Assembly: GCF_020097815.1 (NCBI RefSeq)
Contig: NZ_CP083663.1
Location: 2,418,001-2,482,000 of the forward strand
Origin: Haloprofundus salinisoli
GTDB lineage: Archaea > Halobacteriota > Halobacteria > Halobacteriales > Haloferacaceae
DNA: 64,000 bases
Reading direction: 5' to 3'
Shown: one piece after another, positions 1 to 64,000 of the stretch
How the letters are laid out: every line of letters begins with the position of its first letter
Numbering within the stretch: the stretch's first letter is position 1
Notes under the pieces: model-generated
Databases searched by the model: none
What the model was told of the DNA's origin: nothing
Seen by the model: the letters and a program-made list of their open reading frames with translations, nothing else
Made by a program: the position numbers and the translations under genes

Positions 1-1
1 G

Positions 2-1558
2 TTCCCGCGGACGACGTACGCGGGCGCGGAGACGGGCCACCAGTTGCTCCACACGATGTACGAGCAGCTCGTCAAGCGCGGCATCAAGGTGTACGACGAG
101 TGGTACGTGCTCAATCTCGCCGTCTCCGACGAGGAGGTGCCCGAAGACCGCAGCTGCCACGGTATCGTCGCCTACGACATCCAGTCGGGCGAGGTGTCGG
201 GCTTCCGCGCCCGCAACGGTGTCATCCTCGCGACGGGCGGCCCCGGTCAGGTGTACGACCACACGACCAACGCCGTCGCCAACACCGGCGACGGGGTGGC
301 GATGGCGTACCGCGCGGGCGTCCCGATGGAGGACATGGAGTTCATCCAGTTCCACCCGACGACGCTGCCGTCGACGGGCGTCCTCATCACCGAGGGGGTC
401 CGCGGCGAGGGCGGCATCCTCTACAACGAGAACGGCGAGCGCCTGATGTTCGAGTACGGCTACGCGAACAACGCCGGCGAGCTCGCCTCCCGCGACGTGG
501 TGTCGCGCGCCGAGTTGACCGAAATCAACGCCGGCCGCGGTATCGAGGACGAGTACGTCCACCTCGACATGCGTCACCTCGGCGAGGGGCGCATCATCGA
601 CCGTCTCGAGAACATCGTCCACCTCTCGGAGGACTTCGAAGGCGTCGACCCGCTCGAAGAGCCGATGCCGGTCAAACCCGGCCAGCACTACGCGATGGGC
701 GGCGTCGAGACCGACGAGAACGGTGAGACGTGCATCACCGGCCTCTACGCGGCCGGCGAGTGCGCCTGCGCCTCCGTTCACGGGTCGAACCGCCTCGGCG
801 GCAACGCGCTGCCGGAGCTCATCGTCTTCGGCCGACGCGCGGGCGCGCACGCCGCGGGCAAGGACCTCGGCACGGCGAAGATTACGACCGGCAAGCGCGG
901 CGAGTGGGAAGCGGGCGAAGTCGACACTCCCGTCGCGCCCGGCGAAGTGCGCTCCTCGAACGAGGACGCCGTCGCCGACGGCGGGAAAGCGCCCGACGCC
1001 GGTGAGCCGAGCGACGCGAAGCGAGCCTCGTCACGAGCGGAGCGAAGCGATGGCGGAGCGGTAGCGACCACGGGCGACGAGATCGTCACCCGCGCCGTCG
1101 AAGCCGAGAACCGACGCATCGAGCGTCTCATGACCAAGAACGAGGGCGTTCAGCACGCCGAGATCCGTTCGGAGGTCCAGAAGTCGATGACGCGACACGT
1201 CAACGTCTTCCGCGAGAAGGAAGGGCTGAAACAGGCGCTGCGTGACCTCAGAGAGGCTCGCGAGCGCTACACCGACGTGTACGTCAACGACCCCTCGCGG
1301 ACGTACAACACCGACCTCATCCAGACCATCGAGACGCGCAACATCCTCGACCTCGCGGAGGCGATCACGCTCGGCGCGCTCGCGCGCGAGGAGTTCCGCG
1401 GCGCACACTGGCGCAAGGAACACCAGGAGCGCGACGACGAAACGTGGCTGAAGCACACGATGCTGTCGTGGAACGACGGGTCGCCGGAACTGTGGTACAA
1501 GCCGGTCATCCTCGAAGGCGAGGACAAGACGTACGAGCCGAAGATCCGCAGCTACTGA
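2..1558 (+). CDS. sdhA: Succinate dehydrogenase/fumarate reductase flavoprotein subunit (5' truncated)
   Basis: This is the 3' part of the FAD subunit of succinate dehydrogenase (complex II, membrane-associated, TCA cycle). The reading frame runs in from the window edge, so the Rossmann FAD motif and the His-FAD site are not visible. Visible family motifs are the substrate-site stretch HPTTLPSTGVLITEGVRGEG, HYAMGGV, and the C-terminal FAD stretch GLYAAGECACASVHGSNRLG. Arg-rich helical C-terminal domain follows. About 60 residues between 'AGKDLG' and 'EAENRRIERL' form a low-complexity Ser/Ala/Asp/Gly linker, part of it encoded by a GAAGCGA-type repeat (nt 1009-1063). Partner subunits are presumably upstream, outside the window. 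Confidence 0.95.
   Translation, partial: FPRTTYAGAETGHQLLHTMYEQLVKRGIKVYDEWYVLNLAVSDEEVPEDRSCHGIVAYDIQSGEVSGFRARNGVILATGGPGQVYDHTTNAVANTGDGVAMAYRAGVPMEDMEFIQFHPTTLPSTGVLITEGVRGEGGILYNENGERLMFEYGYANNAGELASRDVVSRAELTEINAGRGIEDEYVHLDMRHLGEGRIIDRLENIVHLSEDFEGVDPLEEPMPVKPGQHYAMGGVETDENGETCITGLYAAGECACASVHGSNRLGGNALPELIVFGRRAGAHAAGKDLGTAKITTGKRGEWEAGEVDTPVAPGEVRSSNEDAVADGGKAPDAGEPSDAKRASSRAERSDGGAVATTGDEIVTRAVEAENRRIERLMTKNEGVQHAEIRSEVQKSMTRHVNVFREKEGLKQALRDLREARERYTDVYVNDPSRTYNTDLIQTIETRNILDLAEAITLGALAREEFRGAHWRKEHQERDDETWLKHTMLSWNDGSPELWYKPVILEGEDKTYEPKIRSY
1009..1063. repeat. GAGCGA/GAAGCGA low-complexity repeat inside sdhA
   Basis: Two near-copies of a GAGCGA-GCGAAGCGA unit flank a small palindrome (CTCGT-C-ACGAG). 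The type of sequence is common between genes in haloarchaea; here it is read in frame as a Ser/Arg/Ala-rich linker. Confidence 0.6.
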
Positions 1559-1572
1559 ACCGAAGTAGTCCG

Positions 1573-1577
1573 TTTTT
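1573..1577 (+). terminator. T-tract terminator after sdhA
   Basis: A run of five T residues lies 14 nt after the sdhA stop in GC-rich sequence, the usual look of a haloarchaeal terminator. Confidence 0.4.
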
Positions 1578-1767
1578 CCGACGCCGGATCGACGACGAAC
1601 AATTGTGAAAATCCCGACAATTCACGACGACAGTCGAAAGCATACCGGCTGAAGGCATCGCCTACGGGTGGGTCGAAAGGGTGTTCAACCTTACAGTAAT
1701 CCTTCGAGACGCGCCGAAACGCCGGTTTTCTGAGTTCGCGGCTGTTTCGACGACTGTCGTAGAGAGA

Positions 1768-1777
1768 TTTTATTATT
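1768..1777 (+). promoter_or_regulatory. TATA-like box of the small wHTH gene
   Basis: An AT-only decamer (TTTTATTATT) in GC-rich surroundings. It lies about 29 nt before the ATG at 1802, which fits a leaderless transcript and argues against the ATG at 1787. Confidence 0.55.
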
Positions 1778-1801
1778 GTCGAACTCATGGAGTCGGACAA
1801 G

Positions 1802-2026
1802 ATGATTTCGCAGACGAGTCAACAGACGACCGTTCCCGATACACTCCGTTCGCCGCGCGCAAAACTCGTGTATCTGTACCTCTCGACGCACGGAGACGCC
1901 TCCGTTTCGGAACTACAGGAGAGTCTCGCAATGACGAAACTCACTCTCTACAGTATTCTTCGGACGCTTCAGGGGGAGGGGTTGGTCGGCCGCGACGCCG
2001 GCTCGGACCGCTACTCGCTGGTCTAA
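1802..2026 (+). CDS. Small winged-helix DNA-binding protein
   Basis: A 74-residue protein consisting of one winged-helix domain. A helical part (SPRAKLVYLYLSTHGDASVSELQESL) is followed by a recognition-helix-like stretch (TKLTLYSILRTLQGEGLV) and a short beta wing (RDAGSDRYSLV), as in MarR/TrmB-like regulators of haloarchaea. There is no sensor domain. The ATG at 1802 is preferred because of the TATA-like box at 1768; an in-frame ATG at 1787 would add five residues. Target genes are unknown; it converges with the minus-strand cluster that follows. Confidence 0.75.
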   Translation: MISQTSQQTTVPDTLRSPRAKLVYLYLSTHGDASVSELQESLAMTKLTLYSILRTLQGEGLVGRDAGSDRYSLV

Positions 2027-2031
2027 CCGTA

Positions 2032-2190
2032 CTATCGGTTTCTCGGAGCGCGCGCTTTTCTGACGGTCGCGCCGTCTCTCACCAGGTCGTCACAGCGCGG
2101 ACAGACCCGCGGGTTCTCCACTTCGTCGGGCGTAAAGACGCGGACGTACGCTCGGGTGACGAACGCCCCGCAGTTCGCACATTCAGGCAT
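2032..2190 (-). CDS. Zinc-finger micro-protein (DUF7563-like)
   Basis: A 52-residue protein, MPECANCGAF...RVFTPDEVENP...VCPRCDDLV, with two CxxC pairs (residues 4/7 and 30/33) that should bind one zinc ion. The pattern matches a very common haloarchaeal micro-protein family that I recall as DUF7563; the family number is from memory. Function is unknown. The gene ends only 5 nt from the convergent wHTH gene. Codon use is typical of the host. Confidence 0.75.
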   Translation of the reverse strand: MPECANCGAFVTRAYVRVFTPDEVENPRVCPRCDDLVRDGATVRKARAPRNR

Positions 2191-2233
2191 ATCGATACGT
2201 TTCGAGAGTAGCCATATATAAAATTTACCGGAC

Positions 2234-2320
2234 TCAGAGCAACGCCAGCAGAACGCCGAGAAGAATCAGGGCTAACAGAAGCGATACGACGCCGAGGAAG
2301 AACCGGTCTGCACTGTCCAT
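2234..2320 (-). CDS. 28-residue single-pass membrane micro-protein
   Basis: The protein has a short polar head (MDSADRFF) followed by one strongly hydrophobic helix rich in Leu, Val and Ile up to the stop. Small proteins of this shape recur in haloarchaea, but I cannot assign a role. It lies 43 nt downstream, on the same strand, from the start of the zinc micro-protein and may share a transcript with it. Confidence 0.5.
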   Translation of the reverse strand: MDSADRFFLGVVSLLLALILLGVLLALL

Positions 2321-2373
2321 CGTACCGAGAGTGGACACCGTTTCGACATAAACGTTCGCCGGCCGATGAACGT

Positions 2374-2997
2374 TCACGGCTCTCGGTCGAACCCGCGAAC
2401 CGACGCTTCCACAGAAAGCACGGCCGCCAGCACCAACAGGCAGACGGCGAACACCAGTGCGAGGACCGAGACGTCGACGACGGAGACGCCCAGACCAGCT
2501 TGGGCGAAGGGATTCCCTCCGCCGACAGCGACGTATCCCTTGACGGCGTTGACGCCGCCGAACCCGAGCAACACGAAAGCGTGGACCATCGCCGTCGCAA
2601 AGCCGCCGGTGAAAAAGCCGAGCAACGAGCAGACGGCCTCGGCGTTGAGCACCTCGCGCGCCTGCGTCTCGTTCATCGTCCGCCCGAGTCGAAGTCGCCA
2701 GACGCCGACCGCGGCGTGACCGAGGCCCGTCAGCGCGACGAGCGAGACGCCGACCAGGCCCACGAACGCGACTTTTGGCGTCGCGAAACCGATGCTCTCG
2801 GGCAGATACGCTCGTCGAACCGGCTCCGGCAGAACCGCGAGCGCCGGATACAGCGCCGCAAGCGAGAACAGCAGATAGCTCTGCCACGTGAGTTTCCGAG
2901 CGAGTGACTGCCGAAAGAGGCTGTGTCGCTCCGCTTGCAGTCGCTCGTAGGCGGACTCGCCCACGAGCGCGTCAGCAATCGGATCCTCGACGGACAC
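2374..2997 (-). CDS. Multi-pass membrane protein of unknown function
   Basis: A 207-residue protein with a soluble N-terminus (SVEDPIADALVGESAYERLQ) and about four or five hydrophobic segments, the last near residues 170-195. I do not recognise a family. GTG at 2997 is chosen because upstream in-frame codons give a Cys/Arg-rich, untypical sequence, and an AT-rich box (TTAGATACAAATA on the minus strand) lies about 30 nt before it. An in-frame ATG at 3144 would add 49 residues. Confidence 0.65.
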   Translation of the reverse strand: MSVEDPIADALVGESAYERLQAERHSLFRQSLARKLTWQSYLLFSLAALYPALAVLPEPVRRAYLPESIGFATPKVAFVGLVGVSLVALTGLGHAAVGVWRLRLGRTMNETQAREVLNAEAVCSLLGFFTGGFATAMVHAFVLLGFGGVNAVKGYVAVGGGNPFAQAGLGVSVVDVSVLALVFAVCLLVLAAVLSVEASVRGFDREP

Positions 2998-3267
2998 GCT
3001 GGTGGCTCTTCGCTCACAGTATTTGTATCTAACGCCGACACGGACGAGTGACGGGGTCGTCCCCTCGTCGAGAGCGGAGCGTGACGTTCGTTCGCAATCG
3101 TCGTGCGTCCGTCTGACGTAGATATATAACCCCTCCTCGTTCATCTATCATTGCGCAGTACTCTACTGCACACCACAACGTCGCGGGGCACCGCGACATC
3201 TGACACACCTTCTCGGAAACGCCTCGGTTCAGAGCTTCTGCCCTCGACGTGTTCTACGCCCTCTCTG

Positions 3268-3945
3268 CTATCGGGCGTCGTCCGACCGCCGGAACAGCCG
3301 AAGCGTGTCGTTGCCGAGTCGCTTTGACGCCGTTTCGGTGAATCCGCGAGCGGAGAAGATTCGACTCCAGCGACGGTAGTACAGCGGAACCGCGTCGTCG
3401 ACGTAGTTCACCTCGGGCGTCTCCGCGTCCGCCTCTCGTCTCTCCGAGTTCGTCTCTTGGCTCTCGTCGGAGTTGACGTCGACATCGCCCTCGATCTCGA
3501 CGGTGAGGAGGTGGTCGGCGGTGATGCGCGCCAGTTCGTCGAACACCCACTCGTTGTCGGGGTGGATGTGCTGGAGCGTCTCTACGGAGTAGACGACGTC
3601 GAACGCGTCGTCGTCGAACTCCGAGACGACGTTCTCGATGGCGTCGATGTAGAACGTCCCCGCGGCGGCGAGGTCGGGATACGCCTGGCGCATCACCGTC
3701 GTCGCCTCCTCGTTGACGTCGATGCCGTGGAGGTTTCGGTATCCGTGGTTGTGCAGGTGAGCGAGATGCCGACCCGAACTACAGCCCAGTTCTAGAACCG
3801 ATAGGTCCACCTCCGAGTCGGAGGTGCGGTCGACGTACCGACGAATCGCCTCGCTGTTCTCGTCGGGACCGTAGTGCGCGTAGTAGTCCGGGGAGAACTC
3901 GCCGGAGCGCTTGGCCCACCGCTGACGGAGTTCGTCGGGAGTCAT
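3268..3945 (-). CDS. Class I SAM-dependent methyltransferase
   Basis: A 225-residue Rossmann-fold methyltransferase. Motif I is VLELGCSSGRHLAHL (about residues 49-63). An acidic residue ends beta-2 in NLHGIDVNEEA, and the motif IV region is FDVVYSVETLQHIH, typical of the UbiE/ubiquinone-type branch. A Glu/Asp-rich loop around residues 155-180 looks like a halophilic insertion. The substrate cannot be read from sequence. ATG at 3945 is preferred over an ATG 26 codons upstream, which would add a basic, unlikely extension. It stands alone, 140 nt from the cold-shock gene. Confidence 0.8.
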   Translation of the reverse strand: MTPDELRQRWAKRSGEFSPDYYAHYGPDENSEAIRRYVDRTSDSEVDLSVLELGCSSGRHLAHLHNHGYRNLHGIDVNEEATTVMRQAYPDLAAAGTFYIDAIENVVSEFDDDAFDVVYSVETLQHIHPDNEWVFDELARITADHLLTVEIEGDVDVNSDESQETNSERREADAETPEVNYVDDAVPLYYRRWSRIFSARGFTETASKRLGNDTLRLFRRSDDAR

Positions 3946-4085
3946 AGCTAAGGGAGAACGGCCGCGCGCGGTTAAGTGTCGGGTTTCCCTCGACAGTGAC
4001 CGATGGCGCTCGAAGCGAGGCACGCTGGAGTCACCGCTAAAAATGAAATCGGTAGTCGAGAATCGGTACTGCTGCTGCGTCGAGA

Positions 4086-4280
4086 TTACAGTCGGGTGAC
4101 GTTCGTCGCGCGCGGGCCCTTCGGGGCCTGCTCGATGTCGAACTCCACTTCCTGTCCCTCTTCGAGGTCCGGACCGCCGACGTCTTCCATGTGGAAGAAC
4201 ACGTCTTCGTCCGCATCCTCGCTCTCGATGAATCCGTAACCGCCGGTGTCGTTGAAAAAGTCGACCGTACCTTTCGCCAT
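4086..4280 (-). CDS. cspA: Cold-shock domain protein, copy 1
   Basis: A 64-residue single cold-shock (OB-fold) domain. RNP1-like GGYGFIES and RNP2-like DVFFHMED motifs are both present, so it should bind single-stranded RNA or DNA as an RNA chaperone. Length is normal for bacterial-type CspA; haloarchaea carry several paralogues. A close paralogue lies at 22090-22296. The two upstream regions share the element AAGGGTTAT at exactly the same distance from ATG. Confidence 0.95.
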   Translation of the reverse strand: MAKGTVDFFNDTGGYGFIESEDADEDVFFHMEDVGGPDLEEGQEVEFDIEQAPKGPRATNVTRL

Positions 4281-4308
4281 TGCATCTAGTCTAACTCGCT
4301 ACCCACTC

Positions 4309-4317
4309 ATAACCCTT
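4309..4317 (-). promoter_or_regulatory. Promoter element shared by both csp genes (copy 1)
   Basis: AAGGGTTAT on the minus strand, 28 nt before the csp start codon. The same nonamer sits 28 nt before the second csp gene. It probably contains the TATA box of a leaderless transcript. Confidence 0.6.
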
Positions 4318-4521
4318 TTGAGCGAATCGGGGGCACGAGTCAGTGTTTCGACTGGTTCGAGGCCCTCGGGCGGGTGTCGTGAGTACATGTTCGTAGCCCG
4401 GTCAGCTGCCGTTGAATCCTGTGAGTTGGCCGCCAGTTCTATGTTTCAGTGACGGCTACTTTCACCCGTGGCGTAATCGACGAACGATTCTCCGGGGGTC
4501 CTGAATCGAAAACAGTCGGGA

Positions 4522-4680
4522 GTGCTGTTCGTCTTGCTGGGAATCGCCGGGTTGTCGGTGCTCGGAGCTCTCGGAGACGGCGGCGCACGCACGGTGGCTG
4601 GTATCGTCGCCGGAAGCGTGTTCACGCTCATCGGTGTCGGCGTCTTTTTGACGCGATTCCGAGTTGGGCCGAGCCGATGA
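4522..4680 (+). CDS. Small two-helix membrane protein
   Basis: Starting at GTG 4522, the frame encodes 52 residues with two hydrophobic helices (VLFVLLGIAGLSVLGALG and TVAGIVAGSVFTLIGVGVFL) and a basic C-terminus. Start is uncertain: an in-frame stop lies a short way upstream and no ATG is available, so GTG 4522 or a CTG/TTG before it must serve. No family recognised. Confidence 0.45.
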   Translation: MLFVLLGIAGLSVLGALGDGGARTVAGIVAGSVFTLIGVGVFLTRFRVGPSR

Positions 4681-4711
4681 CTTACGGCGAGCAGTAAATT
4701 CGGGGGAGAAA

Positions 4712-4996
4712 GTGTTACAGAGTTCGTTGTCCGAATCGAGTACAGTGGGGATTGTCGTGGTTTTCCTCGTTTCAATCGGGAATATCGGACTCGCGGTGTT
4801 CTGGCGGTCGCGACTTCCGAGTGAACGGGTGTATCTGCTCATCAGTGGGGCTGCCGGGCTTTCGTATCTTTACGTCGTCTACACCGAGTGGAGCACATCT
4901 GCGGTGTATCTCTCGATGACACTGTTCTCCGCAATCATCCTCTGCGTCCTCCACTTGGGTTACAGAAGATATCTGAACTACGCGAAAGGGTACTGA
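4712..4996 (+). CDS. Small membrane protein, three predicted helices
   Basis: A 94-residue protein from GTG 4712, with hydrophobic segments around IVVVFLVSIGNIGLAVFW, VYLLISGAAGLSYLYVVY and VYLSMTLFSAIILCVLHLG, and a basic, Tyr-rich tail (YRRYLNYAKGY). An in-frame ATG at 4664 would overlap the preceding gene and add 16 polar residues. Follows the other small membrane gene by about 30 nt and may be cotranscribed. Function unknown. Confidence 0.55.
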   Translation: MLQSSLSESSTVGIVVVFLVSIGNIGLAVFWRSRLPSERVYLLISGAAGLSYLYVVYTEWSTSAVYLSMTLFSAIILCVLHLGYRRYLNYAKGY

Positions 4997-5057
4997 CGAC
5001 AGACTCTACTGACGTCGCGTCTCGGTGGTAGAGGACTTATTTCACGAGCGAAGTCGT

Positions 5058-5237
5058 CTACTCCGACTCTCTCCGCGACTGGTTCGCATCGAACGCGACG
5101 CCGAACACGACACCGAGCGCGATGCCGATAGCCAGTTGGTCCATCGAAACGCCGAGGGCGACACCGAGCGTCAGTCCGAGTGCCATCCCTGCGCCGGTGT
5201 CTCGCTTCGAGCCGTTTTCTTCACTCGTCGGGGCCAT
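5058..5237 (-). CDS. Glycine-zipper micro-protein
   Basis: A 59-residue protein. A polar, charged head (about 16 residues) is followed by two short hydrophobic stretches with repeated LGV/GVAxG patterns (ALGLTLGVALGVSM and IGIALGVVFGVAF) and an acidic tail. The glycine spacing suggests packed membrane helices, as in glycine-zipper proteins. I cannot give a function. It is separated from the neighbouring genes by 62 and 279 nt. Confidence 0.5.
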   Translation of the reverse strand: MAPTSEENGSKRDTGAGMALGLTLGVALGVSMDQLAIGIALGVVFGVAFDANQSRRESE

Positions 5238-5516
5238 CGCTGTCAGTTCTTCGGATTTCGATATAGCGTTGTCGGTCAGCCGGATTCCCGCGTTCGAGCA
5301 ACGAGATTTGAGCCGCGGTCACCACTCTTCTTGAGATGACTGTTGGTTACCAGTGACCATAACGTCACGTCGACATAGGTTTTTGGGTCGCTGTGTATGC
5401 GTTGAGGGGCAGGGGGCTGAATCGAAGGATGAGACGTCGGAGAGGGTTGAGTTGGCTACGTTGATACCTTCAAGGAGTGGTCGGTACGAGCAGTCGTACT
5501 GAATACAACGTACTTC

Positions 5517-5978
5517 TCAATCAAGATCTGTCTCAGTCGGCAACCGCATGATCGAGAGCCAAAACCGCTCTAATTCCAGTATCATGTCGATAAACTCGGT
5601 GGGATCGACCGGCTTCGTAAGGTACCCGTTCGCACATAGCTCGTAGGACTGGACGATGTCGATTTCGGCTTCCGAACTCGTGAGGACGATAATCGGGATG
5701 TGCCGCCGGTCAGAGTCCCCGTGGAGCTCTTCGAGCACCTCGTCTCCGTTCTTTCGAGGGAGGTTGAGATCTAACAGCACGAGGTCGGGCCGAGGTGCGT
5801 CGGCGTAGTCGTTTCGTTGAAAGAGGAAATCGAGGGCGTCGACGCCGTCGTTGACGACGTGGAGTGTATTTTTGATCATCCCGTCTTTGAACGCCTCTTT
5901 CGTGAGACGGACGTCGCCAGGATTATCCTCGACGAGGAGAATGTCGACCGGCTTGGTACTTCTCTGCTCACTTGTCAT
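5517..5978 (-). CDS. Stand-alone receiver-domain response regulator (Rcp1-like), copy 1
   Basis: A 153-residue protein made only of a CheY-like receiver. Acidic pocket residues lie in LLVEDNPGD, the phospho-acceptor is Asp70 in VLLDLNLPRKNG, the switch Thr is in VLTSSE, and the conserved Lys is in YLTKPVD. There is no output domain. The LNLPRKNGDEVL block is typical of the Rcp1-type regulators that pair with phytochrome-like histidine kinases. No kinase is adjacent. Its start overlaps the stop of the Cys-rich micro-protein gene (ATGA-type overlap), so the two are translationally coupled. It is roughly two-thirds identical by eye to the receiver at 21016. Confidence 0.9.
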   Translation of the reverse strand: MTSEQRSTKPVDILLVEDNPGDVRLTKEAFKDGMIKNTLHVVNDGVDALDFLFQRNDYADAPRPDLVLLDLNLPRKNGDEVLEELHGDSDRRHIPIIVLTSSEAEIDIVQSYELCANGYLTKPVDPTEFIDMILELERFWLSIMRLPTETDLD

Positions 5979-6130
5979 CTAATCACCTGATGGACGTTGA
6001 CAAAACACTCGGTGGGCACGGCGAACTGCTCCTCCCTGTGGGCCTCGGTCGCGTCGAACACCTTCTCAAACTCACCAATCATCGTTCTCTGAAATGAACA
6101 GTCTGTACATTCCCGGTTGGAACACGACAT
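5975..6130 (-). CDS. Cys-rich micro-protein coupled to a response regulator
   Basis: A 51-residue protein with four cysteines near the N-terminus and one more later (MSCSNRECTDCSF...FAVPTECFVNV). C8 and C11 form a CxxC pair; C3 and C42 may complete a metal site. The central segment FEKVFDATEAHREEQF is acidic and helical. Start ATG 6130 is 7 nt after the HalOD1 stop, and its TGA overlaps the receiver ATG, so it is the middle gene of a three-gene signalling operon. No family recognised. Confidence 0.6.
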   Translation of the reverse strand: MSCSNRECTDCSFQRTMIGEFEKVFDATEAHREEQFAVPTECFVNVHQVIR

Positions 6131-6137
6131 CAGAACG

Positions 6138-6410
6138 TTATCTCTTCGAATCTGCGTTCCCGTCGACGGAGACTATGCCACCGCTACTGACGGTCACCTC
6201 GTAGCCGTTGTTGGGAAAGTCGATCTGGAGGGAAGGGTTGCTACGTTCAGTTGTTTCGACAAGCGTGTCCAGAGCCTCTGGATCAATGGTCTCATAGAGC
6301 GGGTCAAGTTCCGCCTGATCGGCTTCTTCGAGAGCGGCAATCCTCTCAACAACTGCCTGGCTTGGTGTGACAGTCTCCAGTTTTGTGTTCATGTTGGGAG
6401 CTATGCTCAT
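6138..6410 (-). CDS. HalOD1 output-domain protein, copy 1
   Basis: A 90-residue protein matching the HalOD1 domain pattern: SQAVVERIAALEEADQAELDPLYETIDPEALDTLVE, then two beta strands IDFPNNGYEVTVSSGGIVSVD. In haloarchaea HalOD1 is found alone or fused to response regulators and is presumed a signalling output module. It opens an operon with the Cys-rich micro-protein and the receiver. ATG 6410 is chosen because an AT-rich box (GAATATTTAG, minus strand) lies about 40 nt before it; a GTG at 6443 is an alternative. Confidence 0.75.
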   Translation of the reverse strand: MSIAPNMNTKLETVTPSQAVVERIAALEEADQAELDPLYETIDPEALDTLVETTERSNPSLQIDFPNNGYEVTVSSGGIVSVDGNADSKR

Positions 6411-6714
6411 TGATTGATCGTATAGAGAGGCACCGTCTTCCACTAAATATTCGAGGAAGCTTATCTTTTCGAATCTATATAATGTAAAATTTGATACCTT
6501 AGCGGTTGTAAGTTATCCAGTTCTTGTGCAAAGAGCCCGAAACACGGATGGTTCTGAACTGCTGTTGTCGGTGCCCTAGAAGTCGTCGAGCGTCACGATG
6601 TCTCTGCGAAGCGCGTGCGGTTGAGTGCCTCGAAGCACGCCTCCAGGTGTCCGTGAGGGTGTACGCGACCTTTGATACAGTAGAGTTAAATCAGGTTTCG
6701 GACCTGAACTGCCA
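6411..6714. other. Non-coding stretch before tRNA-Thr with AT-rich promoter region
   Basis: Near 6444-6500 the sequence is very AT-rich and holds the probable HalOD1 promoter (minus strand). Near 6560-6660 short minus-strand runs look protein-like (HLEACFEALNRTRF, then RRDIVTLDDF in another frame). They are not connected in one frame, so they may be a decayed C-terminal gene fragment. No intact gene seen. Confidence 0.4.
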
Positions 6715-6788
6715 AGCCAGGAGTGGGATTTGAACCCACGAAGTCTCGATTACAAGTCGAGTGCATGAACCGCCCATGCTCTCCTGGC
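6715..6788 (-). tRNA. tRNA-Thr (anticodon TGT)
   Basis: A full cloverleaf can be drawn: 7-bp acceptor GCCAGGA/TCCTGGC, D stem GCAT/ATGC, anticodon stem CTCGA/TCGAG with loop CTTGTAA, T stem GTGGG/CCCAC, discriminator T. The anticodon TGT reads ACA. Position 8 reads G, where T is nearly universal. Confidence 0.9.
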
Positions 6789-6798
6789 GCGCCGTCAG

Positions 6799-7284
6799 TT
6801 ACCGGTCCGTCGGGTCGTTATTATCGTTTTCGACACGCTTCTCCAACTCGACGCGATGGAGACGGTAGCCGCGGCGCTCGTACAGTCGGCGAGCGGCCTC
6901 GTTGTCAGCCATCGCGTCGAGGCGGACCACGCACGCACCGGCGTCGGCGAGAGCGCTCTCGGCGGCGTCCAACAGCGCACTCCCGACGCCCTCGTTTCGG
7001 TACGCCGGCTCGACGTAGACGTTCTGAATCGTGCCGCGAGAGACGTCCTGCTCGTAACCGTCGGCTTCCGGTTCGAACATCACGAAGCCGACGATCTCGG
7101 GGTCGCGGGCGACGAGTAAGCCGCCGATGACGATGTGGCGCGTAATCGCGTCGTAAATCTTCTCGCGGTTCGCGTCGGCGCAGAGGTGCGACCCGAACTC
7201 GCGTTGTCCGGCCGCAAGCGCCACCCACAGCTCCGCGATACGGGCTGCCTCGGCCATCTCCGGGTGCTCTATCTGGACGCTCAC
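6799..7284 (-). CDS. GNAT-family N-acetyltransferase
   Basis: A 161-residue acetyltransferase of the GNAT fold. The acetyl-CoA loop is seen as VEPAYRNEGVGSALLDAAESAL (RNEGVG is the Q/RxxGxG/A motif), after strand TIQNVYV, and the C-terminal block is RLDAMADNEAARRLYERRGYRLHRVELEK. Substrate unknown; could be a small amine or a protein N-terminus. GTG 7284 is chosen because the longer reading from 7347 adds a very Arg-rich, non-typical leader. It follows tRNA-Thr on the same strand, with 10 nt between them. Confidence 0.85.
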   Translation of the reverse strand: MSVQIEHPEMAEAARIAELWVALAAGQREFGSHLCADANREKIYDAITRHIVIGGLLVARDPEIVGFVMFEPEADGYEQDVSRGTIQNVYVEPAYRNEGVGSALLDAAESALADAGACVVRLDAMADNEAARRLYERRGYRLHRVELEKRVENDNNDPTDR

Positions 7285-7415
7285 GTGGGTTCGTCTCCGT
7301 CTCGGCGCGCGGAATCGTCTCCGTTCGTCTCGATAACATATTTTCAACGGCGACCATCATAGAGTTTTCCGCAATCGGCATCCGTGAGTGCCTTTCTGCG
7401 TCGGAATGAAGAAAC

Positions 7416-7425
7416 ACTTATAAGT
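7416..7425 (+). promoter_or_regulatory. TATA-like box of the liv operon
   Basis: Palindromic ACTTATAAGT, 36 nt before the livH ATG. It is the only strong AT-rich box in the 177-nt gap and would drive livHMGF with a leader of about 10 nt. Confidence 0.6.
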
Positions 7426-7461
7426 ATTTCACGTCCGCACACATCATGGTGATAGTTAACA

Positions 7462-8583
7462 ATGGGTATCGCTGAAACCTACTCTCGGAGCCGTCAGTTC
7501 GTCGATAGACGACCGCTGACGCACACAGTCGGCGCTGCGGCGGGAGTCGTTCTCGTGCTGTATCTCCTGTGGGTGCTCGTCGCGCAGTTGGCGAGCGGAG
7601 AGTTGCGAATCTACCAACTCAGCGGGCTGATGTGGGACGGACTGATGCGCGGACTCGTCATCGGTCTCGCGGGCGTCGGCCTGTCGATGACGTACAGCAT
7701 CCTGAACTTCGCGAACTTCTCGCACGGCGACTACATCTCCGCCGGCGCGTTCTCGGGGTGGGCGACGACGTATCTAATCGCCGGTCTCGGCCGGGCCGAC
7801 ATCGGGTCGCTGTTGCTCGTCGGCGCGGGCGGGTCGGTGTTCGGCGGCGCGCTCGGCGTCGGCATCTCGACGACGCCGCTGGCGGTCGTCCTCGGCGTCG
7901 TCGTCGCCGGCGTCGGCGCGGTACTGCTCTCGTTGTTCGTCGACCGAACCGTGTTCAAACCGCTTCGCGGCGAGGACGGCATCACGCTGCTCATCGCCAG
8001 TATCGGCGTCGCCTTCGCGCTTCGCTACCTCATGCAGTTCGTCTTCGGCTCCGACGTCAGAGGAACGACCTCGCAACCGCCGGCGTACTCGTTTTACGTC
8101 GTCGACGGGTGGCTTCGCATCAACTACCACGACATGACGCTTCTCGTCGTCGCCGTCGGCCTGATGGTCGGCGTCCACCTGCTGCTGCAGCGCAGTAAAC
8201 TCGGCAAGGCGATGCGCGCGATGTCGGACAACGGTGACCTCGCCCGCATCACGGGTATCCCGACCGAGCACGTCGTCCGATGGACGTGGATCATCGGCGG
8301 CGCGCTCACCGGTGTCGCGGGGTACATCTTCGTCCTCTGGAAAGGGACGCTCGCCTTCGACGACGGGTGGCTGCTCCTCCTGTTGATCTTCGCGGCGGTC
8401 ATCCTCGGCGGTATCGGGTCGGTGTACGGCGCTATCGCCGGCGGCATCGTCATCGGTCTCACCGCGTCGATGGCCGTCATCTGGATTCCGTCGGCGTTCG
8501 CCCGCGCGGCGGCGTTCGCCGTGATGATTTTACTCCTGCTGGTGCGTCCGCAGGGCATCTTCGCCGGGAGGACGACGGCATGA
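7462..8583 (+). CDS. livH: Branched-chain amino-acid-type ABC transporter permease LivH
   Basis: A 373-residue multi-pass membrane permease of the LivH type, which with LivM forms the channel of a high-affinity uptake ABC transporter (branched-chain amino acids, or amides/urea in relatives). Family signatures include GLVIGLAGVGLSMTYSILNFANFSHGDY near the N-terminus and the coupling helix region SKLGKAMRAMSDNGDLARITGI. It is longer than the usual ~300 residues because of an N-terminal extension and an extra hydrophobic segment around residues 110-150. Its stop overlaps the livM ATG by four bases. Confidence 0.92.
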   Translation: MGIAETYSRSRQFVDRRPLTHTVGAAAGVVLVLYLLWVLVAQLASGELRIYQLSGLMWDGLMRGLVIGLAGVGLSMTYSILNFANFSHGDYISAGAFSGWATTYLIAGLGRADIGSLLLVGAGGSVFGGALGVGISTTPLAVVLGVVVAGVGAVLLSLFVDRTVFKPLRGEDGITLLIASIGVAFALRYLMQFVFGSDVRGTTSQPPAYSFYVVDGWLRINYHDMTLLVVAVGLMVGVHLLLQRSKLGKAMRAMSDNGDLARITGIPTEHVVRWTWIIGGALTGVAGYIFVLWKGTLAFDDGWLLLLLIFAAVILGGIGSVYGAIAGGIVIGLTASMAVIWIPSAFARAAAFAVMILLLLVRPQGIFAGRTTA

Positions 8584-9953
8584 GCGCTGACGGCGAAAAC
8601 GAGAGCGCGACGAGGAGTCGCGTCGGCGACGTGCTAGGGAGACTCCGCGACGGCGACGCGGGACTGATTCTACTCGTCCTCGGGGGCATCTACCTCGCGT
8701 ACATTCTCAGCGGCGTCGTCCTCGGCTACCAACTTCGCGGACAGTTGAACTCGATCGCCGCGCTGACGTTCTACATCGGTGTCTTCGCGCTGTTGGCGCT
8801 GGCGCTGAACCTCCACTGGGGGTACACCGGTCTGTTCAACATCGGCGTCGTCGGCTTCATGGCCGTCGGCGTCTACGTGATGGCGCTCGTCTCGAAACCC
8901 GTCTACACCTCCGGCGGGGCCGCACAGGTCGGCGGTCTCGGACTGCCGCTGTGGGTCGGCGTTCTCGCCGGGATGCTCGCGGCGGCGGTGTTCGGCTTCA
9001 TCGTCGCGTTGCCGGCGTTACGACTGCGGGCGGACTACCTCGCCATCGTCACCATCGCGATGTCCGAAATCGTCCGCTTCTCGTTTCTCTCCAGCGAGTT
9101 TCAGCGGTTCGAGCTGTTCGGCAACCGCGTCGGCTTCGGCGGCGGGTCGGGGCTCATCCTCGACTACACCGCGCCGCTGGAGGCCTTCTTCCGGACGTTC
9201 GGCCTCTGGGACGCGTACATCAGCTTCGTGACGGCGTTCGGCTCGTTCGGCCCGTTAAGTCTGAACAACCCGAAACCCATCGTCGACAACCTCGTCTACG
9301 GCGGGGTGCTGCTACTGTTCGTCGCGGGCTACTACTGGCTCCTGAAGCGGACCGGCGAGTCGCCGTTCGGACGCGTCCTGAAGGCGATTCGCGAGGACGA
9401 GGACGTGGCGAACGCGCTCGGCAAGAACACCAACCAGTTCAAGGTGAAGTCGTTCATGCTCGGCTGTGCGCTCATGGGTCTCGCCGGCATCCTCTGGCTG
9501 GCCGGCCAGGGCGCGGTGACGCCGAACTTCTTCCGCCCCCGCGTCACCTTCTTCGTCTGGATCGCGCTCATCATCGGCGGTGCGGGGTCGAACACGGGCA
9601 GCATCCTCGGCGGTGCTATCTTCGCGGGCGTCCTGTACCAGGGACCGCTCTACCTCAAGAACGTCCTGGAAGCCGTGCTCCCGCAGACGAACGCGCCAAA
9701 CGGCTTCGGGCCGGCGGTGGCACCCATCTTCCAGTCGTTCGACGTGCTCCCGTTCGTCTGGTACACCCTCGACAGCATCCGACAGCTCCAGTTGGTCATC
9801 ATGGGCCTCGTGCTCATCTGGCTGATGCACAACCGGCCCGAGGGGCTGCTCGGTCACCGCAAGGAGATCGCGGCGAGTATCGACCTCTCGCGGCCGAGTA
9901 CGCGGCCGTCGACGCCGGCGACCGCCGCCGACGGAGGTGAGCGCGATGAGTGA
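8580..9953 (+). CDS. livM: Branched-chain amino-acid-type ABC transporter permease LivM
   Basis: A 457-residue permease partner of LivH. Typical LivM features: LALNLHWGYTGLFNIGVVGFMAVG, LRLRADYLAIVTIAMSEIVR and the coupling segment FGRVLKAIREDEDVANALGKNT. The N-terminus and C-terminus are acidic, charged tails. It is longer than bacterial LivM because of loops around residues 175-235 and 370-400. ATG 8580 overlaps livH by four bases, and the end overlaps livG by eight. Confidence 0.92.
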   Translation: MSADGENESATRSRVGDVLGRLRDGDAGLILLVLGGIYLAYILSGVVLGYQLRGQLNSIAALTFYIGVFALLALALNLHWGYTGLFNIGVVGFMAVGVYVMALVSKPVYTSGGAAQVGGLGLPLWVGVLAGMLAAAVFGFIVALPALRLRADYLAIVTIAMSEIVRFSFLSSEFQRFELFGNRVGFGGGSGLILDYTAPLEAFFRTFGLWDAYISFVTAFGSFGPLSLNNPKPIVDNLVYGGVLLLFVAGYYWLLKRTGESPFGRVLKAIREDEDVANALGKNTNQFKVKSFMLGCALMGLAGILWLAGQGAVTPNFFRPRVTFFVWIALIIGGAGSNTGSILGGAIFAGVLYQGPLYLKNVLEAVLPQTNAPNGFGPAVAPIFQSFDVLPFVWYTLDSIRQLQLVIMGLVLIWLMHNRPEGLLGHRKEIAASIDLSRPSTRPSTPATAADGGERDE

Positions 9954-10857
9954 AACGAGCGGACCGAACGAGGCGGTACCGACGGAGACGGAGGCCGACG
10001 ATATGAGCGAGCCAACGGAGACGACGGAGTCGACGACCGACCAGCAACCGAGGGAGGCGGCTGACGACCCGGCGTCGGCGGGCTCCGCCGAGTATCCGCT
10101 CCGCGTTGAGAACCTCCGCAAGACGTTCGGCGGCATCGTCGCCGTCGACGACGCGAGCTTCGAGGTCGAGCGCGGCACGCTCACCGGCCTCATCGGCCCC
10201 AACGGCGCGGGCAAGTCGACGACGTTCAACCTCATCACCGGGATGTACGCGCCCGACCGGGGACGCGTCGTCTTCAACGGCGAGGAGATTACCGGACTTC
10301 GCCCGTACCGCGTCGCCGACAGAGGTCTGGTGCGGACGTTCCAAATCGCGCGCGAACTCTCCGAGATGACCGTCTTGGAGAACATGATGCTCGCGCCGAA
10401 ACAGCAGCGCGGCGAAGCGCTGTGGCGTTCCGTGACGCCGGGGGTGCGAAGCGGCGTGGTCGAACAGGAGGAGGAGCTGCTCGACAGGGCGTGGGAGATG
10501 CTCGACTTCTTCGAGATAGACCACCTCGCCGAGGAGTACGCGGGCAACCTCTCGGGCGGTCAGCGGAAACTGCTGGAGATGGCGCGCGCGCTCCTGACGG
10601 ACCCGGAGATGCTGCTCCTGGACGAACCGTTCGCCGGCGTCAACCCCTCGCTGGAGCGCCGCCTGCTCGATCACATCCACGAACTGCGCGAACAGGGCTA
10701 CACGTTCCTGTTGGTCGAACACGATATGGACCTCATCATGGAGAACTGCGAACACGTCATCGTCATGCACCAAGGGAAGGTGCTCACCGAAGGGTCGCCG
10801 CTGGAGATAAAGCAGAACGAACAGGTCGTCGAGGCCTACCTCGGAGGCACCGTATGA
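9946..10857 (+). CDS. livG: ABC transporter ATP-binding protein LivG
   Basis: A 303-residue ATPase of the Liv system. Walker A GPNGAGKST, Q-loop region, signature LSGGQRKLLEMARAL, Walker B LLLDEPFAGVNP and the H-loop EHDMD are all present, and the AGVNP after Walker B is LivG/LivF-specific. About 45 acidic residues precede the ABC domain, an unusual extension that is probably a halophilic tail. ATG 9946 is preferred because a perfect GGAGGTG lies six bases before it; a GTG at 9937 is inside that ribosome-binding site. Confidence 0.95.
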   Translation: MSETSGPNEAVPTETEADDMSEPTETTESTTDQQPREAADDPASAGSAEYPLRVENLRKTFGGIVAVDDASFEVERGTLTGLIGPNGAGKSTTFNLITGMYAPDRGRVVFNGEEITGLRPYRVADRGLVRTFQIARELSEMTVLENMMLAPKQQRGEALWRSVTPGVRSGVVEQEEELLDRAWEMLDFFEIDHLAEEYAGNLSGGQRKLLEMARALLTDPEMLLLDEPFAGVNPSLERRLLDHIHELREQGYTFLLVEHDMDLIMENCEHVIVMHQGKVLTEGSPLEIKQNEQVVEAYLGGTV

Positions 10858-11558
10858 CGCTTCTGAGAGTGCGCGACCTCGATGCCGGCTACGGCGACTT
10901 ACAGATCCTCACCGACGTCGAGCTGAACGTCGAAGACGGCGAGTACGTCACCATCGTCGGCCCCAACGGCGCTGGCAAGTCGACGGTGATGAAGTCCGTC
11001 TTCGGGCTGACGACCCACATGGGCGGCACCGTCACCTTCGTCGACACCGACATCACCGACGCGAACCCCGAGGACATCATCCGCCTCGGTCTCGGCTACG
11101 TCCCGCAGAACGACAACGTGTTCGGGGCGCTCACTGTCCAGGAGAACCTCGAAATGGGTGCGTACATCCTCGACGACGTCCCCCAACGTTCGCTCGACGC
11201 GGTGTACGACCGGTTCCCTATCCTCGAAGAGCGGCGCGAGCAGAAGGCCGGAACGATGAGCGGCGGGCAACAGCAGATGCTGGCGATGGGCCGCGCGCTG
11301 ATGCTCGACCCTGACCTGCTGCTCCTCGACGAACCGAGCGCCGGCCTCGCACCGGACCTCGTCGACGAGATGTTCGACAAGATAGACGAGATCAACGAGG
11401 CGGGGACGGCCGTCCTGATGGTCGAACAGAACGCCAAGGAGGCGCTCAGACGCTGTGACCGCGGCTACGTCCTCGTTAACGGGCAGAACCGCTACATGGA
11501 CACCGGACGGGCGCTGTTGGACGACGAAGAGGTCAGACGGGATTTCCTCGGCGGGTAG
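10854..11558 (+). CDS. livF: ABC transporter ATP-binding protein LivF
   Basis: A 234-residue second ATPase of the Liv transporter. Walker A GPNGAGKSTVMKSVFGL, signature MSGGQQQMLAMGRALM, Walker B LLLLDEPSAGLAP, and switch His replaced in MVEQNAKEAL as is normal for LivF. Its ATG overlaps the livG stop by four bases. It closes the four-gene operon livHMGF; the binding protein is encoded apart, on the opposite strand, after one intervening gene. Confidence 0.95.
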   Translation: MTLLRVRDLDAGYGDLQILTDVELNVEDGEYVTIVGPNGAGKSTVMKSVFGLTTHMGGTVTFVDTDITDANPEDIIRLGLGYVPQNDNVFGALTVQENLEMGAYILDDVPQRSLDAVYDRFPILEERREQKAGTMSGGQQQMLAMGRALMLDPDLLLLDEPSAGLAPDLVDEMFDKIDEINEAGTAVLMVEQNAKEALRRCDRGYVLVNGQNRYMDTGRALLDDEEVRRDFLGG

Positions 11559-11634
11559 TCGGTCGTCGCGGTCTCTGCCTCTGCTTCGCGGTACTCCGAA
11601 ACGGCTTTTTCCGACGCGCGAGCGTGTAGACGCC

Positions 11635-11961
11635 ATGCGAGAGAACCACCGTTCGATGCCCGAGCAACAGCAAGTCGCAGCGTTTCTCGACCAGTACGAG
11701 ATGCGCGCCGACCCGGCGTATCAGCTTCTCGACCTCACGTCCGAAGTCGGCGAACTCGCCGCCGACGCGACGAAATCCTCGCAGTGGGGCGCGTCGCCGG
11801 AGAACCTCGACGTGAAGACGGACGAACTCGGCGACGCGCTGTTCTCGCTTCTGGCCGTCGCCGAGTCGCTCGACATCGACGCGGGCGACGCGCTCCGCGA
11901 GTCCCTCGAGAAGTATCAGCGACGTATCGTCGACACTGGGAGCGCGTCGTCGGACGAATAA
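11635..11961 (+). CDS. MazG-like nucleotide pyrophosphohydrolase
   Basis: A 108-residue all-helical protein of the MazG/dUTPase-2 superfamily, which hydrolyses NTPs or dNTPs to monophosphates (house-cleaning). The metal-binding acid motifs are visible as LTSEVGELAADATK (ExxE) and DELGDALFSLLAVAESL (ExxD type). The start ATG 11635 follows livF by 76 nt. No partner gene suggests a specific substrate. Confidence 0.8.
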   Translation: MRENHRSMPEQQQVAAFLDQYEMRADPAYQLLDLTSEVGELAADATKSSQWGASPENLDVKTDELGDALFSLLAVAESLDIDAGDALRESLEKYQRRIVDTGSASSDE

Positions 11962-11979
11962 AATCGGAGTCGGGCGAGT

Positions 11980-13362
11980 TCAGTTGCCGAGCGCCGTATC
12001 GATGACCGAGGAGTACGACGACTCGCCGATGTTGAACGACACCTGATTCGTGACCGTCCCGTCGAACTCGCTCTCGAACACTTCAGCGAAGCGCTCGGAG
12101 AGCTGCTGGCCGTAGTCGTTGTTGACGTACAGCGTCGCCGCGGAACTGGCGCCGAGACGCTGAGAGGCGACCTGCGCCATCACGCGGCCCTGCAGGAAGT
12201 CGGAGGGCGCGGTCCGGAAGATGAAGTCGTTGTCGTCGAGGTTCGACACCGACAGCGCCGTGCTCGACGGCGAACAGCCGACGACCTCGTTCGGGATGAA
12301 CGCCTGCTGGGAGACGGGGACGTTGACGCCGGAGGACGCCGACCCACACACCGCGGGTACGCCCGCGCTGACGAGCGAGTTCGCCGCCGCGACGCCGGAG
12401 TCCGGCGAGGTCTGGGTGTCTTCGATCTGGGCGTTGACCGAGAGGTCGATGCCCGCGTCGTTTACCTGCTTCACGGGTATCTGCGCCGCTCGAATCATCG
12501 GCTGACCGACCGACGCCAGGTCGCCGGTTTCCGGCAGCAGGATGCCGACCGACACCTCGCGCCCGAGTCCGCCGGGGGCGCTGTCGGCCGAGTCGCCGGC
12601 CCCCTCGGGGCTGTCGCCCTCGAACGACTGCGTCTCCAGCGTGGACGTCTCCTGAGAGCTCTGCCCCGCGAACTCCCAGATGGCGTACGCCGCCGACGCC
12701 GGGTCACCCTTCTCGTCGAAGTTCGTCGCGCTCGACGCGCCCTGGAAGTTGATGTCGTCGCCGTTGGCGGCCGCCTCGACCGCTTCGACGAAGTTCTGCG
12801 GGCCGAACTCCTCGCCGCCGGGGTTGGCGATGCGACGGAGTTGGTCGCGAATCGCCGGTCCGCTGTTCTCGCCGGCGGCGGCGTTCGCCAAGATGAGAAG
12901 CGCCACCGAGTCGTACGACTGGGAGGTGAAGACGCTGGGAGCGGCGTTGTACTCGTCCTGAAACAGTTGGTTGAACGCGTCCTGGTTCGGACCGCCCGCC
13001 GCCGGCGCGGTGCCGGTGACGTTCGCCATGTCGTTGCCGACCTGCGCCGGCATCGACCCGTCCTGCAGCCCGTCGGGCACGAGAATCGATTCGCTCCCGT
13101 CGCTGGCGCTGTAATAGTCGCGGAACAGTTGGATACCGCTCTCGGGGTAGCCGATGACGATGAGCGAGTCGGGACCGTCCCCACCGCCGCCGTTGCCGCC
13201 GCTGCCGCCGTTGCCGCCGCCTCCGCCGTTGCTTCCGTTGCCGCCGCCGTTGCCGCCGTCTCCGCCGTCGTCACCGGGACCTTGTACACAGCCGGCGAGA
13301 CCGACCGCGCCGGTTACACCGACCGCTTTCATGAAGTTTCGTCGTTGGATACCACGTGTCAT
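11980..13362 (-). CDS. livJ: ABC transporter substrate-binding lipoprotein LivJ-like
   Basis: A 460-residue periplasmic-binding-type protein (Leu/Ile/Val-binding fold, type 1). The N-terminus has a twin-arginine motif in a short signal (RRNFMKAVGVTGAVGLAGC). The lipobox cysteine predicts Tat export and lipid anchoring, usual in haloarchaea. A long Gly/Asn linker follows (about residues 30-65), then two lobes, including SVGILLPETGDLASVGQPMI. The order looks permuted: the SVGILLP block, which normally starts LivJ, comes only after about 170 residues of another Liv-like lobe. The ATG has TTTATAAA 23-30 nt upstream, consistent with a leaderless mRNA. It converges on the MazG-like gene and probably serves LivHMGF. 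Confidence 0.88.
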   Translation of the reverse strand: MTRGIQRRNFMKAVGVTGAVGLAGCVQGPGDDGGDGGNGGGNGSNGGGGGNGGSGGNGGGGDGPDSLIVIGYPESGIQLFRDYYSASDGSESILVPDGLQDGSMPAQVGNDMANVTGTAPAAGGPNQDAFNQLFQDEYNAAPSVFTSQSYDSVALLILANAAAGENSGPAIRDQLRRIANPGGEEFGPQNFVEAVEAAANGDDINFQGASSATNFDEKGDPASAAYAIWEFAGQSSQETSTLETQSFEGDSPEGAGDSADSAPGGLGREVSVGILLPETGDLASVGQPMIRAAQIPVKQVNDAGIDLSVNAQIEDTQTSPDSGVAAANSLVSAGVPAVCGSASSGVNVPVSQQAFIPNEVVGCSPSSTALSVSNLDDNDFIFRTAPSDFLQGRVMAQVASQRLGASSAATLYVNNDYGQQLSERFAEVFESEFDGTVTNQVSFNIGESSYSSVIDTALGN

Positions 13363-13384
13363 GTTACCGCATGGGAAGGGGTAG

Positions 13385-13392
13385 TTTATAAA
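13385..13392 (-). promoter_or_regulatory. TATA box of livJ
   Basis: Palindromic TTTATAAA, 23-30 nt before the livJ start on the minus strand; placement fits a leaderless mRNA. Confidence 0.65.
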
Positions 13393-13481
13393 GCTACGCC
13401 TTCTGCGTTGACACGTGTCGCCGCGGGTCACGGCGCAGTCGCGCGGTTGCGACGCCAACGACGAAGAGCTATACCGCTCGT

Positions 13482-14069
13482 TTACACTTCTCGGCAGTCC
13501 GAGCAGACGAGTTGCCCGTTGACGTTCGAGAGCGTCCGCGCCAACGAGCCACACACTTCGCAGATACTCTGCGAGGAGTACGCCTCCGCGTCGATGCCCC
13601 CGTTGGTCTCGGCGTTCGGCGGGCCGCCGGTGTCACCGAACTCGGGGCCGTCCGCGGGCGGGCGGTCCTGCCCCTCCGCTCGCATCTCCTCTTGGGTCAG
13701 CGTCGCCGCCATCAGCACGTCGCGTTCAGTGAGCAGACCGACGAGTTCGCCGTTGTCGACGACGAGCGCCCACGGCGTCGCCTCCGAGCGCATCCGGTCT
13801 TCGGCGACGACGAGCGCCATCTCCGACTCGACTGTCGGCTCGGGGTCGGTCATCACCGCCGAGACGGGCGTGTCGGCGCCCTCGTTTAACACGACGCCGA
13901 GCGCCGTTCGCGAGGAGACGACGCCGACGGGTTGGTTGCCCCGGAGGACGACGATGCAGTCGGCGTCTTCTTCGAACATCAACTCCGCGGCCGCCCGTAC
14001 CGAGTCCGACTCGCTCACCCCGACGAACTCCCGCTCCATGGCATCACTTACCGTGACATCAGTGTTCAT
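13482..14069 (-). CDS. Two CBS domains plus C-terminal zinc ribbon
   Basis: A 195-residue soluble protein. Residues 1-60 (MNTDVTVSDAMEREFVGV...QPVGVVSS) and about 68-125 (VSAVMTDPEP...GELVGLLTERDVL) form a CBS pair that should bind an adenine nucleotide. An acidic linker leads to a zinc ribbon, CEVCGSLA...QLVCSDC, at the C-terminus. CBS plus zinc ribbon is a common haloarchaeal sensor layout whose target is unknown. It is divergent from the uridine kinase gene. Confidence 0.85.
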   Translation of the reverse strand: MNTDVTVSDAMEREFVGVSESDSVRAAAELMFEEDADCIVVLRGNQPVGVVSSRTALGVVLNEGADTPVSAVMTDPEPTVESEMALVVAEDRMRSEATPWALVVDNGELVGLLTERDVLMAATLTQEEMRAEGQDRPPADGPEFGDTGGPPNAETNGGIDAEAYSSQSICEVCGSLARTLSNVNGQLVCSDCREV

Positions 14070-14230
14070 ACCACAGTGTTTGCCCGAATCGGGCTAAAGT
14101 CTACCTCCAGTAGAGTTAATCCGGCGGACGTGCTATCTCTCTGTTCGCAGATTCGAGCCTCCGAGGGGCGCCCTCGCGCCGACCGGCGGAAACAGTAAGT
14201 TCAAACCGCTCGGCGCACGCGTACCGAGTA

Positions 14231-14926
14231 ATGACTATCCCCTCGTTCGTCATCGGCATCGCGGGCGGCACGGGGGCGGGGAAAACCACCGTCTCACGAC
14301 TCATCACCGAGAGCGTCGGCGAGTCGGTGACGCGAATCCCGCTCGACAACTACTACGAGGACCTCAGCCACCTCGAGTTCGAAGAACGGACCGAGGTTAA
14401 CTACGACCACCCCTCGGCGTTCGAGTGGGAGCTGCTACGCGAGCAGTTGCGCTTGCTCACCGAGGGCCAGCCCGTCGAGATGCCGCAGTACGACTTCGAG
14501 GCTCACAACCGGAAGGACGAACGCGTGACCGTCGCCCCGACGGACGTCATCATCCTCGAAGGGATTCTCTCGCTGTACGACGAAGAGGTAAACGAGATGA
14601 TGGACCTGCGTCTGTACGTCGAGACGGACGCCGACGTCCGTATTCTCCGCCGTATCGACCGCGATGTGGTCGAACGCGGGCGGGACCTGGAGGGCGTCAT
14701 CGACCAGTATCTCTCGACGGTCAAGCCGATGCACGAGCAGTTCATCGAGCCCACGAAGAAGCACGCCGACCTCATCATCCCCGAGGGAGCCAACAGCGTC
14801 GCTGTCAACCTGTTAGAGGAGAAAGTGCGCGCGGAGGTTACCGGCGACGTCGCGCGCGACTGGGAGCGGGAGACGTTCGACCGCGAGGTGTCGGATGCGG
14901 TGACGCTGAGCGAGTCCGAACCCTAG
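14231..14926 (+). CDS. udk: Uridine kinase
   Basis: A 231-residue P-loop kinase that phosphorylates uridine/cytidine (pyrimidine salvage). Walker A is GIAGGTGAGKTTVSRL at the N-terminus. Substrate-site motifs are IPLDNYYEDL, NYDHPSAFEW, and MPQYDFEAHNR, followed by VIILEGILSLY and the lid RRIDRDVVERGRDLEGVIDQY, the standard order for uridine kinase rather than phosphoribulokinase. The length is near the bacterial norm. It converges with the DUF5785-like gene with one base between the stops. Confidence 0.93.
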   Translation: MTIPSFVIGIAGGTGAGKTTVSRLITESVGESVTRIPLDNYYEDLSHLEFEERTEVNYDHPSAFEWELLREQLRLLTEGQPVEMPQYDFEAHNRKDERVTVAPTDVIILEGILSLYDEEVNEMMDLRLYVETDADVRILRRIDRDVVERGRDLEGVIDQYLSTVKPMHEQFIEPTKKHADLIIPEGANSVAVNLLEEKVRAEVTGDVARDWERETFDREVSDAVTLSESEP

Positions 14927-14927
14927 C

Positions 14928-15245
14928 TCACGACCGACTACGGGTGAAGTTCTCTGCGCCCTCGTAGAACCAGAGTCCGTTGTCGCGCATGGCGCGACCG
15001 ACCGCCCTGTGGAAGTCGACGAAGTCCGAGAACTCCTCCTGGTCGACGTGCGCGAAGACGTCGCGAAGCGCGACGACGCGTTCGTAGTCGAGACGGATCG
15101 GGTCGTCGCCGTACTCGGCGACGAACTCGTCGCGGTTCAGCGGGAAATCCTCGTCTTCGTCGATCTTCTTGGCGATGACGGCGTGGCCGTACTTGCGACG
15201 TCCTTCGCTGCCCTGTTCGCCGTCGGGGTCGTGTGGCCAGTCCAT
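14928..15245 (-). CDS. Conserved haloarchaeal protein (DUF5785-like)
   Basis: A 105-residue soluble, acidic protein that starts MDWPHDPDGEQGSEGRRKYGHAVIAKK and ends in an aromatic-rich block (MRDNGLWFYEGAEN). I recall this N-terminus as the haloarchaeal family DUF5785; the number is from memory. No catalytic motif is evident and the role is unknown. The start is followed upstream by the zinc-ribbon gene on the same strand, 51 nt away. Confidence 0.75.
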   Translation of the reverse strand: MDWPHDPDGEQGSEGRRKYGHAVIAKKIDEDEDFPLNRDEFVAEYGDDPIRLDYERVVALRDVFAHVDQEEFSDFVDFHRAVGRAMRDNGLWFYEGAENFTRSRS

Positions 15246-15296
15246 ACCCGGCAGTTGGGCGGTGGTCGCAAAACCGTTACCCTTCTCAGCCCACCG

Positions 15297-15473
15297 TCAC
15301 TGCGTGTGCGGATACGCGTCCAGTTCGACGAACGACGCCGACCCGCAGGCGGCGCACTCGGTCGGCGGGTCGTAGTGGTGCTCGCCGCCGTCGCTCCTGA
15401 CGACCGTTCCGGCGTACATGAGGTGACAGTTCTTGCAGACGAACTCGCGCGGACGTTCGGGTACGTGTGACAT
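15297..15473 (-). CDS. Small zinc-ribbon protein
   Basis: A 58-residue protein with two CxxC knuckles, FVCKNCHLMY and TECAACGSASF, spaced for one zinc ion as in rubredoxin-like ribbons. Start ATG 15473 gives the peptide MSHVPERPREFV; longer readings run into the tRNA-Ser gene. Probably cotranscribed with the DUF5785-like gene. Function unknown. Confidence 0.75.
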   Translation of the reverse strand: MSHVPERPREFVCKNCHLMYAGTVVRSDGGEHHYDPPTECAACGSASFVELDAYPHTQ

Positions 15474-15572
15474 ACGGTTTCGTCGGCGCCTGGAGATTTG
15501 TAATTTCGTTGTGTCTTTCCTGAGTGTTCGAGCGGGCGGACGCACGGCTCGCCGTGTGTGCACGTCAGAACG

Positions 15573-15655
15573 CGGTGGGACTGGGATTCGAACCCAGGAG
15601 GCCGAAGGCCACCTGCTTTCAAGGCAGGCGCAATAGTCCACTCTGCCATCCCACC
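15573..15655 (-). tRNA. tRNA-Ser (anticodon TGA)
   Basis: Class II tRNA with acceptor GGTGGGA/TCCCACC, T at position 8, anticodon stem CCTGC/GCAGG with loop CTTGAAA, long variable arm TGGCCTTCGGCCTC, T stem CTGGG/CCCAG and the Ser discriminator G. A degenerate copy of its 5' half lies at 22672-22701 in the same orientation, and a dead integrase gene starts 143 nt from its 5' end, so this is the likely attachment gene. Confidence 0.93.
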
Positions 15656-15691
15656 CACATAGTGTGAGTACGACCCGGCGCTGTCGCGCGA

Positions 15692-15714
15692 TTTCGTGGC
15701 TTCAAACCACGAAA
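15692..15714. other. Perfect hairpin beside tRNA-Ser and integrase remnant
   Basis: TTTCGTGG and CCACGAAA (8 bp) enclose the loop CTTCAAA. It lies between the tRNA and the integrase pseudogene; it may be an arm site of the old attachment region or simply a terminator. Confidence 0.35.
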
Positions 15715-15797
15715 CCCAATGACGACCATTCAGACCATCGAGGCTCGATTGAACAGCCCCAAACGTCGTGAGATCGCCACCAGCGGGGTCTGTACGC

Positions 15798-16107
15798 ATG
15801 TATAAGCCCGAAAAAGTTGAAGGTATCGTTATTATTCCCGGCCCGACGGGGGACGACCTCAACGAGCGACAGCTGATTGCGTACAAGCGACTGAAAAGAC
15901 CTCATCAAGTGGCTCTCCCGGATGGGGAAGTAGCCCGACACGCTTGAAGGATACGCGCACGACACGGCGAAGAACTACGCGAGTATTCTCGACAAGTTCC
16001 ACCGGTGGGCTTGGAGCATCAAGGCGCGAGTGTACATCATCCGTCACATCAAGCGCCATCTGAGCCACGCTGAGCAGACTGTGAGTTTCGGGGATACGAG
16101 CGCATGA
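15798..16107 (+). pseudogene. Tyrosine recombinase (integrase) N-terminal remnant
   Basis: Frame 1 reads MYKPEKVEGIVIIPGPTGDD then LNERQLIAYKRLK. It then shifts frame and continues DLIKWLSRMGK, a TAG stop, PDTLEGYAHDTAKNYASILD and KFHRWAWSIK. The combined text matches the N-terminal SAM-like DNA-binding domain of haloarchaeal XerC/D-type integrases. The catalytic R-H-R-Y domain is missing. With a frameshift, an internal stop and a lost C-terminus it cannot be active. It sits just inside the tRNA-Ser gene, as element integrases do. Confidence 0.75.
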
Positions 16108-16396
16108 TGTCCCACAATTGTCGAAGGGAGAGAGGAGTTGAAACAGTAAGTTCGCTATGCGGCTGAGTCTCTAGTAAGCCGTTCTGCGAATTTTTCTGGT
16201 TTTGAGAGCAGTTTGGAGACGCGATGACCGCTCGAAATGTGGGCAGTAGAGAATTAGGGAAGCAGAGGGCATTGAGACTACTGTACAGAGAGTTGCATAG
16301 GTAGCCCTGTTAAAACCATGAAATCGTGACGGTGATTCCGCGCTGAAGCGACCCGGTTCACGTCAACATATTAGGGTGGCTCCCGAAGAATAGGGT
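16108..16396. other. Lower-GC non-coding stretch after the integrase remnant
   Basis: About 290 nt without an open frame. GC is visibly lower than in the core. Near 16290-16320 there is a run (TTGCATAGGTAGCCCTGTTA) that recalls the edge of a haloarchaeal insertion sequence, but no inverted repeat pair or transposase was found. Its end holds the promoter of the Lrp/AsnC gene. Confidence 0.4.
16367..16374 (+). promoter_or_regulatory. TATA-like box of the Lrp/AsnC gene
   Basis: CATATTAG ends 22 nt before the ATG at 16397; the distance suits a leaderless transcript. Confidence 0.5.
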
Positions 16397-16915
16397 ATGG
16401 TCGAACTGGACAACATAGACCGAGGTATTTTACACGAACTCCAGCTCGATGCGCGGAATCAGACTGCCCAAGCGATTGCCGACAAGGTCGATGTGTCCGC
16501 CAGCACTGTTCGGAATCGAATCGAAACTCTCGAAGACGAAGGAATCATCGAAGGGTACCACCCAAAAATCGACTACGAGTCCGCGAATCTCCCGCTTCAG
16601 ATCATGTTCGTCTGTTCGGCACCGCCGACCGAACGGTCGGAGATGGTTGAACTCATACTCGATGTTCGCGGGGTCGTGGACGTCCGGGAAACGTTAACCG
16701 GTCATCGGAATCTATACGTTGAAGCCGTTGGAACCGGTACATCCGATACTGTCCGAATCACCGACGCCCTCCACGAGATCGGCCTCTCGATCGAGAGTTC
16801 AGAAATCCTGCGTCAACGCCGAGTACAGCCGTTTAACCACTTCTTCTACACCGACCCCTACGACAACAGCCGGAATGATGGAAATGATGGAATAGAAGAC
16901 GATGACAACGAGTGA
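16397..16915 (+). CDS. Lrp/AsnC-family transcriptional regulator
   Basis: A 172-residue regulator. Residues 1-60 form the Lrp helix-turn-helix (LDNIDRGILHELQLDARNQT... then VSASTVRNRIETLEDEGIIEGY). A RAM/AsnC ligand-binding domain follows (about 65-140; VVDVRETLTGHRNLYVEAVG). The tail (residues 150-172) is Asn/Asp-rich and not part of the family. It probably regulates itself or the neighbouring signalling genes. Codon use is less GC-rich than in the flanking core. Confidence 0.88.
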   Translation: MVELDNIDRGILHELQLDARNQTAQAIADKVDVSASTVRNRIETLEDEGIIEGYHPKIDYESANLPLQIMFVCSAPPTERSEMVELILDVRGVVDVRETLTGHRNLYVEAVGTGTSDTVRITDALHEIGLSIESSEILRQRRVQPFNHFFYTDPYDNSRNDGNDGIEDDDNE

Positions 16916-17043
16916 GCGTCCATCTCGGCCCCTCCTCTGTTGTGGAATCCGCAATAGTGAGCAGATAGCAGCGCGTGAATCCACATAGTCCGGTGTGGCA
17001 ACCGCAATAACAGGGTCGTAAACTTCGTTATCTCGAATCAATC

Positions 17044-17051
17044 ATATATTT
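17044..17051 (+). promoter_or_regulatory. TATA-like box of the DUF7344-like gene
   Basis: CATATATT ends 41 nt before the ATG at 17092. A TTG start at 17050 would fall inside this box, so the downstream ATG is preferred. Confidence 0.5.
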
Positions 17052-17091
17052 GGCAAACAACAACTATCCCTCTCAATCTCCTCCCTCTGCT

Positions 17092-17457
17092 ATGGACAAT
17101 CAGCAAACTGGAACGGATCTGTCGGGATTTGACGTGGGGGACAATCGTCAAAATCAGCTATTCGACGTGTTGTCTCATCCACACCGTCGGTTTATACTCC
17201 ACTACTTGCAGTCCGCTGAGACGCCACTTCCGGTGAAGAAGTTGATGTCGGAGCTCGTGGCGTGGGAAATCCAGCGACCCGAAACTGACCCGATGGATGA
17301 CGAGAAAAAGGCCATTAAAATTGCCCTCGTGCACAACCATCTCCCGAAGATAGCCCAGGCTGGTCTTATCAGATACGACGATGCTCGCCAGTCAGTGACG
17401 ATTACAGACCGTACGAAGGAGGGAGAGGCCCACCTCGAGACGATGAAGAGCTATTGA
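17092..17457 (+). CDS. DUF7344-type winged-helix protein
   Basis: A 121-residue protein with the haloarchaeal pattern LFDVLSHPHRRFILHYLQSAETPLPVKKLMSELVAWE (recognised as a DUF7344-like wHTH), then KKAIKIALVHNHLPKIAQAGLIRYDDARQSVTIT, a typical wHTH second half. Proteins of this type are abundant near haloarchaeal signalling genes and mobile segments and probably bind DNA. The target is unknown; it stands 634 nt before the sensor kinase in the same direction. Confidence 0.75.
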   Translation: MDNQQTGTDLSGFDVGDNRQNQLFDVLSHPHRRFILHYLQSAETPLPVKKLMSELVAWEIQRPETDPMDDEKKAIKIALVHNHLPKIAQAGLIRYDDARQSVTITDRTKEGEAHLETMKSY

Positions 17458-17816
17458 AATCGCGTAAAGTAGCGGTAGAGATTAGTGAACAGTTTGGTTC
17501 GTATATACTGACCAGTTCTCCAACCCGATTAGACCTTTTGAGGCCGAGAAATATGCGCGTTGTATTCAGTAGTCAGTGAGCGGAACTCACAACAGCTGTC
17601 AGTAACGGATTGCGAGATACAGAGTCCCGAAGGCGGACGAGACCGAACAAGATGACACTGACCGTTTCTGTTGCCCGATACGGTCGCGAGTTATCGTCGG
17701 ATCTCACCGTACATTGATGAGTGTTCGGAGATGTGTGAGCCCACCGTTATTTTGCCTTGACAAAATTTCAGGACCCTTTCGACAAGTGTTTAGTGCTTCA
17801 TACATAGACCCGATTA
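17458..17816. other. 359-nt intergenic region before the sensor kinase
   Basis: No open frame of note. It contains one copy of a short motif (CGTTGTATTCAGTA at 17558-17571) found in two other non-coding places of the window. An AT-rich run near 17750-17770 may belong to the kinase promoter. Confidence 0.4.
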
Positions 17817-20800
17817 ATGGGCCCCTCTGACTCGGCTCCGGACGCTACTCGGGAAGATGTCCGGAACTTTTTTTCACGGCTGGATAAACCAGGTACGCCC
17901 CTCACTACCGCTGAAGTCGCGGAGAAACTGGAGTGCACTGACCGAACCGCACAGCATAATCTGGAAGCGCTTACCGAGCTCGGGGAGTTACAGACAAGGC
18001 AACTAGACAATCAGAACCAGATCTGGTGGCAGTCGAGGGGCAGGAGCGAACCGGCCGGCCAGCAGTCCGACATCGAGGAGTTCGGCGCGTTCGTATGTGC
18101 TGTCGAGGACTACGCCATCTTCATGCTCGATTCCGATGGTGAGATTGCCAGTTGGAACGAAGGAGCCGAACGGATCAAAGGGTACACAGAAGACGAAATC
18201 ATCGGGGAGCACATTTCGAACTTCTACACTGACGCCGATATCGACGACGGGGTGCCTCACACGAACCTCGAAACCGCGGCGACGGAGGGCCCCGTTGAGG
18301 ACGAGGGCTGGCGGGTCCGTAAGGATGGCTCGCGGTTCTGGGCGAACGTCGTCATTACAGCGATACGCGACGAGGATGGCACCCTTCAGGGGTTCACGAA
18401 AGTAACCCGTGACATGACCGAACGGCGAGAGTACGAACAACAGCTTCGCCAGGAACGAGATTTCACCCAACAGATCCTCGAAACCGTACCGGTGAGCATC
18501 TGCACGGTTACTCCCGACGGCGAGTTCGCGCGCGCGAACCGGCAGGCGCTCGAGCATATCGATGGCGAGGAATCCGATCTGACGGAGTACACCGTCGACT
18601 CGTGGGAACTCTACGACGGCGAGGGAAACCCGATTCCAACCGACGAGTGGCCGTGGACGCAGGTCACTGACACCGGCGACCCCGTGTACGATTACCAGTG
18701 TCAGGTTGACCTCCCGGATATCGGCCGCCGGTGGCTCTCGATCAACGCCGCCCCAATCGAAGGCGACCAGTCCGAGGACGACCGGGTCGTGTTCACCGCA
18801 GACGACATCACCGAGCAGAAAGAACGCGAACGGCAGCTCCGCCGCGAGTCCAAACAAACCGAGAAGCTGTTGCGGACGGCCCCGATTGCGATCGCAGTCC
18901 AGAACGCCGAGGGCGAGATGGTCCTGGCGAACCAGCGGGCCCAAGAGGCGCTTGGACTCTCCGAACAGGAGATCATCGAGGAACCCGACGACGTCGACGA
19001 CTGGGAAGTGTACGACGCATTTGGCGATCAAACTGCTCCTCACGAAACGCCGTCTTCTCGCGTCCTAACGACCGGCGAGGCGGTGCTTGACGAAGAGCTC
19101 GTCATCGACCCTCCAAGCGGCGAGCAGATGCAGTTCCGTATCAACGCTGCTCCTCTTTTCGGTCCCGATGGGACGGTGGAGCGCGTCATCACTGCCGGCG
19201 AAGATATCACCGAACTCAAACGGCGCGAACGGCAACTCGAACAACGGAAGAGCGAACTCGAAACCGAGTTGAGCGGTATCCTCGGCCGAATTTCCGACGC
19301 GTTCTACGCGCTCGACGAGGAGTGGCAGTTCACACATATCAACGACCGGGCTGTCGAGATTTTCCAACAGCCCGAGGACGAGTTACTCGGGCGGTCTATC
19401 TGGGAGGTGTTTCCCGAGGAAACTGAGGGGACAATCTGGGAGAACTTCCACACCGCAATGGATACGCAGGAGACGGTCAGCTTCGAGTTATACGTCGAGG
19501 AAATCGACAGTTGGCTGGAGTTTAACGTCTACCCCTCTGAAACGGGTCTGTCGATCTACTTCCGCGACATCACCGACCGGAAGGCCAACGAGCAAGAGCT
19601 GGCCATGTACGAGACGATTATCGAGACGATCCACGAGGCTATCTACGTGCTTGATGACGACCTGCAGTTCACGATGGTCAACGAGGCGTTCACGGAACTG
19701 ACCGGGTACGCTCGCGATGAACTGCTCGGCGAACACGCCTCTCTCGTCGTCGATGAAGAGACGATCGAACGGGGAACGGGGTTACGTGGAGAACTGGCCG
19801 ACGGGAAGGAGGTCAGTCCGACGCTGGAGATCGCCATCGAAACGGTGAACGATAACCGTATCCCCGTGGAGGGGTCCTTTACGCCACTCCTCTACAGCGA
19901 TGGAGAGCACAAACGAATCGGGGTACTGCGAGACATCACCGAACGCAAGGAGAGCCGGCGCAAGCTCGAGGAGAGCGAACGCCGGTACAGAACGCTTGTC
20001 GAGCATTTCCCGAACGGTGCAGTCGCGTTGTTCGACGAGGACCTGTGTTACACTACCGCCGGCGGCGAACTCATGAATGTAATGGGTACCGCTCTGGAGG
20101 ACCGAATCGGAACCAGCATCCACGACCTCTATCCGGACGAACTCCTCGAGGAGATCGAACCGTACTTCCACGCCGCGCTGGAGGGCGACGAACACTCGTT
20201 CGAGGCCGAGTATCTCGGCCGACATCTGCTCGCCTACACCCTTCCCATCCAAAACGCCGACGACGAGGTTTACGCGGGCATGCTCGTCGTTCAGGACATC
20301 ACTGAGTTCAAGGAAACCCAACGACGGCTCGAAGCGTCGAACGAGCGCCTCGAACAGTTCGCCTACGCCGCCTCTCACGACCTGCAAGAACCGCTTCGGA
20401 TGATTTCGAGCTATCTCCAACTGGTCGAGCAACGGTACGCCGACGTCCTCGACGAGGACGGTGAGGAGTTCCTCGAATTCGCCGTCGACGGTGCCAAGCG
20501 GATGCGCGATATGATCGATGCGCTCCTCACGTACTCCCGGATAGAGACCCAGGGCGACCCCTTCGAGCCGGTCGATCTCGACACAGTACTCGAAGACGTG
20601 CGTGAAAACCTCCAGATGCGGATTGGGGAGACTGAAACCACCATCAGGACGGAACCACTGCCAAACGTCCAGGGCGATGCCACACAACTGCGACAAGTAT
20701 TCCAGAACTTGATCTCGAATGCGATCGAGTACGCCGGCGACGAACCGCCGCAGGTCCACATTTCGGCCGAGCGAACCGGTCACGGGTGGGTGGTCTCGGT

Positions 20801-21023
20801 CCGCGATGAAGGGATCGGCATCGATCCCGACGATGCCCATCGTATCTTCGAGGTGTTTCAGAGCCTTCACGGTCGTGCGGACCACTCCGGCACCGGCATC
20901 GGCCTCGCACTTTGCAAGCGGATCGTCGAACGTCATGGTGGTGAGATTTGGGTTGAGTCTGAACCCGAGGAGGGCGCGACGTTCTCGTTCACACTGCCTG
21001 TGGGGGGTGAGTGCAATGAGTGA
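17817..21023 (+). CDS. HTH-PAS(6)-histidine kinase, soluble
   Basis: A 1068-residue sensor kinase without transmembrane segments. Residues 10-72 are a winged HTH (TTAEVAEKLECTDRTAQHNLEALTELGEL). Six PAS repeats follow (about 88-205, 215-335, 345-470, 480-600, 605-725, 735-845), most closed by a DITE(R/L/Q)KxRE motif. HisKA has His854 in AASHDLQEPLRM, and the HATPase domain shows NLISNAIEYAG, RDEGIGIDPD and SGTGIGLALCKRIVERHGG. SHDLQEPLR kinases usually phosphorylate Rcp1-like receivers, and the next gene is one, overlapping by eight bases. An HTH on a histidine kinase is unusual. The signal is probably redox, light or a small molecule; no cofactor Cys or His was identified. Confidence 0.9.
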   Translation: MGPSDSAPDATREDVRNFFSRLDKPGTPLTTAEVAEKLECTDRTAQHNLEALTELGELQTRQLDNQNQIWWQSRGRSEPAGQQSDIEEFGAFVCAVEDYAIFMLDSDGEIASWNEGAERIKGYTEDEIIGEHISNFYTDADIDDGVPHTNLETAATEGPVEDEGWRVRKDGSRFWANVVITAIRDEDGTLQGFTKVTRDMTERREYEQQLRQERDFTQQILETVPVSICTVTPDGEFARANRQALEHIDGEESDLTEYTVDSWELYDGEGNPIPTDEWPWTQVTDTGDPVYDYQCQVDLPDIGRRWLSINAAPIEGDQSEDDRVVFTADDITEQKERERQLRRESKQTEKLLRTAPIAIAVQNAEGEMVLANQRAQEALGLSEQEIIEEPDDVDDWEVYDAFGDQTAPHETPSSRVLTTGEAVLDEELVIDPPSGEQMQFRINAAPLFGPDGTVERVITAGEDITELKRRERQLEQRKSELETELSGILGRISDAFYALDEEWQFTHINDRAVEIFQQPEDELLGRSIWEVFPEETEGTIWENFHTAMDTQETVSFELYVEEIDSWLEFNVYPSETGLSIYFRDITDRKANEQELAMYETIIETIHEAIYVLDDDLQFTMVNEAFTELTGYARDELLGEHASLVVDEETIERGTGLRGELADGKEVSPTLEIAIETVNDNRIPVEGSFTPLLYSDGEHKRIGVLRDITERKESRRKLEESERRYRTLVEHFPNGAVALFDEDLCYTTAGGELMNVMGTALEDRIGTSIHDLYPDELLEEIEPYFHAALEGDEHSFEAEYLGRHLLAYTLPIQNADDEVYAGMLVVQDITEFKETQRRLEASNERLEQFAYAASHDLQEPLRMISSYLQLVEQRYADVLDEDGEEFLEFAVDGAKRMRDMIDALLTYSRIETQGDPFEPVDLDTVLEDVRENLQMRIGETETTIRTEPLPNVQGDATQLRQVFQNLISNAIEYAGDEPPQVHISAERTGHGWVVSVRDEGIGIDPDDAHRIFEVFQSLHGRADHSGTGIGLALCKRIVERHGGEIWVESEPEEGATFSFTLPVGGECNE

Positions 21024-21474
21024 GCAGGACTGCACCAAGGAACCAGCGGACATTCTCCTTGTCGAGGACAATCCCGGTGACGTCCGCCTCACAGAGGAAG
21101 CATTCAACGAGTGCCGCATTACCAACACGCTCCACGTGGTCGGAGATGGCATCGAGGCACTGGACTTCCTTTATCAACGCGGCGATCACGCCGATGCGCC
21201 ACGCCCGGATCTCATCCTCCTCGATCTCAACCTCCCACGAAAGAACGGTGACGAGGTGCTCGAGGAGATCGCCGAGAATCGAGAGCTCTCGCGTATCCCC
21301 GTGCTCGTGCTGACGAGTTCGAAATCAGAAGCGGACATCGTCAGGTCGTATGATCTGCACGCGAACGCATACCTCACGAAACCGGTCAATCCCGAAGTGT
21401 TCGTAGAGATGGTTCGAACGTTCGAACAGTTCTGGTTCTCGATCGTTCAACTGCCGCCGAAGGAAAGAGGATAA
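21016..21474 (+). CDS. Stand-alone receiver-domain response regulator (Rcp1-like), copy 2
   Basis: A 152-residue single receiver domain: LLVEDNPGDVRLTEEAF, phospho-Asp70 in LILLDLNLPRKNG, VLTSSKSE, and YLTKPVN. No output domain. Start ATG 21016 overlaps the kinase stop, so kinase and receiver are translationally coupled and form one two-component pair. Its close paralogue at 5517-5978 lacks a kinase neighbour. Confidence 0.92.
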   Translation: MSEQDCTKEPADILLVEDNPGDVRLTEEAFNECRITNTLHVVGDGIEALDFLYQRGDHADAPRPDLILLDLNLPRKNGDEVLEEIAENRELSRIPVLVLTSSKSEADIVRSYDLHANAYLTKPVNPEVFVEMVRTFEQFWFSIVQLPPKERG

Positions 21475-21561
21475 CACGCACCGATGAACTCGTTGGCGTT
21501 CGATCACGGGCATTCCCGCTGATGCTACCCCATTGAAATACTCGCTAGGGGTAGGTGCCGT

Positions 21562-21831
21562 TCAGAGGGACATGGAGTCACGATACCAGCCGGGGTCGTG
21601 ATCCGTGAGGTCGATGAGGTCCGACCGACACGCTGGGCAATAGTCAGGGGTGACTGATTCGCCTCGGGGGACGTACACCGCGCCGCCGCACTTCACGCAC
21701 GCATCCGTGGCGATGGTCGCGCAGTCCGCGCAGACGTTAAAATCGTCAACTGTGAGGTCGCGCAGGGGTTCTAGTTGTTTATCCAGAATATACTCGTCGA
21801 TAACAGCCTGACAGTTGTGGCACGGTTTCAT
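21562..21831 (-). CDS. Small multi-zinc protein (DUF7571-like)
   Basis: An 89-residue protein with four CxxC pairs: KPCHNCQAV, NVCADCATI, DACVKCGGAVY and DYCPACRSD, enough for two zinc ions. Charged segment DKQLEPLRDLTVDDF lies between the first two. I recall this as the haloarchaeal family DUF7571 (from memory). Function unknown. It faces the receiver gene tail to tail with 87 nt between. Confidence 0.7.
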   Translation of the reverse strand: MKPCHNCQAVIDEYILDKQLEPLRDLTVDDFNVCADCATIATDACVKCGGAVYVPRGESVTPDYCPACRSDLIDLTDHDPGWYRDSMSL

Positions 21832-22052
21832 GACGATGCCTATAGCCCCATGTGACCACCACGTAAATACATGTCTCCAAGAATGATCCGACTCGCTATG
21901 GTCCGGCTATCTCCTGTAGATATCGCCCGTTCTCCCAGCAGTTCCGATTTCTTTCGGCGAGGCCCCGAATCTCGGGCGATACCCCTCGTAAATCGGCCGA
22001 CCCCTACGTCTGCGTCTCGATCACGACGTGGTCGTGGTACCTTGACCCTCGG

Positions 22053-22061
22053 AAGGGTTAT
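22053..22061 (+). promoter_or_regulatory. Promoter element shared by both csp genes (copy 2)
   Basis: AAGGGTTAT, exactly 28 nt before the ATG of the second csp gene, as in the first. Confidence 0.6.
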
Positions 22062-22089
22062 CCCTCACCCTATTCTACGTTTGTTTGTA

Positions 22090-22296
22090 ATGGCAAACGG
22101 TAAGGTTGATTTCTTCAACGACACAGGCGGCTACGGTTTCATTTCGACTGACGACGGCGACCTCGACGACGACGAAGACGTCTTCTTCCACATGGAGGAT
22201 GTCGGCGGCGAAGACCTCACGGAAGGTACTGAGGTCGAGTTCGACATCGAGTCCTCTCCGAAAGGGCCTCGCGCGGCGAACGTCGTCAGGACGTAA
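22090..22296 (+). CDS. cspA: Cold-shock domain protein, copy 2
   Basis: A 68-residue single cold-shock domain, KVDFFNDTGGYGFI and DVFFHMEDVGG, with an extra acidic loop (DDGDLDDDED) of four residues relative to the copy at 4086. Presumed single-strand nucleic-acid chaperone. It is the last intact gene of the segment that begins at tRNA-Ser(TGA), about 0.4 kb before the degenerate tRNA copy. Confidence 0.95.
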   Translation: MANGKVDFFNDTGGYGFISTDDGDLDDDEDVFFHMEDVGGEDLTEGTEVEFDIESSPKGPRAANVVRT

Positions 22297-22743
22297 TACC
22301 GAGATACACTCGTCGCTCACAGCGGCGAACAACGACCTCGATTTTTCAGACGGTTACACGTCCGAGCTGACGCTATCTGTGGACTCTCTACTGAGTGAAC
22401 TGTCTTGTGCTGAGTATGTGCGTTGTATCCAGCACGGCTCCCTGAAACCTATCAGCGCTTGGGCTGTCTAACCGAGTCAAACAATTTCAAGGAGTAATCT
22501 GGGCTAAGAATTGTTCCGACAATCGACGCTGAAAGTGCACTCTGCAACCGATGGAACCTGATTATCGAACCGGTGTTTTTACTATCGGATAAACGACGCG
22601 TAAGGTAGAAGCCCCAAATCGACTGTTTTCGGGGTGAACCTGGGATACCGAACACTGGACGCTTTGCGCTAAGGCGCAATCGTCCGCTCTGCCATCCCGC
22701 CAGCGTTCCGACTACCGTTGGGCACCCTCAATCCTGTCTGTCC
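22297..22743. other. Intergenic region with tRNA-like relic
   Basis: About 450 nt of lower GC without an open frame. It holds a CGTTGTATCCAGCA motif (22421-22434, two mismatches to the 17558 copy) and the tRNA-Ser-like relic at 22672-22701. The sequence 22500-22600 looks unlike the flanking core. Confidence 0.5.
22672..22701 (-). repeat. Degenerate 5' half of tRNA-Ser (probable attachment-site relic)
   Basis: Read on the minus strand it matches positions 1-30 of tRNA-Ser(TGA) at 27 of 30 bases (acceptor 5' strand, T8, D arm), then diverges at the anticodon stem. It has the same orientation as the intact tRNA 7 kb away. Position and orientation are those expected of the 5' part displaced when an element integrates within the tRNA gene. 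Downstream bases retain only a vague variable-arm and T-loop likeness. Confidence 0.6.
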
Positions 22744-23496
22744 TCAGTTACGGACGACCGTCGGTTCACCGTCTTCGACGACCCGAAGTCCGAGTTCCGC
22801 GACGAACTTGGCGGTGTGTTTCGGCACGATGCGCCCCGCCTCGCGTCGGGCGTGCAGCATCGGCAACACCGTCAGGAGGTCCTCGCCCGTCTCGACGGTC
22901 GGTTGCATCGGGACGAAGTCCACGTCGAGCCCCGCGTCGTGGCCGTGGGCGGCGAGCGTCTCTATCTCGGGGTGGGTGAACGACTCCGTGAAGTCGATGG
23001 GCTCCGAGAACGCCGCGTAGTAACACCGTCCGCTCATCGAGGGGCCGAGAACGACGGGTGCAGAGCGGAGTTTCATCGCCGCCGAATCGACGAGCGTGCG
23101 CGTCAGAAACGGCGCGTTCCCGCGCACGACGGCGACGGACTGCTCGCCTTCGGTGCCGAGGAGATGCGAGACGGTGTTGCCCGCGCGGGCGTCGAACGTC
23201 GAGCCGACCTGCTTTTCGACGCGAACGTCCGAGAGGTCGCCGAGCGTGTCGGCGGCGAGTGCGCGCACCGCTGCGGCCGCCGGTTCGTCGGTGACGAACT
23301 CGTCGGGGAGCAGGTCGTCGGGTCGATAGTTGACGAGCAGTTCGCCGCCCGAGCGGACGGCGGCGAGAAACGCGTCTTTCAGCATCGCGGCGTAGAACTC
23401 TGCGGCCTCGGCTTCGGTGAGCGGACTCGTCTCGGCGAGGTCCGAAAGCACGAGACCGGGTCGCGGCGGGTCGGCGAACACGGCGACGACAGTCAT
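22744..23496 (-). CDS. DUF2064-like protein (glycosyltransferase-A-related fold)
   Basis: A 250-residue protein that starts TVVAVFADPPRPGLVLSDLAETSPLTEAEAAEFYAAML, as in proteins annotated DUF2064/TIGR04282-like, and has VAVVRGNAPFLTRTLVDSAAMKL and VVLGPSMSGRCYYAAF, which parallel the nucleotide-sugar-binding and (P/S)xxDGGYxL(V/I) motifs of that group. The canonical Asp pair is altered (RGNAPFL, GPSMSGRCYYAAF), so transferase activity is doubtful. First core gene after the accessory segment. Substrate unknown. Confidence 0.6.
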   Translation of the reverse strand: MTVVAVFADPPRPGLVLSDLAETSPLTEAEAAEFYAAMLKDAFLAAVRSGGELLVNYRPDDLLPDEFVTDEPAAAAVRALAADTLGDLSDVRVEKQVGSTFDARAGNTVSHLLGTEGEQSVAVVRGNAPFLTRTLVDSAAMKLRSAPVVLGPSMSGRCYYAAFSEPIDFTESFTHPEIETLAAHGHDAGLDVDFVPMQPTVETGEDLLTVLPMLHARREAGRIVPKHTAKFVAELGLRVVEDGEPTVVRN

Positions 23497-23642
23497 ACTC
23501 AGTGCTCGTCGCGGCGGCGTCTTGAACCCGCTGGTGTCCGTCGCCGAAGGCGTCGCGTCCGTCGGCGTCGAGTGGCGTCAGTAGTCGGCGTCGAATCGAG
23601 AGAAGAGTCCGTCGCTGCGCGCGCCCATCGCAGCGCGGCTCG

Positions 23643-24053
23643 TTATCGCTGTTGAGGGAGCTCGTAGACGTTGACCTCGCCGGTGCTGAAGACGACGACT
23701 TCGTACTCGTCGTAGGTGAATCCGACGTAGCGCATCGGCGTCGCCTCGGGTGCCGCGTTGCTGGACAACACCGCCTCCGCGAATCCGAGGTCGATGACGT
23801 TACCGATCGGCGGCTGCAGCTGGAGCGGTTCGGTGTTCTTTGCTCGTGCGAGCGCCTTTGCGACGGCGAAGGTCAACGTATCCGGATCGTCCGGGTCGTA
23901 CGTTGCGCTCGCGACTTCTGTACGACGTGCGGTGACGAACTCGTCCACCGACGCGGTCGACTCTGAGAAATCGGAATCGGTCGAACGCTCGGTGCTCGAC
24001 GCCCGATTCGGCTCCTTCGTTGAATCTCTCTTCGAGTTGCCCGGTCTATCCAT
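23643..24053 (-). CDS. HalOD1 output-domain protein, copy 2
   Basis: A 136-residue protein with a charged, Ser-rich N-terminal half (residues 1-45) and a HalOD1 domain: DTLTFAVAKALARAKNTEPLQLQPPIGNVIDLGFAEAVL, then MRYVGFTYDEYEVVVFSTGEVNVYEL. The second-half beta motif parallels the copy at 6138. A TATA-like CATTTAAATC lies upstream on the minus strand near 24080. No receiver is fused or adjacent. Role in signalling is inferred from the family only. Confidence 0.7.
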   Translation of the reverse strand: MDRPGNSKRDSTKEPNRASSTERSTDSDFSESTASVDEFVTARRTEVASATYDPDDPDTLTFAVAKALARAKNTEPLQLQPPIGNVIDLGFAEAVLSSNAAPEATPMRYVGFTYDEYEVVVFSTGEVNVYELPQQR

Positions 24054-24242
24054 ATCCGTCAGTTGTGCCGGTTCACCGATTTAAATGCTTTATGGATTAT
24101 TTCCGAATAGCAATGGTAGCAATTTTACTAGTGAACGTTGTTCGATGAACAGAGACCAATCGTTCGTTGATACTGATACGACTATATCAAAATGTATGAG
24201 TGACAGGAAATGCTCTTTGTTCTCACTCCCGATGCGTACCGT

Positions 24243-24440
24243 ATGGAACTCCTCGGACAGTTCACGCGACTCGTCATCGTCGGTGTCGCCGCCGTCGGTC
24301 TCGGTGCGATGCTGACGTTCCTCGCAACCGGGCTCACCGCCGAGACAGTCGTCGCCGGGATTCTCGTCGCAGCTTTCGTCGCCGCGGCGGTTCGGTTCGC
24401 GGTCCGGCGCGCGGTGAGAACGGAGACGCCCTACTGGTAG
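24243..24440 (+). CDS. Small two-helix membrane protein
   Basis: A 65-residue protein: MELLGQFTRLVIVGVAAVGLGAMLTFLATGL, then a second hydrophobic segment TVVAGILVAAFVAAAVRFAV and a basic tail RRAVRTETPYW. ATG 24243 is chosen over 24210; the latter adds a short MLFVLTPDAYR leader. Function unknown. It converges on the uracil-DNA glycosylase gene. Confidence 0.55.
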   Translation: MELLGQFTRLVIVGVAAVGLGAMLTFLATGLTAETVVAGILVAAFVAAAVRFAVRRAVRTETPYW

Positions 24441-24485
24441 TCTCGCACGAGGCTCCCGAAGCGAGTGAGCAGATCGGGCGCTCGA

Positions 24486-25121
24486 TTATCGGCCGCGCCG
24501 ACCCTTCGTCTGCCGGTAGTCGCGGCCGAAGACGTTCTCCGTGACGTGCTCGACGAACGCCTCGGTCTGCTCGTCGGTCTGTCTGTCGAGTTCGACCATC
24601 GGGACGAGTTCGAAGCCGCGGCCGCGAATCGTCGTCGCGTGTTCCGCCTCGACGTCGAAGCTCTCGACGCGGCGGGTGGTGTAGTCGAACGCGAGCGCTT
24701 CGAGCGCCCGCTGACCGACGGGGACGATGATCTGCGGGTTGATCATCCGAACCTCGGCGTTGAGATACGGTTCGCACGTCTCTATCTCCACGTCCGTCGG
24801 TTCGCGCTCGGGGTGGCGACAGCGCGTCAGATTCGTCAGGAAGACGTTCTGGAGGTCGGGTTCGGTCGACTCCGGCGACGACCGAGAAAAGCCGAGTTCG
24901 CCGAGGATGTACTGGAGCCGCTCGCCCGCCGCGTCGCCGACGAACGGCACCCCCGCCTCGTCGGCCCCCGCGCTCGGCATCTCGCCGACGAAGAGAAACT
25001 CCGCGCCCACGTCGCCGTAGCCGTGGACGAGACTCTCGCGCGTCTCGCAGAGCGCCGGACAGTTCGTGCAGTTTTCGTCCATGCTGAAGGGGTTCTCCAG
25101 CGTGTGCTGATGGGCGTCCAC
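24486..25121 (-). CDS. udg: Uracil-DNA glycosylase, family 4
   Basis: A 211-residue base-excision repair enzyme. Family-4 motif A is GEMPSAGADEAGVPFVGDAAGERL, with upstream cysteines ENCTNCPALC and a later pair TRCRHPEREP...EIETCEPYL that should ligate a [4Fe-4S] cluster. The GEAPGA-type motif reads GEMPSA, a variant. GTG 25121 is supported by a TATA-like TTTTAC about 26 nt before it; an internal ATG 13 codons on is the alternative. Removes uracil from DNA. Confidence 0.87.
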   Translation of the reverse strand: MDAHQHTLENPFSMDENCTNCPALCETRESLVHGYGDVGAEFLFVGEMPSAGADEAGVPFVGDAAGERLQYILGELGFSRSSPESTEPDLQNVFLTNLTRCRHPEREPTDVEIETCEPYLNAEVRMINPQIIVPVGQRALEALAFDYTTRRVESFDVEAEHATTIRGRGFELVPMVELDRQTDEQTEAFVEHVTENVFGRDYRQTKGRRGR

Positions 25122-25207
25122 GGCAGAGGTTGGAGGAGGGACGGTAAAACGGTGCGGAAGCGAGGAGGGAGTAGCGGCGCCGGCGCTGTCGGCCCGGCGC
25201 TCGGCGA

Positions 25208-25495
25208 CTACCGCCGCAGCCCGCCCTGCTCTTTGATGTTCATGATGTGGCGGACGTTCAGGTAGATCTCCTCCGGCGAGGTGTCGCCGTCGGGGTCGTA
25301 GAGGTCGCTCACGCGGTAGAGGACCGCCGAGAGCTGTCTGCTCTCGGAGCTCTCACCGTAGACGTCCTCCGCTATCTTACGGAGCGCTCGGACGCGCTCG
25401 TCGTCCGCCGGAAACTCCGCGTCGGAGTCGGAGGCCATCTGCCAGTCCGGCTCGTCGTCTTCGGCGTCCTCGGCGGGAACCGGCTCCTCGCTCAT
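25208..25495 (-). CDS. Conserved haloarchaeal protein next to Mrp
   Basis: A 95-residue acidic protein: disordered Glu/Asp-rich N-terminus (residues 1-30), then RVRALRKIAEDVYGESSESRQLSAVLYRVSDLY and EEIYLNVRHIMNIKEQGGLRR. No known domain recognised. Its ATG overlaps the stop of the mrp gene by four bases, so it is translationally coupled and may assist Fe-S handling; that is inference from position only. Confidence 0.7.
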   Translation of the reverse strand: MSEEPVPAEDAEDDEPDWQMASDSDAEFPADDERVRALRKIAEDVYGESSESRQLSAVLYRVSDLYDPDGDTSPEEIYLNVRHIMNIKEQGGLRR

Positions 25496-26535
25496 CGCTG
25501 CGACCGGAGCTTCATCCGGTTGACGACGCCGACGTTGTTGGCGACGTTCTCGGTCAGCACGCGGAACGCGTCGGCCGTCTCGTCGTCCTCCTCCAGCACG
25601 ATGGGTTCGCCGCCGTCGCCGCCCGTTCGGACCTCCGGGTCGAGCGGAATCCCGCCGAGGTACGGCAGGTCCGTCTCCTCGGCGAGCGCCTTCCCGCCGC
25701 CGGAGCCGAAGATGTCGTGGCTACTGCCGCAGTCGGGACAGACGAAACTCGACATGTTCTCGACGACGCCGAGGACGTTCGTGTCGTGGGTGCCGAACAT
25801 CCGCAGTCCTTTGCGGGCGTCGTCGAGTGCGACTTCCTGCGGCGTCGTGACGATGACCGCGCCCGTCAGCGGGAGCGTCTGCAAGATGGTCAGTTGCGTG
25901 TCGCCCGTTCCAGGCGGTAAGTCGAGCACGAGGTAGTCGAGTTCGCCCCACTCCACGTCCTCGACCAACTGCGTCAGAATCTTGTGGACCATCGGGCCGC
26001 GCCAGATGACGGGGTCGTCCTCGCCGACGAGAAACGCCATCGACATCAGTTTCATCCCGTACTTCTGGGGCGGGACGATGGTCTCCTCCGCCGTCGCCTG
26101 CGGGTGTTCGTCGGCGGCGACCATCCGCGGGACGTTCGGACCGTACACGTCGGCGTCGAACAGGCCGACGCGCGCGCCGAGTTGCGACAGCCCGGCCGCG
26201 AGGTTGACTGCGACGGTCGATTTGCCGACCCCGCCCTTGCCGGAGGCGACGGCGATGACGTTCTTCACGCCGGGAAGCACCTGTTCGCTCTCTGAGAGCG
26301 ACGACGGCGTCTTCGCCGAGAGCTCGGCTTCGAGCCCCGCTTCCGAGAGCACGTCCCGGACGCGGGTGGCGATGTGCGTCTCGTTCGGGGCGTACGGTGC
26401 ACCGAGCGCGAGCGATACGCGCGCGACGCCCTCGTCGACTTCGACGGCGTTGACCAACCCGAGCGAGACGATATCCTCGCCGAGGTCGGGGTCTTCGACC
26501 CCCCGAAGGAGATCTCGTACGTCGGCTTCGTTCAT
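25492..26535 (-). CDS. mrp: Mrp/NBP35-type Fe-S cluster carrier ATPase
   Basis: A 347-residue protein of the ApbC/Mrp family. Residues 1-80 form a MIP18-like domain (DVRDLLRGVEDPDLGEDIVSLGLV); the P-loop ATPase follows with a deviant Walker A GKGGVGKSTVAVNLA, DVYGPNVPRM, VIWRGPM and LVLDLPPGTGD. CPDC (in FVCPDCGSSHDIFG) is the cluster-binding pair. It should carry and deliver [4Fe-4S] clusters in the cytoplasm as a dimer. Forms an overlapping pair with the 95-residue protein. Confidence 0.93.
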   Translation of the reverse strand: MNEADVRDLLRGVEDPDLGEDIVSLGLVNAVEVDEGVARVSLALGAPYAPNETHIATRVRDVLSEAGLEAELSAKTPSSLSESEQVLPGVKNVIAVASGKGGVGKSTVAVNLAAGLSQLGARVGLFDADVYGPNVPRMVAADEHPQATAEETIVPPQKYGMKLMSMAFLVGEDDPVIWRGPMVHKILTQLVEDVEWGELDYLVLDLPPGTGDTQLTILQTLPLTGAVIVTTPQEVALDDARKGLRMFGTHDTNVLGVVENMSSFVCPDCGSSHDIFGSGGGKALAEETDLPYLGGIPLDPEVRTGGDGGEPIVLEEDDETADAFRVLTENVANNVGVVNRMKLRSQR

Positions 26536-26674
26536 GCCCTCACGGTGGGGCCGTCGCTCGAATAAGGGTTATGTAAGCGGTGCCGCGCTGCGGCGGTCGA
26601 GAAACCGCCATCACCCTACCGAGGACTCCATCACACCGCGGGCTACTAATACTCACTCTACGTCACGGAGAACC

Positions 26675-27811
26675 ATGCGATTCACCCTCACTGACGAGCA
26701 GCGAGCACTCAGAGCCGACGCCCGAGAGTTCGCGGAGGCGAACATCGTTCCGCAGGCCGCCGACCTCGACCGGGACGAAGCGTCTCCCGACTCGATTCTC
26801 GCCGGCCTCGGCGAGCGTGGGTACGCGGGACTGACCGTCCCCGAAGCGTACGGCGGCCGCGGCGAGGGGATGGTCGAACTCGCGCTCGTCACCGAAGAGC
26901 TGTCGGCCGGACTGATGGCCGTCGCGAGCGCGCTCGCGCTCCACCTCGGTGTCGCCGAGATCGTCGAGCGGTTCGGCACCGACGCGCAGAGAGAACACGT
27001 CCTCCCGGAGATGGCGAGCTACGACCGCGTGGGCGCACTCGGCCTCAGCGAGGAGAACGCCGGCAGCGACAAGCGAGGAATCGAGACGACGGCGACGCGA
27101 GAGGGCGACGAGTGGGTGCTCGACGGCCACAAGCGCTGGGTGACGAACTACGACGACGCCGACGTCGTGCTGACCTACGCGCGGACTGGTCCCACCGAGG
27201 ACGCTCCCCGGAACGTCACCGCCTTTCTCGTCCCCGCCGACGAGTTCGAGGTCGACACCGTCTGGGAGACCCTCGGTGCAAAGAGCGTGAAATCGCCGAA
27301 GGTGACGCTCTCGAACGTCCGGGTGTCCGACGACTGGCGGATCGGCGAGGTGGACGCGGCGCTCGTCGAACGCGGGAGCGCGACCACCGGCATCAACGTC
27401 CCGGCGCGCGCCGTCGGTCTCGCCCGCGCCGCGCTCGAAGACACCGTCGTCTACACGAGCGGGCGCGAGCAGTACGGCGGGCGAATCGGCGACTACCAGG
27501 GCGTCCGCTGGCGCGTCGCCGAGATGGCTCGCCGCGTCGACACCGCGAGACTGCTCACGCTCCGGGCGGCCGACTACGCCGACCGCGGCCGCGACGCGGC
27601 CCGCGAGTCCGCCATGGCGAAAGTGTACGCGACAGAGGCCGCCGTCGACGTGACGAACGACGCGCTTCAACTCCACGGCGGTGTCGGCTACACGACCGAA
27701 CGCTCGGTCGAACGCTATCTGCGCGACGCGCGCCTCTTGACCATCGCCGGCGGCCCGAACGAGGGTCACCGCGACAGCGTCGCCGACGCGGTTTACGAGC
27801 GCGGCGCGTGA
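26675..27811 (+). CDS. Acyl-CoA dehydrogenase family flavoprotein, atypical active site
   Basis: A 378-residue protein of the acyl-CoA dehydrogenase fold. N-terminal helical domain (RFTLTDEQRALRADAREFAE), FAD/substrate segment GALGLSEENAGSDKRGIETTATREGDEWVLDG, GVRWRVAEMARRVDTAR and LQLHGGVGYTTERSVERYLRDARLLTIAGG. The usual catalytic Glu in the final 'I-Y-E-G' motif is Gly359 here (TIAGGPNEGH), and no Glu is evident at the alternative IVD-type position, so its chemistry may differ. ATG 26675 fits the family N-terminus. No fatty-acid genes adjoin it. Confidence 0.88.
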   Translation: MRFTLTDEQRALRADAREFAEANIVPQAADLDRDEASPDSILAGLGERGYAGLTVPEAYGGRGEGMVELALVTEELSAGLMAVASALALHLGVAEIVERFGTDAQREHVLPEMASYDRVGALGLSEENAGSDKRGIETTATREGDEWVLDGHKRWVTNYDDADVVLTYARTGPTEDAPRNVTAFLVPADEFEVDTVWETLGAKSVKSPKVTLSNVRVSDDWRIGEVDAALVERGSATTGINVPARAVGLARAALEDTVVYTSGREQYGGRIGDYQGVRWRVAEMARRVDTARLLTLRAADYADRGRDAARESAMAKVYATEAAVDVTNDALQLHGGVGYTTERSVERYLRDARLLTIAGGPNEGHRDSVADAVYERGA

Positions 27812-27925
27812 TGCGGAACCCGTCCAAAAGGCGTCGGGTCGTCGCTCGGTGACGGCGACCACCGGACGCGCTCGGCGAGCCGCTCGTAACCGGATTCGGT
27901 TACCTCATCCCGGAACGCCCCCGCT

Positions 27926-27933
27926 CATTTAAG
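27926..27933 (+). promoter_or_regulatory. TATA box of the moaA-like gene
   Basis: CATTTAAG ends 26 nt before the ATG at 27960, as in leaderless haloarchaeal genes. Confidence 0.6.
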
Positions 27934-27959
27934 AACATCCACACGAACTCTCACGACAT

Positions 27960-28919
27960 ATGCTCACGGACGACTTCGGCAGGGACGTCACCGGCGTCCG
28001 CATCTCGCTCACGGACCGGTGCAACTTCGACTGCGTCTACTGTCACAACGAAGGGTTAGGCGACACCCGCGGGCCGATGGACCCGCAGGACGACGAGATG
28101 AGCGCCGACGACGTCGTTCGCTTCCTCGAAGTCGTCGAGGAGTTCGGCGTCCGGAAGGTGAAGTTCACCGGCGGCGAACCGATGCTCCGACAGGACCTCG
28201 AAGAGATTATCGAGCGCACGCCCGACTCGATGGAGACGTCGCTGACGACGAACGGGACGTTCCTCCCCGGCCGCGCGGAGGACCTGAAGGCGGCCGGTCT
28301 CGAACGGGTGAACGTCTCGCAGGACGCGCTCGACCCGCAGGCGTTCGCCGACATCACGAAGTCCGGCGCGTACGACCGCGTGATGGAGGGCGTTCGAGCG
28401 GCCCTGGACGCCGGCCTCGACCCGGTGAAACTGAACATGGTCGTGTTCGAGCACACCGCGGGCTACGTCGAGGGGATGGTCGACCACGTCGCCGAGAACG
28501 ACGGCCTCCAGCTCCAGCTCATCGAGTACATGCCCGAACTGACGGGCAAACCCGAGTGGAGCATCGACATCCAGCGCGTCCACGACTGGCTCGCAGACAT
28601 CGCCGACCGAATCGAACACCGCGAGATGCACGACAGAAAACGCTACTTCGTCGGGGAGGGGATGGTCGAAATCGTCGACCCCGTCGGCAACGAGAACTTC
28701 TGCGCGAACTGCCACCGCGTGCGCGTCACCCACGAGGGCTACCTGAAGGGCTGTCTCAACCGCAACGACGACCTGCGGCCGATGGGCGACATGACCAGAG
28801 ACGAGATTCGAGAGACGTTCCGAGAAACCGTCGAGAGTCGGGTTCCGTACTACGGCGAGTATCTCGTCCGCGACGAGACCGACGAGTGGGTTCTCAACGA
28901 GAAGTATCTGCCCGCCTGA
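27960..28919 (+). CDS. moaA: GTP 3',8-cyclase MoaA
   Basis: A 319-residue radical SAM enzyme of molybdenum-cofactor synthesis (GTP to 3',8-cyclo-H2GTP). The SAM cluster motif is [15 protein letters not shown] (CxxxCxxC), followed by [18 protein letters not shown]. The C-terminal auxiliary cluster site is [20 protein letters not shown]. The length matches archaeal MoaA. It lacks the C-terminal double Gly seen in bacterial enzymes, which is usual in archaea. No other moa genes are adjacent. Confidence 0.93.
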
Positions 28920-28920
28920 G

Positions 28921-29000
28921 TCGACGTCCGCCGACGTCGCGGCGCTTGTGCGACACTGCGCGGAGACCGACGAGCGAATCGGCGAGATGCCGATGGTGAG
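28921..29000 (+). other. Short protein-like run after moaA
   Basis: In the frame after the moaA stop the text reads STSADVAALVRHCAETDERI then GEMPMVSH and a stop. It looks like a C-terminal tail of a lost gene or a very small frame from GTG near 28947. No family named. Confidence 0.25.
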
Positions 29001-29681
29001 TCACTGAGACTCGACGAGCGTCTGCAACGACTCCTCGGGCACCGCGCCCTGGGCCGTCCGCCCCTGGTAGAGAAACGAAGGGATGCCGGTCACGTTCTCG
29101 CGTTCGGACTCTTCGAGCGCTTCGTCGAGGCGTCGTCGGTGCGCCGAGTTGGCGAGCGCCGACCGGACCGACGCCGGGTCGATGCCGGCCGCTCCGGCGA
29201 TGTCGACGAGCGTTTCCTCGTCGCTGATATCCTCGCTGTCCCGCCACAACGCGGAAAACAACCATCGGTGGACGGTCTCGAAGCGGTCGGGGTGCTCGTC
29301 CCGAACGTACAGAGCCAACTGTTGGGCTTTCTTCGAGTCGACGGCCCGATACCTCGGCGAGGGGAGGTTCATCTCGACGCCGTACCGCCCCGCCAACTCC
29401 TCGACGGCCGACCACGACGCTCCGAGCGACTCCTCGACGTCGATCTCTCGACCGATGGTCCCGTCGGAGTCACGGTACGGTTCGCGGAGGTCGAACGGTC
29501 GCCACTCGACCGGAAGCGACGGAAGTCCTCTGTTCTCGCGGCCGGCCAGATAGTGAGACAGGACCTCGGTTCCGAGATAACTGAACGGACAGACGTAGTC
29601 GGCGTACACGACTAGCGAATCGTTCGTCTGGCAGTTAGTCGGGGGATCTGCGCCGTTTTCGTTCCCCTCGCTATCTCGCAT
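29001..29681 (-). CDS. DsbA/FrnE-family thioredoxin-like oxidoreductase
   Basis: A 226-residue cytoplasmic protein of the 2-hydroxychromene-2-carboxylate isomerase/FrnE group (DsbA-like thioredoxin fold). The active-site loop is YVCPFSYLG, where the second Cys of a CxxC motif is replaced by Ser, as in FrnE relatives. The C-terminal motif ENVTGIPSFLYQGRTAQGAVP has the cis-Pro and GxQ-like end. The substrate is unknown; it could be a glutathione-independent isomerase or disulfide handler. No signal peptide. Confidence 0.85.
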   Translation of the reverse strand: MRDSEGNENGADPPTNCQTNDSLVVYADYVCPFSYLGTEVLSHYLAGRENRGLPSLPVEWRPFDLREPYRDSDGTIGREIDVEESLGASWSAVEELAGRYGVEMNLPSPRYRAVDSKKAQQLALYVRDEHPDRFETVHRWLFSALWRDSEDISDEETLVDIAGAAGIDPASVRSALANSAHRRRLDEALEESERENVTGIPSFLYQGRTAQGAVPEESLQTLVESQ

Positions 29682-30311
29682 ATTTTCCCAAAGGAACTAC
29701 CCTCGTAAGTAGTCACGCCCCAATCAGTGCCGGAGCGGGACGGCATCCCTTGGTCCCTGCGGGCAAACGTACGTGTAAAACACCGCGCGTAGGTGCGGGG
29801 ATATCAACTGATTGCGTCGGTTCGGTCGAAAGATGGGTGTGTGACTGTCTCCGACGCTATAGGCCTCATAGACTCCCGATATGTTCACAGCGGTCGGGCG
29901 TCCGAACGCCCGATCGGGGGCGTTCGTCACCGAGGCGGGTCTCTCTATCACGAAGCCGCGACCAGGACGGCGGGGGCGAGTAGGCGACAGGGTAATGAGG
30001 TGAGCGAGGGGTTGGAGTAAGCATCGTCCACCCAGACACGCCGCAACAGCGGCGAGCGGGCGGTTCGCACCGCCGACGAACTTGTCGCCCGGTGGCGACG
30101 CCCGCGCAGGCGCGCGAGATTTTGGGTCTCTGAGCGGCCGGTTTCGGGGACCACCGCGAACGCCGCGTTCGCGCGACGCGGTATGTCATCGGAACCCACG
30201 TTCCCGGACCTTTCGTGACGTTTAAGTACCGTCCACGGATTACTCCGAATGTAGTCACTGTAGGGGCACGGCGTCCCGAGTCCAGACGGGCGACGATACG
30301 ACAGACACAGG
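29682..30311. other. 630-nt non-coding stretch rich in hairpins
   Basis: No convincing reading frame. Several perfect stem-loops occur: 29895-29912 (CGGGCG/CGCCCG), 30059-30074 (GGCGGT/ACCGCC), 30084-30099 (GTCGCC/GGCGAC). They suggest a structured RNA or a decayed gene. It ends in the promoter of the tRNA-Ser/ribosomal operon. The RNase P motif GAGGAAAGTCC and the SRP GGAAG...GCAG motif are absent. Confidence 0.4.
30221..30228 (+). promoter_or_regulatory. TATA box of the tRNA-Ser/rps13 operon
   Basis: TTTAAGTA, 84-91 nt before tRNA-Ser(GCT) in a GC-rich region; the only good AT box in front of the operon. Confidence 0.55.
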
Positions 30312-30394
30312 GTTGCGGTAGCCAAGTGGCCCAAGGCGCTGGGTTGCTAACTCAGTGGCGTCATGCCTCCGGGGTTCGAATCCCCGCCGCAACG
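30312..30394 (+). tRNA. tRNA-Ser (anticodon GCT)
   Basis: Class II tRNA. Acceptor GTTGCGG/CCGCAAC, T8, anticodon stem CTGGG/CTCAG with loop TTGCTAA, long variable arm, T stem CGGGG/CCCCG, Ser discriminator G. It ends 17 nt before the rps13 ATG, so it lies in the leader of the ribosomal operon. Confidence 0.95.
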
Positions 30395-30411
30395 CTCACC
30401 CACTTTCCACC

Positions 30412-30936
30412 ATGAGTGCAGAAGAACCACAGGACGGCTCGACCGAAGAGGAGGAGGAGAACCTCCGATACTTCGTCCGCATCGGGCAGACGGACCTCGA
30501 CGGGACGAAGACGGTCGAGCGGAGCCTGACAGAGATGAACGGTATCGGCAAGCGCACCGCGCGCATCGTCGCCGAGACCGCGGGTGTCGACCGAACCGCG
30601 ACGTTCGGTCGCCTCGACGAGGAGGACATCGACGCCGTCGTTTCGGCCGTCGAGAACCTCGCCGACGAGGTCCCCCCGTGGCTCACTAACCGGCAGAACG
30701 ATTTCTACACCGGTGAGACGACGCACCGAATCGGTAACGACCTGCAACAGAAACGCCGCCACGACATCAACCGGATGCAGATGATAAACTCCTACAAGGG
30801 CATCCGGCACCAGCGCGGCCAGAAGGTCCGCGGCCAGCGGACGAAGTCCACCGGCCGCACCGAGGGAACCATCGGCGTCAACGTCGAAGCTATCCGCGAG
30901 GAAGCGGAAGCAGACGAGGGCGGTGACGAAGAATGA
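30412..30936 (+). CDS. rps13: 30S ribosomal protein S13
   Basis: A 174-residue S13 of archaeal type, located at the head of the small subunit. Acidic leader (residues 1-17), then YFVRIGQTDLDGTKTVERSL, the GIGKRTA helix-two-turn-helix, and a basic C-terminus QRGQKVRGQRTKSTGRT ending in an acidic tail. First protein gene of the tRNA-Ser operon; its stop overlaps the rps4 ATG by four bases. Confidence 0.97.
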   Translation: MSAEEPQDGSTEEEEENLRYFVRIGQTDLDGTKTVERSLTEMNGIGKRTARIVAETAGVDRTATFGRLDEEDIDAVVSAVENLADEVPPWLTNRQNDFYTGETTHRIGNDLQQKRRHDINRMQMINSYKGIRHQRGQKVRGQRTKSTGRTEGTIGVNVEAIREEAEADEGGDEE

Positions 30937-31460
30937 GTACCGGCAAAAACACCAAGTCCTACGAGACGCCGAACCACCCGTACCAGGGCGAACGCATCGC
31001 CCGCGAGGGCGACCTGCTCGGCCGCTACGGGCTGAAGAACAAAGAAGAGCTGTGGCGCGCGCAGTCGGAACTGCGCTCGTTCCGCCGCGAGGCGCGACGC
31101 CTCCTCGGCAACGCGCAGGGAGACATCGACGAAGCCGGCCGCGAGGGCGCGGAGTTCCTCAACCGCCTGCGCCGACTCGGCATCCTGAACGACTCCGACG
31201 ACATCAGCGAGATTCTCTCGCTCGACGTCACCGACCTGCTCGAACGCCGTCTCCAGACGGTCGCCTACCGCAAAGGCCTCGGCAACACGCCGAAGCAGGC
31301 GCGGCAGTTCATCACCCACGGCCACGTCACCGTCGAGGGCGCACGGATCACCGTCCCCTCGAAGAAGGTCGAGGTCGACGAGGAGTCCACCGTGAGCTTC
31401 GAGGAGAACTCGCCGCTTGCGGACGAACTACATCCTGAGCGCGCGGAGGGTCAAGAATGA
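30933..31460 (+). CDS. rps4: 30S ribosomal protein S4
   Basis: A 175-residue S4. The N-terminal part carries the segment [20 protein letters not shown] and the S4 RNA-binding domain is [20 protein letters not shown], then [14 protein letters not shown]. The cysteine zinc motif of bacterial S4 is absent, as in archaea. Overlaps rps13 and rps11 by four bases each. Confidence 0.97.
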
Positions 31461-31846
31461 GCGAAACCAGTGAAGAGACGTGGGGCATCGCCCACGTGTA
31501 CGCATCGTTCAACAACACGCTCATCACCATCACCGACCAGACCGGTGCCGAGACCATCGCCAAATCCAGCGGTGGGACCGTCGTGAAGCAGAACCGCGAC
31601 GAAGCGTCGCCGTACGCGGCGATGCAGATGGCCGAAGTCGTGGCCGAGGAGGTCAAGGCGGCGGGCATCGACGGCGTCCACGTCCGCGTTCGCGGTCCCG
31701 GCGGGAACCTCAACAAGTCCCCCGGCCCCGGCGCACAGGCAACTATCCGAGCGCTCGCCCGTGCCGGACTCGAAATCGGCCGCATCGAAGACGTGACGCC
31801 GATTCCGCACGACGGCACGCGCGCTCCCAAAAACCGTAGGTTCTGA
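31457..31846 (+). CDS. rps11: 30S ribosomal protein S11
   Basis: A 129-residue S11 with the conserved blocks [68 protein letters not shown] and the C-terminal [20 protein letters not shown]. It contacts 16S rRNA near the platform. Coupled to rps4 and followed by rpoD five bases later. Confidence 0.98.
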
Positions 31847-31851
31847 AAACG

Positions 31852-32601
31852 ATGGCAGACGAGTTCGAGGTCGAGTTCATCGAACGCGAAGAACGGTCGG
31901 CGAGGTTCGTCGTCCGCGGGCTGACGCCCGCGATAGCGAACGGCATCCGCCGTGCGATGATCACCGACGTCCCGACGTTGTCCATCGACACCGTCCGGTT
32001 CGTCGAGAACTCCTCGGTGATGTTCGACGAGATGATCGGGCTTCGACTGGGCCTCGTGCCGCTGACGACGCCCCTCGACGACTTCGAGGTCGGCGACGAA
32101 GTGACGCTGGCGCTCGACGTCGAAGGTCCGGCGACGGCGTACTCCGGCGACATCGAGACCAGCGACGAGCTGGTCAAGCCCGCCGACGAGAACATCCCCA
32201 TCATCGAACTGAAAGAGGGCCAGCGCCTCGAGTTCGAGGCCGACGCGGCTCTCGACACCGGCAAGTCACACGCCAAACACCAGGGCGGCGTGGCCGTCGG
32301 CTACCGACACCTCCAGCGGGTGGCGGTCGTCGGCGACGCCGGCGAGTTCGACGAGGCGGAGCCGAACATCCTCCGGGGCGTCATCGAGACGGAGGAGGGC
32401 GAGCTCGTCGCCACCGACGAGTTCGACAACGACCTCACCAACCGCTACCCCGGCAAGGAAGTCGAGGTGACGGACGTCCCCGGCGCGTTCGTCTTCCACG
32501 TGGAGACGGACGGCTCGTTCAGCGCCGACGAACTACTGCTTCGCGCCATCGACTCCATCGACCGGCGCGCGGCGGAACTCGAAGACGCAGTCGCAGTCTA
32601 A
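31852..32601 (+). CDS. rpoD: DNA-directed RNA polymerase subunit D
   Basis: A 249-residue RNA polymerase subunit, counterpart of bacterial alpha and eukaryotic Rpb3. The alpha-like motif [22 protein letters not shown] and the dimerisation end [21 protein letters not shown] are clear. The middle insert (about residues 150-210), which holds [Fe-S] cysteines in some archaea, has no cysteine at all; in fact the whole protein lacks cysteine, so this lineage has no cluster here. Lies in the S13 operon as in other archaea. Confidence 0.97.
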
Positions 32602-32797
32602 CGCAACACAGTACAGATGACCCCCTCAGCCACGCACCGACGTTCGCTTCGGCCGCTTCGGCGACGCCACTGCTCCGGTGGCGTCTCGGAGGCCCGACGA
32701 ACGGCGGTGCTGTCGGCAGACGCGACGACGACCTCCGGGTCGGCGGCGTGTCGGACCGAAAGTGGTTTGAAGGGGCGGAGAGAACACCAAATCGCGT

Positions 32798-32882
32798 GCA
32801 GGGATAGCCAAGTTTGGCCAACGGCGCAGCGTTCAGGGCGCTGTCTCATAGGAGTCCGCAGGTTCAAATCCTGCTCCCTGCA
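32798..32882 (+). tRNA. tRNA-Leu (anticodon CAG)
   Basis: Class II tRNA. Acceptor GCAGGGA/TCCCTGC, T8, anticodon stem CAGCG/CGCTG with loop TTCAGGG, long variable arm, T stem GCAGG/CCTGC, discriminator A. It lies between rpoD and rpl18e inside the ribosomal operon, so it is probably cut out of the polycistronic transcript or has its own promoter in the 196-nt gap before it. Confidence 0.95.
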
Positions 32883-32909
32883 CTCCCCTTCTCAGGAGGT
32901 TACTTCATC

Positions 32910-33263
32910 ATGAGTAGCAAGACGAATCCGAGACTCACGAGTCTCATCGCCGAGCTAAAGGCGGTTTCGCGCGACTCAGACGCCGCAGTCTGGCGTGACG
33001 TCGCAGACCGCCTCGAAAAGCCCCGGCGCACCCACGCGGAGGTCAACCTCGGCCGCATCGAGCGGTACGCGCAGGAAGACGAAACCGTGGTCGTCCCCGG
33101 CAAGGTGCTGGGGAGTGGTGTGCTGCAGAAAAACGTCACCGTCGCAGCCGTCGACTTCTCGGGCACCGCCCGCAAGAAGATCGAGCAGGTCGGTGACGTG
33201 CTGACGCTTGAACAAGTCGCAGAACAGAACCCCGAAGGATCCAACGTCCGGGTGATTCGATGA
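32910..33263 (+). CDS. rpl18e: 50S ribosomal protein L18e
   Basis: A 117-residue L18e, archaeal/eukaryotic-specific. Recognised by [20 protein letters not shown] and the C-terminal [26 protein letters not shown] Shine-Dalgarno AGGAGGT lies 32894-32900, ten bases before the ATG. Its stop overlaps the rpl13 ATG. Confidence 0.96.
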
Positions 33264-33697
33264 GTTACGCCGAGTTCGAAGCCGACGTGATCGTCGACGC
33301 CCGCGACTGCATCATGGGCCGCGTCGCCAGCGAGGTGGCCCAGCGCGCGCTCGACGGCGAGCGCGTCGCGGTCATCAACGCCGAGCGCGCGGTCATCACC
33401 GGCAGCGACGAGGACGTGATGGGCGTCTACCGGAAGCGCTCGGAGGTCGGCTCCGACCGCGGTCCGTACTACCCGAAGCGCCCCGACCGGATCTTCAAGC
33501 GCGCCATCCGCGGCATGCTCCCGTACAAGACGCCACGCGGCCGCGAAGCGTTCGAGAACGTCCGCGTCTACCTCGACAACCCGTACGACGAGGACGGCGA
33601 AGTGCTCGACGGCACGTCGCTGGACCGACTCTCGAACATCAAGTTCATCTCCCTCGGAGAGATCTCCGAAAAACTGGGTGCTAACGTCACATGGTAA
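33260..33697 (+). CDS. rpl13: 50S ribosomal protein L13
   Basis: A 145-residue L13. Motifs [41 protein letters not shown] and a C-terminal [17 protein letters not shown]. Sits in the usual L18e-L13-S9-RpoN order and overlaps rps9 by seven bases. Confidence 0.97.
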
Positions 33698-34089
33698 CCA
33701 ACACGAGCGGTAAGAAGAAGACGGCCGTCGCCCGCGCCACCGTGCGCGAGGGCGAGGGTCGCGTACGAATCAACTCCCGGCCCGTCGAACTGGTCGACCC
33801 CGAGGTCGCGCGCCTGAAGATGTTGGAACCGTTCCGCATCGCCGGCGACGAGCTCCGCGACGACGTCGACATCGACGTGCGCGTCAACGGCGGCGGCTTC
33901 AGCGGGCAGGCGGACGCCACCCGCACCGCCATCGCCCGCGGGCTGGTGCAGTACTTCAACGACGCCGAACTCCGCGACGCGTACATGGAGTTCGACCGGT
34001 CGCTGCTCGTCAACGACGTCCGGCAGTCCGAGTCCAAGAAATGGGGCGGTCCGGGCGCTCGCGCTCGCTACCAGAAGTCCTACCGCTGA
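33691..34089 (+). CDS. rps9: 30S ribosomal protein S9
   Basis: A 132-residue S9. [20 protein letters not shown] at the N-terminus, [21 protein letters not shown] in the centre and the basic tail [17 protein letters not shown] that reaches toward the P-site tRNA. It overlaps rpl13 and precedes rpoN by 12 nt. Confidence 0.97.
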
Positions 34090-34101
34090 GGTGACCCAAC
34101 C

Positions 34102-34296
34102 ATGATGATACCCGTCCGGTGTTTCACGTGCGGCAACGTCGTCGCCGAACACTGGGAAGAGTTCAAAGCACGCGCCCGCGAGGGTGACGAAGACCCCGCC
34201 GAAGTTCTCGACGAACTCGGCGTCGAGCGGGCGTGCTGCCGACGGATGATGGTTTCGCACAAAGACCTCGTCGACGTGGTGGCTCCGTACCAATGA
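34102..34296 (+). CDS. rpoN: DNA-directed RNA polymerase subunit N
   Basis: A 64-residue zinc-bundle subunit (Rpb10 homologue). Metal ligands are [10 protein letters not shown] and the CC pair in ERACCRRMM. It binds the D/L platform of the polymerase. Stop overlaps the rpoK start. Confidence 0.97.
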
Positions 34297-34469
34297 TGCA
34301 ACACTACAATCGGTACGAGAAGGCGCGCATCCTCGGCGCACGAGCGCTGCAGATCAGCTACGGTGCGCCGGTTCTCGTCGAATCGAAACAGACCGAACCG
34401 ATCCTCATCGCGGCCGAGGAGTACGACGCCGGCGTGCTTCCGTTCACCGTCCGGCGGGAGGGTAAGTGA
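34293..34469 (+). CDS. rpoK: DNA-directed RNA polymerase subunit K
   Basis: A 58-residue RpoK (Rpb6/omega counterpart) with the signature [20 protein letters not shown]. Either ATG 34293 or ATG 34296 may start it; 34293 gives a four-base overlap with rpoN. Stop overlaps the enolase ATG. Confidence 0.96.
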
Positions 34470-35674
34470 TGACGCTCGTCACCGACGTTCGACTCCGCCG
34501 CGTGCTCGACTCGCGGGGCAACCCGACCGTCGAGGCCGACGTGCTCACCGAGTCCGGCGGCTTCGGCCGCGCGGCCGCCCCCAGCGGCGCGTCGACCGGG
34601 GAGTACGAGGCCATCGAACTGCCGCCGAGCGAGTCCATCGCGGCGGCGCGCGAACGCGCTATCCCGCGACTCATCGGCGAGGTGTACGCAGGTAACCAGC
34701 GCGAAGTCGACAACGCACTTCGCGCCGCCGACGGCACCGAGAACTTCTCGGAGATCGGTGCCAACAGCGCCGTCGCCATCTCGATGGCGGCCGCGAAAGC
34801 CGGCGCAGACGTACTCGGCGCGCCGCTGTACCAGCACCTCGGCGGCGCGTTCCGCGGCGAGGAGTTCCCGACGCCGCTCGGCAACGTCGTCGGCGGCGGC
34901 GAACACGCCGCCAAAGCGACCCACATCCAGGAGTTCCTCTCCGCGCCCGTCGGCGCACCGAGTATCGACGAAGCCGTCTTCGCCAACGCCGCGGTCCACG
35001 CCCGCGTCGCCGAGATTCTCGACGAGCGCGACATCGCCGCCGCGAAAGGCGACGAGGGTGCGTGGGCACCCGCCATCGACGACGGCGAGGCGTTCGAGAT
35101 CGTCGACGACGCCGTCTCCGACGTCGAGGACGAGCTCGGCTTCGAGATTCGCTTCGGCCTCGACGTGGCCGCCGCGGAGCTGTACGACGAGGACGACGAG
35201 CTCTACCGCTACGGCGACAAGGAGCGCTCGACCGACGAGCAGATCGACTACATCGCCGACCTCGTCTCCGAGTACGACCTCGTCTACGTCGAGGACCCCC
35301 TCGACGAGAACGACTACGAGGGGTTCGCCGAGCTCACCGACCGCGTCGGCGACCGGACGCTCATCTGCGGCGACGACCTGTTCGTCACCAACGTCGAGCG
35401 TCTGCAGACGGGTATCGACGAGGGCGCGGCCAACAGCATCCTCATCAAGCCGAACCAGATCGGCACGCTGTCGGACGCCTTCGACGCCATCGAACTGGCG
35501 ACCCAGCACGGCTACGACTCCGTCATCTCGCACCGCTCCGGTGAGACGGAGGACACGACCATCGCACACCTCGCCGTGGCGACCGCCGCGCCGTTCATCA
35601 AGACGGGCGCGGTCGGCGGCGAGCGAACTGCCAAACTCAACGAACTCATCCGCATCGCGGACGACGCAGTATGA
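34469..35674 (+). CDS. eno: Phosphopyruvate hydratase (enolase)
   Basis: A 401-residue enolase converting 2-phosphoglycerate to phosphoenolpyruvate. [20 protein letters not shown] and [16 protein letters not shown] (loop) at the N-terminus, [25 protein letters not shown] (metal Glu/Asp), [24 protein letters not shown] (catalytic Lys) and [16 protein letters not shown]. All usual metal and catalytic residues are present. Its place among ribosomal genes is normal for haloarchaea. Overlaps rps2. Confidence 0.98.
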
Positions 35675-36456
35675 CCGAAAACGACAACGAAGCACTCGAG
35701 ACCGCCGAGGAGGAGATCGAGGAGGAGGCCACCGGCGAAGCCGGTGCCAATCCCGAGGTCGACCCCGACATCGAGGCGGACGACGACCTGCCCGCCGAGG
35801 GAGCCGACGAGGCCCCCGAGGCCGAAGAAGCCGACGACAGCCCGATGTTCGACGAGGACGTCATGCCCGACGACGAGGCGGACCTCCTCATCCCCGTGGA
35901 GGATTACCTCCAGGCGGGCGTCCACATCGGGACCCAGCAGAAGACCAAAGACATGGAGCGGTTCATCCACCGCGTCCGTGACGACGGTCTCTACGTCCTC
36001 GACGTCAGCCAGACCGACAAGCGCATCCGCACGGCCGCGGACTTCCTGGCGAACTACGACCCCGAGCAGGTGCTCGTCACCTCCTCGCGCCAGTACGGTC
36101 GGTTCCCGGCCGAGAAGTTCGCCGACGCCATCGGCGCGCGCGCCCGCACGGGCCGCTTCATCCCCGGCACGCTGACGAACCCCGACTACCGCGGCTACAT
36201 CGAGCCGGACGTCGTCGTCGTCACCGACCCCATCGGTGACGCGCAGGCCGTCAAGGAGGCCATCACGGTCGGCATCCCGGTCATCGCGATGTGCGACTCG
36301 AACAACCAGCTGTCGAACGTCGACCTCGTCATCCCGACGAACAACAAAGGTCGCCGCGCGCTGTCGGTCGTCTACTGGCTGCTCGCCAACGAGACGCTCG
36401 ACCGCCGCGGCACCGACACCGTCTACGCCCTCGAAGACTTCGAGGAAGGCATCTAG
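35671..36456 (+). CDS. rps2: 30S ribosomal protein S2
   Basis: A 261-residue S2. The core starts at [20 protein letters not shown] and includes [26 protein letters not shown] and [24 protein letters not shown]. About 65 residues before the core are a Glu/Asp-rich tail, a halophilic extension. Last ribosomal gene of the block. Confidence 0.97.
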
Positions 36457-36530
36457 ACCCCCGATTTCGCCGACGCGACTTCACTTCATTTTCCGACGGG
36501 TTGAAGCCGATAGCGACAGCTACCGAACAT

Positions 36531-37055
36531 ATGAGCGACCCGCCGCCTGGGCGAACGACCGACACCGCCGAGAGCCGGAAGCGCTGGGGCTGGTCCGGCC
36601 ACGGCGTCGGTTCGAAAGTCGAGAAGGACGGCGTCGGCTTGTTTCTCGACGACCTCGCCTACGCGTTCGCGGACGTCTCGGTGTCGGCGCTGCCCGTGAT
36701 ACTCGCCGTGTACATGTTGGGCGACATTCGCGTGTTCGGCGCGAGAACCGCCACGCTCGTCGCGTGGTTGACGATGGTCGTCGTGGCGGCGGTCATCCGC
36801 GGCGGGTGGGTGACGCCGCTCGGCTCCGACGTTCCCGGCTGGGTGACGCTCGCGCCGTCGCTGCTCGTTTTCCGACTCCTCTACTTCAACGCCACGCTCG
36901 GGCTGGCGGGGTACGGCGGCGCGGCGATATCCGGCGAGCTCGCACTCCCGCTCGAATCTGTCCTCTTCGCCTTCGTCGTCGGTGTGCTTTCTGTGGCGCT
37001 CTTCCCGCGTCTCGCCGAGGAACTCTCGCGTCGACTCGCCGACTCGGAGCGTTAG
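36531..37055 (+). CDS. DUF3054-like membrane protein
   Basis: A 174-residue protein. A polar N-terminus (about 45 residues) is followed by four predicted membrane helices, DVSVSALPVILAVYMLGDIR, TLVAWLTMVVVAAVIRGGWVTP, VTLAPSLLVFRLLYFNATLGL and SVLFAFVVGVLSVALFPRLA. The helix order and the Trp-rich loop resemble DUF3054. Role unknown. The stop overlaps the stop of a possible frameshifted gene on the other strand. Confidence 0.65.
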   Translation: MSDPPPGRTTDTAESRKRWGWSGHGVGSKVEKDGVGLFLDDLAYAFADVSVSALPVILAVYMLGDIRVFGARTATLVAWLTMVVVAAVIRGGWVTPLGSDVPGWVTLAPSLLVFRLLYFNATLGLAGYGGAAISGELALPLESVLFAFVVGVLSVALFPRLAEELSRRLADSER

Positions 37056-37235
37056 TCGACGACGCCGACCGACCCGTCGAGACTTCGGCGTCCGGTCGGC
37101 GATAGCGAACGGCAGTAGTTCTCGGCGCTCGTCGTCGCCTGCGAACGGGACGTGGTCGGGCGTGAGTCGCATGGGCCACGTGAGTTCCGTGCCGGGGAAG
37201 ACGTTCGTGCGGCCCGCGAGACGGCGAACGCTCAA
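37052..37235 (-). pseudogene. Possible frameshifted small gene
   Basis: From TTG 37235 the minus strand reads LSVRRLAGRTNVFPGTELTW, PMRLTPDHVPFAGDDERREL, LPFAIADRTPKS with strongly haloarchaeal codon use. One frame over, the text LDGSVGVVD and TAA follow. Total length is one base more than a multiple of three. This is what one inserted base in a ~60-residue gene would give. I do not recognise a family. Confidence 0.35.
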
Positions 37236-37260
37236 GCGCGCGGCGTCCCTCCGTGAACGT

Positions 37261-37983
37261 ATGCGTGGAGACGAGGAGATGGCGACGCTCTCGACCGGAC
37301 AGACCGTCTCGCTGCCGCTTCGGTGCGAAGCGGACGTCGCGGGCGCGACGTTCACCGCGCGGTGGGAGCGACTTCGCGCCGCGGTTCCCGAGGGACTGAC
37401 CCCGATTCGCGTCGCGCCGCGGTCGGGTCTCGTCACCCTCGCGGGCGTTCGTTACCGCTCGGTGGAGGGGTTCGACCCCTACGAGGAGTTCGCCGTCGTC
37501 GTGCCGGTCGCGCGGCGGACGGTCGGCGGGCGAGGAGTGCCGTATCTCGGGGCCGGAGCCGAAGTCGGCGGATTCGTTCTCGCGTTGCCGGTGACGACCG
37601 AGGCGTCGAAAGCGCTCGGGAGAGAGATTTGGGGCTACCCGAAGACGGTGGCCGATATCTCGGTCGCCGAGACCGACGACGGGTGGCGAGTAACGGCGGA
37701 TTCGGAGGGTGCCGCGGCGACCAGGCTGACGGTGCGGGGCGGGCGGGCGCTCCCGCTCGACGTCCGGGCGACGAGTTACAGCGTCCGAAACGGCGTCCTC
37801 TCGGAAGCGCCGATCGACCTCCTCGGCGAGGTTCGTGTCGGTGTCGGAGGTGCACGAGTTCGCGTCGGCGACGGCGCACTGGGGACAACGCTCCGGGACC
37901 TCGGTGTCGGCCACCCCGTCGGGCGCTTCGTCGGACAAAGGCTTCGCGCGCACGTCCACGCGCCGACGCCGCTCTACGAGTGA
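37261..37983 (+). CDS. Acetoacetate decarboxylase-like protein
   Basis: A 240-residue protein of the acetoacetate decarboxylase superfamily. The hallmark EIWGYPKTVADI (with the Schiff-base Lys expected in the GYPK motif) lies in the middle, preceded by VPVARRTVGGRGVPYLGAGAEVGGFVLALPVTTEASKALGR. Many superfamily members lack decarboxylase activity, so the reaction is uncertain. ATG 37261 is used; ATG 37279 is an alternative. Stands alone just before mvk. Confidence 0.75.
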   Translation: MRGDEEMATLSTGQTVSLPLRCEADVAGATFTARWERLRAAVPEGLTPIRVAPRSGLVTLAGVRYRSVEGFDPYEEFAVVVPVARRTVGGRGVPYLGAGAEVGGFVLALPVTTEASKALGREIWGYPKTVADISVAETDDGWRVTADSEGAAATRLTVRGGRALPLDVRATSYSVRNGVLSEAPIDLLGEVRVGVGGARVRVGDGALGTTLRDLGVGHPVGRFVGQRLRAHVHAPTPLYE

Positions 37984-38014
37984 GCTTCAGCAGACGCCTG
38001 ACCCGATTCGCATA

Positions 38015-38023
38015 CCCTTAAGC
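38015..38023 (+). promoter_or_regulatory. TATA-like box of mvk
   Basis: CCCTTAAGC, ending 23 nt before the mvk ATG; probable leaderless start. Confidence 0.5.
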
Positions 38024-38046
38024 GGTCGCTGTCTCTCTGTTCGCGC

Positions 38047-39099
38047 ATGACCGTTTCGAGCGCCCCGGGCAAGGTGTACCTCTTCGGGGAGCACGCCGTC
38101 GTCTACGGCGAACCCGCCGTCCCCTGCGCCATCGAACGCCGGGCGACAGTCAGCGTCGAACCGCGCGAAGACGACCGCATCCGCGTCGAGGCGCGGGATT
38201 TGAGCCTCGACGGGTTCACCGTGGAGTACTCCGGTGCGACCGACGGCCACCCGGACGTGAACGTCCCGACGCCGCTGGTCGAGGCGGCGATGGGCTACAT
38301 CGACGCGGCGGTCGAACAGGCGCTCGACGCCGCCGATAGCCGAGAAGTCGGCTTCGACATCACCGTCGAGAGCGACATCCCCCTCGGCGCGGGCCTCGGC
38401 TCTTCGGCGGCCGTCGTCGTCGCGGGCATCGACGCGGCGACGCGCGCGCTCGGCGTCGACCTCGACGCCGAAGAGATAGCCGACCGGGCCTATCGGGCCG
38501 AGTACGAGGTCCAGGACGGCCAGGCGTCGCGGGCGGACACCTTCTGCTCGGCGATGGGCGGGGCCGTCCGCGTCGAGGGCGACGACTGCCGGACGCTCGA
38601 CGCGCCGAACCTCCCGTTCGTCGTCGGCTTCGACGGCGGTGCGGGCGACACCGGCGCGCTCGTCGCCGGCGTCCGCGAACTGAAGGAACGTTACGAGTTC
38701 GCCGCCGACACCGTCGAGACCATCGGCGACATCGTCCGCGAAGGCGAGCGACTGCTGGCCGACGCCGACCCCGCGGACGCCCCGGACGACGAGTTGCTGG
38801 CGGAACTCGGTAACCTGATGGACTTCAACCACGGCCTGCTGGAGGCGCTCGGCGTCTCCTCGCGCTCGCTCGACAACATGGTGTGGGGCGCGCGGATGGC
38901 GGGCGCGGACGGCGCGAAACTGACCGGGGCGGGCGGCGGCGGCTGTATCGTCGCGCTCGACCCGACGCCCGAGACGGAGACGGGCCTCCGATTCACTCCG
39001 GGGTGTGAGGACGTGTTCCGCGCTGAGTTGGCGACCGAAGGCGTCCGCGTCGAAGCCGAGCGAGCGGTCGACTTCCGCGGAGAGCGAGAGGACGCCTGA
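38047..39099 (+). CDS. mvk: Mevalonate kinase
   Basis: A 350-residue GHMP kinase. The N-terminal motif is GKVYLFGEHAVVYGEPAVP, motif 2 is DIPLGAGLGSSAAVVVAG and motif 3 is KLTGAGGGGCIVAL. It phosphorylates mevalonate to 5-phosphomevalonate. The next gene, an isopentenyl phosphate kinase, starts at the base after its stop, which fits the haloarchaeal modified mevalonate route to archaeal lipids and carotenoids. Confidence 0.95.
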   Translation: MTVSSAPGKVYLFGEHAVVYGEPAVPCAIERRATVSVEPREDDRIRVEARDLSLDGFTVEYSGATDGHPDVNVPTPLVEAAMGYIDAAVEQALDAADSREVGFDITVESDIPLGAGLGSSAAVVVAGIDAATRALGVDLDAEEIADRAYRAEYEVQDGQASRADTFCSAMGGAVRVEGDDCRTLDAPNLPFVVGFDGGAGDTGALVAGVRELKERYEFAADTVETIGDIVREGERLLADADPADAPDDELLAELGNLMDFNHGLLEALGVSSRSLDNMVWGARMAGADGAKLTGAGGGGCIVALDPTPETETGLRFTPGCEDVFRAELATEGVRVEAERAVDFRGEREDA

Positions 39100-39861
39100 A
39101 TGGCGGTCGTCCTCAAACTCGGCGGGAGCGTCGTCACCGACAAGGACAGGCCCGAGACCGTCGACGACGAGGCGCTCGACGCCGCCGTCGACGCCGTCGC
39201 CGACTCGGGTCTCGAAGCGCTCGTCGTCGTCCACGGTGGCGGAAGTTTCGGCCACCACCACGCCGCGAATCACGGTGTCAGCACCACCGACGGAACCTCG
39301 GACGCGGCGGGCGCGCTCGCCATCCACGCGGCGATGAAGCGGCTGAACGAGGCCGTCGTCTCGCGGTTGCAGTCCCGGGGCGTCCCGGCGCTCCCCGTCC
39401 ATCCGCTGTCGGTGGCGGCGCGTCACGGGAGCGACGACGCAGCTGGAGAGGACGCCGAACTCTCGCTGCCGCTCGACTCGACGGAGACGCTGCTCGGCGA
39501 GGGGTTCGTCCCGGTGCTCCACGGCGACGTGGTCGCCCACGCGGGCCGCGGCGTCACCGTCGTCTCCGGCGACGAGCTCGTCGTTCGACTCGCCGACGGC
39601 CTCGGGGCCGACCGGGTCGGCCTCTGTTCGACGGTGCCGGGCGTCTACGACGAGAACGAGGTCGTCGTCGACGAGATTCGGTCGTTCGAGGACGTGGCGG
39701 CGGCGCTCGGCGGGAGCGAGTCGACGGACGTCACGGGCGGGATGGCCGCGAAGGTCCGGGCGCTGTTGGCGATGGACGCTCCGGCGTACGTGTTCGGTCC
39801 CGATGGCGTCGGCCCGTTCTTAGCGGGCGAATCGCCGGGGACGCGTATCGACGGTCGGTGA
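39100..39861 (+). CDS. ipk: Isopentenyl phosphate kinase
   Basis: A 253-residue amino-acid-kinase-fold enzyme converting isopentenyl phosphate to isopentenyl diphosphate. VLKLGGSVVTDKD at the N-terminus, VVVHGGGSFGHHHA (with the His expected to bind substrate) and STDVTGGMAAKVRALLAM near the C-terminus. It is immediately downstream of mvk. Together they form the last kinase steps of the archaeal mevalonate pathway. Confidence 0.94.
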   Translation: MAVVLKLGGSVVTDKDRPETVDDEALDAAVDAVADSGLEALVVVHGGGSFGHHHAANHGVSTTDGTSDAAGALAIHAAMKRLNEAVVSRLQSRGVPALPVHPLSVAARHGSDDAAGEDAELSLPLDSTETLLGEGFVPVLHGDVVAHAGRGVTVVSGDELVVRLADGLGADRVGLCSTVPGVYDENEVVVDEIRSFEDVAAALGGSESTDVTGGMAAKVRALLAMDAPAYVFGPDGVGPFLAGESPGTRIDGR

Positions 39862-39983
39862 CGGTTTCGGAGAGCGCGTATCGGCGGAGTGACGGCTTCG
39901 GAGAACGACGCGGTGGCGCTGCGTATCCTCCGAGTGCGGTGACCGAAAAAGCAGGGTGGGCGAGCGAGCGCAGACACTCGGGC

Positions 39984-40097
39984 TCAGGCTTCGAGGCCGA
40001 GTTCAGCCAACTCGTCGGCGGTGTGTTCTTCGCGCAGTTCCGCTTCGTCGTGTTCTTCGAGCAACTCGCGGCGCTCGCGTTCGCTCAGTTCGTCCAT
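39984..40097 (-). CDS. 37-residue charged micro-protein
   Basis: MDELSERERRELLEEHDEAE then LREEHTADELAELGLEA: an amphipathic helix of alternating charged and Leu residues. Codon use is typical and start and stop are clear, so it could be a real micro-protein. The function is unknown and expression is unproven. It lies between ipk and the DMT transporter gene, on the opposite strand to ipk. Confidence 0.45.
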   Translation of the reverse strand: MDELSERERRELLEEHDEAELREEHTADELAELGLEA

Positions 40098-40192
40098 GGG
40101 CGTCAAGTGGTGGCACATAGCAATCGAGCATTGGCCGCCGGCGCGTAAGTCGGTTACGGCGTTTCAGGGCGAGAGACCGTCGTCCCGAGCCG

Positions 40193-41134
40193 TCAGTCCG
40201 ACTGCGAGTCGACCGACTCCGCTCGGTCACGACGGCGATCGAGCAACGCCGCGATGCTGTCGGATTTCACGAGGAGGAAGGCGACGAAGACGCCGAAGAA
40301 ACCCGCAATCGTGGTCGCGTCGAGCGTCTCTCGGAGGACGACGAAGCCGAACAGCGCCGCGAACGGCGGGATGGCGTACTCCAGTAACCCGGCCTGAATC
40401 GGGCCGATACGGTCGAGCAGACGGAAGTAGGCGAAGAAGCCCGCCGCGCCGGGAATTAGCGCGAGGTACACTAGCCACCCGAGCGCCTCCGGCGTCGCCG
40501 ACGTGACGGCGAGCGGAGCGAGCGACTCGCCCGGGAGCACGAGCGTCGCGAGCGAGAGGAGCGCGGCACCGACGAGGAGCGTCCACGCCTGCAGCGAGAC
40601 GGGCGAGAGCGTCGCGTCGTCCTCGCGGGTGAGGACGGCCCCGAGCACCCACGCGATGGCGGAGGCGAGCACCAGTCCCGCGCCGACGCTCGCCGACAGG
40701 TCGTCGGGGTCCAGCTGCGCCATGAGCACGACGCTCAGAAAGCCGACGAGAACGCCGATAGCACCCGTCGCCGAGAGGCTGTCGTCGTGCCGCGCGAGAC
40801 GCGCGAACACCGGCGTCGCGACCGGAACCAGTCCGAGAAGCGTCGCGGCGAGGGCGGCGGAGACGTACTGCTGTCCGGCGAAAAGCAGCGCGTGGTGGAG
40901 GCCGATGTTGAACGCGCCGCCGGTGAGAATCGGGAGCCAGTCGCCGCGACCGTTCGGCAGCCACCGCTTTCGGGCGGCGAAGACGACGACGAAGAGGGCA
41001 AGCGCCGCCAGCGAGAACCGAAGCGACGCGAGCGTCACCGGGGGAAACGAGTCGAGCGCCGCCTTGGTTGCGACGAACGCGGTCCCCCAGACGGCGGCGA
41101 TGCCGACGAACAGCGCGGCGTCGTTTCGACTCAC
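40193..41134 (-). CDS. EamA/DMT-superfamily transporter
   Basis: A 313-residue integral membrane protein with about ten hydrophobic segments in two EamA repeats; repeat 1 starts LFVGIAAVWGTAFVATKAALDSFPPVTLASLRF and repeat 2 near LSASVGAGLVLASAIAWVLGAVLTR, ending at PIQAGLLEYAIPPFAALFGFVVLRE. Substrate unknown (metabolite or drug exporters in the family). Adjacent MBL hydrolase is on the same strand, 21 nt upstream. Confidence 0.88.
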   Translation of the reverse strand: MSRNDAALFVGIAAVWGTAFVATKAALDSFPPVTLASLRFSLAALALFVVVFAARKRWLPNGRGDWLPILTGGAFNIGLHHALLFAGQQYVSAALAATLLGLVPVATPVFARLARHDDSLSATGAIGVLVGFLSVVLMAQLDPDDLSASVGAGLVLASAIAWVLGAVLTREDDATLSPVSLQAWTLLVGAALLSLATLVLPGESLAPLAVTSATPEALGWLVYLALIPGAAGFFAYFRLLDRIGPIQAGLLEYAIPPFAALFGFVVLRETLDATTIAGFFGVFVAFLLVKSDSIAALLDRRRDRAESVDSQSD

Positions 41135-41155
41135 TACCCGCGGTTTCGTCGGTTG

Positions 41156-41941
41156 CTATTCAGGGATTTCGAATCGCAGGCCGTCGCGGGCGATTCGGAC
41201 GTCGCCGTCGAACTGCGCCTCGACGCTGTCGAGCATCTCGCGGTGCTTGCCCTCGGTGTGCGGATAGAGGTGGGTGAGGTAGAGCCGGTCGATGTCGCAC
41301 CCGGCCAGCGCCTCGCCCAACTGCGTCGGCGTCGGGTGGTTCGACACGTCGATCTCGTCGGGGAACGAACAGTCGTGGGCGAGGACGGCGGAGCCGTCGG
41401 CGAAGCTGGCGAGTCCCTCGAACGCCTCCGAGTCGCCCGAGAAGGTGAACGCGTCGTCGAAGCGATAGGCGAGACACGGAATCGAGTGGCGCGTCTCGTG
41501 CGCCTCGACGGAGTAGCCGGCGACCTCGAACGGTTCGCCGGGGGCGACCTCGCGGACGGCGAGGTCGACTCGACCCTCCAGGTAGTCGAAGGCAGTCAGC
41601 AGGTCGTCGACGAGCGATTTGGTCCCCGACGGCCCGACGACTTCGAGGTGCTCCTCGCCCGCGAGCCAGCGGGCTTTCAGGAGCGCCAAGAGGTCCGAGA
41701 CGTGGTCGAGGTGGTGGTGGGTGAGGAGGACGGTGGCGACGCCCTCGTAGCTCACGTCGGTCCGACTGAGGCGGTGGAGGACGCCCGAACCGCAGTCGAC
41801 GAGCAGGGGGCGTCTGTCGCCGCTTTGGGCGCTCTCACCGTCGCCGTCGTCTCCGTCGGCGCTCGGTTCGAGGAGTAGTCCGGTCTGGACGCGCTCGGGC
41901 AGCGGCATCGCGCTGCCGGTGCCGAGGAAGGTGACGTGCAT
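41156..41941 (-). CDS. MBL-fold metallo-hydrolase (RNase Z-like)
   Basis: A 261-residue beta-lactamase-fold hydrolase. Starts HVTFLGTGSAMPLPERVQTG; the metal motif is LLTHHHLDHVSDL (HxHxDH), then VLAHDCSF and the final LYLTHLYPHTEG. The N-terminus and lack of an RNase Z exosite suggest a phosphodiesterase or ribonuclease relative; exact substrate unknown. An acidic insert (residues 28-45) is halophile-like. Confidence 0.85.
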   Translation of the reverse strand: MHVTFLGTGSAMPLPERVQTGLLLEPSADGDDGDGESAQSGDRRPLLVDCGSGVLHRLSRTDVSYEGVATVLLTHHHLDHVSDLLALLKARWLAGEEHLEVVGPSGTKSLVDDLLTAFDYLEGRVDLAVREVAPGEPFEVAGYSVEAHETRHSIPCLAYRFDDAFTFSGDSEAFEGLASFADGSAVLAHDCSFPDEIDVSNHPTPTQLGEALAGCDIDRLYLTHLYPHTEGKHREMLDSVEAQFDGDVRIARDGLRFEIPE

Positions 41942-42066
41942 ACCGGGAGGGTTGCGCTACACCCGGAAAGTGGTTCGGGCGCTCGCGCGGCCTCTCGGGC
42001 GCCGACGCGCGACGGCCCGAACGACGAGTCTAACGAGAGAGGCGTCGGCCGCCTCCCGGTGACCGT

Positions 42067-43125
42067 TCAGTTCTCGGGCATCAGATCGTCGAGAGTCGCC
42101 CGCGGGTTACGATACCGGCCGAGAACGGTCCCGTGGAGGTCTCCGTTCGTGGCGAGTACGGTACCCCGTAGGATGCGCTCTACGTCGTCGTCGCCGCGGA
42201 AGTCGGTGACGCGGCCACCCGCCTCCCGGACGATGAGCGTCCCGGCGGCGACGTCGACCGGTTTGAGACCCCAGACGGAGAACGTGTCGAACGCCCCCTC
42301 CGCCAGGAGGACCATGTCGACGGCCGCCGCGCCCAGCTGCCGGATGCCGAGCGACTCCGCGACGAACTCCCTGAACAGGAGCAGGTACCGCGGATTAATC
42401 GCGCTCGCCGGACTGTAGAAGCCGACGGAGTTGAGCGACTCCTCGATGGTGGAGACGTTCGTCACCGACAGCGGGACCACCGACTCGACTTCGCTCGGGT
42501 CGCCGCCGGTGTCCTCGAACTTGATAGCGCCCTCGTCGGCGACGGCGGCGTACACCTCGTCGCGCGGCGAGTAGTAGACGACCCCCGCGTGGAGTTCGCC
42601 CTCCCTGACGACGGCGATGGAGACGCAGAAGTGCGGGATGCCGCGCACGTAGTTGGTGGTGCCGTCGAGCGGGTCGATTATCCAGACGAAGTCGCCCGAG
42701 CGCGTCCCGCCCTGCTCCTCGCCGAACAGTGCGTGGTTGTCGTCCTCGAACTCGTCTCCGAGTTCGTCCCGGATCGTGTCCCGGATGGCCTGCTCAGCCT
42801 CCGTGTCGACCTCCGTCACGAGTTGCCTGGGGGCCTTCGTCTCGGCCGTCTTTATCTGCCCGAACTGCTCGTCGTGAATCGCCGCCGCCTCGCGGGCGGC
42901 AAGCAGGGCGATTCGGAGGTAGCGGTCCTCCAGTACCGCGCCGTCGGTCTGCTGTCGGGGAACTGCGGACCCGCCGCCGCGGCCGAGTGAGCTCGCCACG
43001 TCGCTCCACCCCGCGGTCCCGCCGACGCCGGCGGCCGCTCCGGCCGCGCCGAGCGCTTTCAGCGTTCGGCGGCGGCCCTCGTCGAGTTCGTCGTCGGTCT
43101 CTCCCCCTCTGTTTTCTCGGTTCAT
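42067..43125 (-). CDS. Inositol-monophosphatase-family protein with Tat-type N-terminus
   Basis: A 352-residue metal-dependent phosphatase. Residues 18-40 hold RRRTLKALGAAGAAAGVGGTAG, a twin-arginine leader with a short hydrophobic core, unusual for this family, so it may be exported. The catalytic core has VTEVDTEAEQAI, GEEQGG, IIDPLDGTTNYVRG (Asp-rich metal site) and KPVDVAAGTLIVREAGG. The usual Trp before the last Asp is Val. Substrate could be inositol phosphate or an outer-surface sugar phosphate. Divergent from the Lhr helicase gene. Confidence 0.85.
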   Translation of the reverse strand: MNRENRGGETDDELDEGRRRTLKALGAAGAAAGVGGTAGWSDVASSLGRGGGSAVPRQQTDGAVLEDRYLRIALLAAREAAAIHDEQFGQIKTAETKAPRQLVTEVDTEAEQAIRDTIRDELGDEFEDDNHALFGEEQGGTRSGDFVWIIDPLDGTTNYVRGIPHFCVSIAVVREGELHAGVVYYSPRDEVYAAVADEGAIKFEDTGGDPSEVESVVPLSVTNVSTIEESLNSVGFYSPASAINPRYLLLFREFVAESLGIRQLGAAAVDMVLLAEGAFDTFSVWGLKPVDVAAGTLIVREAGGRVTDFRGDDDVERILRGTVLATNGDLHGTVLGRYRNPRATLDDLMPEN

Positions 43126-43262
43126 GGTGCGCGAAATCTAGCTGCAACTACGACTATAACTATCGACCATGATAGTACAGGGAGCGAGACTGTAGTCCGC
43201 CGTCGTCGATAAGCTGACCGCACGGCACAACCGACTTACCCGCTCGGTTCTCAGGAGAACCA

Positions 43263-46028
43263 ATGAGTGGCCGGGAGCTGTTGGCGGCGTCGGATATCGA
43301 TTTCGACCCCGAGACGGCGACCATCGAAGACGAGTCGGTGCTCGACCTGTTGGAGCCGTCGGTCCGCGAGTGGTGGGTCGACGAGTTCGGCGAGTACGTC
43401 CCCGGCAACGGCGGCTTCTTCACCCCGCCGCAGCGCGAGGCAGTACCGCTCATCCACGAGCGAAAGAACGCGCTCATCTGCGCGCCGACGGGGTCGGGAA
43501 AGACCCTGGCCTCCTTCACCGCCATCATCAACGAACTGTTCCGGCGGGACAGGGAGCGGGCAGGAGGATTGGAGAACTCGGTGTACTGCCTCTACGTCTC
43601 GCCGCTGAAGTCGCTGGCCAACGACATCCACCGGAATCTGGAGGTGCCACTGGAAGGAATCTCCGAGCGGATGGCCGACCGGGGCGTCGACACCGAGATT
43701 CGCCACGCCATCCGCCACGGCGATACCGACTCCGCCGAGCGGCAGAAGATGCTGAAGGAGACGCCGCACATCCTCAACACGACGCCGGAGACGCTCGCCA
43801 TCCTGCTGAACTCGCCGAAGTTCAAAAAGAAGTTGGAGACCGTCGAGTACGTCGTCGTCGACGAGATTCACAGCCTCGCCGAGAACAAGCGCGGAACGCA
43901 TCTGTCGGTGTCGCTCGAACGCCTCGAAACCCTCGCCGAGTCGTCGCCGACGCGCATCGGCTGTTCGGCCACCGTCGAACCGCTGTCGACGATGGCGGAG
44001 TTCCTCGTCGGCGAGGAGAACGGCGAGACCCGCGAGTACGAGATCGTCGACACGCGGTTCGTCCGCGACTTCGACATCCGACTCGAGTGTCCGACCGACG
44101 ACCTCATCGACACGCCCAGAGAGGTCGTGCAGGCTCGGTTCTACGACCGCCTGCACGAGCTCGTCGACTCGCACACGAACACGCTCGTGTTCACGAACAC
44201 CCGGTCGGGCGCAGAGCGGGTGTTGCAGAATCTTCGGGAGCGATTCCCCGACTCGTTCGACGAGTCGAACTCCGGATGCCACCACGGGTCGCTCTCGAAG
44301 GACCGCCGACACGAGATCGAACGGCAGTTGAAAGCGGGCGAGTTGGACGTCGTCACCACGTCGACGAGCCTCGAACTCGGCATCGACATGCCGCACATCG
44401 ACCTCGTCGTGCAGGTGGGGTCGCCGAAATCCGTCGCCTCGCTGCTGCAGCGAATCGGCCGGGCGGGCCACCGCCTCGGCCAGACGGTGCAGGGCCGCGT
44501 TATCGCGCTGGACCGCGACGAACTCGTCGAGTGCGCGGTGATGCTCAAGAAAGCCGAGGAGGGGTTCGTCGACCGGGTGTTCGTCCCCGAGAACGCCTAC
44601 GACGTGGCGAGCCAGCACGTGTACGGCATGGCGATAAACGGCGTGAAGCGCGAGGCGGACGTGAAGGCGACGCTCCGACGGGCGTACCCGTACCGCAACT
44701 TTTCGGACGTCGAGTGGGAGCGACTGATGGCGTACCTCACCGCCGACTACGCGGGACTGGAAGAGAAGAACGTCTACGCGAAAATCTGGCGCGACACCAA
44801 CGACGCGCCCGACGGTGAGCACCACTACGAGGAGTTCGACGTGGGCGAACCGCTCATCGGCAAGCGCGGGCGGTTGGCGCGCGTCATCTACATGACGAAC
44901 ATCGGCACCATTCCGGACTCGTTCACCTGCGACGTGTACGTCCGCGGGTCGAAGGAGTGGGTCGGCAACCTCGACGAGAGCTACCTCGACACGCTGGAGA
45001 AGGGCGACGTGTTCGTTCTCGGCGGGTCGAACTTCGAGTTCAGCTACCGCCGCGGGTCGAAAGTGTACGTCGACCCCACGTCGGCGCGGCCGACGGTCCC
45101 CTCGTGGTTCTCCGAGCGCCTCCCGCTGTCGTACGACCTCGGTCGCGAGATTCTGACGTTCCAGGACGAACTGCTCTCACGTCTTGCCAGCGGCGGTCGA
45201 CCCGGCGTGCGCACGTGGCTCCGCGAGTTCCCGATGGACGAAAACAGCGTCCGCGCCGTCGCGCGGACGTTCGACGAGCAGGTGCGCTACGGCGGCCCCG
45301 AGGCGGTGAGCACCGACTCCCGGCTCGCCGTCGAGGAGGTGCTCGACCGCGAGGAGTACCGTCGCAACTTCTACGTCCACTCGAACTACGGCCGGAAGTT
45401 CAACGACGGCCTCTCGCGGCTCGTCGCCGCCCGCTGCGCCCGACGCTCGAACGCGAACGTCAAAGTCGCCGTCGCCGACAACGGTTTCAGCATCTCGATG
45501 CCGCTGAACCGGAAAGTAGACGTGGCGGACGCGATTCGGTCGTTGGACCCCGAAACCGTCCGCGAGGAGCTTCGGCGGGCGCTCACCGGAACGGACCTCC
45601 TGAAGCGCTACTTCCGAATCAACGCGACGCGCTCGTTGATGATTCTGAAGCGCTACAAGGGGTACGAGAAGACCGCCGCCCAGCAGCAGGTGTCCTCGGA
45701 GATGCTGCTGTCGTTCGCGCGGGATCTCGACTCGTTCGCCGTGATAGAGGAGACCTATCGAGAGATAGTCGAGGACAAACTCAACGTCGCCGGGATAGCC
45801 GAGGTGCTTCGGGGGGTACAGACGGGCGACGTGAGCGTGACCCACCGCGAACTGTACTCGCCGTCGCCGCGGGCGTTCGGCCTCGCCACGCTGATGGCCA
45901 GCGACGTAGTGCTCGCCGAGGACGAGTCGGCGGTACTCAGGGAGTTCCACGCGCGCGTCCTCGACGAACTCGGCGAGGACGACGAAATCGAACGGCTCCG
46001 CTCGGACGTCACCGGAACCGACGACTGA
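43263..46028 (+). CDS. lhr: Lhr-type superfamily 2 helicase
   Basis: A 921-residue ATP-dependent helicase of the Lhr group. Walker A is CAPTGSGKTLASFTAI, the DEVH-type box reads VVDEIHSLAENKRGTHLS, and motif VI is LLQRIGRAGHRLGQTVQGRV. A long C-terminal region (about residues 430-910), including ALTGTDLLKRYFRINATRSL, belongs to the Lhr family. Long-range DNA or RNA strand separation in repair is expected. Neighbouring genes include a nuclease-helicase. Confidence 0.93.
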   Translation: MSGRELLAASDIDFDPETATIEDESVLDLLEPSVREWWVDEFGEYVPGNGGFFTPPQREAVPLIHERKNALICAPTGSGKTLASFTAIINELFRRDRERAGGLENSVYCLYVSPLKSLANDIHRNLEVPLEGISERMADRGVDTEIRHAIRHGDTDSAERQKMLKETPHILNTTPETLAILLNSPKFKKKLETVEYVVVDEIHSLAENKRGTHLSVSLERLETLAESSPTRIGCSATVEPLSTMAEFLVGEENGETREYEIVDTRFVRDFDIRLECPTDDLIDTPREVVQARFYDRLHELVDSHTNTLVFTNTRSGAERVLQNLRERFPDSFDESNSGCHHGSLSKDRRHEIERQLKAGELDVVTTSTSLELGIDMPHIDLVVQVGSPKSVASLLQRIGRAGHRLGQTVQGRVIALDRDELVECAVMLKKAEEGFVDRVFVPENAYDVASQHVYGMAINGVKREADVKATLRRAYPYRNFSDVEWERLMAYLTADYAGLEEKNVYAKIWRDTNDAPDGEHHYEEFDVGEPLIGKRGRLARVIYMTNIGTIPDSFTCDVYVRGSKEWVGNLDESYLDTLEKGDVFVLGGSNFEFSYRRGSKVYVDPTSARPTVPSWFSERLPLSYDLGREILTFQDELLSRLASGGRPGVRTWLREFPMDENSVRAVARTFDEQVRYGGPEAVSTDSRLAVEEVLDREEYRRNFYVHSNYGRKFNDGLSRLVAARCARRSNANVKVAVADNGFSISMPLNRKVDVADAIRSLDPETVREELRRALTGTDLLKRYFRINATRSLMILKRYKGYEKTAAQQQVSSEMLLSFARDLDSFAVIEETYREIVEDKLNVAGIAEVLRGVQTGDVSVTHRELYSPSPRAFGLATLMASDVVLAEDESAVLREFHARVLDELGEDDEIERLRSDVTGTDD

Positions 46029-46071
46029 GGCGCAGAAAAGAGCGCTCCCGGCGCATCGCGGGGGGACCCGT

Positions 46072-46578
46072 TCAGACTTCGTACTGCGGAACCGCCGCGT
46101 AGCGGTCGTACAGCAGGCCGAGGACGTAGCCGTACACCCAGTGGGCGACGAGCGTGAGCACGAGATAACCCGCCAGCGTCGCGCCCGTCTGCTGGGAGTA
46201 GAACGCGATGGCGAACCCGGTCCAGACGATGGTCGCGTAGGAGACGCCGCGGCGCGCGAGCGTCTTTCCGGGGAGGAACACCGCCAGCGAGACGAACAGC
46301 AGCGGCAACGTCGTCATCCCACCGGCGACGAAGATGAACGACCCGATGGGGAAGCTATCGCCGAGCATCACGATCTCGGCCAGCCCCGCGAACGCCGACG
46401 GTTCGAGCACCCCCAAGAGGATGCCGACGACGAGTATCGGCGTCATCGCCACCATCCCGCCGAACCCGGCCCCGGCGGCGACGGTGACCATGTCGAGGCT
46501 CAGTCCCGTCTCCTGGTCTGAGGTCTCTTGGGTTACACCGGTGTCTGTCATCGCCGGGTTGTCAGAACCGTTCGACAT
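46072..46578 (-). CDS. DUF6789-like membrane protein
   Basis: A 168-residue membrane protein: polar N-terminus (MSNGSDNPAMTDTGVTQETS), then about four helices with Gly-rich turns, TVAAGAGFGGMVAMTPILVV, PIGSFIFVAGGMTTLPLLFV, GVSYATIVWTGFAIAFYSQQ and LVLTLVAHWVYGYVLGLLYDR. It resembles haloarchaeal DUF6789 membrane proteins (from memory). No role known. ATG 46578 is the first in frame after the intergenic gap. Confidence 0.65.
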   Translation of the reverse strand: MSNGSDNPAMTDTGVTQETSDQETGLSLDMVTVAAGAGFGGMVAMTPILVVGILLGVLEPSAFAGLAEIVMLGDSFPIGSFIFVAGGMTTLPLLFVSLAVFLPGKTLARRGVSYATIVWTGFAIAFYSQQTGATLAGYLVLTLVAHWVYGYVLGLLYDRYAAVPQYEV

Positions 46579-46691
46579 ACTCTGATAGTAGGATGCACGG
46601 CGGAAAAAGTGTTCGTGAGATATCACGACCGATAGAGTATCCGAACGGGTAGAGATTCTCACGAGCGAGTATGTGCGTGTCGCTCGGCGCC

Positions 46692-49361
46692 TCACCGCGC
46701 CCAGTCGAGCATCCGCGCGTAGAACGCGTCGGACTCCAACGCCTCGGCGTCGCCGACGAGGACGAGCGACTTCTTCGCCCGCGTGAGCGCGACGTTCACC
46801 CGGCGGTAGTCCTCGAACAACGGGCCGTCCAACTCGCCGGTGGCGACGAAGGAGACGACGATGACCTCCTCGCTGGACCCCTGAAAGCGGTCGACGGTGT
46901 CGACGGTCACGTCGAGGCGCTTCGTGAGCTCGGCGACCTGCGCGCGGAACGGGGCGATGACGCCGATGTCGTCGGGGTCGACGCCCGCCGCGACGAACGA
47001 CTCGACGACTTCTGCGACCCGGTCGGCTTCGACGGGGTTGGCGTTGCCCTCGCGCCGACCGCTTGGGTCGACGAAGGAGACGCCGCCGCGGAGTTGCTCC
47101 GGGAGCGCGGACTCGTCGACGCCCGGGAGGTCCGAGAGTCGTTGCGCGGCGACTTCGCCCGTCGCCGGGCGCAACCGACCAGCATAGAACTCGGCCGAGG
47201 AGAACGCCTGAATCCGCTGCGCCATCCGATACTGCCGGTCGAGCATCACCGACGCCTCCGGGTAGGTGTCGATGAGACGCTCGAACAGCGACTGCTGGAG
47301 GTCGTTCTCCGCGCGGACGACCGGCGGCAGTTGCTCGTGGTCGCCGACGAGGACGAACCGCTCGGCGAGGTTGAGCGCCGCGAGCGTCCCGGGTTCGGTG
47401 AGCTGCGACGCCTCGTCGACGAGCGCCACGTCGAACGCCTGCTCGCGGAGGATGCGAGAGCCGCAGGAGGCCGTGGTGGCGGCGACGACGGAGGCCTGCG
47501 TGAGCTCCGCCGCGCGCTCGTTCGGGTCGCCGCCGCGGACGAGACGAAGGTCCTGCATATCGCCGCGGACGCCGTTTTCGGTGCCGACTCTGATGATATC
47601 CTCGAACCCCTGGTCGCGCAACGCTTCGAGCGCGTTGTCGACGGCGCGGTTCGTAAAGGCGGTGAGCAGCACTCGGTCGCCCCGTTCGACTAGCGCACGA
47701 ATCGTCCGGGCGATGGTGTACGTCTTCCCCGTGCCGGGCGGGCCGTGGACGAGCGCGCAGTCCTCGGCGTTGACCGCTAAATTGACCGCTGCGTTCTGCG
47801 CCTCGTTGTTGCCGATGTACTCGGTCTTGCCGTCGCGGAACTGGGGTACTCGTCGGCCGAACAGCACGTCTTTTCGCTTTTCGTCGCCCTTCAGCAGCGC
47901 GTCGTGCAGTGCCGTCAGCATTCGGTCGACCGAGAGGTCCGAGGGGTAGACGTCGAGACGGCACAGGTCGACGGGTTCGTCGGTGGTGACGACGACCTCC
48001 TCGCCGAGCGTCTGGATTCGGCAGAGTTCGGCGTGGCCCGCCACCGGATCACCGTCGGAGGCGAGCGCCACGTCGCCCTCGCGGAGCTTCGAGACGGCGT
48101 CGTCGGTCTTTCTCGCGCGGAGTTCCCAGCGCCCGCTCGGTAACTCACGGCGACTCAGCGGTTCGAGGCCGATGACCGCTCTGTCGTCGTCCGCGCGTTC
48201 TTCCGCGGTTTGCTCCCAGAGCTTGCGGTACTCCTCGTGCGTCTCGCGGCGCTCCTCCTCGATGGCGTCGTACAATCGGCGGAAGTAATTGAGTTCGTCG
48301 TCCGGGAGCGGCTTGCCTATCTGGCCGGCTTTCGAGCGCTGGTCGAGGCGGCCGGAGACGACCATGCAGGTGTCCTGTTCGAAGCAGTACTGGCACTTCG
48401 CGTCCGCCTCGAACCCCGTCGGGACGTCGCCGTGGTACTCCATCGCGGCGATCTCGTTGCGGGTGCGGACGACGAAGTCGAGCAGGCCTTTCCCGATGGA
48501 GAAGTCCTTGGCGGGCGAGAGGTCGCCGGTCTCCTCAGAGCGGTCCAGCGCCGTGTTCTTCGTGTAGAGCAACGTTCCCGTGTCGACGGGGACGCCGCGC
48601 TCTTCGAGCAGCAGCGCGTAGCAGGCCGCCTGAATCTTGTCTTGGAATCGGGGGTCGCGCTTGAGGTTCTTCCCCGTCTTGAGTTCGACGGGCGACCCGC
48701 GGCGGAGCGCGTCGGCGCGACCCTTCACGCCGAAGGTGGGACTGATGAGCGTGTACTCCGAGCGCCACTCGTCTTCGTCGGTGAGCGTTCCCTGCGCCAG
48801 CCACCCCTCGATGGCGGCGGCGTTGCGCCGCACCTCGTCTTCCACTTCGGTGCGCTCGCGGCCGAGCAAGCCGAGTTGGAGGCCCGCCTCCGCGACGCGG
48901 TCGGCGATGGCGTCGTCGAGGTCACACCCCCGAAGGAGGTCGCCGAACACCTCGTGGACGATGGTCCCCTTGACGACGGGGTAGTTGAGGGGAACACCCG
49001 AGAGCTTGTTCAGGTAGTACATCCGCGGGCACTGCACCCACGAACGGATGTCGGTCACGTTGACGAGGAAGCCGGGTTCGAGCACGACGTAGGAGTCCGA
49101 ACCGGTCGTGTAGCTCACCTCGCCCTGAAATTCGTTCGGCTCCGCCTCGGTCAGGAGCAGCTCCATCCCCGCCTCGGCGTGCTCGGCGGTGTGGGTCCAC
49201 TTGCCCCAGAGCGTCACCGTCACCGACTCGTCGCCGTCGAGCAGCGCTTCGGCGTCCTCACCCGTCGGCCGGACCGAGAGATCGGCGACGTTGCGCTCGC
49301 CGTACTTCGTCTCGACCGTTCGGGGACCGTCGACGGCGAGGATTTGACCGCGTACGTTCAC
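46692..49361 (-). CDS. Cas4/Dna2-like nuclease fused to SF1 helicase
   Basis: An 889-residue protein. N-terminal third (about residues 95-350) is a PD-(D/E)XK nuclease: GVKGRADALRRG then SPVELKTGKNLKRDP, with cysteines SWVQCPRMYYLN and CQYCFEQDTCMV that should bind an Fe-S cluster, as in Cas4/AddB/Dna2. The C-terminal part is an SF1 (UPF1/Dna2-like) helicase: LVHGPPGTGKTYTIARTIRAL, VALVDEASQLTEPG, LVGDHEQLPPV, and VNVALTRAKKSLVLVGD. GTG 49361 is chosen because the peptide VNVRGQILAVDGPRTVETKYGER matches the family start. Probable DNA end-processing in repair. Confidence 0.9.
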   Translation of the reverse strand: MNVRGQILAVDGPRTVETKYGERNVADLSVRPTGEDAEALLDGDESVTVTLWGKWTHTAEHAEAGMELLLTEAEPNEFQGEVSYTTGSDSYVVLEPGFLVNVTDIRSWVQCPRMYYLNKLSGVPLNYPVVKGTIVHEVFGDLLRGCDLDDAIADRVAEAGLQLGLLGRERTEVEDEVRRNAAAIEGWLAQGTLTDEDEWRSEYTLISPTFGVKGRADALRRGSPVELKTGKNLKRDPRFQDKIQAACYALLLEERGVPVDTGTLLYTKNTALDRSEETGDLSPAKDFSIGKGLLDFVVRTRNEIAAMEYHGDVPTGFEADAKCQYCFEQDTCMVVSGRLDQRSKAGQIGKPLPDDELNYFRRLYDAIEEERRETHEEYRKLWEQTAEERADDDRAVIGLEPLSRRELPSGRWELRARKTDDAVSKLREGDVALASDGDPVAGHAELCRIQTLGEEVVVTTDEPVDLCRLDVYPSDLSVDRMLTALHDALLKGDEKRKDVLFGRRVPQFRDGKTEYIGNNEAQNAAVNLAVNAEDCALVHGPPGTGKTYTIARTIRALVERGDRVLLTAFTNRAVDNALEALRDQGFEDIIRVGTENGVRGDMQDLRLVRGGDPNERAAELTQASVVAATTASCGSRILREQAFDVALVDEASQLTEPGTLAALNLAERFVLVGDHEQLPPVVRAENDLQQSLFERLIDTYPEASVMLDRQYRMAQRIQAFSSAEFYAGRLRPATGEVAAQRLSDLPGVDESALPEQLRGGVSFVDPSGRREGNANPVEADRVAEVVESFVAAGVDPDDIGVIAPFRAQVAELTKRLDVTVDTVDRFQGSSEEVIVVSFVATGELDGPLFEDYRRVNVALTRAKKSLVLVGDAEALESDAFYARMLDWAR

Positions 49362-49451
49362 TACGAGGGCCTGCGCCCCGTGTCTGAAAAACACTGTCGG
49401 TCGTCGGAACGAATCGGAGTACCGAAGGCGTCGCCGGACCGAGAGGCCCGT

Positions 49452-49508
49452 ATGAGTGACGCGAGCGAAGGGAAGGGCGGGTACGGGACCGACGACACCG
49501 ATGAGTGA
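49452..49508 (+). CDS. Possible 18-residue peptide coupled to a membrane gene
   Basis: MSDASEGKGGYGTDDTDE in frame, with a stop that overlaps the next ATG (49501). The stop/start overlap is what translational coupling would give. It is too short to judge. Confidence 0.25.
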   Translation: MSDASEGKGGYGTDDTDE

Positions 49509-49914
49509 ACGGGAGACCACCGACAGGAGCGCGGAGACGGACGAAGCGGAGACGGACGCGGACGCTCGGACGGTCAACGACGCCGAGACCGCCCCGCAGT
49601 TCGGCCGGAAGTGGCGACTGCTCCTCCTCGCCATGCTCGGCTTCGTCGTCGTGACGACGCTACTGCAGTTTCAGGTCGAAGGCGCGAGCGCCCTTCCCGA
49701 AATCGCCGTGAGTCTCTACGTCGTCGCCGTCGTCGGCTACGGCGTCGTCGCGGACGCGATGCGGACCAGTCGGTTCCGCATCGCGCTCTACCTCGGAGCG
49801 GTGGCGTGGGGTGCCGTCAGGTTCGTCGGCGGAGACACGACTCTCGTCACCTACGCGCTGCTCGTGTTCGGCGCGTTCCTCCTGACGCGGGAACTGACGT
49901 TTCCGAACGGATAG
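49501..49914 (+). CDS. Membrane protein of unknown function
   Basis: A 137-residue protein. An acidic, Thr/Ala-rich N-terminus (about 40 residues) leads to three or four hydrophobic segments: LLLLAMLGFVVVTTLLQF, LPEIAVSLYVVAVVGYGVVAD, IALYLGAVAWGAVRFVGG and LVTYALLVFGAFLLTREL. No family recognised. ATG 49501 overlaps the peptide above by eight bases. Divergent from the nuclease-helicase. Confidence 0.65.
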   Translation: MSERETTDRSAETDEAETDADARTVNDAETAPQFGRKWRLLLLAMLGFVVVTTLLQFQVEGASALPEIAVSLYVVAVVGYGVVADAMRTSRFRIALYLGAVAWGAVRFVGGDTTLVTYALLVFGAFLLTRELTFPNG

Positions 49915-49969
49915 CTCTCGGGGACTGTCCGACCGACAAACTCATTCGACCGGCACGCCAACGCGACCC

Positions 49970-50521
49970 ATGCGCGTCAGAGCGTGGCAGGACATCCTCG
50001 ACGAGGTGACCGGGGACGACAGCGACGCCGAGAGCTGGCGAGCGGTCGCCGGCCGTCGCCGCGAGGGCGTCGGCGAGGACCTCGTGCTCGGGCACCCGAG
50101 CCGGGGTGTCTTCTTCCTGAAGACGTACGCGAAGAACCCCTACGAGATCCGCGGCGTCGGCACGCGTGTCGCCCGGAAGGTCGACGACGGCATCGAGCCG
50201 CTGTTGCCGACCCGCGAGAGCACGGGGCGGTTCGCCGTCCAGAACCCGCCGGCGGACGACGAGCACGCGAAGACGATGGCCAAGCGCGTCCAGGAGACTG
50301 TGCGGGTCCACGGCGACGCACCGACGACACCGGACGACCTCTTCACCGACCTGATGGAGGCGCTCGACAGCCCCGCGTTCGGTCCGATGGAGTTCGACCC
50401 CGGGGAGCGTCCCGATGCGCTGGACGGCTTTGCCGACGAGTTCGAGGAGGCCGAACGCCTGCTCGACGCCGAACTCGACGACCTGGTCGAAGAGGACGAG
50501 GTCGGCCGCGGATTCCAGTGA
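49970..50521 (+). CDS. Conserved acidic protein of unknown function
   Basis: A 183-residue soluble protein: VRAWQDILDEVTGDDSDAES, GVFFLKTYAKNPYEIRGVGTRVARKVDDGIEPLLPT, then two acidic helical regions at the C-terminus (DGFADEFEEAERLLDAELDDLVEEDEV). No signature I can place. The YEIRGVGTRVARKVD segment is basic and may bind nucleic acid or phosphate. Upstream gene is a membrane protein. Confidence 0.6.
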   Translation: MRVRAWQDILDEVTGDDSDAESWRAVAGRRREGVGEDLVLGHPSRGVFFLKTYAKNPYEIRGVGTRVARKVDDGIEPLLPTRESTGRFAVQNPPADDEHAKTMAKRVQETVRVHGDAPTTPDDLFTDLMEALDSPAFGPMEFDPGERPDALDGFADEFEEAERLLDAELDDLVEEDEVGRGFQ

Positions 50522-50613
50522 GCGACGAGCCGCGGTTGCGACCGGGGAGAGTCGCGCCGCCGCGCCGCGTAGCGGTAAACAGCGTTAACATGGCTCCGCG
50601 TCGTGGCTCCCGT

Positions 50614-50670
50614 ATGAGCGTCTTCGACGTGACACCTTCGACCGACGACTGCGGGGGCGGACGCGACTGA
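50614..50670 (+). CDS. Possible 18-residue peptide coupled to a membrane gene
   Basis: MSVFDVTPSTDDCGGGRD, ending in TGATG so that its stop overlaps the next ATG. An upstream in-frame ATG at 50590 would add eight residues. As at 49452, a tiny frame is coupled to a small membrane protein gene. Confidence 0.3.
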   Translation: MSVFDVTPSTDDCGGGRD

Positions 50671-50888
50671 TGGTCGGTCCGAGTCTCTCCGACGAGGAGC
50701 GCGACGCCGCTTCGCTGCGGCTGAAACTGTTCTTCGTCCTCCTCGTCGGCGCGTCCGGCGGTCTCATCGCCCTTCAGGTCGACCCGACGCCGCTGGAACT
50801 CGCGCTCTCGGTTCTCGGCGGCCTCCTCGTCGGCCTGCTGTTGCTGGTGTTTCTCGTCCGGTCGTTCCGACAGGACCCGAGGCCGTAA
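50670..50888 (+). CDS. Small two-helix membrane protein
   Basis: A 72-residue protein: charged head MVGPSLSDEERDAASLRLK, helix LFFVLLVGASGGLIALQV, then LELALSVLGGLLVGLLLLVFLV and a basic tail RSFRQDPRP. ATG 50670 overlaps the preceding tiny frame by one base. Function unknown; converges with the glycosidase gene. Confidence 0.6.
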   Translation: MVGPSLSDEERDAASLRLKLFFVLLVGASGGLIALQVDPTPLELALSVLGGLLVGLLLLVFLVRSFRQDPRP

Positions 50889-50957
50889 CGAGGCTGTTGC
50901 CCGAACGTCCCGTCGGCGATGCGCCGGTGTTCCGTCGCACTCCGTCGCCACCCCGTC

Positions 50958-53183
50958 TCAGTCGACGATCTCGAACGACGCCTCGTCGTCGCCGACGGAG
51001 ATTCGATAGTCGCCCGATTCGACGACGTGGCCCTCGCCGGGTTTGTAGAAGCCGAACTCGGTCGCCGGAATCGACACCGCGAGCGTCTCCGACTCGCCGG
51101 GGTCGACCGACACCTGCCCGAAACCGACCAACCAACGTTCCGGGCGGACGCGCGAGCTCACAGCCTGGTTGCCGTAGACGTGGACAGTCTCGGTGCCCGG
51201 CCGGTCGCCGGTGTTCGAGACGGTCACCGTGACGTCGAGTTCGTCTCCCTCCCCGAGTTCGTCGCGTTCGACGGCGACGCCGTCGTACTCGAACGTCGTG
51301 TAGCTCAGGCCGTGACCGAACTCGTACAGCGGCGCGTACGACGGCGGGTGCTCGTCGTCGCCGATGGGCCGCGGGTGCGCGAGGTGGTCGTGGTGCTGCG
51401 GCAGGTCGCCCGCCGACCGCGGCACCGAGATGGGGAGCCGTCCCCGCGGGTCGCTCTCGCCGAACAGCGTCTCGGCGACGGCGCGGCCGCCCTCGGTACC
51501 GGGGTAGTAGGCCATCAGGAGGCCCGACGCGTTTCGGTGTAGCCAATCGACGGCAAGCGGGCGGCCGGCGACGAGCACGCCGACGACCGGCGTACCGGTC
51601 TCGTGAACCCGGCGGGCGAGTTCGCGCTGGGCCTCCGACAGTCCGAGCTCCGAGCGGGTGGGCCACTCGCCCGTCGGGACGCCCGCCTGTTCGGCGGGGC
51701 CGAACTCGTGGAGGTACCAGCCCTCGCCGAGCGCCAGTACGGCCACGTCCGCCTCTGCGGCCTTCTCGGCGGCGGTGTCCAAATCGAGCGTCTCGTTGAG
51801 TGTCGCGCCCTGTTCGTAGGTGATGCTCGCGTCGCTCTCACTCCGCTCCGCGTGACTCCGAAGCGCCTCCAGAATCGTCTCGCCCGCGGCGACGTCGGCG
51901 TCGAGGACGCTCCACCCACCGAGTTGGTGGACGATGTCGTCGGCGTTCGGCCCACCGACGAACACGTCCTCGTCGCCCGACAGCGGGAGGATGCCGTCGT
52001 TTTCGAGCAGGGTCATGCTGGCGCGGGCGGCCTCGCGCGCCACCTCGCGGTGGTCGTCGGTACCGACCCTCTCGCTCGCCTCGTCGGCGTCGACGTACGG
52101 GTCTTCGAACAGTCCGAGTTCGAACTTGCGTTCGAGCACTCGGCGGACGCTCGCGTCCAGCGTCTCCTCGTCGAGTTCGCCGCGTTCGGCTAAGTCGACG
52201 AGGTTCTCGGCGTGTTCGACGCTGCCGACGGAGGCGACGTCGAGGCCGGCGGCGTGCGCCTGCCGGACGGCGTCGCGCTGGTCTCTCGCCGTCCGGTGGT
52301 CGTCCGCGAGCTGTCGGACGCCGTTCCAGTCGGAGACGACGTGGCCGTCGAACCCCAGCTCCTCGCGGAGCAGGTCGGTGAGGACGGTTCGAGAGCTGTG
52401 GGAGGGCTCGCCGTCGACGGAGTTGTAACTCGGCATCACGGAGTCGACGCCCGCCGCGAGTGCGTCCTCGAACGGCCGGACGAACGTGTTCCGAAGCTTG
52501 TACTCGGAGACATCGACGGGCGAGGCGTCCTCGCCGCGCTCGGGTTCGCTGTACGCCGGGAAGTGCTTCGCCGTGGCGAGAACCGGTTCGTCGCTCCCTC
52601 GGTAGCCGCGAATCTTCGCCGCGGCCATCTTCGCGCAGAGCAGCGGGCTCTCGCCGAACGTCTCGAAGGTTCGCCCCCATCGGGGGTCGCGCCCCACGTC
52701 GCAGGTCGGCGAGTAGTTCTGGTGCGCGCCGGTTCGGCGCATCTCCCTCGCAGTGAGTTGGGCGCTCTCCTCGACCAGTTCTGGGTCCCACGTCGCCGCC
52801 GCGCCGAGACCGTTCGGAAAGACGGTGGTGTCGGCGACGTAGGCGTGGCCGTGGACGGCGTCGACGTTGAACAGGAGCGGGATGCCGAGTCGCGTCTCCT
52901 CGCGGGCGATGCGCTGGAGGTCGTTGGCTATCTCGGCGGCTTCGGTCGGGTCCGTCGCCAGCGGGGCGGCCCAGCCGAACGGCGCGGCGACGCCGAGGTG
53001 ATGGTCGCGGACCGCGTCGGCGACGTCCTCGAACGTCTGTTCGGCGCGGAGGTGGCCGCCCCACGTCCCGACGAGCTGTCCGGCCTTCTCTTCGAGCGTC
53101 ATCCGGTCCAGCAGGTCCGAGACGCGTTCGTCGGTGTCGAGGTCCGGTCGGCGATACGGCGGCGTCCCGTCGTCGTCGCTCAT
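50958..53183 (-). CDS. Glycoside hydrolase family 3 enzyme (beta-glucosidase type)
   Basis: A 741-residue GH3 hydrolase. The (alpha/beta)8 domain contains the nucleophile motif GFDGHVVSDWNGVRQL, and ATAKHFPAYSEPERG; the second alpha/beta domain starts near ILPLSGDEDVFVGGPNADD, and an FnIII-like C-terminal domain contains GHGLSYTTFEYDG. No signal peptide is evident. Substrate is probably a beta-glucoside or xyloside; exact activity unknown. No sugar transporter is adjacent. ATG 53183 fits the acidic N-terminus. Confidence 0.92.
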   Translation of the reverse strand: MSDDDGTPPYRRPDLDTDERVSDLLDRMTLEEKAGQLVGTWGGHLRAEQTFEDVADAVRDHHLGVAAPFGWAAPLATDPTEAAEIANDLQRIAREETRLGIPLLFNVDAVHGHAYVADTTVFPNGLGAAATWDPELVEESAQLTAREMRRTGAHQNYSPTCDVGRDPRWGRTFETFGESPLLCAKMAAAKIRGYRGSDEPVLATAKHFPAYSEPERGEDASPVDVSEYKLRNTFVRPFEDALAAGVDSVMPSYNSVDGEPSHSSRTVLTDLLREELGFDGHVVSDWNGVRQLADDHRTARDQRDAVRQAHAAGLDVASVGSVEHAENLVDLAERGELDEETLDASVRRVLERKFELGLFEDPYVDADEASERVGTDDHREVAREAARASMTLLENDGILPLSGDEDVFVGGPNADDIVHQLGGWSVLDADVAAGETILEALRSHAERSESDASITYEQGATLNETLDLDTAAEKAAEADVAVLALGEGWYLHEFGPAEQAGVPTGEWPTRSELGLSEAQRELARRVHETGTPVVGVLVAGRPLAVDWLHRNASGLLMAYYPGTEGGRAVAETLFGESDPRGRLPISVPRSAGDLPQHHDHLAHPRPIGDDEHPPSYAPLYEFGHGLSYTTFEYDGVAVERDELGEGDELDVTVTVSNTGDRPGTETVHVYGNQAVSSRVRPERWLVGFGQVSVDPGESETLAVSIPATEFGFYKPGEGHVVESGDYRISVGDDEASFEIVD

Positions 53184-53271
53184 GGGTGACAGTAACGAGA
53201 AGAGCGTGAAGAGCGTTTAGGCGTCGGTGACCCGGAAGCGACTCGGGGAGAGATGGGCGGTCGGGCGGTCG

Positions 53272-54228
53272 TTACGGGTCGACCCGCGCCAGCCACAGAC
53301 CGGGGTCGTCGAGTTCCTCGTCGGTCGGCAGGTTCTCCGGTTTCTCCCAGACTTTGCTGGCGGCGGCGACGCCGCGGACCTCGGCGACGGACTCGAAGAA
53401 GCGCGCGCCGCGCTCGTACTGACGGCGCTTGAGGCCGAGGCCGAGGAGGCGTCGTGCGAGTTGCGCGAGCGGACCGCCGCCGCGACGGCGGGCGTCGAGT
53501 TTTCGTCGCAGGTCCTCGTAGTCGTCGTCGAACGCGCGGTCCATCAGCAGTTCCGCGTACCCCTCGACGGCCGTCATCGCGTTGTCGAGTTCGCGGAACG
53601 CCTCGCGGTCGATGCTGCCTTCGGTGAGCGCGTCGACGCCGCGCTCCATCCGCGATTCGAGGTGGCCCGAGAGCCACGGGGCCGCGCCGAACTCCGCGGC
53701 GTGCGACACTTCGTGGAACGCGATCCAGCGGCGGAAACGGGGGTAGTCGACGTTCAACTGGTCGGCGACCTTCCGGATGTTGGGGTGGACGAAGTAGAGG
53801 CCGTGGTCGTCGTCGCCTTCGGCGAGGAGGAGCGGGTCGTACTGGCCGAGGACGTTGCTGCCGAGAAACGAGAGCATGAACGCCATCGTCCCCGTGTTGA
53901 TGGTGCGAGCGACGCCGGGGAAGATTCCGTCGGCGCGCTCTTCGAGCGGGCGCATCACGCGCTCGAACGTGCGGATGTTCGCGTCGATCCAGTGGTGGCG
54001 GTTCTGGACTTCGATGGCCTCCGGCAGGTCGAACTCGACATCGCCGACCGTTCGGAGGCGGCTTCGGGCGTCGCGCACGTCGTCGGCGTAGCCCGCCCGT
54101 TCCTCCGACGAGAGGTCGAGACTGCCGGGTTCGGTGGCGGCTTTCGCGGCGTCTGCGACCGCATCCCAGTCGATGACGCCCGTCCCGGACGCACCCGCGA
54201 CGGCCCGGACGCTACGATAGAGATTCAT
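53272..54228 (-). CDS. DUF2342-type zinc-dependent protease-like protein
   Basis: A 318-residue protein with an HExxH motif in RRWIAFHEVSHAAEFGAAPW and ALTEGSIDREAFRELDNAMTAVEGYAELLMD, the pattern of the DUF2342 family, sometimes annotated as F420-associated or actinobacterial-type hydrolases (TIGR03624/03883-like). The motif suggests zinc binding; activity is inferred. An Arg-rich segment (KLDARRRGGGPLAQLARRLLG) sits between the metal site and the C-terminus. No F420 genes are adjacent. Confidence 0.8.
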   Translation of the reverse strand: MNLYRSVRAVAGASGTGVIDWDAVADAAKAATEPGSLDLSSEERAGYADDVRDARSRLRTVGDVEFDLPEAIEVQNRHHWIDANIRTFERVMRPLEERADGIFPGVARTINTGTMAFMLSFLGSNVLGQYDPLLLAEGDDDHGLYFVHPNIRKVADQLNVDYPRFRRWIAFHEVSHAAEFGAAPWLSGHLESRMERGVDALTEGSIDREAFRELDNAMTAVEGYAELLMDRAFDDDYEDLRRKLDARRRGGGPLAQLARRLLGLGLKRRQYERGARFFESVAEVRGVAAASKVWEKPENLPTDEELDDPGLWLARVDP

Positions 54229-54314
54229 ACGGGTACTCTGTGCGCACGGCAGAAAACGCTTCGTGTGATGGTGTCGCGCCGGCGGCGGTCGCCGACGCGG
54301 CGACCCGCGCGGGC

Positions 54315-54752
54315 TTACGCTTCGCCACTGAGTTCGTCGAGTTCTTCGAGTTCGTCGAATCCGGCGTCGTCACCCATCAGGCTCTTGGCGGCCGCCGCGA
54401 TGACGGCGACCAACACGAGCGCGAGGAGTAGCTTTCCGCCGTTGCCGCCGGAGTCGCTCGCATCTTCGTCTGCGTCCTCGGTAGCTTCCGACGTCGTCTC
54501 GCCGCGCGCCTTGCGCTCGCGGCTCTCCACGTCGGCGGCCGTCTCTATCTGGTCGACTCCGTCGCTGGTGCCGCCGTCGCCCGTGGCCCGCCCGCGTTTG
54601 CCGAGCAGTTTCGAGACTGTCCCCTTCGTGTCGATCGCCTCGCTCTGTTCGTCGGCGTCGCCTTCCTTGCCGGCGAACATCGGGCCGGTGTTGGTGGGAC
54701 TGAAGCTGAATCCGTCGTGCAGGTGAATCTCGAGTAGTGTGAAATCTCCCAT
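54315..54752 (-). CDS. Tail-anchored acidic protein
   Basis: A 145-residue protein: MGDFTLLEIHLHDGFSFSPT begins a short folded part; the middle (residues 40-110) is acidic, Glu/Asp/Thr-rich and probably disordered; one hydrophobic helix (LLLALVLVAVIAAAAKSL) near residues 113-130 is followed by a short acidic tail. It looks tail-anchored to the membrane. No family recognised. ATG 54752 is chosen over an upstream ATG at 54830. Confidence 0.65.
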   Translation of the reverse strand: MGDFTLLEIHLHDGFSFSPTNTGPMFAGKEGDADEQSEAIDTKGTVSKLLGKRGRATGDGGTSDGVDQIETAADVESRERKARGETTSEATEDADEDASDSGGNGGKLLLALVLVAVIAAAAKSLMGDDAGFDELEELDELSGEA

Positions 54753-54865
54753 AGCTGTAGATAATCCGACGAGGACGAACTTAGACGTTGTGGCGGGCGA
54801 GAGCGGCCACACGGAAACGAAGGCGCACACGTCGCGTTCGTGCCCGCCGTGTGTGACCGACAGGC

Positions 54866-54985
54866 TTGGAGCGCGGCCGACGACAGTTCTTAGACGCTCT
54901 GCTCACCACCCCCAGCCCCTTCGGCTACGAGACGTGCGGTCAGCGCGTCTGGGTCGACTACGTCGGCGAGTTCGCCGACGATATC
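54866..54985 (+). pseudogene. N-terminal fragment of an M42-type aminopeptidase
   Basis: Reading RRQFLDALLTTPSPFGYETCG, QRVWVDYVGEFADDI, which is the usual beginning of M42 (FrvX-like) peptidases of haloarchaea (helical start followed by the TPSPxGYE motif). The metal-binding domains are missing; the frame runs on into a promoter region without family likeness. Truncated remnant. Confidence 0.6.
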
Positions 54986-55275
54986 CGGCGGAAAATATTC
55001 AACGGCGAACACAGAAAACTTATTAGTCGAACGGACAACAGGGAGATGTTACGCACCTCGGTGCTGACACTCGGCCCTCCACGTCGGCACCTTTTGACTC
55101 GACGACGACTCGGTGAGCCGGCCGTGTCGCGGGCAGAGAAATCAGGAACCCATGACGAAACGCACTCGCCGGGGAACTCAACGTCGTGTACTTGGTCTGC
55201 AGTCGAGGAGAGTCGTCACGCATCTCGGCTCAGCCCGACTCCCTCGTGTGTGACGACCTCACACCGTCTGCGGCC

Positions 55276-55297
55276 GAAAGACAATCGTTAAAAGTCG
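55276..55297 (+). promoter_or_regulatory. Promoter element of rpl11 shared with the 60.7-kb zinc gene
   Basis: A 22-nt block containing AATCGTTAAAAGTCG, 19 nt before the rpl11 ATG. The identical 22 nt, at the same spacing, precedes the zinc micro-protein at 60715. It includes the TATA-like TTAAAAG. Confidence 0.7.
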
Positions 55298-55316
55298 TCG
55301 CCGGAATACTCCGAAC

Positions 55317-55805
55317 ATGGCTGGAACTATCGAAGTGCTCGTCCCCGGCGGGCAGGCCAACCCCGGTCCGCCGCTCGGCCCGGAACTCGGCCCGACGCCG
55401 GTGGACGTGCAGGCCGTCGTACAGGAGATTAACGAACAGACCGACGCGTTCGACGGCATGGAAGTCCCCGTCACCGTCGACTACGAGGACGACGGCTCGT
55501 TCGAAATCTCCGTCGGTGTGCCGCCGACTACGGCGCTCATCAAAGACGAGGCGGGCTTCGAGACCGGCAGCGGAACTCCGCAGTCGGAGTTCGTCGCCGA
55601 CCTCTCGGTCGAGCAGGTCAAGAAGATCGCCGAACAGAAGAGTTCGGACCTGCTCGCCTACGACGTGAAAAACGCCGCCAAGGAAGTCGGCGGCACCTGC
55701 GTCACCCTCGGCGTCACTATCGAGGGCGAGAACGCCCGCACGTTCAAACAGCGCGTCGACGACGGCGAGTACGACGACGTGCTCGCCGACGAAGCGACGG
55801 CGTAG
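55317..55805 (+). CDS. rpl11: 50S ribosomal protein L11
   Basis: A 162-residue L11. Start AGTIEVLVPGGQANPGPPLGPELGPTPVDVQAVVQEIN is the N-terminal domain; C-terminal domain with LLAYDVKNAAKEVGGTCVTLGV contacts the GTPase centre rRNA. It has its own promoter and is separated by about 1.4 kb from the L1-L10-L12 operon, with two other genes between. Confidence 0.97.
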   Translation: MAGTIEVLVPGGQANPGPPLGPELGPTPVDVQAVVQEINEQTDAFDGMEVPVTVDYEDDGSFEISVGVPPTTALIKDEAGFETGSGTPQSEFVADLSVEQVKKIAEQKSSDLLAYDVKNAAKEVGGTCVTLGVTIEGENARTFKQRVDDGEYDDVLADEATA

Positions 55806-55832
55806 TTCCACTTCACGCCCTTTTCGCGGAGC

Positions 55833-56561
55833 TTAGAGGAAGAGCAACAGCGTCGCGTAACCCGCCGCACCGACGAGAAACGCCGCGAAGTTGCTCTGCT
55901 GGTGTTCGGGAACTTCCTCCTTGATGACGTTGAGGACGACGCCGCCGGCGAGGAAGGCGAAAAGTAACGCGAGGTCGACCTCCGAGAGGGAGACGAGTTC
56001 GCCGAGCGTCCACCCGCCGAGCACCGCCCCGGCGAGGAGCCACCGACCGTGGCGGTGGTACGGCCGCTCGTGGAGGCGTCGAAAGCCCGCGTCGGTCACG
56101 AAGAAGTGAAAGCCCATCGCGAAGAAGAAGAACAGCAGGTTCCAGAGGCCGGCGTCGATGCGGTGGACGAGCAGGTAGCCGATAATGGTGTTGTAGAGGC
56201 CGAAGGAGGTGATGTGAACCCAGAACACCCAGTCGCCCTCGTCGTCGTCTTCGTCCGCCTTGGGTCGCGGTCGCTGCGCGAGGCGTTCGAGGCCGTAGAA
56301 GGTGGCGAAGCCACCGAGTGCGACGAGGTAGGCGTGGTGTTCGAGGAAGGGGAGGAGTCCGAGATTCGACTCGTGCAGCGTCTCCTGTTCGGCGCTCAGC
56401 TCCGGGAGGACGTGGACGAACACGTACGCGAGCGACGCGCCGCCGGCGAACGAGATCCAGACTCGACGAGAGACGAGCGCGGTGGCGCGAAGTCGGTCGG
56501 CTTCAAGATGGACGACTGCGAGGCCGACTGCCAAAACGAGCGTCCACGGCGACGAGAGCAT
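55833..56561 (-). CDS. ZIP-like multi-pass membrane protein
   Basis: A 242-residue membrane protein of about seven helices. A His-rich cytoplasmic loop (ARPRPKADEDDDEGD) and membrane-embedded HVLPELSAEQETLHESN, VFWVHITSFGLYN and VVLNVIKEEVPEHQQSN are reminiscent of the ZIP metal-transporter fold (HVLPEL, and E/H in a late helix), but key ZIP helix-IV motif HN-x-x-E is not clear. Metal transport is a guess. Lies tail to tail with rpl11. Confidence 0.55.
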   Translation of the reverse strand: MLSSPWTLVLAVGLAVVHLEADRLRATALVSRRVWISFAGGASLAYVFVHVLPELSAEQETLHESNLGLLPFLEHHAYLVALGGFATFYGLERLAQRPRPKADEDDDEGDWVFWVHITSFGLYNTIIGYLLVHRIDAGLWNLLFFFFAMGFHFFVTDAGFRRLHERPYHRHGRWLLAGAVLGGWTLGELVSLSEVDLALLFAFLAGGVVLNVIKEEVPEHQQSNFAAFLVGAAGYATLLLFL

Positions 56562-56627
56562 CTGGTAACAGAGGGGAGGCTAGCCGGAAAGGCACGATGC
56601 TTGTCTGTAACTGTGCCTTTTCGGTCG

Positions 56628-56891
56628 CTACGCCGAGTTCCCGGTCGCCAACCCGCGAAGCGCCCGCGCAATCTGGTCGAGCGTCTCCGCCTGCCCGGTG
56701 ATACCGTGACGGGTGGCGAGGTAGTTCGGACGGTTGTAGCCGACGTGTACCGCGCCGACGGCGAGAAGGCGGAGACAGTTTCGGCGGTCGAACCGGACGC
56801 CGCGCGCCGACTCCGTGTCGACAGCCTCCGTGTCGGCAGCGTCTTCGGTGGTCGCGGTGCGTTCGCTCGTCGATGGGTCGTCGCGGGTCAT
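56628..56891 (-). CDS. Short protein with Tat-like segment
   Basis: An 87-residue frame: acidic N-terminus (about 30 residues), then RFDRRNCLRLLAVGAVHVGY, which resembles a twin-arginine signal, and a soluble tail ATRHGITGQAETLDQIARAL. There is no mature domain of normal size, so this may be a truncated exported protein, a short regulator, or a spurious frame. Confidence 0.35.
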   Translation of the reverse strand: MTRDDPSTSERTATTEDAADTEAVDTESARGVRFDRRNCLRLLAVGAVHVGYNRPNYLATRHGITGQAETLDQIARALRGLATGNSA

Positions 56892-57073
56892 CGTACGGAA
56901 CCGTACGGCGATGAAGAGAATGAAAAACGGGTAAAAACGCTCAGGACCGCCATATTCTCCCTTTTAGCGGAGTATGGGACAGCACCGAGTGTCTCCAGAC
57001 GGATATCGCGGGCCGGCGCGAACGCCCGTTATCGACTGCGAACAACTCACACATGGCGACTCCCGCTTCGACG

Positions 57074-57081
57074 CTTTTAAG
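57074..57081 (+). promoter_or_regulatory. TATA box of rpl1-rpl10-rpl12
   Basis: CTTTTAAG; the expected start, about 25 nt downstream, falls at the first base of the leader hairpin. Confidence 0.6.
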
Positions 57082-57102
57082 TCCGCGATGACCCTCGTTC
57101 CG

Positions 57103-57159
57103 GTGAGACAGGCAGACGCCTGTTTCACTGACCCGTAGGAGCAGTTCCTGCGTACTACG
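57103..57159 (+). promoter_or_regulatory. L1 operon leader with two hairpins (probable L1 autoregulation site)
   Basis: Hairpin 1 (57103-57128) pairs GTGAGACAGGC with GCCTGTTTCAC around AGAC (one G-T wobble). Hairpin 2 (57134-57159) has an outer stem CGTAG/CTACG and inner stem GCAG/CTGC separated by an asymmetric internal loop, the layout of L1-binding sites. Hairpin 2 abuts the Shine-Dalgarno GGAGGTG (57159-57165), so L1 binding would block initiation. L1 autoregulation through an rRNA-like mRNA site is known in archaea; the assignment here is inference. Confidence 0.6.
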
Positions 57160-57169
57160 GAGGTGAATA

Positions 57170-57811
57170 ATGGCAGACGACTCTATCGTACAAGCGGTCT
57201 CTCGCGCGCTCGACGAGGCACCGGCTCGCAACTTCAGCGAGACGGTCGACCTCGCCGTTAACCTGCGCGACCTAGACCTCAACGACCCATCGAATCGTGT
57301 CGACGAGAGTATCGTCCTTCCGTCCGGAACCGGCCAGGACACCCAGATTGTGGTGTTCGCCACGGGAGAGACGGCACTCCGCGCCGAGGACGTCGCAGAC
57401 GACGTCCTCGACGGAGATGACCTCGAAGAACTCGGTGACGACTCCGACGCCGCCAAGGACCTGGCGGACGAAACGGACTTCTTCGTCGCCGAAGCAAACA
57501 TGATGCAGGACATCGGTCGCTACCTCGGTACCGTGCTCGGTCCCCGAGGGAAGATGCCGACGCCGCTGCAGCCGGACGACGACGTCGTCGAAGTTGTCAA
57601 CCGGATGAAGAACACAGTGCAGCTTCGAAGCCGCGACCGGCGCACGTTCCACACGCGCGTCGGCGCGGACTCCATGTCCGCCGACGAAATCGCGGACAAC
57701 ATCGACGTCATCGTGCGTCGTCTCGAAGCCGACCTCGAGAAAGGCCCGCTCAACATCGACAGCATCTACGTGAAGACCACCATGGGGCCCTCCGTGGAGG
57801 TGGCCGGATGA
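57170..57811 (+). CDS. rpl1: 50S ribosomal protein L1
   Basis: A 213-residue L1, the L1-stalk protein and probable autoregulator of this operon. [36 protein letters not shown] and the C-terminal [11 protein letters not shown] are family motifs. Its stop overlaps the rpl10 start by four bases. Confidence 0.97.
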
Positions 57812-58848
57812 GCGAGAGCGAATCCGTCCGCAAGACGGAGACCATCCCGCAGTGGAAGCAGGACGAGGTCGGCGAACTCGTCGACTTCGTCGAGAACTTC
57901 GCGTCGGTCGGTGTCGTCGGCGTCACCGGCATTCCCAGCCGCCAGCTACAGAACATGCGGCGGGAACTCCACGGCAGCGCCAGCGTCCGGATGAGCCGCA
58001 ACACGCTGCTCATCCGCGCCCTCGAGGACGTCGACAGCGGCTTCGAGAAGCTCGTCGACCACGTCGACGGGCAGGTCGCGCTCGTCGGCACGAACGACAA
58101 CCCGTTCGGGCTGTACAAACAGCTCGAAGCGTCGAAGACGCCCGCACCCATCAACGCGGGCGAAGTCGCGCCGAACGACATCGTCATCCCCGAGGGTGAC
58201 ACGGGTGTCGACCCGGGTCCGTTCGTCGGCGAACTCCAGCAGGTGGGCGCGCAAGCGCGCATCATGGACGGCTCCATCAAGGTGACCGAGGACTCCACCG
58301 TCCTCGAAGCCGGCGGGGAGGTCAGCGTCGACCTCGCGAACGTCCTGAGCGAACTCGGCATCGAGCCGAAAGAGGTCGGTCTCGACCTGCGCGCCGTCTA
58401 CTCCGAGGGCACACTGTTCGACCCCGAGGACCTCGACATCGACGTCGACGAGTACCGCGCGGACATCCAGTCCGCCGTCTCGGCGGCGACGAACCTCTCG
58501 GTCAACGCGGTCTATCCGACGACCCAGACCGCCCCGATGCTCATCGCCAAGGCGACGAGCGAGGCGAAGGCCGTCGGTATCAGCGCCGCCATCGCCGAGC
58601 CGGACCTCGTACCGGATCTCGTCACGAAGGCGGACGCACAGCTCCGCGCGCTCGCGGCGCAGATCGACGACGAAGAGGCGCTCCCGGAGGAGCTGCGCGG
58701 CGTGGAAGCGCCCGCGGCACCCGCCGAGGAGTCCGAGGAATCGACTGACGAAGAAGACGCAGACGCCGAACAGGCGGCCGAGGAAGACGCCGGCGACGAC
58801 GACGAAGACGACGACGGCGGCGACGCGCTCGGCGCGATGTTCGGCTGA
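57808..58848 (+). CDS. rpl10: 50S ribosomal protein L10 (P0)
   Basis: A 346-residue P0-type stalk base protein. The L10 domain begins [28 protein letters not shown]; the archaeal insert and helical spine follow; the C-terminus is Ala/Glu/Asp-rich ([20 protein letters not shown]) and ends [12 protein letters not shown], the stalk-type factor-binding tail also seen in L12. Confidence 0.97.
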
Positions 58849-58872
58849 TCAACACCAACGGAGAATACAACA

Positions 58873-59205
58873 ATGGAATACGTTTACGCAGCTCTCATCC
58901 TGAACGAAACGGACGAAGAAATCAACGAGGACAACGTCACCGCGGTGCTCGAAGCCGCCGGCGTCGATGTCGAGGAATCCCGCGTCAAGGCGCTCGTCGC
59001 CGCGCTGGAGGACGTCGACATCGAAGAGGCCATCGAGACGGCCGCTGCGGCACCCGCCGCCGCGCCCGCCGGTGGCTCCGCCGACACCGAGGAACTCGAC
59101 ACCGTCGACGAGGACGAGGACGAGGCCGAGGAAGCCGAAGCCGAAGAGGAAGACGAAGAAGACGAAGAGGCCTCCGGCGAGGGTCTCGGCAACCTGTTCG
59201 GTTAA
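58873..59205 (+). CDS. rpl12: 50S ribosomal protein L12 (P1)
   Basis: A 110-residue archaeal L12. N-terminal dimerisation domain [20 protein letters not shown]...[20 protein letters not shown]; Ala-rich hinge [11 protein letters not shown]; acidic tail ending [11 protein letters not shown]. Binds translation factors from the ribosomal stalk. Last gene of rpl1-rpl10-rpl12. Confidence 0.97.
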
Positions 59206-59257
59206 ACCGGACACGTCAGCCGACTCCGCCGCCTCGTTTCGACGACTACACCCTGCG

Positions 59258-59263
59258 TTTTTT
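59258..59263 (+). terminator. T-tract terminator after rpl12
   Basis: Six T residues after a GC-rich stretch, about 52 nt past the rpl12 stop. Confidence 0.4.
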
Positions 59264-59332
59264 GGACACCCGACCGGTGAGCGACTGCATCGTCGTGCTC
59301 TCCGCGCCGCCGTCCGAGTACCGACGCGACCG

Positions 59333-59338
59333 TTTAAA
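59333..59338 (+). promoter_or_regulatory. TATA box of the TctA-like gene
   Basis: TTTAAA, 26 nt before the ATG at 59365; leaderless arrangement. Confidence 0.55.
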
Positions 59339-59364
59339 TCCGAAGACGCGTCCAACTCGCGGGG

Positions 59365-60621
59365 ATGGACCCGCTTTCGGTTCGCCCGACGCTCGCGCTC
59401 GCGCCGACGGCGGAGTTACTCCTGTTCGTCGCCTGCGGCGTCTCCCTCGGTACCGCGAGCGGACTCGTACCGGGCGTCCACGCGAACAACTTCGCGCTCT
59501 TACTGGCGGCGGTCGGCCCGACGCTTCCGGGGTCGCAGACCGCCGTCGGAGCGGCGATTCTCGCGGCGGGCATCGTCCACACGTTTCTCGACGTGGTCCC
59601 CGCGCTCGCGCTCGGCGTCCCGGGTCCAGCGATGGCGGCGACGGCGTTACCCGGACATCGCCTCGTCGTCGCCGGACGCGGGCGCGAGGCGCTCCGACTC
59701 TCCGCACTCGGGAGCGTCCTGGCGGTCGCGCTGGCGGTGCCGCTCGCGCTCCCGGTGACGTGGCTGATGACGGAGGCGTATCCGCTCGTTCGGGCGTATC
59801 TCCCGGCCGTGCTCGCGGTCGTCGTCCTGGTGCTGTTGGCCACCGAACCGTCGCGACGGGCGGCGCTCGCGGGTGCGTTCTGTTTCGCCCTCGCGGCGCT
59901 GCTCGGCGTCTCGACGCTCGATTTGGAGCCCGAAGCCCCGCTGGCGCTCGGCGGGATGCTCGCGCCGCTGTTCTCGGGGCTGTTCGGCGCGCCGGTGCTG
60001 CTCGACGCGTTCGACGGTGCCGGCGTTCCACCGCAGGACGATGCGACGCTGACGCTCTCCGGGCGAGAGATCGGGCGGACCGCCGGAGCGGGGTCGGTGG
60101 CGGGCGCGTTCGTCGGCTACCTGCCGGGCGTGTCCGCGGCCGTCGCATCGGTGCTGTCGTTGCCGCTCGTGCCGAATATCGACGGCGAGGGTGCACGGGA
60201 GTTTCTCGTGGCGTCGAGCGGCGCGAACACGTCGAACACCGTCTTCGCGCTCTTTGCGCTCGTCACGCTCGGGACGCCCCGAACCGGCGTGATGGTCGCC
60301 CTCGAAGACGGCGGGGGCGGCGTCGGCGAGGGGACGCTTCCCGCGCTGTTGGCGACGACCGCGGTCGCCGCGCTTTCGGGATTCGCACTCGTCGTACTCG
60401 TCGGCGACGGCTACCTCCGCGTCGTCGGACGGGCGAACTACGCGATGATTTCGGCGACGGTACTCGCGCTTCTGGTCGCCCTCTCGTGGTCGTTCGCTGG
60501 TCTCGTCGGCGTCGGCGTCTTCCTCGTCGCGGCGCTCGTCGGTCTCGTTCCGGTGCGACTCCGCACTCGGCGCGTCCACCTGATGGGCGTTCTCGTCGGG
60601 CCGCTGATTCTGGGCGTCTGA
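59365..60621 (+). CDS. TctA/DUF112-like multi-pass membrane protein
   Basis: A 418-residue membrane protein with about ten hydrophobic helices. GVSLGTASGLVPGVHANNFALLLAAVG and GAFVGYLPGVSAAVASVLSLPL are repeat-related to the TctA superfamily (COG1784/3333 type), whose bacterial members are large subunits of tripartite tricarboxylate transporters. Partner TctB/TctC genes are absent here, so it may act alone. Substrate unknown. Confidence 0.75.
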   Translation: MDPLSVRPTLALAPTAELLLFVACGVSLGTASGLVPGVHANNFALLLAAVGPTLPGSQTAVGAAILAAGIVHTFLDVVPALALGVPGPAMAATALPGHRLVVAGRGREALRLSALGSVLAVALAVPLALPVTWLMTEAYPLVRAYLPAVLAVVVLVLLATEPSRRAALAGAFCFALAALLGVSTLDLEPEAPLALGGMLAPLFSGLFGAPVLLDAFDGAGVPPQDDATLTLSGREIGRTAGAGSVAGAFVGYLPGVSAAVASVLSLPLVPNIDGEGAREFLVASSGANTSNTVFALFALVTLGTPRTGVMVALEDGGGGVGEGTLPALLATTAVAALSGFALVVLVGDGYLRVVGRANYAMISATVLALLVALSWSFAGLVGVGVFLVAALVGLVPVRLRTRRVHLMGVLVGPLILGV

Positions 60622-60673
60622 GTCGCCGCTCGCCCGCCGTCTGTGGGTTCTCGAACGACCCCGAGGCGGGAAT

Positions 60674-60695
60674 GAAAGACAATCGTTAAAAGTCG
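60674..60695 (+). promoter_or_regulatory. Promoter element shared with rpl11
   Basis: The same 22 nt as at 55276-55297, again 19 nt before the ATG. It is the only promoter-like block before this gene pair. Confidence 0.7.
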
Positions 60696-60714
60696 GCGTC
60701 GGGTTTGTCTGGGT

Positions 60715-60894
60715 ATGAGCCAGACGGACCAGCGACAGGAGCGCCAGTGTGTCTCCTGCGGTATCAACATCGCCGGGATGAGCGCGGCGTCGTTCAAGTG
60801 CCCGGACTGCGGGCTGACCATCTACCGATGCGCGAAGTGCCGCAAACAGAGCAACCTCTACGAGTGCCCGGACTGCGGGTTCATGGGGCCGTAA
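60715..60894 (+). CDS. Two-zinc micro-protein (HVO_2753-like)
   Basis: A 59-residue protein with four CxxC pairs, [28 protein letters not shown] and [11 protein letters not shown], for two zinc ions. It matches the haloarchaeal micro-protein HVO_2753, reported to affect swarming and biofilm formation in Haloferax volcanii and structurally a two-zinc fold (from memory). It is followed two bases later by EF-1beta, so the pair is cotranscribed, and it shares a promoter element with rpl11. Confidence 0.85.
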
Positions 60895-60896
60895 TC

Positions 60897-61163
60897 ATGG
60901 GGAAAGTCGCCGCCAAGATGAAAGTGATGCCGCAGAGCCCCGAGATCGACCTCGACGAACTGCAGGAGCGTCTCGAGGACGCCCTGCCCGAGGGCGGGAA
61001 AATCAACGGTTTCGAGCGCGACGAAGTCGCGTTCGGGCTCGTCGCCCTCCTGCCGACAGTCATCGTCCCCGACGACGCCGGCGGCACGGAAGCCATCGAA
61101 GAGGCGTTCACCACCGTCGAAGGCGTCGAGAGCGTCGCCGTCGAGAACGTCGGTCGCATCTAA
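60897..61163 (+). CDS. ef1b: Translation elongation factor 1-beta
   Basis: An 88-residue archaeal EF-1beta, the nucleotide exchange factor for EF-1alpha. Small ferredoxin-like fold with [20 protein letters not shown] and [29 protein letters not shown]. It lacks the catalytic extension of eukaryotic EF1B. Two bases separate it from the zinc micro-protein stop. Confidence 0.93.
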
Positions 61164-61563
61164 AACGCCCACCTTTTTCCGCCTCGGGTCGCGCTCCGCG
61201 CGACCGCTCGGCGCAAAAATCCGGACCAAAAAGGCCGCTCGCTCGGCCTCGCGGCCTCGCTCGCGGTACGACCTAACGCGAACCACACCGCCAGCGACCG
61301 CATCGCTCCGCTCCGAGTGTTTATCAGCGAAGATGGGACCAGACAGCCCCATGCGTTAACGAGTCGTCGCGGAGTCGGTCAAGGCGAGTGCACGGCGCGC
61401 CGCTCCGCGAGTCCTGGGTATCGCTGTGCCGTCTGTTCGCTACAATCAACTTCTCGCTCGCTTCGTCGCTCGTCGCCGCGACGAACGAACAGTCAGAGTG
61501 AGAGATGGATGCTTCTGCGAGCGCCGCGTCCGTCTCGGAGTTCTGGTCCCGCCGCCGTCGGCG
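61164..61563. other. Intergenic region with T-tract and GAGCGAG-type element
   Basis: A T-run (61174-61178) after EF-1beta is a likely terminator. A palindromic TCGCGCTCCGCGCGA lies near 61187, and a GCTCGCTCGG/CCTCGCTCGC low-complexity patch spans 61231-61270. No gene seen; the rest is GC-rich without a plausible frame. Confidence 0.45.
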
Positions 61564-62730
61564 TCAGTCGAGCGCCGCGTCGAACGCCTGCTGGAGGTCA
61601 GCCTTCTGGTCGTCGACGTGTTCGATGCCGACGCTGACGCGGATGAGGCTGTCAGTGAGCCCGGCGGCGACGCGCTCTTCGCGCGGAATCGCCGCGTGCG
61701 TCATCGGCGCGGGCTGTTCGATGAGGCTCTCGACGCCGCCGAGACTCTCCGCGAGCGTGAACACCTCGGTGTTCGAGACGACGGCGCTGGCCTGGTCGAG
61801 CGTCCCGTCGAACTCGAAGCTGAGCATCCCGCCGAAATCGTCCATCTGCGAGGCGGCGACGTCGTGCTGGGAGTGCGAGTCGAGTCCCGGATAGTAGACG
61901 TGGTCGACCGCCTCGTGGTCGTCGAGCCACCGTGCGAGTTCACGGGCGTTGTCGCAGTGGCGGTCCATCCGGACGGGCAGCGTCTTCGTCCCGCGGAGGA
62001 CGAGGAAGCAGTCGAACGGACTCGGCGTCGCGCCGACGCTGTTCTGGTAGAAGCCGAACTTCTCGTCAAGTTCCTCGTCGTCGGTGACGAGCGCACCGCC
62101 GACCACGTCGGAGTGGCCGCCGAGATACTTCGTCAGCGAGTGGCTGACGACGTCCGCGCCGTGTTCGAGCGGGCGCTGGAGGTACGGCGTCGCGAACGTG
62201 TTGTCGACGGCGCAGAGCGCGTCGTTGTCGTGGGCGATGTCGGCGAGCGCCGCGATGTCGTTGACGCGCATGAGCGGGTTCGTCGGCGTCTCGACCCACA
62301 GCAAGGCCGTCTCCTCGCGCATCGCGTCGGCGACCGCGTCGTGGTCGGTCGTGTCGACGAAGTCGAACGCGACGTCGTACTGCTCGTACACCTGCGTGAA
62401 GATGCGGTGGGTCCCGCCGTAGACGTCGTCGCCGGTGACGACGTGGTCACCGGATTCGAGCAGATTCAGCACGGTGTTTATCGAGCCCATCCCCGAGGAG
62501 AAGCAGCGACCGTACGCGCCGCCTTCGAGGCTGGCGAGGTTCTCCTCTAAGGCCGTTCGCGTCGGGTTGCCCGTACGCGAGTACTCGTAGCCGCGGTGCT
62601 CGCCCGGCGCGTCCTGCTCGTAGGTGGAGCTCGCGTAGATTGGCGTCATCAACGCCCCCGTCTCCGGGTCCGGTTCTTGGCCGTCGTGAATCGCGCGCGT
62701 CTCGATTCGTGGCTCGGAGTTACCGTCCAT
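61564..62730 (-). CDS. metB: Cystathionine gamma-synthase/lyase-type PLP enzyme
   Basis: A 388-residue Cys/Met-metabolism PLP enzyme. ALMTPIYASSTYEQDAPGEHRG, YEYSRTGNPTRTALEENLASLEGG, ETPTNPLMRVNDIAALADIAH, and the PLP-Lys motif SHSLTKYLGGHSDVVGGA. The family catalyses gamma-replacement or elimination in cysteine and methionine synthesis; whether synthase or lyase cannot be read from sequence. ATG 62730 fits the usual N-terminus. Divergent from rpl21e. Confidence 0.93.
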   Translation of the reverse strand: MDGNSEPRIETRAIHDGQEPDPETGALMTPIYASSTYEQDAPGEHRGYEYSRTGNPTRTALEENLASLEGGAYGRCFSSGMGSINTVLNLLESGDHVVTGDDVYGGTHRIFTQVYEQYDVAFDFVDTTDHDAVADAMREETALLWVETPTNPLMRVNDIAALADIAHDNDALCAVDNTFATPYLQRPLEHGADVVSHSLTKYLGGHSDVVGGALVTDDEELDEKFGFYQNSVGATPSPFDCFLVLRGTKTLPVRMDRHCDNARELARWLDDHEAVDHVYYPGLDSHSQHDVAASQMDDFGGMLSFEFDGTLDQASAVVSNTEVFTLAESLGGVESLIEQPAPMTHAAIPREERVAAGLTDSLIRVSVGIEHVDDQKADLQQAFDAALD

Positions 62731-62788
62731 ACGGAGAGGTGACCGCAGAGGCGTGTTACTCTTACTCTTCCGCGGCGCGGGAGCGTGT

Positions 62789-62799
62789 CTTTTATAATC
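62789..62799 (+). promoter_or_regulatory. TATA box of rpl21e
   Basis: CTTTTATAATC, 28 nt before the rpl21e ATG. Confidence 0.65.
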
Positions 62800-62826
62800 C
62801 GACCGTGAGTAACCCACTCCACAACC

Positions 62827-63120
62827 ATGCCGAGTTCGAACGGTCCACTTAAGGGCAGCACGAGAGGCAAACTGACGAACCACCCGCGAGAGCGCGGCAC
62901 CTCCCCGCCGCAGCGCGCGATTCAGGAGTTCGAGGTCGGACAGAAAGTCCACCTCAACATCGACCCGAGCGTCCGCAAGGGGCGTTTCCACCCGCGTTTC
63001 AACGGCCACACCGGCGAGGTCCTGGGTAAACAGGGTCGCGCGTTCAAGGTCGAGATCAACGACGGCGGGAAGGCGAAGACGGTCATCACGCGCCCGGCGC
63101 ACCTCCGCGCGCAGAAGTAG
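62827..63120 (+). CDS. rpl21e: 50S ribosomal protein L21e
   Basis: A 97-residue L21e, archaeal and eukaryotic only. [46 protein letters not shown] and [22 protein letters not shown] are conserved. Its stop is immediately followed by the rpoF ATG (no gap). Confidence 0.96.
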
Positions 63121-63477
63121 ATGACGATATTCAAAGAGAAGCTCGACGAGGAGTACCTCACCATCTCGGAGGTAAAGCCGCTGCTGCAGGATGTCGAAGC
63201 GGAGCGGGCGGCCGACGAGGAGCGTGAGCTCCGCTACGAGTTGGCGCGCTCTATCGAGCACGTCAATCGCTTTGCGGTCCTCGACCCGGAAGAGTCGCGC
63301 GAACTCGTCGAAGAGCTGCTCGAACAGGAGAAAGTCGACGAACAGACCGCGTTCAAGATCGCCGACCTTCTTCCGCAGGACCGCAACGAACTCCGCGCCG
63401 TCTACGCGCAGCAGCGCTACGCGCTCTCCGGTGACGAGCTCGACGACATTCTCGACGTCGTCGCCAAGTACGCGTAG
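63121..63477 (+). CDS. rpoF: RNA polymerase Rpb4 family subunit (RpoF)
   Basis: A 118-residue helical protein: ELSS-type EEYLTISEVKPLLQDVE, then a long helical domain with VLDPEESRELVEELLEQEKV and TAFKIADLLPQDRNELRAVYAQQRYALSGDELDDILDVV. It pairs with RpoE in the polymerase stalk. Located between L21e and a DUF655 gene, the usual archaeal order. Confidence 0.95.
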   Translation: MTIFKEKLDEEYLTISEVKPLLQDVEAERAADEERELRYELARSIEHVNRFAVLDPEESRELVEELLEQEKVDEQTAFKIADLLPQDRNELRAVYAQQRYALSGDELDDILDVVAKYA

Positions 63478-63485
63478 CCGGCCTA

Positions 63486-63497
63486 TTTTTTAAATAG
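63486..63497 (+). promoter_or_regulatory. TATA-like box of the DUF655 gene
   Basis: TTTTTTAAATAG lies 23-34 nt before the ATG at 63520; probably an internal promoter, leaderless. Confidence 0.55.
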
Positions 63498-63519
63498 CCC
63501 GTCGCCGTACACGTCCGTT

Positions 63520-64000
63520 ATGTCTGGTTCCGAGCGCGGTGACGGCGAGGCCGAGAGTCGACCGCAGTACGCAGTCGTCCTCGACTATCTCCCCTACGGG
63601 AAATCGGACGACGACCGCCCGCGGTACCAGAAACAGCCGATAGCGTACGCGCTCGGCGAAGAACGGTTTCGACTCGTCGAACTCACCTTCGACGACGACG
63701 CCGACGTGAGCATCGGCGACCGCATCGCTATCGAGCCGAACTCGGCGCGAGAGCACATCCAGCGTATCCGAACCGTCGAGTACGGCGACCTCTCGAACGG
63801 CGCGGTCAACGAACTGGAGTACGTCGTCGCCGACATCATCGACGCCGACGAGGAACGCTTCGTCACCTTCTACGACGACGCCCAACCGATCACGATTCGT
63901 CTCCACCAGTTGGACCTCCTCCCCGGCATCGGCAAGACGCTGCGAAACAACATCCTCGAACAGCGAAAACGACAGCCGTTCGAGAACTTCGACGACCTCC
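63520..64000 (+). CDS. DUF655 family protein, 3' end outside the window
   Basis: The first 160 codons of a DUF655 protein. Acidic N-terminus, then YAVVLDYLPYGKSDDDRPRYQKQPIAYALGEERFRLVEL (OB-like domain) and VNELEYVVADIIDADEERFV. The C-terminal part LDLLPGIGKTLRNNILEQRKRQPFENFDDL is an HhH motif typical of nucleic-acid binding. The family occurs next to L21e and RpoF in archaea. The remainder runs off the window. Confidence 0.88.
   Translation, partial: MSGSERGDGEAESRPQYAVVLDYLPYGKSDDDRPRYQKQPIAYALGEERFRLVELTFDDDADVSIGDRIAIEPNSAREHIQRIRTVEYGDLSNGAVNELEYVVADIIDADEERFVTFYDDAQPITIRLHQLDLLPGIGKTLRNNILEQRKRQPFENFDDL

Follow-up and report, generated by a model that had tools for sequence, protein, structure and literature searches.

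A conserved pairing of HalOD1 genes with a small cysteine- and histidine-containing protein in haloarchaea, joined by an Rcp1-type receiver in Haloprofundus salinisoli

A single haloarchaeal genome can encode as many as 49 stand-alone HalOD1 proteins, and fusions of a receiver to HalOD1 (REC-HalOD1) are also known; an acidic DPEALD stretch of HalOD1 has been proposed to bind metal (PMC5847659, in the sections covered here). Haloferax volcanii requires one HalOD1 protein, DdfA, to take on its disk shape, and no small-gene partner of DdfA is described in the covered sections of that report (PMC10869688). Nor is a Cys-rich neighbor of HalOD1 described in the portion of the HalOD1 literature covered, a search that lay outside subscription papers and preprints. 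An arrangement resembling the one analyzed here occurs in the bop regulon of Halobacterium salinarum (Brz/Brb-Bat), where a very small Cys/His protein is likewise co-encoded with small regulators. Small zinc-finger proteins encoded beside Bat and its homologs cooperate, or have been proposed to act, in Halobacterium transcription, and the zinc-finger genes adjacent to Bat homologs have short gene overlaps (PMC2253796; PMC3184054, in the sections covered).

The window, a 64,000-nucleotide stretch of H. salinisoli DNA, contains three co-directional genes on the minus strand. The first (6138–6410; ATG at 6410, stop TAA at 6140–6138) encodes a 90-amino acid HalOD1 output-domain protein. The second (5975–6130; ATG at 6130–6128, TGA at 5977–5975) encodes a 51-amino acid mini-protein that is a DUF7542-like zinc-finger candidate, and the third (5517–5978; ATG at 5978–5976, stop at 5517) encodes a 153-amino acid stand-alone receiver of the Rcp1/RcpA type. 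The mini-gene ATG lies 7 nt past the HalOD1 stop, and the receiver ATG overlaps the mini-gene TGA (ATGA). An earlier note on this DNA had described these three frames, the gap, and the overlap correctly, and the operon that it proposed is consistent with three co-directional genes, which would form a single transcription unit. The upstream region (6411–6604, minus strand), a candidate that presumably holds the promoter, is conserved in three copies of the cassette, with 82% DNA identity to locus L099 of the same genome and 88% to the second contig (C2) of the congener G002; the alignments reach 6604. Scans with bacterial-type promoter and terminator models gave nothing useful for this archaeal host. 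The downstream flank (5328–5516, minus strand) is common only to the window and L099. Because the rough codon score used for gene calls overlooked several true genes, absences were rechecked with tblastn or the HalOD1 HMM.

The window HalOD1 protein matches Pfam PF18545 (E=8.1e-21; 74.4 bits, cut-off 26.3) and is 81% identical in amino acid sequence to its paralog at L006/L099 and 84% identical to the G002 copy. Like DdfA, it is a stand-alone protein with this domain, and its score against the DdfA model (NCBIfam NF053557) is 67.5 bits, 2.5 bits short of the cut-off of 70. This genome has 23 HalOD1 matches, among them one REC-HalOD1 fusion (L021). The single-chain architecture of such fusions does not occur at the window locus, where the frames are separate and the mini-gene lies between them. 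The window holds another HalOD1 gene (23643–23948), which has no small Cys-rich neighbor.

Two paralogs of the mini-protein are encoded elsewhere in the genome (L002, 60% identity, E 1.2e-12; L003, E 0.003), both directly downstream of a HalOD1 gene; a third, weak match (E 0.92) was dropped. A search with a small alignment found copies in three of five Haloprofundus species, and 391 genomes of the class gave ten matches with E <= 2e-13, in six genomes, and three more at ~1e-5. No relatives were found in searches of genome_contigs, viral_contigs, or plasmids, and a match in Bosea (E = 0.1) was set aside. The earlier note had not recognized the protein. It has no match over threshold in Pfam, NCBIfam, PHROGs, or PADLOC. 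A profile search of the PDB found no relative (MCM5, at E of about 0.7–0.9 only, was rejected), and an AF2 model from the single sequence had a pLDDT of 47.6, too low to be informative.

In mini-gene comparisons dN/dS ranged from 0.21 to 0.46, and four of six had an excess of synonymous change at p < 0.05. These four were window versus L002 (dN/dS 0.21, Fisher p = 7.5e-5), L002 versus G004 (p = 6.8e-5), the B-type mini-genes (L003 group) of this genome versus G002 (p = 0.012), and L118 versus L119 (p = 0.02). The remaining two were the B-type genes of G004 versus G002 (p = 0.07) and the window versus its nearest congener, G002 (dN/dS 0.46, p = 0.11, not significant). This last comparison, the only close pair within the three-gene cassette, shows the weakest constraint. 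Within the B-type pairs, dN is lower for the mini-gene than for its HalOD1 gene (0.14–0.18 versus 0.24–0.36), with the opposite pattern in L118/L119 (0.15 versus 0.05). Judged from sequence comparison, the 51-residue frame is a gene and not a chance ORF, because it has paralogs, relatives in five other genomes, adjacency to HalOD1, and a synonymous excess.

The mini-gene frame is interrupted ahead of the last ligand in two of the ten closely related loci, G002 C2 (L103, about 4494–4645) and G362 (L117, 1486–1614). Both indels map to one short stretch immediately preceding the segment that carries the last His, and the lost C-terminal segment is readable in another frame. A programmed frameshift was rejected because the two shifts run in opposite directions. 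Overall, the mini-gene is under constraint but labile.

The window mini-protein has the ligand pattern C8-x2-C11...H31...C42. Within the family, C8 and C11 are invariant and H31 is present in most copies; L003 has a Tyr at position 31, followed by a Cys three residues later. At position 42, most relatives have a His and the window copy alone has a Cys; the window copy has also lost the Y-x-L with which the finger begins. The description of the protein as Cys-rich is accurate for the window copy (C3, C8, C11, and C42) but does not extend to the family, as C42 is specific to the window and C3 is not conserved. The ancestral pattern indicated by the alignment is C-x2-C...H...H, distantly like DUF7542 (PF24398). 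Small CxxCxF relatives score below the DUF7542 cut-off (best 25.7 versus 28.2 bits), as seen for six of the seven relatives tested, HalOD1-linked or not (17.2 bits for the HalOD1-linked L118), while the window protein itself gave no hit to this family at the gathering score of 28.2 bits. The pattern plausibly suits one metal site, in line with the earlier suggestion of a possible metal-binding peptide, and predicted haloarchaeal zinc fingers can be metal-free (PMC11241148, in the sections covered). Brz carries a CPxCG-related motif, whereas the window protein has CTDCS instead; the partner of Brz is Bat and that of the mini-protein is HalOD1, and no sequence relation between the two small proteins is shown here.

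The link of the mini-protein to HalOD1 holds throughout the close family. In all ten close loci (the window; L108 and L109 in the same genome; L103 and L110 in G002; L111 and L112 in G004; L117 in G362; L118 in G061; and L119 in G090), from six species and three GTDB families, the mini-gene starts −4 to +9 nt from a HalOD1 stop. Gene order in these loci establishes a conserved HalOD1–mini-gene pair. Three Haloprofundus species share one of the pairs in synteny, flanked by an LrpA-like gene and a gene for a membrane protein. Among 12 more distant CxxCxF relatives (L034, L120 to L128, L132, and L138, the last judged by eye), none has HalOD1 directly upstream, and a HalOD1 gene occurs elsewhere in the flanks of L120 and of L113/L034. 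The distant relatives mostly keep the CxxCxF...H...H plan, and profiles of the linked and unlinked sets match with a probability of 98.3%, a comparison that is partly circular, as a related profile had been used in the searches that yielded the second set. The mini-gene accompanies only three of the 23 HalOD1 genes of this genome; at the HalOD1 copy L006 it was lost or never present. In the B-type pair, the HalOD1 proteins (L003, L030, and L031) have lost the DPEALD stretch.

The receiver matches Response_reg (PF00072; 70.1 bits, cut-off 30.2) and, in the PDB, 5te9 (4.9e-42) and Rcp1 (1i3c, 3.4e-35; aligned to residues 6–148 of 153). Residues E17/D18, D70, T100, and K122 are present, with positions assigned by eye. 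The similarity to Rcp1/RcpA phytochrome-type receivers spans almost the entire protein and takes in the C-terminal FWL...RLP tail, and there is no output domain. The four nearest relatives (L099 in the same genome, L100 in G002 C1, L101 in G001, and L102 in G004) all lie directly behind a PAS histidine kinase gene. The kinase stop is at or beside the receiver start in L099, L101, and L102, and the L100 kinase frame is open to the end of the stretch translated. Elsewhere in the window (18684–21474), a PAS histidine kinase gene overlaps a second Rcp-like receiver gene. Because all these are kinase-linked stand-alone receivers, the lack of an output domain is the rule for the Rcp1 type. The earlier note was thus right that the receiver has no output domain, but this is normal for the type and no sign of a split regulator. 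The window receiver differs from Rcp1/RcpA in being detached from a kinase gene and placed behind the HalOD1–mini-gene pair.

A receiver gene follows the mini-gene in only two of the ten loci, the window and G002, and none was found in the available flanks of the other eight. This bears on the proposal of the earlier note that the three genes encode a split response regulator, with the mini-protein bridging the phosphorylated receiver and HalOD1. The ATGA overlap, which implies coupled translation of mini-protein and receiver, agrees with a bridge. However, eight of ten pairs do without a receiver, and L099, in the same genome, has a kinase gene between HalOD1 and receiver and no mini-gene. 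The note had suggested looking for the small gene beside HalOD1/receiver pairs in other haloarchaea, with frame disruption between strains as evidence against its proposal. The one other such locus, on the second contig of G002, has a 1-nt deletion that replaces the C-terminus of the mini-protein, close to that outcome. A bridge has the least in its favor of the explanations considered here, and we regard it as very improbable.

The same loci may be read in another way, with the mini-gene as a decaying passenger and HalOD1 and the receiver as a split response regulator functioning without any bridge. L099 keeps HalOD1 and the receiver around the kinase without a mini-gene, the one other three-gene cassette has a disrupted mini-gene, the window copy has replaced H42 and lost its finger start, and the REC-HalOD1 fusion in this genome joins the same two modules. 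Against this, the window copy has an unbroken frame that retains C8, C11, and H31 and has Cys in the fourth ligand position. Moreover, a receiver match near HalOD1 is rare, occurring in 5 of 152 loci (L009, L174, L021, L164, and L264), of which L009 and L174 are this cassette and L021 is the fusion. A passenger mini-gene has a minor but appreciable chance of being correct. A functional link between HalOD1 and the receiver is possible, as REC-HalOD1 fusions are known (PMC5847659, sections covered) and one is encoded in this genome.

Comparison with L099, in which the kinase stands where the window has the mini-gene, points to how the cassette arose. The two loci are 82% identical over 6136–6604 and 85.6% identical over 5328–5978, and only the middle differs; their receivers are 88% identical. 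In the receiver tree, the window groups with L099 (support 80) and then with G002 C2 (81), whereas HalOD1 site patterns slightly favor a grouping of the window with G002 C2 (20 sites versus 14 and 14). Because these signals disagree, the two ends of the cassette may differ in history, as expected from recombination between copies. The receiver has a kinase-linked ancestry; it lies outside the conserved unit and was, by these comparisons, probably added recently by recombination.

The cassette is inserted beside tRNA-Thr(TGT) (6715–6788, minus strand), a variable insertion site in the genus. The gap at this tRNA is ~65 nt in G004 versus ~1.4 kb in the window; G001 and G003 have partial tRNA copies at the site, and G002 and G003 carry other DNA there. 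The tRNA gene borders the variable region in Haloprofundus (window 6715–6788, L104 1823–1844, L107 2918–2941), and the partial tRNA-end copies of two congeners are located upstream, a layout resembling an integration hot spot. A search of the far side of the window cassette gave no copy of the tRNA end. The absence of the ~1.4-kb stretch from G004, the other inserts and partial tRNA copies of congeners, and the related cassette on the second contig of G002 would fit three genes carried as passengers of an element integrating at this site, with no function in common. The HalOD1–mini-gene pair, however, recurs at unrelated and syntenic chromosomal places, so the pairing is independent of the tRNA-Thr island, and we consider it improbable that the genes are only passengers of such an element.

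Other small partners of HalOD1 emerged from a census of 152 loci (156 frames), drawn from this genome and the best-scoring listed loci of 30 relatives and thus not a random sample. Ten small CxxC frames start −30 to +60 nt from a HalOD1 stop, and eight look real: four of the mini-protein family and four DUF7576-like (L005, L150, L152, and L211; 62–100 amino acids, Cys-rich, −11 to +1 nt after HalOD1), with the DUF7576 identity confirmed by Pfam for L152, the one checked. HalOD1–DUF7576 pairs have the same order, HalOD1 followed by a small Cys-rich protein, but belong to a different finger family (CxxCG...CxxxC). Three loci (L163, L182, and L200) have a non-CxxC partner of 56–61 amino acids (ELKALLRRAYE...CRNG-EHPDW(D)), for which the L163 copy matched no Pfam family over threshold, and two have a DUF7331-like small partner, one of them confirmed. 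The 156 frames were also screened for a fusion of HalOD1 to the mini-protein; L183, with CGVCSF before HalOD1 but no matching His, was taken as a chance occurrence. Inspection by eye suggests a tandem of two HalOD1-like domains in L158, and in L016 HalOD1 is divergent from a kinase gene related (55%) to the receiver-linked one. Two queries of viral_contigs confirmed no HalOD1. HalOD1 might be an adaptor platform whose interchangeable co-translated metal-finger subunits (from the C-C-H-H family, from DUF7576, and perhaps from further families) each direct it to a different target, and an added receiver gene might wire it to two-component signaling; we regard this broader scheme as doubtful.

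We give an even chance to HalOD1 and the mini-protein being a co-translated functional pair, with the receiver as a later input. HalOD1 and the mini-gene would form a two-gene core, translated together across the −4 to +9 nt junction, whose products are partners. The mini-protein would be a single metal finger, ancestrally C-C-H-H, most likely binding HalOD1 or giving it contact to nucleic acid or protein, by analogy with the small zinc-finger proteins that serve Bat-type regulators. In the window lineage, recombination would have joined this unit to a duplicated Rcp1-type receiver. A PAS histidine kinase acting in trans, for example that of L099, could phosphorylate the receiver, and we infer that the signal may in this way reach the HalOD1–mini-protein unit.

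If confirmed, a dedicated small partner would be a first point of entry to the way in which HalOD1 reaches its target, which is of interest given that cell shape in Haloferax is under the control of one HalOD1 protein (PMC10869688, sections covered). The pairing would also explain part of the many uncharacterized Cys-rich micro-proteins of haloarchaea. The window would catch a two-component receiver in the course of being rewired from a kinase to a HalOD1 unit.
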